Below are positions 1 to 28,745 of a DNA stretch of 28,745 bases, piece after piece. Where the stretch lies: NCBI GenBank assembly GCA_018644785.1, contig JABGPV010000028.1, positions 1 to 28,745 on the forward strand, given 5' to 3'. Origin of the DNA: Deltaproteobacteria bacterium. GTDB taxonomy: Bacteria > Desulfobacterota > DSM-4660 > Desulfatiglandales > Desulfatiglandaceae. The notes under the pieces are model-generated. The model worked only from the letters and a program-made list of their open reading frames with translations, was not told the origin of the DNA and searched no databases. Numbering within the stretch: position 1 is the stretch's first letter; every line of letters begins with the position of its first letter. Made by a program: the position numbers and the translations under genes.

Positions 1-1089
1 GACCGTTCCCAATTCAAAATACCGCTTGGGCAAATCACGATAACTTCTGATTTTGGAGCCGAAAATCAGCATGTGGGAAAGGCAATTCATAGGTTTTATG
101 CCATAGGACTGCCCATCAATTTCGGTGAAATACATGTTTTCGCGGTAGTTGTCAAAATGCCCGGATTTTTTCCACAAGTCCGTCTTCAGGATCTCCGGGC
201 CTCTCGCCAGCTCATAGCCTCTTTTGAGATGCTCCGAAATCTCAAAATCCTCCAGAAGGTAACGCAACATGGCGCCGTTGGGGTGCCAGACAACCATTCC
301 CGCACCCACTTCTTCATAGGTACTGAAAAGTTCCAGCTGGGTCCCGAGCTTCACATGGTTCCGTTTTCGGGCCTCCTCCAACATATGTAGATGCTTTTTC
401 AGCTGCTTCCGGTCGGAAAAACCCACACCGTATATGCGGCTCAACATGGGCCGATGTTCATCGCCCCGCCAATATGCACCGGCCACCTTGATCAAATGAA
501 ACGCCTTAATCATGCCGGTGGAAGGAATATGCGGCCCGAGACACAGGTCCGTAAAACTCCCCTGGGTGTATAGGGAGACCGTCTCCGCCCCCAGGTCTTC
601 GATGAGTTCAACCTTGTAATCCTCACCCTGCGCTTTGAAGAACGCCACTGCCTCCGAAACGGCCATCTCTTTTCTGGTAAAGGGAAGATCAGCCGCAATG
701 ATCTCATTCATCTTTTCTTCCACATGCTGAAGATCATCCTCTTTGAAAGGCCGCTCGTAATCAAAATCGTAGTAGAATCCATCTTTCACAGCGGGTCCGA
801 TGGTCACTTTCACGCCGGGAAAGAGTTCTCTAACGGCCATGGCCATCACATGCGAAGTGCTGTGTCGAAGGATTTCCAAACCCTCATCAGAATGGCGGTA
901 AATGGGTTCCAACTCCGTGTTTGCACCCAATTCAGTCGAAAGATCCTGAAGGATCCCGTTCGCCTTCACCGCCACCACACGGTCCAGTCCACCCACTTTC
1001 AGATGCTCCAGCGCCTCGGCAGCCGAAAGGGTTTCCGCCTCCACCGGGTGAACATCCTTGCCTTTTATACCGACAGAAAATACTTCCAT
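1..1089 (-). CDS. thrS: Threonyl-tRNA synthetase, N-terminal 363 residues (runs off the window)
   Basis: Charges tRNA-Thr with threonine in the cytoplasm and edits mischarged Ser-tRNA. Reading the minus strand from the ATG at 1089 gives 363 uninterrupted codons to the window edge. A TGS domain occupies about residues 1-63. The editing domain follows, with its HxxxH pair in HSTSHVMA (H76, H80) and the distal C183/H187 in DLCLGPH. The class II catalytic domain starts near residue 243 and contains KPMNC, whose Cys336 corresponds to the active-site zinc ligand (Cys334 in E. coli). After that Cys the usual PGH reads LSH. The rest of the catalytic core and the anticodon domain lie outside the window. 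A terminator-like hairpin sits in the leader. The assignment is secure. Confidence 0.96.
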   Translation of the reverse strand, partial: MEVFSVGIKGKDVHPVEAETLSAAEALEHLKVGGLDRVVAVKANGILQDLSTELGANTELEPIYRHSDEGLEILRHSTSHVMAMAVRELFPGVKVTIGPAVKDGFYYDFDYERPFKEDDLQHVEEKMNEIIAADLPFTRKEMAVSEAVAFFKAQGEDYKVELIEDLGAETVSLYTQGSFTDLCLGPHIPSTGMIKAFHLIKVAGAYWRGDEHRPMLSRIYGVGFSDRKQLKKHLHMLEEARKRNHVKLGTQLELFSTYEEVGAGMVVWHPNGAMLRYLLEDFEISEHLKRGYELARGPEILKTDLWKKSGHFDNYRENMYFTEIDGQSYGIKPMNCLSHMLIFGSKIRSYRDLPKRYFELGTV

Positions 1090-1112
1090 GAGGACAACCA
1101 TCAAAGAAAATA

Positions 1113-1150
1113 AGGCATCTGAAGTGAAACGATCACTTCCCAAGATGCCT
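1113..1150 (-). terminator. Terminator-like hairpin in the thrS leader
   Basis: Arms 1113-1126 and 1134-1150 pair over 14 bp with a 3-nt bulge (1140-1142) and a 7-nt loop. Read in the thrS direction, the stem is followed at once by TTATTTTCTTTG, about 24 nt before the thrS start. A stem plus T-rich tract in a leader suggests an attenuator or the terminator of an upstream transcript. No T-box consensus was found upstream, so any control mechanism is open. Confidence 0.5.
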
Positions 1151-1475
1151 CATACATGTCAACATCGACGTTTAAATGATCTTCACAAAACAACTTAAGA
1201 ACGCTTCTCGAAAATCCAAGCAAAAAAAATATCCAAGTTTTATAAACAATAACATGATGAAATGCAAGTTAAAAATGTCCCCATGTGAATTCCCGTTCAG
1301 ATCCGGAAGGTACACGAACCCAGACCGGAAGAAAAGGGCTGCTGACTCCGCCAAAGTGGCTACGACGGCCGGATCAAAAAAATCATTTTTTCTTGTTCGT
1401 AAAAAAGTTCTTTCAAAAAAACCAGGCTACCGCTATATTCTGACTTCCTAAAGATGAGAATAACGAGAGGGTAAA
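1151..1475. other. Intergenic region with a possible structured element
   Basis: This 325-bp gap separates the divergent thrS and btuF-like genes. It is A-rich and carries no convincing gene; the open frame at 1176-1451 has no ribosome site and a low-complexity Lys-rich product. Within it, 1300-1375 is closed by a 7-bp stem (1300-1306 with 1369-1375) and holds a smaller GCCA/TGGC hairpin near 1350-1360, so a folded RNA or DNA element is possible. I could not match it to the cobalamin riboswitch B12 box or to another riboswitch family I know. Confidence 0.4.
1412..1439 (+). promoter_or_regulatory. Possible sigma-70 promoter of the btuFCD-like operon
   Basis: TTCAAA at 1412-1417 and TATATT at 1434-1439 are 16 bp apart. 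Transcription would start near 1446, leaving a leader of about 30 nt that contains the GAGAGGG ribosome site before the ATG at 1476. The -35 hexamer is poor, so this is a weak call. Confidence 0.3.
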
Positions 1476-2414
1476 ATGCTTCGATGCGCTTTACAGCTTG
1501 CCTCTACCGCAAGAAAGACACTCCTCGTGACTGTTTTCTTTTTCCTTTCGGGCCTTTTTGCATTTCATGGACAACAGCCCAACGCCCGGGTGCTGACGGA
1601 CGAACTGGGCCGGAAAATGACCGTTCCGGACGATCTCAAACGGGTTGTTTCCCTGGCCCCAAGCATTACTGAAATCATTTTTGCCCTGGGCAAAGAGGAT
1701 CTTCTGAAAGGAGTCACACGGTTCAGCGATTTTCCGGCTGCAGCTGAAAAGCTGCCTAGCGTGGGTTCCTATGTTCACCTGGATCTTGAAAAAATCGTTG
1801 CCCTGAAGCCGGATCTCTGTATCGGCATTAAGGATGGGAACCCCATAGCGGTGGTCAGAAAGCTGGAACACTTGGGCATACCCGTCTATGCCGTTGATCC
1901 CAGAGACCTGAACGCCGTCCTTGAAACCGTTATTCAACTGGGCCATCTCCTGGGCGCGGATCAAAAGGCGAAAGCCATTGTTTCCGATATGCGCACCCGC
2001 ATGGAACGGGTGAAATCCCTGGTGGCCACATCACCCCACAAGCCCCGCGTTTTTTTTCAAATCGGCGTGTCGCCCATTGTTTCCGCGGGCACCCAGACCT
2101 ATATTCACGAATTGATCGTCATGGCCGGGGGCAGAAATCTTGCAGAGGGCCCTGTGGCCTACCCAAGATACAGCCGTGAACAGGTACTGGGCCTTTCCCC
2201 CGACGTTATGATTATCACCTCCATGGCCAGGGGGGCCAGTTTTAAGAGTGTCAAAAAACAATGGTCCAAATGGCCATTCATGCCCGCTGTTCGGGACAAT
2301 CGCATCCTGCTTCTGGATTCCAATCTCTGCGACCGTCCCACGCCCCGGCTCATTGATGGCCTGGAACGGGTTGCTGAAGCGATTCACCCGGATCTCTACA
2401 GGAAAAAACCGTGA
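1476..2414 (+). CDS. btuF: Periplasmic substrate-binding protein of a cobalamin-type ABC importer (BtuF-like)
   Basis: Binds the imported ligand in the periplasm and delivers it to the FecCD-type permease encoded next. The 312-residue product has a basic N-terminus and hydrophobic signal sequence (about residues 14-32), then the two-lobed fold of cluster A-II binding proteins: VVSLAPSITEIIFALG early, KPDLCIG in the first lobe, and the end RLIDGLERVAEAIHP typical of BtuF/FecB proteins. GAGAGGG stands at the right distance before the ATG. The stop overlaps the next start (GTGA). BtuF-like features favour vitamin B12 or a corrinoid, but ferric siderophore or heme cannot be excluded from sequence alone; no TonB receptor or cob gene lies in view. 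Confidence 0.85.
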   Translation: MLRCALQLASTARKTLLVTVFFFLSGLFAFHGQQPNARVLTDELGRKMTVPDDLKRVVSLAPSITEIIFALGKEDLLKGVTRFSDFPAAAEKLPSVGSYVHLDLEKIVALKPDLCIGIKDGNPIAVVRKLEHLGIPVYAVDPRDLNAVLETVIQLGHLLGADQKAKAIVSDMRTRMERVKSLVATSPHKPRVFFQIGVSPIVSAGTQTYIHELIVMAGGRNLAEGPVAYPRYSREQVLGLSPDVMIITSMARGASFKSVKKQWSKWPFMPAVRDNRILLLDSNLCDRPTPRLIDGLERVAEAIHPDLYRKKP

Positions 2415-3418
2415 AAACCCAAAGGCCGCACGTTTTAAAACGCATATGGATCATATCGATTCTGCTCCTCTTTGTTCTCGCCGTAACCATGGTTATAGGC
2501 ATCTCCGTGGGGTCTACCGGCAGCAACTTCAAAGAGACCTTATTCTCTCTTTTGGGCATAGAGAAGGCAGACGCCATGCTTGAAACCATTGTCTGGCGCA
2601 TCCGCCTGCCCCGGGTGTTTCTGGCGACGCTGGTCGGCGCAGCCCTTTCGCTTGGGGGACTGGTTTTTCAGGCCCTGCTTCGGAATCCTCTTGCCGAGCC
2701 CTATATCCTGGGTATTTCAAGCGGATCGGGCATCGGGGCCATTCTCGGCATCCTGACGGGCATGTCCCCTTTTCCCGGCGTAAGCCTCGCCGCTTTTGCC
2801 GGCAGCATGGCCACCCTGTTGCTTCTTCTGTTTATGACGTCGGGCAAAACCATGCTGAAAAAAAACATCCTTCTTCTATCGGGGGTCATGGTCAATGCGT
2901 TCTGCGGGGCGTTTATCATGTTTCTCATATCCATCACCCAGGACGACCGCCTTCACAACATCATCTTCTGGCTCATGGGGGATCTGTCCATGGCGGACCT
3001 TCCACAGGTCTGGCTGCTGGCTGCGGTGGTGGTGCCCTGTACCGTTTTGATTTTCTGTCTTTCCAATACCATGAACCTCTTTCTCATGGGCAAAGAACTG
3101 GCCCAGACCATGGGGGTCAACATTAAAGTCATCACCGCAATCCTTCTGGTGGCGACCTCCATCATGGTCAGCGCCACGGTAGCTGCCTGCGGACCCATCG
3201 GCTTTGTGGGGCTGGTCATTCCACACCTGCTGAGGCTTATTGTAGGACCGGACCACCGGGTGCTGGTTCCCGCCTGCCTGCTGGGGGGGAGCGCCTATGT
3301 GGTGCTTTGTGACATTCTGGCCAGGACATTGCCGGAACAGGGGGAAATGCCCGCCGGCGTCGTAACCGCTATGATCGGTGCACCCCTTTTCATCATATTG
3401 CTAAAAAAATCGTCATGA
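2411..3418 (+). CDS. btuC: FecCD-family ABC permease (BtuC-like)
   Basis: Inner-membrane permease that forms the translocation path, normally as a homodimer. It has 335 residues, the usual family length, with about ten hydrophobic segments. Family landmarks are present: IRLPRVFLATLVGAALSLGG near residues 58-77, NPLAEPYILG near 93-102, and GPIGFVGLVIPHLLR near residues 258-272, which includes the loop that contacts the ATPase. Translation starts with GTG at 2411, overlapping the stop of the binding-protein gene by 4 nt, and the gene overlaps the next by 4 nt, so the three are translationally coupled. Substrate follows that of the binding protein: corrinoid preferred, siderophore possible. Confidence 0.87.
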   Translation: MKTQRPHVLKRIWIISILLLFVLAVTMVIGISVGSTGSNFKETLFSLLGIEKADAMLETIVWRIRLPRVFLATLVGAALSLGGLVFQALLRNPLAEPYILGISSGSGIGAILGILTGMSPFPGVSLAAFAGSMATLLLLLFMTSGKTMLKKNILLLSGVMVNAFCGAFIMFLISITQDDRLHNIIFWLMGDLSMADLPQVWLLAAVVVPCTVLIFCLSNTMNLFLMGKELAQTMGVNIKVITAILLVATSIMVSATVAACGPIGFVGLVIPHLLRLIVGPDHRVLVPACLLGGSAYVVLCDILARTLPEQGEMPAGVVTAMIGAPLFIILLKKSS

Positions 3419-4245
3419 AACCATCTATCCAAGCCACCTCCCTGCATGCCGCCTATGGATCCCTGTCGGTACTTCAGGATGTTTCCTTTTCCGTGCCCAA
3501 AGGGGAATTTTTCATCGTTATCGGTCCCAACGGTTCGGGAAAGACCACTTTGCTGAAAATCCTATCCGCCATCACGCCATTTAAGAGGGGAAACCTTGAA
3601 ATTGCAGGGCTCCCCATGGCAAAATACTCCCGACGTTCTCTGGCAAAGATCATGGCCCTGGTCCCCCAGACCGTTCCCGAAGATCTTCCGTTTACCGTCA
3701 GAGAATTAATCCTCATGGCCCGAACACCCCGTATGGGTCTTTTAGGACTGGAAGGGGATCTGGATATCAGAATAGCTGAAGAAGCCATGGCCTTTACAAG
3801 AGTGGAATCCCTGGCCGAGCGAAAAATGGATCAGTTGAGCGGTGGGGAACGTCAAAGGGTATTCATTGCCAGAGCCATCTGCCAGGAACCGCAGATCATC
3901 CTGCTTGATGAACCCACGGCGGCCCTGGATCTGGCCCATCAGGTGCGGATCATGGATCTGATGGAAAAGCTGCGGGAGGAAAAAGGCCTCACCATTGTGA
4001 TGGTATCCCACGATATCAACCTGGCGGCCATGTACGGTAACCGCCTCATGCTGCTCAAAAAAGGACGGATTGTTAAAATGGGCCTGCCCGCGGAGGTATT
4101 CACCTTCAAAACCCTGGAAGAAGCTTACGAGTGCCCTCTTCTGGTGGATGAAAGCCCACTAGGGAATTGCCAGCGGGTAACGCTGGTGCCCCGGAAATTT
4201 ATCAATCGGGATTTACAGGCCATGGCCCAAAAGAATCGGGACTGA
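3415..4245 (+). CDS. btuD: ABC transporter ATPase of the cobalamin-type importer (BtuD-like)
   Basis: Cytoplasmic ATPase that powers the permease. In the 276-residue product the Walker A motif is GPNGSGKTT (residues 37-45), the Q-loop is VPQTVPED (83-90), the signature is LSGGERQ (141-147), Walker B is IILLDEP (161-167), and the switch His lies in MVSHD. The ATG overlaps the permease stop by 4 nt. The last 40 or so residues extend past the core and contain no motif I recognise. Family membership is certain; the cobalamin assignment rests on operon context. Confidence 0.88.
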   Translation: MKPSIQATSLHAAYGSLSVLQDVSFSVPKGEFFIVIGPNGSGKTTLLKILSAITPFKRGNLEIAGLPMAKYSRRSLAKIMALVPQTVPEDLPFTVRELILMARTPRMGLLGLEGDLDIRIAEEAMAFTRVESLAERKMDQLSGGERQRVFIARAICQEPQIILLDEPTAALDLAHQVRIMDLMEKLREEKGLTIVMVSHDINLAAMYGNRLMLLKKGRIVKMGLPAEVFTFKTLEEAYECPLLVDESPLGNCQRVTLVPRKFINRDLQAMAQKNRD

Positions 4246-4297
4246 GAAAAGACTCGGAGAGATTCTTTACCCCATCTTTGCAAGGAGATAAAAAATT

Positions 4298-4744
4298 ATG
4301 TGGGCGATGTTGTGTCGGCTAGTATATTCGGTTCCGTGTCTGTTGTTCGTGATGGTCGGATTCGCCGAGGCCTCCGGGGGGTTGCTTCCCGGTGATCCCA
4401 TGGTCCGCGTTACCGCACCCCCGGCGCTGGAGGTAAACGTGGATGCCGTTCTTGACCGCCTGAGCCAAGACGTCTCACGGGACAGCGGATTAGATCGCAA
4501 GCTGCTTACCTGTTATTGGCAACGGTTTGAGGCGATCAACTGCATGGGGAAAAAGGCTGAGGGGCATCCGATTTTTGTTGATCTATATGTGCCCAATTTT
4601 TTGACCAATGCTGATGTTGCCGTAATTATGCATAGTATTGCGGATTCGTTGGCCAGGAGCACCGGGATTGATAAGAAGTGGGTGTTTGTGCATACGCATA
4701 CGGCGAAGAAAGGTCGGGCTTTGCTTTCCGGCGAAGTGCAATGA
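4298..4744 (+). CDS. Small exported protein of unknown function
   Basis: The 148-residue product begins with a hydrophobic signal-like segment (about residues 6-25, ending near FAEASGG), so it is probably periplasmic or lipid-side. The mature part is about 120 residues, with the motifs HPIFVDLYVPNFL and KKWVFVHTHT near the end and two Cys (LLTCYW, INCMGKK). The alternating short strand and helix pattern recalls small tautomerase-like folds, but the N-terminal catalytic Pro of that superfamily is not at the mature start, so I do not assign it. An AAGGAG ribosome site lies 11 nt before the ATG. It sits 52 nt after the ABC ATPase gene and may be the fourth gene of that operon. Confidence 0.7.
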   Translation: MWAMLCRLVYSVPCLLFVMVGFAEASGGLLPGDPMVRVTAPPALEVNVDAVLDRLSQDVSRDSGLDRKLLTCYWQRFEAINCMGKKAEGHPIFVDLYVPNFLTNADVAVIMHSIADSLARSTGIDKKWVFVHTHTAKKGRALLSGEVQ

Positions 4745-4751
4745 TGAAGGC

Positions 4752-4780
4752 TTGACGATCCCTTTTTATCAAGGATTAAA
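4752..4780 (+). promoter_or_regulatory. Possible sigma-70 promoter before the 144-residue membrane protein
   Basis: TTGACG (4752-4757) and ATTAAA (4775-4780) are 17 bp apart, 27 nt before the GTG start at 4807. The -35 is good but the -10 matches only half the consensus. Confidence 0.3.
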
Positions 4781-4806
4781 AGACTTCTTGGTAGAGGTTA
4801 TTCGAA

Positions 4807-5241
4807 GTGGGAAATTTCAATTTTTGGCAAAAATGGCTTCTAATAGTTGGTATTTATCTGGTTGGTTTTGGACTTTTTTTAACCTTTTTCAGTCAATCAA
4901 GTTTGATGGATTTTCTCTTTAATAAACAGATTGATCCAATTTTTTGGGTGAATGCAGAATTGCCTGAGAACACATTGAAATTCCAGGGTTGGATATATGG
5001 CGTCTTGGGAGCAGTGATTGCAGGGTGGGGAACATTGATAGCATTTTGGGCTTTTTACCCGTTTAAAACTCGTGAGAGATGGGCTTGGAACGGCCTGGCA
5101 TTTGGAACCGGCATCTGGTACTGTGCCGATACGGCAATTTCTGCCATATACGGTGTTACATTTAACATTGTTTTTAACACAATAATGCTCGTCCTATTAG
5201 CGACACCTCTGGTATTTACAAAAAAATACTTCACTAAATAG
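4807..5241 (+). CDS. Four-helix integral membrane protein, unknown function
   Basis: The 144-residue product has four hydrophobic stretches: about residues 9-28, 60-82, 95-115 and 120-138. The region between helices 1 and 2 is polar (IDPIFWVNAELPENTLKFQG) and probably faces outward. No catalytic motif is visible. Translation starts with GTG; GAGG lies 10 nt upstream. Base composition is lower in G+C than the preceding operon, as seen in codons such as ATT and TTT. The stop TAG at 5239-5241 straddles the left end of the MITE-like element, whose first base supplies the G. Because the duplicated target is TAAATA and the base after it was also G, the stop and the protein end are unchanged by insertion. 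Confidence 0.72.
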   Translation: MGNFNFWQKWLLIVGIYLVGFGLFLTFFSQSSLMDFLFNKQIDPIFWVNAELPENTLKFQGWIYGVLGAVIAGWGTLIAFWAFYPFKTRERWAWNGLAFGTGIWYCADTAISAIYGVTFNIVFNTIMLVLLATPLVFTKKYFTK

Positions 5242-5387
5242 TGTCTGAACGAAAACTAGGATTTTTCGTCAAGGTCAAGGAAGATCAAAATTTTAACCGC
5301 AGGAATATATTGAATATTTCGAGGATTCAAATTTTTCTCTGACGCAGAGATTGGCAAAAAAGACAGTTTTCGTTCGGGCACTAAATA
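5235..5387. mobile_element. MITE-like non-coding element (141 bp) with 6-bp target duplication
   Basis: The element spans 5241-5381. Its ends 5241-5257 and 5365-5381 are inverted repeats matching at 15 of 17 positions, both differences being T/C transitions. It is flanked by direct copies of TAAATA at 5235-5240 and 5382-5387, a textbook target-site duplication. The interior is A+T-rich, imperfectly self-complementary along its length and lacks a gene. These are the marks of a miniature inverted-repeat element moved by a transposase encoded elsewhere. Only one copy occurs in this window. Confidence 0.8.
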
Positions 5388-5492
5388 GAGGGGCTGATGC
5401 CCAACCAATCGCTGTATTTCATCGGCCCCACCCAAATCGGATAACCAACAAAGGGGCCAATCTGAGGTCAAACCATGACAAGGAACAGAATC

Positions 5493-5984
5493 ATGAAAAT
5501 AAATCCGAAATTCGTCTCTCCTTGCGGGCTATATTGCGGCGTCTGTGCCATTTATATGGCAGATCGCGACAACAACCAAAAATTCAAGGAAAGGCTGGCG
5601 GGTCTATACAAAGGAGGGGTTTCCGGTAAAGGCACGCTTCCCAACAGTAAAGATCTTTCACCAGAGGATATTCGATGCAGCGGCTGTTTTTCTGATGAGT
5701 TGTTTATGCATTGCAGGCAGTGTGAGATCAGAGAATGCACCATAGAAAAGGGGTACACCGGATGTCATGAATGCGATGAATTTCCTTGCCGGCATATTGA
5801 CGATTTCCCCATGGCTGTCGGAAAAAAGGTCATTTTACGGTCTGTCCCCTATCGACGAAAATTCGGCACGGAAAAATGGGTCATGGATGAAGAAGCCCGC
5901 TATTTCTGTCCTGAATGCGGCAATAAAGTTTTCCGTGGCGTTGTAAAATGTAATCAATGCAAAGCAAAACTGGATCTGGACTAA
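5493..5984 (+). CDS. DUF3795-type Cys-rich zinc-binding protein
   Basis: A small soluble protein, 163 residues from this start, with the DUF3795 layout: SPCGLYCGVCAIY near the N-terminus, then RCSGC, CRQCEIREC and CHECDEFPC clusters, and a C-terminal zinc ribbon CPECG...CNQCK. At least 15 Cys suggest two or more bound metals. Such proteins are common in anaerobes; their biochemical role is not established. The ATG at 5493 follows AAGGAA by 7 nt and gives the usual short N-terminus; an in-frame ATG at 5475 with GAGGT upstream is an equal alternative adding six residues. The gene is transcribed away from the MITE and converges on the flavodoxin gene. Confidence 0.82.
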   Translation: MKINPKFVSPCGLYCGVCAIYMADRDNNQKFKERLAGLYKGGVSGKGTLPNSKDLSPEDIRCSGCFSDELFMHCRQCEIRECTIEKGYTGCHECDEFPCRHIDDFPMAVGKKVILRSVPYRRKFGTEKWVMDEEARYFCPECGNKVFRGVVKCNQCKAKLDLD

Positions 5985-5998
5985 GGGCCTCGGATGGG

Positions 5999-6041
5999 AG
6001 GTTCCCGAATACGAGCGCCGTGGGCGCCGGCTCCGGAACCT
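5999..6041. terminator. Hairpin between convergent genes, possible shared terminator
   Basis: AGGTTCC at 5999-6005 pairs with GGAACCT at 6035-6041, with a G+C-rich inner stem (GAGCGCC/GGCGCC region). It lies in the 57-nt gap between the DUF3795 and flavodoxin stops. T-runs are short, so termination is plausible, not sure. Confidence 0.45.
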
Positions 6042-6755
6042 TTATGATGCCTTGATCCGAGTGTTGTTATGTTTGTTGATCAGCACGGGGGCAATGCGCC
6101 TCGCCCAGGATCTGATGGATCCCCAGTCCCTGTAGTCCCCTTCTGCCACATCTTTTCCCTGCATTTTCATTTTCATGATGATTCGTACCGGGAAGGAAAG
6201 CTTATCATATGCCAGGGCGCCCGCAAAGAGACCTGTGTCCACGGGTATCACATGGGGTGTTTTCTCTCGGAGAGGTTCCAGGAAGCCGGTCGCCTTTTTC
6301 CGATTCTCCTCCGTGGAACGGACCAGTGTCAGACACGTGAGAAAATAGGCCACGGGGATGTGGCGAAGAACGTTCTGATGCGCCTCTACGAAATCTGATG
6401 CTTCGGGCAACCAGCGGTCACTGCGAATGGCGCTTCCGATCACAATGCCATGATAGGACGTCAGGTCTGAAACACTATCTACCTGGAGCACGTCCACCGA
6501 TGCTCCCCTGTCGCAAAGGGTCCCTGCTATGCTTCCGGCGACGCCTCCCGTGGAGCCGCATCGACTGGCGTAGGCGACCAGGATTTTTGAATCCTGTTGG
6601 TTTTCATTGCATCGGCTTTCCAGAAATTTGACTCCGGCGTCAGATCCGATTTCAGCCAAAGCCACGCGCCTTCCCACTGCCAGGCTCCCCAGCGCACCCC
6701 CTGCCATCAGCGCGCTTTTGCCGATAAATTCCCGTCTTGAGAGATATTCTATCAT
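6042..6755 (-). CDS. Tat-exported flavodoxin-domain protein
   Basis: A flavodoxin fold binding FMN, predicted to act outside the cytoplasm. The 237-residue product begins with a twin-arginine signal, SRREFIGKSALMAGGALG (about residues 6-23), with a likely signal end after AEIG. The flavodoxin domain runs from about residue 57: ILVAYASRCGSTGGVAG is the strand and phosphate loop, IVIGSAIRSDRWLPEA the region near the isoalloxazine. The fold resembles the HemG/menaquinone-dependent oxidase branch. The ATG at 6755 has GGAA upstream; ATG 6773 is an alternative adding six residues, and longer frames would read through the 6836-6871 hairpin. A Tat signal fits export of a folded FMN protein. It follows the Spy-like gene on the same strand, so an envelope redox or stress role is inferred. 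Confidence 0.82.
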   Translation of the reverse strand: MIEYLSRREFIGKSALMAGGALGSLAVGRRVALAEIGSDAGVKFLESRCNENQQDSKILVAYASRCGSTGGVAGSIAGTLCDRGASVDVLQVDSVSDLTSYHGIVIGSAIRSDRWLPEASDFVEAHQNVLRHIPVAYFLTCLTLVRSTEENRKKATGFLEPLREKTPHVIPVDTGLFAGALAYDKLSFPVRIIMKMKMQGKDVAEGDYRDWGSIRSWARRIAPVLINKHNNTRIKAS

Positions 6756-6835
6756 GATATTTCCTTTCTTCATTGTGGTGAATTCCTTTTTCTCCGAATC
6801 TCCTGTGTGGTTTTTGGGTTTTCGGGATGCGTCAT

Positions 6836-6871
6836 GGTTTCCCTGGGAAAAGTTCACTCCCCAGGGAAACC
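6836..6871. repeat. Perfect 12-bp inverted repeat between spy-like and flavodoxin genes
   Basis: GGTTTCCCTGGG (6836-6847) and its exact complement CCCAGGGAAACC (6860-6871) are separated by 12 nt. In the direction of the two flanking minus-strand genes no T-run follows, so it may be an mRNA-stabilising or partial-termination hairpin, or a protein site, and not a clean terminator. Confidence 0.6.
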
Positions 6872-6880
6872 CTATGTTTT

Positions 6881-7375
6881 CTAAGAGGATAAAAATGCCT
6901 TGAACGCCTCGAGTTTTTGGAACTTCTTCTTTAAGTGCGTTGTGATTACAGCCTTTTGGTTTTCATCCAGAACCTCATAAAATGACATGAAATCATCAAT
7001 GAACATACCCACACGATTCGGAAGATTTTCCACTTGAGATTTCACAAGCCCTGAAAGAACGGTCAAATCAGGATTCTCTTTGCCCATTTCGCTTTTCACT
7101 TTTTCAAAGAATATCTCTCTTTGATTGCCCACCTCAACCAGTTCATTTTCAACCTTTATCCGAATTTCTTCGTACCGTGCCTGTTGATCTTTCCTAAGAT
7201 CAAGCGTTTCAACCGCCGAGTCAATTTTTTCGAGAACATGTTTCGGAAATTCTTTGCCGTGAAACCCGCCGCCACAAAACATGGATGGTTTTTGGCATCC
7301 CACAAAACCCGTTCCAGCAATCACGATGGCCCCCAACAGAGCCAGCCCCACAATCAAAGATCTTTTTTTCAGCAT
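6881..7375 (-). CDS. Spy/CpxP-like periplasmic protein, possible lipoprotein
   Basis: Proteins of this family act in the periplasm as ATP-independent chaperones or as inhibitors of the Cpx kinase. The 164-residue product has a signal sequence (KKRSLIVGLALLGAIVIAG) ending in FVGC, a possible lipidation Cys, then a helical, charged body. Two LTxxQ-like motifs, LRKDQ and LDENQ, sit about 80 residues apart, the spacing of the Spy/CpxP fold. CGGGFHGKEF just after the signal could bind metal. AAGGAGGGG precedes the ATG. It is divergent from a CpxR/CpxA-like pair, as cpxP is in E. coli, which supports both function and regulation by that pair through the repeats at 7467-7496. Confidence 0.78.
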   Translation of the reverse strand: MLKKRSLIVGLALLGAIVIAGTGFVGCQKPSMFCGGGFHGKEFPKHVLEKIDSAVETLDLRKDQQARYEEIRIKVENELVEVGNQREIFFEKVKSEMGKENPDLTVLSGLVKSQVENLPNRVGMFIDDFMSFYEVLDENQKAVITTHLKKKFQKLEAFKAFLSS

Positions 7376-7428
7376 GACAACCCCTCCTTTTTCTGATGTT
7401 TTGACGCTGTGTGCGCCGTTTTGTTTTC

Positions 7429-7434
7429 AGCATA
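7429..7434 (-). promoter_or_regulatory. Candidate -10 element of the spy-like gene
   Basis: TATGCT on the minus strand. It places the start near 7422 and the three operator repeats at about -45 to -74, the usual place for an OmpR-class activator. No -35 hexamer is recognisable, as expected of an activated promoter. Confidence 0.35.
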
Positions 7435-7444
7435 GACCCGGAAC

Positions 7445-7496
7445 GTAAAGAATGTTTGTGATGGATGTTAAAAAATGTTAAAGAATGTAAAAAATT
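7445..7496. promoter_or_regulatory. Tandem 10-bp operator repeats between spy-like gene and response regulator
   Basis: Three direct repeats with an exact 10-bp period occur at 7467-7476 (GTTAAAAAAT), 7477-7486 (GTTAAAGAAT) and 7487-7496 (GTAAAAAATT). A fourth, separate copy, GTAAAGAAT, is at 7445-7453. They resemble the GTAAA-N5-GTAAA box of CpxR. One-turn spacing puts tandem regulator dimers on one face of the DNA. Binding here could activate the spy-like gene and autoregulate the response regulator. Confidence 0.6.
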
Positions 7497-7516
7497 GAAA
7501 AATAGCGGGGACTTAT

Positions 7517-8221
7517 ATGGACAAAAAGGTTTTGATCGTAGATGATGACCAAAAGCTTCGGGCACTTTTGACCGAGTACCTGACGGAATTCGGGTTTCAG
7601 ACCGCAACGCTTCCGGACGGCAGGCGGGTCTTATCGGCCATCAAAACCGAAAACCCCCATATCGTCCTGCTGGACATCATGCTGCCCCATAAAGACGGAT
7701 TTGACATCTTAAGGGAGATCCGAACCGCCTTTACGGTTCCCGTGATCATGCTCACCGCCAGAGGGGAAGATGCGGATCGCATTGTGGGCCTTGAGCTCGG
7801 CGCCGACGATTATCTCCCCAAACCCTTCAACCCACGGGAACTGCTGGCCCGTATCAGGGCGGTTCTGCGAAGATCCGCTCTAGCAATTAAGGGAGACGCG
7901 GGGCAGAATGGGAATCACTTGATCGAGGCGGGGGGGCTGATTCTGAACAAAGCAAAACGGGTGGTCAAGGTGGAAAATGAAGAAGTGGCATTGTCCTCAA
8001 CCGAATTCGAAATACTGAAGGTTTTGATGGAACATCCCAACAGAACCCTCAGCCGCGATCAGCTCATGAACATGGCCAAGGGTCGAGATTTCATGGCCTT
8101 TGACAGAAGTATTGATGTGCACATCAGCAAGTTGCGTGCAAAAGTGGAATCCAACCCCCGCTCTCCCGAGCGCATCAAAACGGTCTGGGGCGCCGGTTAT
8201 ATATTTGTGGATACGAAATGA
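7517..8221 (+). CDS. OmpR-family response regulator, CpxR-like
   Basis: DNA-binding regulator of a two-component system. In the 234-residue product the receiver domain (1-120) has the acidic pair DDD at 9-11, the phospho-accepting Asp53 in LLDIMLP, the Thr switch in MLTARGED and the conserved Lys in PKPF. The winged-helix output domain (about 130-234) shows LSSTEFEILKVLMEHPNRTLSRDQLM and ends with the RSIDVHISKLRAK and VWGAGYIF segments. The gene overlaps the kinase gene by 4 nt (ATGA). The start has only a weak G-rich ribosome site, GCGGGG. Divergence from a Spy/CpxP-like gene indicates an envelope-stress system like CpxRA; direct orthology is not shown. Confidence 0.9.
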   Translation: MDKKVLIVDDDQKLRALLTEYLTEFGFQTATLPDGRRVLSAIKTENPHIVLLDIMLPHKDGFDILREIRTAFTVPVIMLTARGEDADRIVGLELGADDYLPKPFNPRELLARIRAVLRRSALAIKGDAGQNGNHLIEAGGLILNKAKRVVKVENEEVALSSTEFEILKVLMEHPNRTLSRDQLMNMAKGRDFMAFDRSIDVHISKLRAKVESNPRSPERIKTVWGAGYIFVDTK

Positions 8222-9642
8222 AGATCGGACGACTTTATACCAAAATATTCTTCTGTTTCCTGGCCATTCTGGTGCTGACACAGCTGCTGACGTTTGCTCT
8301 GTTCATTTATTTTCCGGGAAAGCATTTCCGTGAGCGCTTTGAGCAATACGCAAAAGGCCACGCCACCCTGGTAAAAGCGTATCTGGAGGAAAAGGTCCGC
8401 TCCCATACCCTTTCGCCCGCCTCCGCAGAAGGGGTTCTTCGGGATTTCACCGTACGAATGGGGGAGATCTACGGGGCCAGGTTCTGGGTCACTGATTCCC
8501 ATGAAAAGCCCCTTTTCAAGTCCTTTGACGGCGTCATACCAAAGGCTCCGGAAAAACGGCGTCGTGTGGAAATTGACGGGGAAACGGGTGTTTTTGAAAT
8601 CGAGCGGGCCTTTCGAAAAGGTCGCGGGCTTTATATATCCATCCCCATTCAACTGGCGGATGGTCAAATTGTTCATCTCCACTCCCTGTTTGAAACCATT
8701 GACAGTTCCCGCCACAGATGGGGGTTCGCCGTGGGGTTGCTGGTGATCGGAGCCGTTATCGCGCTACTGGTGATCCCGGTTGCAAGACTCATCACCAAGC
8801 CGTTAAACAGATTGAGAAAATCAGCCATCCGCTTTTCCAGGGGGGACCTGTCCCACCGGACCTCCGTGAAAGGGAGGGACGAAATTGCACAGCTGGGGGC
8901 CACTTTCAATTTGATGGCGGAAAGGCTTGAGCGGATGATCAGTGGCGGAAAGGAGTTGACGGCCAATGTGTCCCATGAATTGCGAAGCCCCCTGGCCAGA
9001 ATCCGGATCGCAGAAGAAATCATGCGCGAACAGATGAAAAAGGGAAAATCGGGGGAAACGGAAAAACATCTCAACCATATTTGCGAAGACATTGGAGAAC
9101 TGGACCGCCTTATCGGCCGCATTCTGGAGTTTTCAAAACTGGACATTCACGAGGGAGCCTTTGAAAAAGTGTCTCTGGACCTGTCGTCGATGCTTCATGG
9201 GCTGCTCTTGCGTTTTGAAACCACCATGGAGAAAAAGAGAGTGGAATCCATGGTTGAGATCCCCGAAGAGGTGTTCATGGAAGGGGACCGAAAGAGTCTT
9301 GAATCCGCCCTTTCCAACCTGTTGGACAACGCCGTCAAGTACGTTCCCCAGGGGGGGCGGATTTCGGTCCATGTGGCCCGGGAACCGGATTGTCTGCAAT
9401 TGCGTATTTTCAACACCTACGGAAAGTTGACCGATGATGAACTGGAAAACCTCTTCGAACCTTTCTACCGGGTGGCGGGTGTGAAAGAAGCGGGAACAGG
9501 CCTCGGCCTTGCCATCACCAAAAAAATCATCGAGCGACACGGGGGCCGAATTCGCGCTGTCAATTCCAGGAACGGGATTGAATTTTTCATTACCATTGGA
9601 AAGGGGGGACACCGTTCATTTGAAACCTCCTTTTTAAGTTAA
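8218..9642 (+). CDS. Membrane sensor histidine kinase, CpxA-like
   Basis: Partner kinase of the regulator just upstream. The 474-residue product has a first transmembrane helix at about 10-32, a periplasmic sensor of about 135 residues, a second helix at about 170-188, a HAMP linker (190-240), the dimerisation helix with the phosphorylated His253 in SHELRSPLARIR, and the ATPase domain with the N-box SNLLDNAVKYV (366-376) and the G-box GTGLGLA near 426. Short sensor, HAMP and gene order match CpxA. ATGA overlap at 8218 couples its translation to the regulator. The tail after the G-boxes (KGGHRSFETSFLS) is short. Signal is unknown; misfolded envelope protein is the expectation from the CpxP-like neighbour. 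Confidence 0.9.
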   Translation: MKIGRLYTKIFFCFLAILVLTQLLTFALFIYFPGKHFRERFEQYAKGHATLVKAYLEEKVRSHTLSPASAEGVLRDFTVRMGEIYGARFWVTDSHEKPLFKSFDGVIPKAPEKRRRVEIDGETGVFEIERAFRKGRGLYISIPIQLADGQIVHLHSLFETIDSSRHRWGFAVGLLVIGAVIALLVIPVARLITKPLNRLRKSAIRFSRGDLSHRTSVKGRDEIAQLGATFNLMAERLERMISGGKELTANVSHELRSPLARIRIAEEIMREQMKKGKSGETEKHLNHICEDIGELDRLIGRILEFSKLDIHEGAFEKVSLDLSSMLHGLLLRFETTMEKKRVESMVEIPEEVFMEGDRKSLESALSNLLDNAVKYVPQGGRISVHVAREPDCLQLRIFNTYGKLTDDELENLFEPFYRVAGVKEAGTGLGLAITKKIIERHGGRIRAVNSRNGIEFFITIGKGGHRSFETSFLS

Positions 9643-9719
9643 CGTTGTTTAAGAAGGAAGCCAACGCGTAACGGCCTTCAAACCTGTCGCTTTACCTGAT
9701 CGGAAGGCAGGCTTGGGGA

Positions 9720-11132
9720 TCAGATACCGAATCGAAGTATCTTACGACGAAGGGTGTTTTTGTCTATTCCGAGTTCTTTGGCCGTAGCGACTTTTTTCCC
9801 CTGATTTCTTTCAAGGGCCTGGCGGATGGCGCGCTTCTCTATTTCCTTAAGCGTCAATCCCGGTAAAATCGGGTTCAGTGCTGTTGATGGAAGGATATGA
9901 TCCGGAAGGCAGGCAACGCGGATGATATTCTCCCTGCAGAGAACAAAGGCATGCTCTATGGCATTTTCCAGTTCGCGTATGTTGCCGGGCCAATCGTGCA
10001 GCATCAGCGTGGCCATGGCTCTCTGGGACATCCCTGCAATGTTCTTTCCCGTCAGATGATTAAAGCGTTCAATGAAATGATCCGCCAGAAGAGGGATGTC
10101 TTCTTTTCGATCCGCCAATGACGGCAGGGAAAGCTTCACAACGTTAATCCGGTAGTATAAATCCTTCCTGAATGCTCCGGTTCTAACCAGCTCTTCCAGA
10201 TTGCTGTGCGTAGCGGCAATGATTCTGGCGTTGGTACTGATCGGTTCATTGGAGCCCAGGGGTTCATAGGTCTTATTTTCAAGAACCCGCAAAAGACGGA
10301 CCTGCATGGATGACGATATGTCTCCGATCTCGTCCAACAGAAGGGTACCGTCCCGGGCTTGTTCAAACCTTCCGGGCTTGTCCGTTTTAGCATCGGTGAA
10401 AGCGCCCGCCTTGTAACCAAAAAGCTCGGATTCCACCAGAGTATCCGGCAATGCCCCGCAGTTGACGGCCACAAAAGGTCCATTTTTAGTTAGGCTGTTG
10501 TTGTGAATCGCACGGGCAACGAGTTCCTTCCCCGTACCGCTGGCCCCCTCAATCAATACCGTGCTGTGACTTTGGGAGATCTGAGGCAGGATTGAAAAAA
10601 TCTTGTTCATCTCAGCACTTTTACTCACGATATCCTCATAGGAGTGTTGCTTGAAAAGACTTTTTCTTAATTCGCTGATATCACTCAAATCTCTGAAGGT
10701 CACCACACCCCCGATGGTTTTCTTATTGCCATCTCTCAAAAGGGTCGTTGTGGTACTGATGGGGATACGTTTTTTGTCGGCACGAAGGATATAGATGGGT
10801 CTATTCAATATCGGGGAACCGGTGTCCATGGTTTCGCGGAGAACGCAATTACTTTCGCAGACATTGCTGCGGAAAACTTCAAAGCATGGCCGGCCAACCG
10901 CCTCATTTATGGGAATTCCGGTAATTTTTTCCGCGGCGCGATTAAAGTAAGTGACACGCCAGTTCAAATCCAACGCGAATACACCATCCGTGATGTTGTC
11001 CAGTATGATCTGATACTGATCGTCGAGGCTTTTGTCAGACGGGGCCGCTTTCTTAGAATCTTGTTTATGAATCTTCGACGTCGGAATGGATTTATTAACG
11101 CAATGGCGGGGTTGTGGGTTATTCGGGTTCAC
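9720..11132 (-). CDS. PAS-domain sigma-54-dependent transcriptional activator
   Basis: Enhancer-binding protein that remodels sigma-54 RNA polymerase. The 470-residue product has a PAS domain (about 38-150) with three Cys, C83, C92 and C96, in the segment CFEVFRSNVCESNC, so redox or metal sensing is plausible. The AAA+ domain (about 165-400) has Walker A GASGTGKE (196-203), Walker B LLLDEIGD (264-271) and the sigma-contact loop, which reads GAFTDA in place of GAFTGA (243-248). A Fis-type helix-turn-helix ends the protein (KVATAKELGIDKNTLRRK). Translation starts at GTG 11132 behind GAGGG. It diverges from the cytochrome c cluster, which is preceded by a -24/-12-like promoter; that cluster is its likely target. 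Confidence 0.92.
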   Translation of the reverse strand: MNPNNPQPRHCVNKSIPTSKIHKQDSKKAAPSDKSLDDQYQIILDNITDGVFALDLNWRVTYFNRAAEKITGIPINEAVGRPCFEVFRSNVCESNCVLRETMDTGSPILNRPIYILRADKKRIPISTTTTLLRDGNKKTIGGVVTFRDLSDISELRKSLFKQHSYEDIVSKSAEMNKIFSILPQISQSHSTVLIEGASGTGKELVARAIHNNSLTKNGPFVAVNCGALPDTLVESELFGYKAGAFTDAKTDKPGRFEQARDGTLLLDEIGDISSSMQVRLLRVLENKTYEPLGSNEPISTNARIIAATHSNLEELVRTGAFRKDLYYRINVVKLSLPSLADRKEDIPLLADHFIERFNHLTGKNIAGMSQRAMATLMLHDWPGNIRELENAIEHAFVLCRENIIRVACLPDHILPSTALNPILPGLTLKEIEKRAIRQALERNQGKKVATAKELGIDKNTLRRKILRFGI

Positions 11133-11414
11133 TTTGTTCCCTCTACAAGGACGTTAATGGCGCAGAATGTTCCCTGAATATTTATCATTTAGAATCAAAA
11201 ATCAAGCATTTATTTCAATATCTTTTAATTCCAAACAGATAGGATACATGGTTTATATAACATTACTTCGGTATGTTTTTTGCTAATGTCCTTCATATGG
11301 ACGTCAGGCAATTTTGACGCAGTTCGGCACCAATTCCGGCGGGCGTCATCTTTTTCGGCAGGGGGTGCTTTCATCAACCATCTCCATGACAAAACTCTAA
11401 AGGAGGGCGTAGAA
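11133..11414. other. Divergent control region of the sigma-54 cluster
   Basis: This 282-bp region lies between the activator and the cytochrome gene. It contains the -24/-12-type promoter at 11269-11284 and an A+T-rich stretch upstream of it (11170-11260) where enhancer sites would be expected. Downstream of the promoter, TGACGC (11315-11320) and GCGTCA (11343-11348) form an inverted pair in the untranslated leader; its role is unknown. No gene is seen. Confidence 0.5.
11269..11284 (+). promoter_or_regulatory. Sigma-54 (-24/-12) promoter candidate for the cytochrome cluster
   Basis: CGG at 11269-11271 and TTGCT at 11280-11284 put the invariant GG (11270-11271) and GC (11282-11283) exactly 10 bp apart, the defining spacing. 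The -12 half is a full match to TTGCT; the -24 half (CGGTATG against TGGCACG) is partial. The start would be near 11295, about 120 nt before the ATG. A sigma-54 activator gene next door supports it. Confidence 0.55.
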
Positions 11415-11756
11415 ATGAAAAAAGCGTTGGGCTTCAAGAAACTCGTTTGGATGCTTATGGGTGCAGGGGGCTTGCTGTTCGGCTTTCTCATGTTTGGAAG
11501 CAACAGCGTTGCCATGCAGGAGGATAAAGGTAAGAAAATGAATTATACGAAGGCTTATGCTCTTTATCAGCAAAAATGCCTGGGATGTCACATTTCAGTT
11601 GCCGATCCTGAAAAGGCGGGTCAGACACGTGATGACTGGTATCTGGTGGTTCAAAAGATGCAAAATCACGGGCTTGATCTGACCGATGCTGAGAGCAGTA
11701 CGATTACGTCCCTGCTCTACAATCTGAGGATGGGTATAGAAAAAGAGCCGGGCTAG
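11415..11756 (+). CDS. Exported monoheme c-type cytochrome
   Basis: Small electron carrier in the periplasm or anchored to the membrane. The 113-residue product has a hydrophobic N-terminal segment (about residues 12-32), possibly uncleaved, and one heme c site, CLGCH, near residue 55 in YALYQQKCLGCHIS. A downstream Met (VVQKMQNHG) could be the sixth heme ligand, as in small class I cytochromes. The end of the protein (ITSLLYNLRMGIEKEPG) is helical. AAAGGAGGG lies before the ATG. It is the first gene of the putative sigma-54-controlled cluster and probably links the cluster to the respiratory chain. Confidence 0.85.
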   Translation: MKKALGFKKLVWMLMGAGGLLFGFLMFGSNSVAMQEDKGKKMNYTKAYALYQQKCLGCHISVADPEKAGQTRDDWYLVVQKMQNHGLDLTDAESSTITSLLYNLRMGIEKEPG

Positions 11757-11793
11757 CAAACAACCATTGCCAATAAAAAAGGGAGGGAAAACA

Positions 11794-12882
11794 ATGAAAC
11801 GAAGAACATTTTTAAAATCCTTGGCGGCCACGGGCGTTGCGGCTTCCTTGACCGGACCAGGGGCACTGACCCGTGAGGCCCATGCACGGAAAAAGGTTGA
11901 TTTTGGCCAAGTAAAAGACGTGCGCATTGATGTGCTCAGTGAAACCAGTTGGTTCGACAATGACAACTTGAAAAAGCACATCGTGGATTATGGTGGCGCC
12001 ATGACCAATCAGTACACCATTCCGTGGGACTGGGACAATGCCGGTGGCTATATGGCCCTGGTAACGGTGACCCAACTGGATGGTAAAAAGAGAAAAATTC
12101 TCCTGGACTCAGGCTGGAACAACGACTGGGTGGATTATATCTACGAGATGAACGGCATACCCGACATGTTGAAGAGCGGTGAGATAGAATTCATGGTCCT
12201 CTCCCACTGGCATCTGGACCATTACTGGGGAATTGAGTCGACACTGAAACACAACCCCAATATTACCATTTATGCGCCGGCAACCTATTATCCGGAAGAT
12301 ATGAAACTGTTAAAGGGCGCGCACCTGTCGGCTAAAAACAAAGAGGGCAAAGAGGTCCAGATCTGCAAAAATGATGTCCCCCATACCGGAAAACTGGTTT
12401 TGTGTAAACCGGAGGGCGAAAAAGATGGTATCTACAATCCCATTCCAGGTATGGCCATAAAAGATTTCGACGTTCCCATTCTGCTGCGGGTACGGGGAGA
12501 AAATGTCCTTTATTTCAACGTTAAAGACAAGGGAATCGTCACCGTGACCGGCTGCTGTCATCCGGGAATCCTTTCACTGTTCTCTTACGCACGGAAGAAT
12601 TTCAAGGGGTATAAGCCTTACGGATGCTACGGCGGTTTACACATTACGCTCTTTGAGACATGGGACCCCAAATTTGATGATATCATCAAAGGCGTGAAGG
12701 CATTCAAAATCCAAAAGCTGGCCTGCAACCACTGCACCGGATGGATCTGGGCTGAAAAGGCCGCCGCCGCCGGTGTTCCCGTCGTCAAAGGAACCAATAA
12801 ATATAAGACATATGCAAAACAGTCTTCAGTGGCCACTGGGAGTAACGCCTTTTTGACCAACGGCGACCACATTGTTTTCTAA
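11794..12882 (+). CDS. Tat-exported metallo-beta-lactamase-fold hydrolase
   Basis: A metal-dependent enzyme predicted to work outside the cytoplasm. The 362-residue product starts with a Tat signal (KRRTFLKSLAATGVAAS, cleavage probably near AHA-RKK). The metal motif HWHLDH is at residues 138-143; further candidate ligands are H256 in CCHPG, H283 in GLHIT and H313 in CNHCTG. The CCHPGI segment resembles the CSHAGI element of the MBL branch that includes 7,8-dihydropterin-6-methyl-4-aminobenzene-5'-phosphate synthase, but export and unusual Cys content argue for another substrate. The ATG at 11794 follows GGGAGGG and places the twin Arg at residues 3-4. It is 37 nt after the cytochrome gene, same operon. 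Confidence 0.85.
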   Translation: MKRRTFLKSLAATGVAASLTGPGALTREAHARKKVDFGQVKDVRIDVLSETSWFDNDNLKKHIVDYGGAMTNQYTIPWDWDNAGGYMALVTVTQLDGKKRKILLDSGWNNDWVDYIYEMNGIPDMLKSGEIEFMVLSHWHLDHYWGIESTLKHNPNITIYAPATYYPEDMKLLKGAHLSAKNKEGKEVQICKNDVPHTGKLVLCKPEGEKDGIYNPIPGMAIKDFDVPILLRVRGENVLYFNVKDKGIVTVTGCCHPGILSLFSYARKNFKGYKPYGCYGGLHITLFETWDPKFDDIIKGVKAFKIQKLACNHCTGWIWAEKAAAAGVPVVKGTNKYKTYAKQSSVATGSNAFLTNGDHIVF

Positions 12883-12983
12883 TCGTCATTTTTACTGGTT
12901 TTTTAATAGGCAATGCTAATGGGGGGAAGGGTGGATCTAGAAATCGCCTTTTCCCCTCATTCCACTGATGGAGGGTCGAGCAG

Positions 12984-14204
12984 ATGAATACGGATGCGGA
13001 AACAGGGCAAAGATTCAATTATCTTTTTGGATTGATTAATCTGGTGGCAATTTTTTGTATTGTATGGCTGCTATGGTATATTTTCATGAACCCGAATACC
13101 GTCATGAAATTGTATACCCCCATGTATGGTTTTTCGCTGGTCGTTGGATTTCTTGCCGCCATCGTGTTTTTAAACAATGTTGCCGGTGGCTATCCATTTC
13201 CGGAAACATTGGGACGGGTCCAACGGGGGATACTGATGACCGTTGTTGCCTTTTTGCTGATGCTTTTCCTGGTTTACGTTGTCTTCTGGGGCTTTATCGG
13301 AAAATTCGGCATCGCTTATTTCAGCCCTCAATCGATCATTGCTTCGGGTGGTCAGGGTGCTGAAATATTTAATGCCCGGGAAAACGCATCCACCGCCATT
13401 GTTTATTATTGCACCGCATTTTTGCTGATAGCGCTTTTCTGGAGTACCGGTTTCGGCCGATGGCCCTGGCACACAAACAGTCGGGCTGTTACAGCATGGT
13501 CCAAATTCTTTGCCGTCACCTTTTTCACCGTCATCGTCTATACCCTCATGTTTCATCCCCATGTCTGTTATCTTTTCTACCCGGCCCAGGACAAGGCCGG
13601 CGTGATATCCTGGTGGGCGGAACTTGCCGGTACCGGCAGCGCCTTTTTCGGGCTTGGCCTTGTCCTTTGCGTCCTGTTCTGGATCATCGTCTCAGATTTA
13701 TTGTGGGAAGGTTATCCGTGGAAATATCTGGAAAAGGACGGAGAATCCACCTGGGCAAAAGGGCTGGTGGTCTTTATCGTAACCGTTGGCTTGGGTATCA
13801 TCATTCTCTATGTCCTGATGAGTATTATGAACTATTATTGGGATGAACCGTTTATGGGAGGGCAGTACACCGACGGCCCGGATTTCCGTTTCCTCCATGC
13901 CGGGGAAATATGCGGATTTTTTATCCTGGCGGCGTTTATTCTGAAAAATTATTTCAACAATTTTCCCAATACGAATAGCCTCGCGCTGAGTGCCGTTATA
14001 CGGACCATTCTCGCTGTGGGCGGGGGCATGCTGTTTTACTGGTTTTACTATTCTCCCCTGGCGACTTTTTTCCTGGCAAAAGTGCCCGGTATTGCCCAGC
14101 CCGGCGACACATCCCTTGTATGGGTCATTCTTTTTTTGAGCATTATCATGGTTCAGGCGGATTTTTTTGAGGGATGGCCTCTCAAAAAAAATAGGGCGAA
14201 ATAG
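12984..14204 (+). CDS. Polytopic membrane protein of the sigma-54 cluster, unknown function
   Basis: The 406-residue product has about eleven hydrophobic segments spread along its length and short polar loops, typical of a transporter or membrane redox protein. One helix boundary carries FHPHVCYLFYPAQDKAG (about residues 191-207), with two His and a Cys that could bind heme or metal; other His lie in PWHTNS and FLHAGE. No transporter family signature was recognised. GGAGGG precedes the ATG at a proper distance. It follows the hydrolase gene by about 100 nt, a gap holding a G-rich hairpin at about 12920-12958, and precedes the next gene by 2 nt. Context suggests a membrane partner of the exported cytochrome and hydrolase. 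Confidence 0.75.
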   Translation: MNTDAETGQRFNYLFGLINLVAIFCIVWLLWYIFMNPNTVMKLYTPMYGFSLVVGFLAAIVFLNNVAGGYPFPETLGRVQRGILMTVVAFLLMLFLVYVVFWGFIGKFGIAYFSPQSIIASGGQGAEIFNARENASTAIVYYCTAFLLIALFWSTGFGRWPWHTNSRAVTAWSKFFAVTFFTVIVYTLMFHPHVCYLFYPAQDKAGVISWWAELAGTGSAFFGLGLVLCVLFWIIVSDLLWEGYPWKYLEKDGESTWAKGLVVFIVTVGLGIIILYVLMSIMNYYWDEPFMGGQYTDGPDFRFLHAGEICGFFILAAFILKNYFNNFPNTNSLALSAVIRTILAVGGGMLFYWFYYSPLATFFLAKVPGIAQPGDTSLVWVILFLSIIMVQADFFEGWPLKKNRAK

Positions 14205-14206
14205 AT

Positions 14207-14485
14207 ATGGTGGATAAGAGCAAAAGAACATTCTGCAGAAGATACTTTCTCGAGCAGATCGGGAAGGTTGTTGAAGGCTTTGGGGAGGGTGTTAAAGAAG
14301 CACAGGAGAACCTGGCATTTGATGAATTTTTTGACTCTTATGATTCCAGCTATGCCCTTACCCTTGCCTATCCGGATGATATTTTGATGGCGACCGCCCA
14401 AAAACACGGCATCGACACCGAAGGGCGGGAGAAAAACGAGATCGTAAAGGAGTTGTTTGAAAAGCATGGCGGATACAATCACTGA
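14207..14485 (+). CDS. Small soluble protein, unknown function
   Basis: The 92-residue product is charged and helical, with no signal sequence or membrane segment. It starts with KSKRTFCRRYFLEQIGKVVEGF, which superficially looks like a Tat n-region (CRRYFL) but lacks the hydrophobic stretch, so it should be cytoplasmic. Tail residues KELFEKHGGYNH run into the next gene. The ATG is 2 nt after the membrane-protein stop without a strong ribosome site, implying translational coupling. The last 20 nt overlap the next frame. Role unknown; conserved spacing in other genomes would show whether it is a chaperone or accessory factor for the cluster. Confidence 0.7.
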   Translation: MVDKSKRTFCRRYFLEQIGKVVEGFGEGVKEAQENLAFDEFFDSYDSSYALTLAYPDDILMATAQKHGIDTEGREKNEIVKELFEKHGGYNH

Positions 14486-15449
14486 GTGCGAGAGCTTCTT
14501 TCAGGAAAAAATCAACAATATGTTGGTGACCACATCGTGGGTTGACAACCTGAAGGACTTGCTGGGAGTGGAGGCGGTCAGTCAGATCTGGGGAGACGCT
14601 CCGGCCTGGTATGTGTGGCTTTCGCATGCTCAAGGCGCCTATCAGCTCCAGCTGGTGGACGCCGGGGTTGATGAAAACAGTCCCGCAACAAAACAGGGTT
14701 TCTTTTCCATAAAGTGCTATCCATTCCATGACGCAACCGTTTTTGACGCCTTCTCCTATGAGGAACAATACTTAAGCCAGAGCGGGTTTTTCGATGATAC
14801 CCATACGCCCCGGTTTGAAGAGAAGGAAAAAATCCCCGATTCCCTGTTCAATGTGGCCGCCATGGAATACAGGGTGAATGAGGATGACACCATGGCGTGT
14901 TTTACGCTGGATAGCCTGGATACCATGCGCTGCGTCTATCCCGAGGAAACCGTACTGAACTTTGACCTCATTAATAAAAGTCGGCGATACGCGAAAGGTG
15001 AAACCGGCCGATCGGTGCCCGGCTGGGAACTGGGGCATCCTGTTTTTGACAGGCTTTTGTCCATGTATGCCTTTTACAGCAAAGCCAAACCGGTTCGGCT
15101 GCGCATCACACGCTCTCCGGGATTCCAATACGTCCATACCGGTAACCAACTATTTGAGTGCGTGGATACCCCGGATACACACCGATTGTCGGCATCCGTT
15201 TTTTTTGCACCCCAGGGCAACCCCGATCATGGTGTGAATTTGAATGAGTTGGACATGATGGACCAGGCGTCAGAACAGGGTCAAGCTGAGATCCTTTTGG
15301 ACCGGGCCTTTCCCTGCAGTCATTTTCATGCATCCGATAAGATGGCATTTGCCAAAATAGATGAAGATATGCAGGTCAACGAACTCTGGTGGTCCCTGGC
15401 CCATACGGAATACAAATCCGAACTTGCCTCAACCTGCGGATGCCACTGA
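14466..15449 (+). CDS. Soluble protein of unknown function in the sigma-54 cluster
   Basis: A 327-residue product with no signal, membrane segment or familiar fold motif. Notable parts are WGDAPAWYVWLSHAQGAYQ near residues 42-60, HFHASDKMAFAKIDEDMQ near the end, and a terminal CGCH that could bind metal. The ATG at 14466 overlaps the previous gene by 20 nt. A TTG at 14457, 4 nt after AAAGGAG, is an alternative adding three residues; the ATG stands 13 nt from the same site. Position between membrane, cytochrome and NifX-like genes suggests a cytoplasmic maturation or metal-handling function, but this is context only. Confidence 0.72.
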   Translation: MADTITECESFFQEKINNMLVTTSWVDNLKDLLGVEAVSQIWGDAPAWYVWLSHAQGAYQLQLVDAGVDENSPATKQGFFSIKCYPFHDATVFDAFSYEEQYLSQSGFFDDTHTPRFEEKEKIPDSLFNVAAMEYRVNEDDTMACFTLDSLDTMRCVYPEETVLNFDLINKSRRYAKGETGRSVPGWELGHPVFDRLLSMYAFYSKAKPVRLRITRSPGFQYVHTGNQLFECVDTPDTHRLSASVFFAPQGNPDHGVNLNELDMMDQASEQGQAEILLDRAFPCSHFHASDKMAFAKIDEDMQVNELWWSLAHTEYKSELASTCGCH

Positions 15450-15504
15450 GCACTCGAGGGATAGTATAAAAATAGACGAAACAGGCTCGTTTTGGTGATG
15501 GGAA

Positions 15505-15855
15505 ATGATTCGAATTGCCATACCCATATTCCATAATAGAGTTTCACCGGTGCTGGATACCTGCACCCGTCTTTTAATTGTTGATTTCGAGGGGAAATCC
15601 GGCGTTGAAAAGAGAGAGATTTCTTTTGATGTCTACTCCCAATCCGAACGGTTCGAGATCGTAAAAAATCTGAACCCCGATGCCATCATCTGCTGCGGCA
15701 TCAGTGAAGTATTTGACAAAATGCTTCAATCCGCCGGCATCAGACTGATCAGCGGAATTGTCGGCGATGTGGAACAGGTTGCAGAGGCGTTTCTCTCTAA
15801 CCGGCTTGATGACCCCTGCTTCCGGATGCCGGGATACAAAGAAGGCGAATCATAG
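15505..15855 (+). CDS. NifX/NifB-C-terminal-type (PF02579) protein
   Basis: Family members bind iron-molybdenum-type cofactors or iron-sulfur clusters and often carry out metal-cofactor handling in anaerobes, without being tied to nitrogen fixation. The 116-residue product shows the family start, MIRIAIPIFHNRVSPVLDTC, and the central NPDAIICCGISEVFDKMLQSAGI, equivalent to the conserved G-rich helix region. Cys in IICCGI and CFRMPG could bind metal. It is 55 nt after the preceding gene and, on spacing and strand, the likely last gene of the sigma-54 cluster. No nif genes are in view. Confidence 0.85.
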   Translation: MIRIAIPIFHNRVSPVLDTCTRLLIVDFEGKSGVEKREISFDVYSQSERFEIVKNLNPDAIICCGISEVFDKMLQSAGIRLISGIVGDVEQVAEAFLSNRLDDPCFRMPGYKEGES

Positions 15856-15867
15856 CGGAGAAGCATA

Positions 15868-15990
15868 TTGCGTTTTTTCAAGGCTTCTTCGTATATTCCC
15901 GACTGTCTCTACGGAGATCCGGAAGTGGCCGCCGTGGGTCTTACCGAAGACCAGGCCCTGGGAGTAGACGGCGAGGCTTTTTCAGTCTGA
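15868..15990 (+). pseudogene. Remnant of a pyridine-nucleotide disulfide oxidoreductase
   Basis: A 40-codon stretch ends at TGA 15988 and reads YIPDCLYGDPEVAAVGLTE, the conserved start of the dimerisation domain in dihydrolipoamide dehydrogenase and mercuric reductase proteins, where PxxxYTDPEVAxVGLTE is typical. The FAD and NAD domains that should precede it are absent: upstream lies the NifX-like gene, with 12 nt between. The rest of the dimerisation domain is lost after VDGEAFSV. A deletion relic, most likely not expressed as a working protein. Confidence 0.72.
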
Positions 15991-16038
15991 TTTCAATTCT
16001 TTTCAAGCATCACATGTCCGTTCATGGAAAGCCCCGGT

Positions 16039-16470
16039 TCATTTTTTCCGATCTTCCACCCGGATCTCCATGACGATTTGACCCCAGCCGCCGCATTGCA
16101 CCCCCACATCGAAACAGCTGGCCCTTTTGAATCGCATCTCATTGGGGTCGACCCCTGCGTAAAAAAGCTCATTGGCAACAAAAATCGGCGATGCCATTGA
16201 ATTCAAGGCGTAGATACAGATCTTTTCCGGGTTCATTTTGGTGATCAGGTTCCCCGCCCCGTCAAAATAGAATTTGTCCCCCACCTTGTGCTGACTGTTG
16301 CACCCCTTTGATTCCACCACCTCCAATACGATTGTTTTGTCCATCAGTGCGGCGGCTTTTTTTAGGACATCCGCATTTCTCGGGTTTTCCCTGAACGTTT
16401 TCATCTCTTCATCGGAATAACCCAGATGATTCTGCATGAAATCCCATACACCCTGCTCAATTTCCGTCAT
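16039..16470 (-). CDS. TIGR04076-like small Cys protein
   Basis: The 143-residue product has a helical N-terminus, then the segment KGCNSQHKVGDKFYFDGAGN and, near the end, CGGWGQIVMEIRV. These match my memory of the TIGR04076 family, small proteins of anaerobes with conserved Cys and the HKVGDxF element; their function is not known. Four Cys (C57 area, ICIY, SCFD, QCGG) could bind metal. GGGGAGGTCGG precedes the ATG. The gene starts 19 nt after the sigma-factor stop on the same strand, so the two are probably co-transcribed. Confidence 0.72.
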   Translation of the reverse strand: MTEIEQGVWDFMQNHLGYSDEEMKTFRENPRNADVLKKAAALMDKTIVLEVVESKGCNSQHKVGDKFYFDGAGNLITKMNPEKICIYALNSMASPIFVANELFYAGVDPNEMRFKRASCFDVGVQCGGWGQIVMEIRVEDRKK

Positions 16471-16489
16471 TTCCCGACCTCCCCTTCAG

Positions 16490-17338
16490 CTAGTTTAATA
16501 AAATATTAATTTTTCCCGAATCCACCATTTGTTTCACGATGCCCGCGAAATCATCCGGCGCGGCATATTCGGGTTGACGCCTGAAGAGCATGGCAATCCG
16601 AAGCATTTCGCGAATTTCATCCAGGCCGTTTACGGCATCTTCATTTTGCCTTGCATGACATGGATGCACCGCGAAAAGGAGATGTTCCGGATCAATGAGA
16701 CGTCTCTTCTCAATGTCGCAGGCGATCTGTCGTTCGCAGCGGCAGGGGTTGTCCGGGTTGAAGAGGCTGCATTTTCGGTCCATGAAGTCCCTCAGCTTCT
16801 TCCGCCCGCGGGAAAGGCGCTGCCTGAAGGTTTCAGGCGTGATGTTCAGAATTTCACTCCCTTCCATGCCCGTAAACCCGAAGATCTCGCCCAGGATATA
16901 GACGATCCGGGTCTCCCGCTTCATGCAGAGCAACATCCCCTGCATACATGCGAGCCGCATCTCTTCAACGAGAAGTTCCTTCTCCGGTTCATCAAATGAT
17001 GCCTCGCCCGGGTAAGCCAATCCTTCGTCAACCCCCTGCTCATATATCTCAAATGTCCATCCCCACCGTTCCGCCCGACGTTTGCGAGTGGAAATAAGGT
17101 GGTTTGATGCGATCCGGTAGGCCCAGGTTATAAACCGGCTTTCGCCCCGAAACCGGTCAAGGTGGGTGATTATTTTGATCAATATCTCCTGGGTCGCATC
17201 CTCGGCATCGGCGGGATAGTAGAGCATCCGGATGCTCAACCCGTAAATCCGATCCTGAATGGACTTCACCAATTCTTCCAGGGCCTTTTTGTCGCCCTCC
17301 CTGGCCTGTTCCGAAAGGGTTTCCAGCGCGGTTTCCAT
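16490..17338 (-). CDS. ECF-type RNA polymerase sigma factor with Cys-rich C-terminal extension
   Basis: Directs RNA polymerase to its own promoter class. In the 282-residue product region 2 is at about residues 25-88, with DAEDATQEILIKIITHL and FITWAYRIASNHLISTRKR; region 4 is at about 125-186, with LNITPETFRQRLSRGRKKL as its helix-turn-helix. Classic ECF factors end near here, but about 95 more residues follow: C190, C199, C201 and C207, then HPCHARQ, a likely metal or redox site, and a helical tail. No anti-sigma gene is next to it, so the extension may sense the signal itself. AGGAGAGGT lies before the ATG. It is followed 19 nt on by the TIGR04076-like gene. Confidence 0.87.
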   Translation of the reverse strand: METALETLSEQAREGDKKALEELVKSIQDRIYGLSIRMLYYPADAEDATQEILIKIITHLDRFRGESRFITWAYRIASNHLISTRKRRAERWGWTFEIYEQGVDEGLAYPGEASFDEPEKELLVEEMRLACMQGMLLCMKRETRIVYILGEIFGFTGMEGSEILNITPETFRQRLSRGRKKLRDFMDRKCSLFNPDNPCRCERQIACDIEKRRLIDPEHLLFAVHPCHARQNEDAVNGLDEIREMLRIAMLFRRQPEYAAPDDFAGIVKQMVDSGKINILLN

Positions 17339-17411
17339 TCTGTACCTCTCCTCATGTTTTCAGGATGCCCCGGCTATCATTTCAGTTCTTCCAGCCTTGA
17401 TTACCACAAAA

Positions 17412-17648
17412 CTACCTGAATGCGAATCCATGAATGAGAAACCTCCGCCATCGACTTGGCTGACGGATTTTTCCGACCTCTTCATGGGTTCGGCAACTCA
17501 TGAAAGACTCTTTTTCCCCGTATTCCGAGCCTTTCAAATCCAAAACCAGGAACGCCTCCCGATAATCCCGAAACTGGAGATATAAATGCAGTCTCCTCGC
17601 CATATCCGCATTTTGATATTCTTCAAGTATATTCCTTTCAGCCTTCAT
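17412..17648 (-). CDS. Small unknown protein upstream of the sigma-factor gene
   Basis: A 78-residue product starting at ATG 17648, chosen because GGGGAGGGGG stands 6 nt before it. Its first part, ILEEYQNADMARRLHLYLQF, is an amphipathic helix pattern; the rest is basic and ends in WRRFLIHGFAFR. No signal or membrane segment and one Cys. It lies 73 nt upstream of the sigma-factor gene on the same strand and may share its promoter. It could be a small regulator, but no function can be read from it. Confidence 0.6.
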   Translation of the reverse strand: MKAERNILEEYQNADMARRLHLYLQFRDYREAFLVLDLKGSEYGEKESFMSCRTHEEVGKIRQPSRWRRFLIHGFAFR

Positions 17649-18039
17649 AAAATTCCCCCTCCCCGGTGGTGAATTGGAAATGGGCCATTGTGTTCTCTCC
17701 ATGTGAGAAAATGACCCTTTATCCATTCAGACCTTTTCGGGACCACAATTGTGACAGATTATTTTGAGAAATTTCCGCTTCCCCCGGGAAAAGAATCCCC
17801 CATTTATGGAATGCACGACTTTCCATCCTTATGTAAACTATCCGCAATTGTTTTCACCAGGATTATCCGGATAAGAAAAACTGGAAAACGGATCCGGGCT
17901 CTGGAAGAGACCTGCATTTCCAGCAACCCGGCCGCAAATCATGACCCGAAAAACATCAAAAACGGTATGACGTTGCTGGTTCGACGGGCGTTGGAAGGCG
18001 GCCAGTAGAACGGCACAGCCCCTAACCACACAAATCCAT
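17649..18039. other. Intergenic region, no gene supported
   Basis: A gap of 391 bp. A plus-strand open frame (17751-18008) and a minus-strand one (17838-18131) have no ribosome site and no recognisable product. A perfect 12-bp palindrome TTATCCGGATAA lies at 17863-17874, a possible operator without a known partner. The promoter of the small gene ending at 17412 should be in the left part, but no clear hexamers were found. Confidence 0.5.
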
Positions 18040-18549
18040 TCATACACGCCTTTTATCGCCCTCCCACAGTCCGCGAGCCATGGGTCCCAGGCGCAGGGGT
18101 TCCGCCGCGTCGAACGTGACGTCGCGCACATGACGCATATCTTTCCAAAGCAGTTTATATCCCTTTAATCTCCGAAATGGCCTGACCCGTTTTTGCCATT
18201 GCGTCACCTCCTCTTCGGTCGCCTTTCTCCTGCCGCCGGCCCGGCCCATGAGCCTCAACCCGGGAAGGGCATCAAATCGTCCTCTAAACAGGGCCTTCAG
18301 CCAAAACAAAAATCCACCGGTCACGGCCAGAACGCATATCCGTTGATCCCGGTCGAGATTCTGCCGCATATTCTTGGGGAACTCTTCGAAATAGAAGGCC
18401 TTCCCCGCCTCACCGAGAATGAGGGAACCGATGGGCGAAATCCGCGGGGAACCGTCAGGGTTCACCGTGGCTACGGCGCAAAAACGGTTGGTCTTGAGGG
18501 CCTGATTGACAATGTTGCGGATGGTCTTCCAGTGCTGTTCCATATCCAT
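18040..18549 (-). CDS. Pyridoxamine 5'-phosphate oxidase-family (split-barrel flavin-binding) protein
   Basis: Small flavin- or F420-type binding protein; the family includes oxidoreductases and heme-handling proteins. The 169-residue product opens with a helix and then the family strand pair, FCAVATVNPDGSPRISPIGS (residues 23-42), followed by AFYFEEFPKNMRQNLDRDQRICVL, the usual cofactor-phosphate region. The second half (RGRFDALPGLRLMGRAGGRRKAT, VRPFRRLKGYKLLWKDMRHV) is basic. A clean AAGGAGGAGAACA lies before the ATG at 18549. It is 46 nt after ubiB on the same strand and so probably the last gene of the tetR-ubiB operon. Confidence 0.8.
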   Translation of the reverse strand: MDMEQHWKTIRNIVNQALKTNRFCAVATVNPDGSPRISPIGSLILGEAGKAFYFEEFPKNMRQNLDRDQRICVLAVTGGFLFWLKALFRGRFDALPGLRLMGRAGGRRKATEEEVTQWQKRVRPFRRLKGYKLLWKDMRHVRDVTFDAAEPLRLGPMARGLWEGDKRRV

Positions 18550-18595
18550 TGTTCTCCTCCTTAATGGTCTCGTAATCGATCAAAGGGTTTTGGTT

Positions 18596-19891
18596 TCACG
18601 AATATTCATAAGGGTTCCTAAAGGAGACCCGTGCCCCCATCTGCTCAAACAGGCGCAGCAACCCGTAACGGGTCCTGTGAAGAAAGATGAAGTTGGTGTT
18701 GATGTCCATGTGTTTTCTCAATTCAAAGGTCCGGGCCATCATTTTTTTTCCCGCGGCGATGAAATCCGGATTGGTTTTGAAATCAAAATATTCCTCTTGG
18801 TACAACTTTCCGAGCCACTGACCGGTTTCGTGAAACACCTTGAACATGTGATCTTCAACTTCCGGCGCCATGGCCGGCCCGGCGATATTAAGCGCTTTCA
18901 ACAGACGCATATAATCGGATCGTCCCCCCTGAAGGGCTGTTTGGGGCAATTCACCATAGAGCGCGACAAATTCCGGATCAAACCGTTTGACGCATCCGAA
19001 ATCCACCAGACCGATTTTCTTATCGCCGTTCACAATGAAATTTCCCGGATTCGGGTCCGCATGAATACGGTGCAACCGGTAAAGGCCAAAAATAAACAGG
19101 TCGTGAAGGGTCTGTGCGAGCCGGTCCCGTTTCCGCCGGTCGGGTCCGGTATTCAGCCACTCGTTGAGGGTCAGGCCGCTTACATGTTCCGCCGAAAGAA
19201 CCGTATCGGTACTATAATCGCCGTAGGGGGCCGGCACAATGATCCGATCCATGCGCAGGCGCTCTTTGAAAAAAGCCATATTTTCCAGCTCCCGGCGATA
19301 ATCGGTCTCTTCCAGCAGCCGTGTCTCGATCTCTTCTATGGCCGGTACAATCATCCGGTACTCGGGTAAAGGCCGTAAGACCGATCTCATCAGTTGAACG
19401 TCGTTCTGAATGGTCTCCCGGATGCCGGGGTATTGAATTTTCACGGCCAGCCTGTCCCCGTCTCGAGTGGTAGCCCGGTGGACCTGGCCCAGACTCGCGG
19501 CGGCAAAGGCGGTGGGTTCAAAGGCCTCAAAGATCAGCTCAGGCGGTTTTCCCAGGGCGTTTTGCATGGTTTTTCGGACAAGCGCCCGGTTAATGGGAGG
19601 GACCCTGTGGTAGGATTTTTGAAGTTCCTTTGTGATTTCGGGAGGAAAAATATCCAGTTCCATGCTCAGGAGCTGGGCCATTTTCAGAGCCGTTCCCCTG
19701 AGAAGACTCAGCCCTTCAAACAGCAAAACGGCATTTTCCCGATTCAGAGCCTTTCTCTCCTCCTGCCTTTTCTCCTCCGTCAAAAAGGGCTTCCGGGCAA
19801 GATATTTAAGAGCCTTTCGGCTCATCCTGGCCGCTGTTTTACTCCCGGTCAACCCCCTCTGCCACTTACCCCTGGGAATCTCTTCCGCCAT
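18596..19891 (-). CDS. ubiB: ABC1/UbiB-family atypical kinase-like ATPase
   Basis: UbiB/COQ8/AarF proteins have an atypical protein-kinase-like fold and act in quinone or lipid metabolism. In the product (431 residues from ATG 19891) the KxGQ helix reads RGTALKMAQLLSMELD, so KxAQ replaces KxGQ; the Ala-rich loop is AAASLGQVHRA; the nucleotide Lys lies in LAVKIQYPG; the catalytic loop is HADPNPGNF and the metal Asp is in VDFGC. No C-terminal membrane helices are evident, unlike E. coli UbiB, so the symbol is used in the family sense. The start is ATG 19891; GTG 19897 is possible. It overlaps the tetR end by 26 nt, so regulation by that repressor is likely. Confidence 0.88.
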   Translation of the reverse strand: MAEEIPRGKWQRGLTGSKTAARMSRKALKYLARKPFLTEEKRQEERKALNRENAVLLFEGLSLLRGTALKMAQLLSMELDIFPPEITKELQKSYHRVPPINRALVRKTMQNALGKPPELIFEAFEPTAFAAASLGQVHRATTRDGDRLAVKIQYPGIRETIQNDVQLMRSVLRPLPEYRMIVPAIEEIETRLLEETDYRRELENMAFFKERLRMDRIIVPAPYGDYSTDTVLSAEHVSGLTLNEWLNTGPDRRKRDRLAQTLHDLFIFGLYRLHRIHADPNPGNFIVNGDKKIGLVDFGCVKRFDPEFVALYGELPQTALQGGRSDYMRLLKALNIAGPAMAPEVEDHMFKVFHETGQWLGKLYQEEYFDFKTNPDFIAAGKKMMARTFELRKHMDINTNFIFLHRTRYGLLRLFEQMGARVSFRNPYEYS

Positions 19892-20621
19892 CACCACCCC
19901 CCATGAACTGCCGTTTCACCTTGTGCACGATTTCCACGCGGTCCTTGATCATGTCCAAACGATCAATAATGTGATGCCTGAAGAGGAACGATGCCATGTC
20001 AAGAACTTTGTTGACAACACCCGCCTTCATAAGGGCCACGGCCAGATCCAGGCTTTTATCCAGGAGGATGGTGGTGTCCTGGAATTGGTTCGAACGGTCT
20101 CTCAACCAGTAAAAAATAAGGCCCACGTAGTAGTCCCAAAAAAAATGATAGGTCAACTCCAGAAAAACCTGATCCGGAATTTCACTCACCTCGATGGCCG
20201 CTTCGAACAGGTCGGAAATAATACGGAAGAACCTTTTTCGAATCGGCTTTAGATACTGATAGTCGTGGGTCAGGGAAAAAGTGATGGCCCTGAAACTAAC
20301 GTCGACGAATTCGCGATCCGGCAAAAAAAGGTCCAATTGGGTCTCAAAGAAGGCCTGAAGCTGCTCCTGCAGACTGAATTCATTGAAACCGGCGATCGAT
20401 CTCAACCGCTCGACACTGACATCCAGTTGCGCCTCATAATAGGCGTATACGATCGCTTCCTTTGTGGGGAAATAGTTGTAAATGGTGGCATCTCCGAGAC
20501 CCGCCTTCCGGGCGATCTCACGCATGGTCGCCCCTTTCATCCCCTTTTCCGTGATCGCGCCCACTGCGGACCGGAGGATTTTTTTCCTGTTTTCCCGCTT
20601 TTGATCTTCACTGATTTTCAT
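19866..20621 (-). CDS. TetR-family transcriptional regulator
   Basis: A repressor-type regulator of 251 residues, longer than the usual 190-220. The N-terminal helix-turn-helix is at about residues 8-50, with GATMREIARKAGLGDATIYNYFPTKEAI. The rest is helical with aromatic clusters (YHFFWDYYVGLIFYWL), suiting a hydrophobic ligand such as a fatty acid or quinone. ATG 20621 follows AAAGGGG and starts the protein at MKISEDQKRENRKK. The perfect dyad at 20646-20684 sits 25 bp upstream, over its promoter, implying autorepression. It is the first gene of the tetR-ubiB-PPOX operon. Confidence 0.88.
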   Translation of the reverse strand: MKISEDQKRENRKKILRSAVGAITEKGMKGATMREIARKAGLGDATIYNYFPTKEAIVYAYYEAQLDVSVERLRSIAGFNEFSLQEQLQAFFETQLDLFLPDREFVDVSFRAITFSLTHDYQYLKPIRKRFFRIISDLFEAAIEVSEIPDQVFLELTYHFFWDYYVGLIFYWLRDRSNQFQDTTILLDKSLDLAVALMKAGVVNKVLDMASFLFRHHIIDRLDMIKDRVEIVHKVKRQFMGGGDGGRDSQG

Positions 20622-20645
20622 AGAAAACCCCTTTATCAAATATTC

Positions 20646-20684
20646 CTATCTATTAAACTGGACATTCTGTTGTTTAATAGATAG
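20646..20684. promoter_or_regulatory. Operator of the TetR regulator (perfect 13-bp inverted repeat)
   Basis: CTATCTATTAAAC (20646-20658) and GTTTAATAGATAG (20672-20684) are exact complements separated by 13 bp. The dyad covers the -10 region and start of the minus-strand tetR promoter, the position for a steric repressor. Arms are A+T-rich. Confidence 0.72.
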
Positions 20685-20704
20685 CATTTTCACTTTAATG
20701 TCAA
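20678..20704 (-). promoter_or_regulatory. Promoter of the tetR-ubiB-PPOX operon
   Basis: On the minus strand TTGACA (20704-20699) is followed after 15 bp by an extended -10, TGC-TATCTA (20683-20678). The -35 is perfect; the -10 is weak but has the TG extension. The dyad operator overlaps it. Confidence 0.5.
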
Positions 20705-20985
20705 GTCTTTTTTTCCGTATAAGAATAGATCTCTAATTGTATGGAGAAAAACAGGAAGGCGTATCTAACGGACGATGCTCTCACGCCCGAAAACCTTGAT
20801 GATGGGACGGCAATCACCTGGCAGCGGAAGCCGCGGGCTGTAGCTGATCAGGTGCATTGTGATGTTGGGGCAGTAATTAACTTTGCGGTTCTTTGTTTGT
20901 TAATGATTTCAATCTGTTCTTAAGTTTTTCTTTCAGATCTCCGACATTTCTATATTCTGGACAGTTGTGCAATGCTGCCATTACA
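20705..20985. other. Intergenic region with a possible 34-residue gene
   Basis: Between tetR promoter and hipA stop. On the minus strand ATG 20981 to TAA 20877 (34 codons) begins 4 nt after the hipA stop and encodes a charged helix (DLKEKLKNRLKSLTNK), without a ribosome site. The plus-strand open frame 20741-20923 contains ENLDDGTAITWQRKPRAVA, which looks protein-like but has no ribosome site and no match I recognise. Both may be relics. Confidence 0.3.
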
Positions 20986-22233
20986 TTACCGCAGATGATT
21001 GACAAACGCTTCGGCCAGTCCCGGAAAGTTTTCCGGAGGGACATGATATTCCGAATATACCTCTTCCCACTGGGACAGAAACTTCGTTTTCATTTGATCT
21101 ATGATCTTTTCACCGTCTTCCTCTGGCAAACCAAAAACACCGCGGGAAGATAAGGCGTTTTGCAGGGTCGCCTCCCGGCTGCCGTTCATTCCCAAGCCGA
21201 GGGTTAATCTCCGGGGCTCTTCAGGCCCCATGTCCGGTTGTGGAACAATATCGTAGGCAGGCGAAAGCCGCCAACCTTGGCCTGAAATATGGATAAACCC
21301 GTGATTTTTGAGATGGTCATCGGTGTTGTTGCACAATACGTTGAAAACCATTCGCATAAAAAGCTGTTTTAGATCTTTGTGAATGGATGTCGAAGCGCAG
21401 TATTTTCTCATCTGAACGGCAATATCCTGATAGGTTCCTTCCGTTAATTGATCCGTTCCCAGCAGTGTAGCGGCAGAAATAAAGGGGATTCTGTTTCCGT
21501 TGAGATCGCGGTCAAATCTTAAAATCAAGAAAACATCCCTGCCGGCCACTGAAATGGTTTTTGCTTTAGGAACAACAATGCCGCACATTCGGGCAAGGTG
21601 CAGGTTTGCATTTTCAATGCGGCATGTGCTCCATGCATCATACTGTCTGCTGAACTTAGCCATCCACATTCGGCCTTCATGCGTTATGGGCGCTTTTGGC
21701 TGTGCGCCCCCTAAGGAAGATCCCCGAACAAGGAACCGGCGATATTCAGGTGAAATCTTTTTTTCATTTGTAATCTCATCCACGGCTTTAATCATGCTGT
21801 CCAGATCAAGTTCCGCTCCATGGGGCGGATAATTGGCCCACCCCGGATCAATCGGGCCTGGACCCTGCTCCAAAGAACTGCCAAAACCTAGAGCGCCGAT
21901 TCGGTCCTCGACTGGAATGGCGGTCAGATATTCAAATTCTCCCGGTGATTGGGGGTCCGCTGCTCTGTCAAGGAGGTGCCTGCCCCATCCATCAGGCATT
22001 GTATCCCGTATTCCTCCGAAAAGGGGTGCTTTGGGTGTCGATCTGAAAAGGGCGTCACTTAGGGGAAGCTGAACCGGGTCAATGGATATGGCGTCTATGC
22101 GCTGTAGGTACTTTTTACCGTACTGGAACGTGGAAAGGATGTCTCGATTGTCTTCCTGAATGGTCAAGTATCCGCAGGGAACCCACTTCCCGTTTAAATG
22201 AATGAATACATATGCGTCATTCTGCTTTGCCAT
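20986..22233 (-). CDS. hipA: HipA-family Ser/Thr kinase toxin
   Basis: HipA-type kinases phosphorylate a translation-related target (glutamyl-tRNA synthetase in E. coli) and cause growth arrest or persistence, restrained by HipB. The 415-residue product has an N-terminal HipA_N domain (about 5-130), the glycine-rich SSLGGAQPK loop (172-180) containing the Ser that is autophosphorylated in E. coli HipA's equivalent region, a catalytic NNTDDHLKNHG (302-312; Asp305/His307) and the metal Asp328 in LSPAYDIVPQ. Kinase motifs look intact. It starts 11 nt after the hipB stop on the same strand. Target is unknown and may differ, as in other HipA subfamilies. Confidence 0.9.
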   Translation of the reverse strand: MAKQNDAYVFIHLNGKWVPCGYLTIQEDNRDILSTFQYGKKYLQRIDAISIDPVQLPLSDALFRSTPKAPLFGGIRDTMPDGWGRHLLDRAADPQSPGEFEYLTAIPVEDRIGALGFGSSLEQGPGPIDPGWANYPPHGAELDLDSMIKAVDEITNEKKISPEYRRFLVRGSSLGGAQPKAPITHEGRMWMAKFSRQYDAWSTCRIENANLHLARMCGIVVPKAKTISVAGRDVFLILRFDRDLNGNRIPFISAATLLGTDQLTEGTYQDIAVQMRKYCASTSIHKDLKQLFMRMVFNVLCNNTDDHLKNHGFIHISGQGWRLSPAYDIVPQPDMGPEEPRRLTLGLGMNGSREATLQNALSSRGVFGLPEEDGEKIIDQMKTKFLSQWEEVYSEYHVPPENFPGLAEAFVNHLR

Positions 22234-22244
22234 GGGTTTTTCAG

Positions 22245-22592
22245 CTAAAAATCCAGATCGACTTTACGGGAAGGTCGAATGCGTTTTTTTTGATCATAGC
22301 TTTGCTTGTCAATTATGTTTGCGGTGAGGTCGTTTTCGGGTTTCGCCAGATGGCTTAGATCGTTTTCAAGGCCCAACGTCAAAAGCGCCGCCGCCAGGAT
22401 GCCGAAACTCACACCCGCATCTCCGGATTCAAGCCGGTTGAGCGTCTTTCGTGTGACAAACATGCGTTCGGCCATGTCCTGCATTGTTAAACCTCGTCGC
22501 TTTCTGGCCAGTTTGATATTCAGACCCACCTTAGCCATTTTTTGTCGCAACGATAGCGGCAACCCATCTTTTCCAAGCGTCTTTCGTGTCAT
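22245..22592 (-). CDS. hipB: HipB-type XRE antitoxin and repressor
   Basis: DNA-binding antitoxin that blocks HipA and represses the operon. The 115-residue product has the Xre/HTH fold at about residues 24-78: IKLARKRRGLTMQDMAERMFVTRKTLNRLESGD. The C-terminal tail (about 80-115) is charged and could contact HipA. A strong sigma-70 promoter (TTGACA, 16 bp, TATAAT) ends 31 bp upstream, and two half-similar repeats around it are likely HipB sites. It is longer than E. coli HipB by about 27 residues. Confidence 0.86.
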   Translation of the reverse strand: MTRKTLGKDGLPLSLRQKMAKVGLNIKLARKRRGLTMQDMAERMFVTRKTLNRLESGDAGVSFGILAAALLTLGLENDLSHLAKPENDLTANIIDKQSYDQKKRIRPSRKVDLDF

Positions 22593-22633
22593 ATAATACC
22601 CGTTAAATAGTTTTAGTGAGTTGATTATAACCC
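22592..22633. promoter_or_regulatory. Paired operator-like repeats at the hipBA promoter
   Basis: On the minus strand GGGTTATAAT (22633-22624) and GGGTATTATA (22601-22592) are similar decamers 32 bp apart, about three helical turns. The first contains the -10, the second abuts the ATG, so binding to both would silence hipBA. Confidence 0.45.
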
Positions 22634-22651
22634 TTCATATTGATTTGTCAA
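22624..22651 (-). promoter_or_regulatory. Sigma-70 promoter of hipBA
   Basis: TTGACA (22651-22646) and TATAAT (22629-22624), both perfect consensus, are 16 bp apart on the minus strand. The start would be near 22617, giving a leader of about 25 nt. Confidence 0.75.
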
Positions 22652-22835
22652 GTCCCATTTGACGGTGGCGCGTGGTGATATTCGCCAACAATTGCGAAAG
22701 GTAGCTCGTCCCGATAAGTACGCATGCGGGATTTGATTCATCATATATCTTCTTCTTTGGTCCCCGGAAAATTCTTCAGGGTTAATGGGTTTCCAACATG
22801 CCCTCTATGATTTCTTCTCAATTATGAGACAGCCA

Positions 22836-22884
22836 CCGCCCAGGTTGAGAGGCGGCATTTTTTCAGCCGTCCTTCTCAAACCTG
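22836..22884 (+). promoter_or_regulatory. Mutually exclusive hairpins in the leader of the 87-residue gene
   Basis: CCGCC (22836-22840) can pair with GGCGG (22851-22855) and is then followed by a run of six T, a short terminator-like form. Alternatively 22841-22856 pairs with 22866-22884 over 16 bp with three single-nt bulges and a 9-nt loop, which destroys the first stem. The longer stem ends 10 nt before AAAGGAG of the next gene. This is the layout of an attenuator or translation switch, but may be chance. Confidence 0.45.
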
Positions 22885-22907
22885 ATGTTATGTGAAAGGA
22901 GATTGTC

Positions 22908-23171
22908 ATGAGTTTCGACTTTTGTGGAATAGAAATACCTAATCGTGCCAAAATCATTCTATGCTTCAAAAAAGAAGGAAACGGCTTTACAGCTGCTGCA
23001 AAGCTCGTAGATAAAGCCAATGGTAGGGTATATATGAGAACTAACAGAAGACCCGTAACGGAAATTGACATCACTCTGCCATGGGATGCGGTCATTACTG
23101 AAGAAAGCTTTGGAGAAACGTTGATATCGATGTTAACCTCCGCAAGTGAAACTCTCCCAAGCATAATTTAG
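22908..23171 (+). CDS. Small protein of unknown function
   Basis: An 87-residue soluble product: CFKKEGNGFTAAAKLVDKANGRVYMRTN and the rest alternate strand-like segments, suggesting a small beta-rich fold; the end ITEESFGETLISMLTSASETLPSII is helical. No signal or membrane segment. AAAGGAG sits about 6 nt before the ATG, so translation is likely. The last 39 bp overlap, tail to tail, the end of the minus-strand gene 23133-23555. Unknown function; next to a hipBA module and a folded non-coding region, it is accessory-type DNA. Confidence 0.62.
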   Translation: MSFDFCGIEIPNRAKIILCFKKEGNGFTAAAKLVDKANGRVYMRTNRRPVTEIDITLPWDAVITEESFGETLISMLTSASETLPSII

Positions 23172-23555
23172 TTGTTCTATGTTTGGAAGTTGGCCTCGAT
23201 TTAATCGTTTGATGGTTTGTAGGGCTTCGCATACTTCGAGGCTTAGAACTGTTTCTTCCTTGGCTATATCAGCAGGTGTATATCTCTGGTCGTTTAGGGC
23301 TTCAACGAAGCGAGTTTTAGCATTCTCGACTTTATTACAGAGGGCATCTAAAATATCGTTATCAATAACTTTTAGGTATTTTATTTCTATATCTACAGTG
23401 TCGGATAAAATCAAGGTTTCATTGATCTCTTCGACATACACGTTGCCACCTTTAGGTTTGGTTTGTTCTCTGATTTTGTCTACGCCATTTGTACGATAAA
23501 GAGAAATGAGACTCGCAAGGCTACCAAATGCATTTAAAAGAGTAAAAATATCCAT
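23133..23555 (-). CDS. Unknown protein overlapping its convergent neighbour
   Basis: A 140-residue product from ATG 23555, selected because AAAGGAG stands 8 nt before it. It begins with a hydrophobic helix (IFTLLNAFGSLASLISLY) that may be a membrane or amphipathic anchor, followed by a charged domain with ETLILSDTVDIEIKYLKVIDN and a helical C-terminal half (VENAKTRFVEALNDQRYTPA). No known motif. Its 3' end overlaps 39 bp with the 87-residue gene on the other strand, so the two transcripts would be antisense to each other. Codon use is A+T-richer than in the flanking operons. Confidence 0.62.
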   Translation of the reverse strand: MDIFTLLNAFGSLASLISLYRTNGVDKIREQTKPKGGNVYVEEINETLILSDTVDIEIKYLKVIDNDILDALCNKVENAKTRFVEALNDQRYTPADIAKEETVLSLEVCEALQTIKRLNRGQLPNIEQLNYAWESFTCGG

Positions 23556-23594
23556 TTTGATTTTCTCCTTTGGGTTTGGGATTTGTAAGAACAT

Positions 23595-23719
23595 AATCGC
23601 GGTGCTGACCGGCACCGCGTGCCGTTCAAGCAAGCGAAGCTTGATTGTGCGGTGCGCGGTGTCCGGTCAAGGTACTTGACGCAGTCAGCACCGCGATTCC
23701 CGGCGGCGAAGCCGCCGGG
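23595..23719. repeat. Large folded (multi-stem) repeat element
   Basis: An outer stem joins 23595-23608 with 23685-23698, a perfect 14-bp inverted repeat. Inside it 23609-23619 pairs with 23655-23666 (one bulge), capped by a TCAAGC/GCTTGA hairpin (23626-23631 with 23639-23644); a second hairpin TCAAG/CTTGA lies at 23667-23679. Next to the outer stem a perfect 9-bp hairpin with GAA loop occupies 23699-23719. The total resembles a cloverleaf plus one hairpin. Function is unknown: REP-like transposable site, integron-type recombination site and structured RNA are all possible; no reverse transcriptase or integrase gene is in view. Confidence 0.7.
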
Positions 23720-23738
23720 AACAAGTAATTCTGTAGTT

Positions 23739-23769
23739 CTGCATATCTCCACACTATCATGATATGCAG
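23739..23769. repeat. 9-bp inverted repeat
   Basis: CTGCATATC (23739-23747) and GATATGCAG (23761-23769) are exact complements with a 13-bp spacer, 19 bp beyond the folded element. Possible protein site or hairpin. Confidence 0.5.
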
Positions 23770-23910
23770 AAAAGCGATTCGAGGATATTTGCTAAATTTA
23801 ATAACCCATTCATGCGTTTAAGAATTTTTTCCAATAAGTTATTGTACACTTTGTTCTGAAACGAGCTTTCTATAAATTCCCATGATGGAACAGTTCCGTT
23901 TTCAACCCAA

Positions 23911-24031
23911 CAAAAAAACCCCGTTCTCTCTTGAGAAGCGGGGTTTTCGGATGCCGTGGGTCATATTCTTTCCTCTTTAAACTGAAGATGAAAAAAGGAC
24001 GCTGATGGCAATAGTCATTAAATCACGATAA
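23911..24031 (-). ncRNA. Candidate small RNA ending at a strong terminator
   Basis: A TATAAT at 24043-24038 on the minus strand (without a good -35) and the terminator at 23947-23915 bracket an RNA of about 120 nt. It contains AGAGGAAAG followed by a 20-codon frame, MTHGIRKPRFSRENGVFLLG, that runs through the terminator hairpin, so a leader peptide or a small-RNA interpretation is possible. No expression data are available. Confidence 0.3.
23915..23947 (-). terminator. Intrinsic terminator, stronger on the minus strand
   Basis: AAAACCCCG (23915-23923) pairs with CGGGGTTTT (23939-23947) and an inner TTCTC/GAGAA stem adds to it. On the minus strand the stem is followed by seven T, on the plus strand by only four, so leftward transcripts should end here. 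Confidence 0.75.
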
Positions 24032-24354
24032 AATCATATTATATTTTCTGTACGTCCTCCGGAATTTCAAGTCAAGGAAAAAATGAGCTTTTGAGGATCA
24101 GTTCTTTTTCGTTGGCATCCTACGTCCGGTTTTTTTCAGTCGGTTATGGTTGCAGTCCGACTCCTTTTCCCGTTTCTGCATTTTCGGGTCCCCATTGTCA
24201 TACGCCACGCAATAGAGTGTCCCCAATTCGTGGGAAAGGCTGCGCCGGAAAATGCCGACCCATTTTGAGTGCCCGGGGGTTGACCAGCGCTGGGATGGTT
24301 TTAACTTGAAAATCAGCACTTGACATGAAGATTTTCAAGGATTAATGTAGCCGC

Positions 24355-25497
24355 ATGATTCCCAGACCAGCCCCCATCAGCCAAATTGAAGCTTCTTTTC
24401 GGGTACACCCGGTCACGGCACTTCTCGGCCCTCGGCAATGCGGCAAAACCACTCTGGCACGGTTCATGGCTGAACAGGAGCCATCCACATACTTTGACCT
24501 GGAAAACCCTGTTGATATCCAGCGCCTTTCTGCTCCAATGCAGGCGCTACAGGAGCTCTCCGGCATGGTGATCATAGACGAGGTTCAAAGAAAACCGGAA
24601 TTATTTGAACTGCTCCGGGTGCTTGCAGACCGACCCGGAAAACACGCGCGGTTTTTGCTTCTGGGCTCCGCATCTCCACATCTTATCAAGGGTGTTTCTG
24701 AATCACTGGCTGGGAGAATCGGATTCGTTGATCTGTCAGGTTTTCAACTCCGGGAAGTGGGAGGGCGGCACCGTGTTCAGTTGTGGTTAAGAGGCGGTTT
24801 GCCCAGATCTTTTCTGGCTGATTCTGATTCCGACAGTCTCGGGTGGCGTGAAAACTTCATCCGTACATTTCTTGAAAGGGATATTCCCCAGTTTGGGATC
24901 ACCATTCCCGCGGAAACCCTCCGCCGATTCTGGATCATGGTGGCTCACTATCACGGGCAGGTATGGAATGCATCGGAATTTGCACGGTCTCTCGGTACAG
25001 CTGAAAATACCGCTCGGAGGTACCTCGATATCCTTTCCGGCGCTTATATGATACGCGTGTTGCCGCCGTGGTTTGAAAATCTCAAAAAGCGCCAGGTCAA
25101 AGCACCTAAGATTTATATTCGAGACAGCGGTCTATTTCACAGCCTGCTTCAAATTCCAAATCTTCCCGAACTGCAGGGCAATCCGAAAATCGGCGCCTCA
25201 TGGGAAGGGTTTGCGCTTGATCAAATTATTCATGCCTTCCGCGTCAGAGATGTATATTACTGGGCAACACACGCAGGTGCCGAACTGGATCTCATGGTGC
25301 AGATCCGGGGAAAACGACACGGTTTTGAGTTCAAATACGCCGATGCGCCCGGGCGTAAGAGATCGATGCATATCGCCATTGAAGATCTGCGACTGGAGCA
25401 TTTGTGGGTCGTCTATCCCGGGGATCAAAAATACGCTCTTGACGACAGGATCACCGTCATACCTCTGAATGAGGCTTTTCAAATCGAAACCACTTAA
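24355..25497 (+). CDS. AAA/DUF4143 ATPase with nuclease-like C-terminal motif
   Basis: A stand-alone ATPase of 380 residues from a large accessory family of unresolved role. Walker A is GPRQCGKT (25-32), Walker B MVIIDEVQ (71-78), with sensor-like LLLGSASPHL near 106-115; the DUF4143 part (about 195-340) includes a helix-turn-helix-like ASEFARSLGTAENTARRYLDIL. Near the C-terminus, AELDLMVQ and GFEFKYA reproduce the D...ExK spacing of PD-(D/E)XK nuclease folds often seen in this family. There is no ribosome site before ATG 24355, so either it starts from a leaderless message or another start is used. Nearby RAYT debris and repeats mark it as mobile-associated. Confidence 0.85.
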   Translation: MIPRPAPISQIEASFRVHPVTALLGPRQCGKTTLARFMAEQEPSTYFDLENPVDIQRLSAPMQALQELSGMVIIDEVQRKPELFELLRVLADRPGKHARFLLLGSASPHLIKGVSESLAGRIGFVDLSGFQLREVGGRHRVQLWLRGGLPRSFLADSDSDSLGWRENFIRTFLERDIPQFGITIPAETLRRFWIMVAHYHGQVWNASEFARSLGTAENTARRYLDILSGAYMIRVLPPWFENLKKRQVKAPKIYIRDSGLFHSLLQIPNLPELQGNPKIGASWEGFALDQIIHAFRVRDVYYWATHAGAELDLMVQIRGKRHGFEFKYADAPGRKRSMHIAIEDLRLEHLWVVYPGDQKYALDDRITVIPLNEAFQIETT

Positions 25498-25793
25498 AAT
25501 TTCTCTTCACGCCCGACCGGGATACGTGGGAATTCCGGGGACACCTTATCTCTCATTTTTGGCCCCGGTTTTTGAAGTTTAAGATTTCGATCAAGGAGCA
25601 TTCCGAGTGTTTCAATAAAAGAATCATTTTCTAGAGGCCGCCTGGTTCTTTCGTGTTTTCTGAACAGCTCAATCTCCTGGCTCTCCACATCCTTCATAAA
25701 AACTGACCGCCGGGGTCTGTAAATGACCCAAACGTCGGCGAAGGTTTCTTCCGCACCTGGAATATTATTTTCAGCTAAATTTTTTACCTGCAC
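25494..25793 (-). pseudogene. C-terminal remnant of a REP-associated tyrosine transposase (RAYT)
   Basis: The minus-strand frame ends with EIELFRKHERTRRPLENDSF, then ETLGMLLDRNLKLQKPGPK and KVSPEF, which is the usual C-terminal tail of RAYT (Y1-type) transposases: HERTGRPLG, a helix, then RxLxxxKPGPK. About 58 residues are recognisable (up to about 25690). The catalytic HUH and Tyr parts, some 200 residues, are absent, and the upstream frame shows no similarity, so it is a decayed relic. Its stop overlaps the ATPase stop by 4 nt, tail to tail. The 23.6-23.7 kb folded repeats could be the kind of REP DNA such enzymes mobilise. Confidence 0.72.
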
Positions 25794-25987
25794 CCCGCTT
25801 TTTGCACTTAAAAATGATTATGCGGATGAAGCGTCTGTTGCCGTAATTAATGACGGTACAATGCAGTATTTCTATTCTTAATTAATGAAGACATTATTTA
25901 TCGGCATCCCCCTTCAGAGAAAAAGCTCATGCTCCTTTCTCCCCCGTCGGATCACAAGCTTCTGTTCTTTTCATGTTGCCGGTCTTC

Positions 25988-26578
25988 TCAAGGGGTCTTC
26001 TTCGCTTTGATGTTCTTAATGAGATCAACAACCAGTTCTCCGTTCTGGACTTTGGCCCCGGGATTCACCAGAACCAGTTCTTCCCACGCTTTGATGGCCT
26101 TATCGGTATCGTTCAAATCATGTAGAAACACCACCCCTTTATTAAAATAGGCCGGCTCCTGGCGGGGATTTTTCTGAATCGCTCTGTCAAACGCCTTGAT
26201 GGCTTCCAGCGGTTGGCCTTTTCGGCGGTACATCACCCCCAGGTCCGTCAGCACGTTGGGATTGTCGGGGTCAAGCGCCAGGGAGCGTTTATAGGCTGAA
26301 ATGGCCTTATCAACCTGGTTGGCGTCAAAATAAAGGTTCCCCAATTGAACCCAGGCCGCCACATTATCGGGATGAAGCGCAGTTTCTTTCTCCAGCTCCG
26401 AAATCCCGGATGCCTGCACATTTGAAACCTGCGACTGACCCGACGGTGCCTCTTTCCCGGGCGCAGACTTGTAGGCACTGTAGAAAACCCCGCCCAGAAA
26501 ACCCACCGCAAGGGCCACAAAAACCACCACCATCATGGTTTCCTTTTTTACGTATCCGTCTTTTCCTTTTTTAGACAT
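25988..26578 (-). CDS. Membrane-anchored TPR protein
   Basis: Tetratricopeptide proteins act as assembly scaffolds, in bacteria often in outer-membrane or cytochrome c maturation. The 196-residue product has a cytoplasmic basic start, one membrane helix at about residues 15-34 (MMVVVFVALAVGFLGGVFYS) and a periplasmic region with three TPR repeats beginning near residues 70, 104 and 138, as in AWVQLGNLYFDANQ, VLTDLGVMYRRKGQ and AYFNKGVVFLHDL. CcmI/NrfG-type proteins share the anchor-plus-TPR layout. AAAGGAACGGT precedes the ATG. It overlaps the end of the frameshifted Cys-rich mini-gene at its 5' end. Confidence 0.85.
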   Translation of the reverse strand: MSKKGKDGYVKKETMMVVVFVALAVGFLGGVFYSAYKSAPGKEAPSGQSQVSNVQASGISELEKETALHPDNVAAWVQLGNLYFDANQVDKAISAYKRSLALDPDNPNVLTDLGVMYRRKGQPLEAIKAFDRAIQKNPRQEPAYFNKGVVFLHDLNDTDKAIKAWEELVLVNPGAKVQNGELVVDLIKNIKAKKTP

Positions 26579-26690
26579 ACCGTTCCTTTACAACAACAGG
26601 TTGAATTGCCATTAAGCCTATTGTACAGATTCCTTGTCAAAAAAACCAGTGCCAGTCCCACAAGGGCGACCACAACAATGATCTCCATCA
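26548..26690 (-). pseudogene. Frameshifted FeoB-associated-like Cys-rich membrane mini-protein
   Basis: Minus strand from ATG 26690 (behind AAAGGAGAGAC) reads MMEIIVVVALVGLALVF, then hits TGA after a run of six T (26639-26644). Reading one T more continues as LTRNLYNRLNGNSTCCCKGT and VCLKKEKTDT, a single helix followed by a CCCxxxxC cluster, 47 residues in all. That is the layout of FeoB-associated Cys-rich membrane proteins (PF12669). The length is one base short of a whole number of codons. Either a real frameshift or slippage-dependent expression or a sequencing error in the T-run. Ends inside the TPR gene start. Confidence 0.55.
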
Positions 26691-26798
26691 TCCTTTTGTC
26701 TCTCCTTTCATCAGAAATTTAAAAAAATATCAATTTCCGGCCCTTTTTGGGTGACGAAAAAGGGATATATAGGATCTACCGTCACAATATTTGATCAA

Positions 26799-26990
26799 CT
26801 AATTGTAGGGAAACGGCTTTTTTCTGGGTCTTGACATGATGATAATACCCACAATAGTGAGGCCCACCCACAGGCAGATCGGCCATATTAAACCCGCTTC
26901 CGTATAATTATCCCCAGTTGACAATATAATGGTATAAAAAACAAACCCGAATGCGCCCAATGCGCTCAGTATCATCCCTAAGATTTTCAT
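26799..26990 (-). CDS. Small two-helix membrane protein, unknown
   Basis: A 63-residue product, two hydrophobic stretches (about residues 4-24 and 34-52) joined by a polar loop STGDNYTEAGL, ending in the basic tail MSRPRKKPFPYN, which predicts both ends in the cytoplasm. No Cys in a cluster and no known family. GGGAG lies 7 nt before the ATG. It stands between the Cys-rich genes on the same strand with about 94 and 108 nt gaps, so may have its own promoter. Confidence 0.6.
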   Translation of the reverse strand: MKILGMILSALGAFGFVFYTIILSTGDNYTEAGLIWPICLWVGLTIVGIIIMSRPRKKPFPYN

Positions 26991-27084
26991 TCATTATCTC
27001 CCATTTCTTACTTTCCGAGAAACTCGGCAATTATTCCCCATCCATGTTGGCGTTATTTCCCCAGCTCTTCACCGGGGAATTCCG

Positions 27085-27285
27085 TCAATGACAACAGGAC
27101 CGGACGTCTCCTTCATGCTTTTTCAGACGCGCCACATAGCGCGCCCACCAGCCCCGTTTTCCAACGGTTTCGGGTTTCAAGGTTTGGCCCTCATGGGAAG
27201 TCATGGGATTTGGTTGATCCGGTTTCGCGCACATACCGCAAACCGGGGCAATGGTTCCACTTGAAGTGCTTTGTGATTTTTTCAT
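27085..27285 (-). CDS. Small Cys-rich protein, possible metal binder
   Basis: A 66-residue soluble product with VCGMCAKPDQPN near the start and CCH at the end, joined by a basic segment (KRGWWARYVARLKKHEG). A CxxC and a CCH pair could bind one metal ion or a cluster. No signal sequence. GGGAGGTAAAGCA precedes the ATG at 27285. It starts 22 nt after the stop of the HMA/SurA-like gene on the same strand, so likely one transcript. Function unknown; a metallochaperone or metal-responsive role fits context only. Confidence 0.65.
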   Translation of the reverse strand: MKKSQSTSSGTIAPVCGMCAKPDQPNPMTSHEGQTLKPETVGKRGWWARYVARLKKHEGDVRSCCH

Positions 27286-27307
27286 TGCTTTACCTCCCTC
27301 TGTGACA

Positions 27308-28294
27308 CTATTTCACGGGGCAGCAACCGCCGCCCGAAGCGCTCTGTTTCCGGATGGCCCGTTCAAGGCCCTTATCGTAGTAGGCCACTTCCGCCTGGGC
27401 CCTGGCGTTGTTGAACCATGTTGTAAAGGCCTGCTGCTTTTCACCGGGACTCGTTGCTCCGGCCAGGACCTTTTCGTCGATGAATCGGTTGATCAACACC
27501 CCCATTTCAAACCTTTTCCTGAAATAGTCATAGCTGTATCCCGCATCTTTAACAGACTGTTGAAGGGCCTGTTCACTCGTGCCGTTTTTCTCTACGTAGG
27601 CCTTATATTCGGCTTCGAACGCCCCATCGTCGACGCGGTAACCGGAACGATTGATCTCCTGCAGGAGGGTCCCCTGTTCGATGAGAGTCGATAGAATCTG
27701 CCCCTGAAGTCTGGCTTCCAGGGCCTCTCCCCGGGGGGTGGTGAACAGATCTTCTCCATAATCCTTCCGGTACTTTTTCCGAGCCGCATTCATCTCCATG
27801 TCAAAATCCGCTCTGGCAATATCGTACCCGCTCACCGAAGCGATATAGTATTTTGATTTTGAAGCGGCCAGTCCCCTCTCCTTCCTGATTTCCTCGGCGG
27901 AAAAGACCTTGACGGTCTTGGCCGGGTAACCACTCGCGGTGATGGCCCCTGCCATTTGGGTCACATCGGCGCCGCCCCCCTGGCGGTAGTAGACTTCCGC
28001 CTTGCCGCCCCCCAGATCCACAATAACATCCTCTATCCCGGGAAAGCCCGCAAGGGCGCCCTTGATGGAAGAAATACACCCGGAACAGGACATATTGCTC
28101 ACCTTAAAAACCGCCTTGGAAACCCCTGTTTCGGGATCCGAGGAATTGCCGGAGACTCTGCGCTCCACCGCCGGTTGAGACCGGACCCTCTCTTCACTGA
28201 ACTGAAGGGCAAAGGCCGCAGCAGCCATGAGAACCACCAAAAGGACCATGATGAGAGCCCACATTTTCTTTGAAAATAAAAATCCTTTATCCAT
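27308..28294 (-). CDS. Fusion of an HMA metal-binding domain with a SurA-like periplasmic chaperone region
   Basis: The 328-residue product has an N-terminal signal-anchor helix (about residues 11-30), an HMA (heavy-metal-associated) ferredoxin-like domain at about 60-132 with the metal site MSCSGC (C70, C73), and a helical region at about 145-310 that resembles the N-terminal peptide-binding part of SurA/PpiD foldases, as judged from YIASVSGYDIARADFD, ARLQGQILSTLIEQGTLLQE and VLINRFIDEKVL. The tail ends in GGGCCPVK, a second metal-capable Cys pair. No PPIase domain is present. Such proteins would sit in the periplasm, sensing or loading metal and assisting folding of a metalloprotein. AAAGGAGATGAATT precedes the ATG. 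The 5' neighbour is an ABC ATPase. Confidence 0.8.
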   Translation of the reverse strand: MDKGFLFSKKMWALIMVLLVVLMAAAAFALQFSEERVRSQPAVERRVSGNSSDPETGVSKAVFKVSNMSCSGCISSIKGALAGFPGIEDVIVDLGGGKAEVYYRQGGGADVTQMAGAITASGYPAKTVKVFSAEEIRKERGLAASKSKYYIASVSGYDIARADFDMEMNAARKKYRKDYGEDLFTTPRGEALEARLQGQILSTLIEQGTLLQEINRSGYRVDDGAFEAEYKAYVEKNGTSEQALQQSVKDAGYSYDYFRKRFEMGVLINRFIDEKVLAGATSPGEKQQAFTTWFNNARAQAEVAYYDKGLERAIRKQSASGGGCCPVK

Positions 28295-28376
28295 AATTCA
28301 TCTCCTTTAATCTGCCGGGGGATTATCCGGGAATGCCGTTTCGCAGGGTCCCGGATACCCTCTGACCCTATGATTT

Positions 28377-28745
28377 CTACTGGACTGCAACATTTTCCGC
28401 CGGGTACTGATCCACGCCTGCCTTCAGCTCGAAGGGGTATTCCACGACGTTCCGGGGACGCTCCTGCTCCCTGATCAGTCCATCGGAAACGCAGAGGGTC
28501 CGATGGGCCTCCCTTGAGAATTCCGCATTGTGGGTCACCATAAGAATGGTGATCCCTTCCCCGTTCAGGGCATGGAAGAGACCGATGATCTCACGGCTTG
28601 TTCGGGTATCCAGGTTGCCGGTGGGCTCATCGGCCAGGAGGATGGTGGGGTTGTTCACCACCGCCCTGGCTATGGCCACCCGTTCCTGTTCTCCCCCCGA
28701 GATCTCACCGGGCAGGCGATCTTCTTTGCCCGAAAGCCCCACATG
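28377..28745 (-). CDS. ABC transporter ATPase, C-terminal 122 residues (runs off the window)
   Basis: The visible part of a cytoplasmic ATPase of the MacB/LolD export class. Signature EISGGEQERVAIARA, Walker B ILLADEPTGNLD and the D-loop are followed by HALNGEGITILMVTHN with the switch His. The tail after that, about 50 residues (REAHRTLCVSDGLIREQERP and on), is normal for this class. Walker A and the Q-loop are outside the window. It precedes the HMA/SurA-like gene by 82 nt on the same strand. MacB/LolD ATPases work with FtsX-like permeases; the partner gene is expected upstream, beyond the window. Confidence 0.9.
   Translation of the reverse strand, partial: HVGLSGKEDRLPGEISGGEQERVAIARAVVNNPTILLADEPTGNLDTRTSREIIGLFHALNGEGITILMVTHNAEFSREAHRTLCVSDGLIREQERPRNVVEYPFELKAGVDQYPAENVAVQ

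What the first reader, a model, noticed from the sequence alone, without database searches (positions are those of the whole stretch)
9720..15855. Sigma-54-controlled cluster of exported cytochrome, Tat-exported MBL hydrolase, 11-TM protein, two unknowns and a NifX-like protein
Six plus-strand genes with short gaps, the last three closely spaced, stand behind a -24/-12-type promoter facing a PAS/sigma-54 activator. An exported metal-dependent hydrolase with a monoheme cytochrome, a membrane protein with His/Cys pairs and two unknown soluble proteins do not match a pathway I know. A plausible reading is a periplasmic oxidation or demetallation linked to the respiratory chain, with the NifX-like protein and the CGCH protein handling a metal cofactor. 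The combination, not any single gene, is the candidate novel system.
Basis: partly seen in the sequence, partly recalled or inferred. Interest (0 to 1): 0.75.

Follow-up and report, generated by a model that had tools for sequence, protein, structure and literature searches.

The report
Conserved exported hydrolase–membrane protein operon
Some sulfate-reducing bacteria and a few relatives share an undescribed set of genes for an exported metal-dependent hydrolase, a membrane protein of unknown type and a probable metal-handling helper, which may release and take up small organic acids.

Summary
The cluster is real and conserved. Of 34 loci found with the membrane protein, 34 carry the Tat-type MBL hydrolase beside it and 33 the 327-aa CGCH protein. 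In 297 sampled genomes of the phylum, the 17 with a family-A/B membrane protein are the same 17 with a close MBL. The core is MBL–membrane protein–CGCH, usually with the 92-aa protein. The cytochrome is optional. The sigma-54 activator and NifX-like protein come as one optional module; some other loci have a GntR-type regulator.

New here: in a sister family the CGCH domain is fused to a CobW/COG0523 metallochaperone, which supports metal handling. Sister families lie beside hydroxy-acid and acyl-CoA genes. Best reading, mostly inferred: CGCH loads metal into the hydrolase before export, the hydrolase frees a small organic acid in the periplasm, and the membrane protein imports it. Neither the membrane protein nor CGCH has a Pfam or NCBIfam family or a convincing fold match. 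Substrate unknown.

The parts
9720..11132 (-). PAS-AAA+-Fis sigma-54 activator (470 aa), divergent
   Evidence: Pfam PAS, Sigma54_activat, HTH_8; homologue in the same place in 11 of 34 loci
11269..11284 (+). putative -24/-12 promoter CGGTATGTTTTTTGCT
   Evidence: alone p 0.067; 8 scored activator-linked loci combined p 1.2e-6
11424..11756 (+). exported monoheme cytochrome c, optional part
   Evidence: CLGCH; PF09098 25.3 bits; homologue in 19 of 29 family-A loci with at least 800 nt upstream
11794..12882 (+). Tat-type metallo-beta-lactamase-fold hydrolase, core
   Evidence: PF00753; RRxFxK and HxHxDH conserved in 35 of 35; PDB relative 2p4z E 1e-18; beside the membrane protein in 34 of 34 loci
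12984..14204 (+). membrane protein of unknown family with 10 predicted long helices, core
   Evidence: no Pfam/NCBIfam family; model pLDDT 87; conserved loops on one predicted periplasmic face
14207..14485 (+). 92-aa soluble protein
   Evidence: no family over cut-off; homologue in 31 of 34 loci
14466..15449 (+). 327-aa protein ending in CGCH, core; homologous to a domain fused to CobW in family B2
   Evidence: 33 of 34 loci; model pLDDT 88; hhalign 99.6%, E 3e-24 to the fused domain
15505..15855 (+). NifX-like protein (PF02579), part of the optional activator module
   Evidence: 27.2 bits, cut-off 26.3; co-occurrence with the activator 10/0/0/16 in family A

Best explanation
A conserved periplasmic hydrolase-transporter module. 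The CGCH protein, in the cytoplasm, loads metal into the MBL, which is exported folded by Tat (inferred). In the periplasm the MBL cleaves an ester-, lactone- or amide-type substrate and frees a small hydroxy- or keto-carboxylate (inferred). The 10-helix membrane protein, whose conserved loops are predicted to face the periplasm, takes up the product (inferred). A cytochrome c is added in many members of the window's family. Expression is set in some loci by a PAS/sigma-54 activator with its NifX-like partner, in others probably by a GntR-type regulator. Shown by sequence: the conserved core, the export signature, the activator-NifX coupling, the CobW fusion. Predicted: the topology. Inferred: substrate class, transport and metal loading.
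For: Core conserved in 34 loci (MBL 34, CGCH 33) and in 17 of 17 genomes by a membrane-protein-first and an MBL-first search of the same 297 (hypergeometric p 5e-28, with the 477-bit limit set after seeing the scores and without correction for relatedness). CGCH domain fused to CobW (PF02492+PF07683) in sister family B2: Walker A motif in 9 of 9 loci, Pfam-checked in 2, homology 99.6%, E 3e-24. RRxFxK in 35 of 35 aligned MBLs. Membrane protein: as a group the odd loops are the most conserved and poorest in K/R. Family C membrane proteins, whose genomes show no MBL match, have an acyl-CoA synthetase gene directly beside them in 4 of 9 loci, two of these with DUF294, and lie near thiolase and acyl-CoA dehydrogenase genes in 2 more; the other 3 do not. 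Family B1, 8 genomes: LutA-, LutB-, GlcD- and GlcF-type lactate-oxidation genes downstream in 2, a 3-hydroxybutyrate-dehydrogenase-like gene directly upstream in 3, LarB-, LarC- and LarE-type genes downstream in 1. TRAP transporter genes co-directional upstream in L025 and L099.
Against: In the window's own family A no catabolic gene was seen conserved with the core; only L013 (TRAP, LarA, GlcF and GlcD types, convergent) and L025 (TRAP) point to organic acids. LarA is common in the phylum (167 of 297 genomes) and not significantly enriched in core-bearing genomes (13 of 17, p 0.13). No transporter fold was convincingly matched. CobW, ExbB, ExbD and TonB type neighbours fit metal uptake as well. 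Substrate and metal are untested. Family B1 loci are few and partly close relatives.
Confidence: 0.35

Rival explanations
1. A metal or metallophore uptake system: the exported MBL opens or strips a metal chelate in the periplasm, the membrane protein imports the metal or chelate, and the CGCH/CobW protein receives the metal in the cytoplasm.
For: CobW fusion; ExbB, ExbD and TonB type genes near it in 4 of 9 B2 loci (L069, L070, L071, L075), Pfam-checked in L069; conserved His and Cys in a predicted periplasmic loop of the membrane protein.
Against: The regulators identified are PAS/sigma-54, GntR or Crp types, not Fur or Zur; none of the genes put through Pfam was a TonB receptor, though this was not searched for systematically; families C and B1 point to carboxylates; H191 is lost in family C.
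Confidence: 0.17
2. A periplasmic redox system: MBL, cytochrome and membrane protein oxidise a substrate and feed electrons to the respiratory chain.
For: Homologous cytochrome in 19 of 29 family-A loci, its nearest Pfam model the heme domain of quinohemoprotein amine dehydrogenase; His305 invariant in 28 aligned membrane proteins.
Against: No cytochrome found within 1 kb upstream or 2.5 kb downstream of the MBL-membrane-protein pair in 9 of those 29 loci and in 13 of 13 family-B loci; nearest solved relatives of the MBL are named as hydrolases.
Confidence: 0.15
3. The membrane protein is itself a metalloenzyme or assembly factor, and MBL and CGCH serve its maturation.
For: Strong conservation on the predicted periplasmic face with conserved His; no convincing fold match.
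Against: Family C membrane proteins were seen without MBL or CGCH in the 9 loci examined; H191 and R302 are not kept there.
Confidence: 0.15
4. A signal-degrading module: the exported MBL is a lactonase acting on signal molecules.
For: Weak profile match to 4-pyridoxolactonase (E 0.0014) and, for a B2 MBL, to AidB lactonase (E 0.03, far below cut-off).
Against: Does not explain the membrane protein or CGCH; the better solved matches are 2p4z, 7dck and Tm1679, named only as hydrolases or uncharacterized.
Confidence: 0.06

Closest known systems
COG1237-type MBL hydrolases (2p4z, 7dck, Tm1679; COG number recalled; JGI label 'dihydropterin...phosphate synthase')
   Same: HxHxDH, GC.H, GG.H and HCTG motifs align
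   Different: Twin-arginine start and fixed gene partners; extra Cys before two late His (GCCH, CNHC), which most of 17 unlinked relatives partly share
COG0523/CobW G3E metallochaperones
   Same: B2 CGCH proteins carry PF02492 + PF07683 at their C-terminus
   Different: The window's CGCH protein has the N-terminal domain and a Cys/His tail, no GTPase
SLAC1/TehA channels
   Same: 10 long helices and hints of a repeated unit (family C unit pairs at 92%); the five-fold SLAC1 fold is recalled
   Different: No sequence similarity to the one SLAC1 protein compared (0.4%)
acs-actP type acetate-uptake operons (recalled)
   Same: Family C: DUF294, acyl-CoA synthetase and membrane protein in a row in L064 and L068
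   Different: The family-C protein tested has no transporter family in Pfam; families A and B have MBL and CGCH instead

Membership tests
MBL-fold hydrolase (PF00753) | HxHxDH motif and profile match | tested here: met
   23.6 bits, cut-off 22.7; H138, H140, D142, H143 invariant in 35; 2p4z E 1e-18
Tat substrate | twin-arginine signal over the model cut-off | tested here: inconclusive
   19.6 against 22.7 and 15.6 against 16.7, but the motif is invariant in 35 of 35
Nitro_FeMo-Co (NifX-like) | PF02579 over cut-off | tested here: met
   27.2 against 26.3
COG0523/CobW (window CGCH protein) | G3E GTPase domain | tested here: not met
   no Pfam family for the window protein; only the N-terminal domain is shared with the fused B2 proteins
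SLAC1/TehA channel (membrane protein) | sequence or fold similarity | tested here: inconclusive
   no Pfam match; hhalign 0.4% to one protein; not among the rows shown, which excludes nothing
START/Bet v 1 fold (CGCH protein) | structural match | tested here: inconclusive
Sigma-54-dependent operon | conserved -24/-12 site beside an activator gene | tested here: met
   8 of 12 loci scored, combined p 1.2e-6 with recalled weights; the L001 site lacks the first G of the -24 GG; expression not testable here
Carboxylate transporter | transport of a carboxylate | not testable with these tools
   needs an assay

The most novel reading that the evidence does not exclude
The 10-helix protein and the CGCH domain are the founders of a new class of membrane module, with folds not seen in solved structures, in which an exported, pre-metallated MBL docks on the periplasmic face of a pseudo-repeated helical barrel and couples hydrolysis to import of its product, using a dedicated metallochaperone domain that in some lineages is fused to a CobW GTPase.
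Probability: 0.25. Interest if true: 0.85.

Novelty: new variant of a known kind. Interest (0 to 1): 0.6.

Why it matters
It names a conserved but unannotated module of three to four genes in sulfate reducers (a membrane-protein match in 10 of 30 genomes of the family of G001, one of them a distant family-C fragment), with a membrane protein family and a putative metal-handling domain that have no Pfam or NCBIfam entry. The CobW fusion and the hydroxy-acid neighbours make its function testable. Some sources call the membrane protein 'AAT family amino acid transporter', for which nothing here gives support.

Tried and rejected
Promoter by pattern count alone: first with a wrong spacing, then TGGC-N7-TTGC, both at chance; comparison across loci was needed. 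Position weights for the -24/-12 score were recalled. In one search four activator loci (L010, L016, L017, L018) were dropped because no heme codon was recognised. One search, with cruder regions and partly wrong gene starts, found good sites in L016 and L018, a weak one in L010, and strong ones in L014 and L021, which lack an adjacent activator.

Internal repeats: in the family-A membrane protein the best unit pair reached 15%; only family C gave about 92%, for two of ten unit pairs. SLAC1: the first comparison used a wrong ORF and was repeated with the right one; no similarity. Inverted-repeat activator sites: not conserved.

LarA as a genome-wide partner: common and not significantly enriched. 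MBL relatives without the membrane protein (17 loci, L080-L096, several on contigs under 6 kb): the ten neighbours from five loci put through Pfam showed no shared theme; L091 has TRAP and LarA genes and LutA- and LutB-like stretches. The activator-NifX count was first entered as 10/0/0/12 and corrected by script to 10/0/0/16.

Phages and plasmids: no membrane-protein match; MBL only distant matches in 5 plasmid records at 23-25% identity. Solved structures by sequence: none for the membrane protein; one match at E 0.96 for CGCH. Foldseek had no hit under E 0.001 for either model. The PHROGs and PADLOC libraries were not searched.

Literature: listings only, apart from passages of PMC5193443 (an unrelated RNA-processing protein). 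Searches listed no paper that I could recognise by title or abstract start as describing this cluster; one search returned no paper, and searches matched many papers of which 15 and 12 were listed. No full text was read.
Full report
Observation. The six ORFs, their order and the divergent activator are as described, with small corrections. The membrane protein is modelled with ten long helices and several short ones at pLDDT 87 and pTM 0.90. The 92-aa gene overlaps the CGCH gene by 20 nt.

Conservation. An alignment of membrane-protein homologues found 34 loci in the GTDB contig collection, most of them titled as Desulfobacterota or Deltaproteobacteria, with one Rhodoferax MAG, one Azospirillaceae MAG and one unnamed metagenome genome. 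The MBL was beside the membrane protein in 34 of 34 (split in L010, cut off in L024), the CGCH protein in 33 of 34 (L003 ends 237 nt after the membrane protein), the 92-aa protein in 31 of 34 (not L027, L029, L030). Those loci were found through the membrane protein, so I repeated the test through the MBL. In 297 genomes of the phylum, 28 have a membrane-protein match at E 1e-5 or better: 17 of family A/B (E 2.3e-62 or better), 10 with a distant family C only and one fragment (G027). In the same 297, 35 have an MBL match at E 1e-30 or better; the 17 that score 477 bits or more are the same 17 genomes, and the other 18 score 446 or less. Loci of 17 of those 18 were fetched, and none showed the membrane or CGCH protein, though several contigs are short; G027, with fragments of both genes on different contigs, was not fetched. 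The overlap has p 5e-28, with a limit set after seeing the scores and no correction for relatedness. A match of some family is in 10 of 30 genomes of the family of G001 and in 1 of 289 of the class of G004, which is the centre genome itself.

What is core and what is not. A homologous cytochrome lies upstream of the MBL in 18 of the 29 family-A loci with at least 800 nt there, and downstream in L032; L031 has a CxxCH ORF downstream that the cytochrome model does not recognise; 9 have none within 1 kb upstream or 2.5 kb downstream. None was found in 13 family-B loci. The activator and the NifX-like protein occur together: of 26 family-A loci with enough flank, 10 have both, none one alone, 16 neither (Fisher p 1.9e-7, not corrected for relatedness). 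Of the 8 truncated loci, L005 has the activator and L006 the NifX gene. Outside family A the link is looser: L104 has both, L073 and L098 have a close activator without a detected NifX, and L074 and L079 a NifX-like gene without a detected activator. Six of the 34 loci carry a GntR-type regulator within 3 kb upstream, four of them a PAS protein as well, none of the six the activator (the FCD domain was checked by Pfam in L047); L027 has a Crp/Fnr-type regulator. So the NifX-like protein is probably part of the control system (inference).

Promoter. The candidate at 11269 is not significant alone. Eight of the twelve activator-linked loci, scored for a -24/-12 site, give a combined p of 1.2e-6, and seven of the eight have the site 223-292 nt before the heme codon; the L001 site lacks the first G of the -24 GG.

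The MBL. It belongs with 2p4z, 7dck and Tm1679. R3, R4, F6, K8 and the HxHxDH motif are invariant in 35 of 35 aligned, membrane-linked members. Of 17 unlinked relatives, four clearly keep an RRxF-type start (L080-L083), L091 is uncertain, L096 is a fragment, and the rest show none at that place. The export signature is therefore invariant in the linked group only.

The CGCH protein. The model has pLDDT 88 and no convincing fold match. In family B2 (9 loci, cluster c2) the homologous domain, matched over 244 columns with hhalign probability 99.6% and E 3e-24, is followed by a Walker A motif in 9 of 9 and by a CobW GTPase with its C-terminal domain in the two Pfam-checked (L071, L077). The fused gene follows the MBL in L069-L073, L075 and L077, lies 3 kb further on in L074, and is divergent in L076. 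In the window the same domain ends instead in CGCH, whose two Cys are nearly invariant. I infer that this protein handles metal, most simply for the MBL, since Tat exports folded proteins (recalled).

Neighbours outside the core. Family C genomes show no MBL match; 4 of 9 loci have an acyl-CoA synthetase gene directly beside the membrane protein (L060, L062, L064, L068), two of those with DUF294, and 2 more (L066, L067) lie near thiolase and acyl-CoA dehydrogenase genes; L061, L063 and L065 show neither. Family B1, 8 genomes: two have LutA-, LutB-, GlcD- and GlcF-type lactate-oxidation genes downstream (L058, L099; LutB in L058 over its NCBIfam cut-off, GlcD just under), three a 3-hydroxybutyrate-dehydrogenase-like gene directly upstream of the MBL (L097, L100, L101; best model 202 bits, below its cut-off of 307), one (L079) a LarC-type nickel-insertion gene with genes that I read as LarB and LarE from weaker or more general Pfam matches, and two are on contigs under 7 kb. 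In family A only L013 and L025 showed such links among the genes examined. LarA occurs in 167 of 297 genomes and is not significantly enriched with the core (13 of 17, p 0.13). The organic-acid reading is therefore stronger for B1 and C than for the window's own family.

Mechanism and judgement. The most economical reading is metal loading of the MBL by the CGCH protein, Tat export, periplasmic hydrolysis that frees a small carboxylate, and import by the membrane protein, under a sigma-54 or GntR-type regulator. I give it 0.35. Metal uptake remains a serious rival because of CobW and the ExbB, ExbD and TonB type genes in 4 of 9 B2 loci. No paper describing the cluster was recognised in the search listings named under Tried and rejected.

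Noticed in passing
window 15868-15990: Short open stretch reading ...GDPEVAAVGLTEDQAL..., which looks (recalled) like a remnant of a pyridine-nucleotide-disulfide oxidoreductase C-terminus between NifX and the next gene.
   Followed up: partly
window 20986-22592 (-): HipA-like and HipB-like ORF pair (recalled from sequence).
   Followed up: no
window 6042-6857 (-): Flavodoxin-like protein with a twin-arginine-type N-terminus, unusual for a flavodoxin (recalled).
   Followed up: no
window 1476-4245: B12/siderophore-type ABC importer genes (binding protein, permease, ATPase; recalled).
   Followed up: no
window 9720-11132: The PAS domain of the activator has a Cys-rich stretch CFEVFRSNVCESNC, similar in the L104 homologue; possibly a redox or metal sensor.
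   Followed up: no
L091:3845-6391: 849-aa protein with a LarA lactate racemase in its C-terminal half and an N-terminal half of about 430 aa without a Pfam family, near DctP, DctQ and an MBL gene.
   Followed up: no
L025:7795-8697 and L034:12481-13050: A second MBL gene directly beside the core operon.
   Followed up: partly
L010:5132-6045: The MBL gene is split over two frames on this contig; left as found.
   Followed up: no
L058 and L012 (genome G002); L099 and L105 (genome G610): Two genomes carry both a family-A and a family-B1 copy of the system.
   Followed up: partly
L084-L090, L094: MBL relatives without an RRxF-type start and without the membrane protein nearby: a probably cytoplasmic branch of unknown role.
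   Followed up: partly
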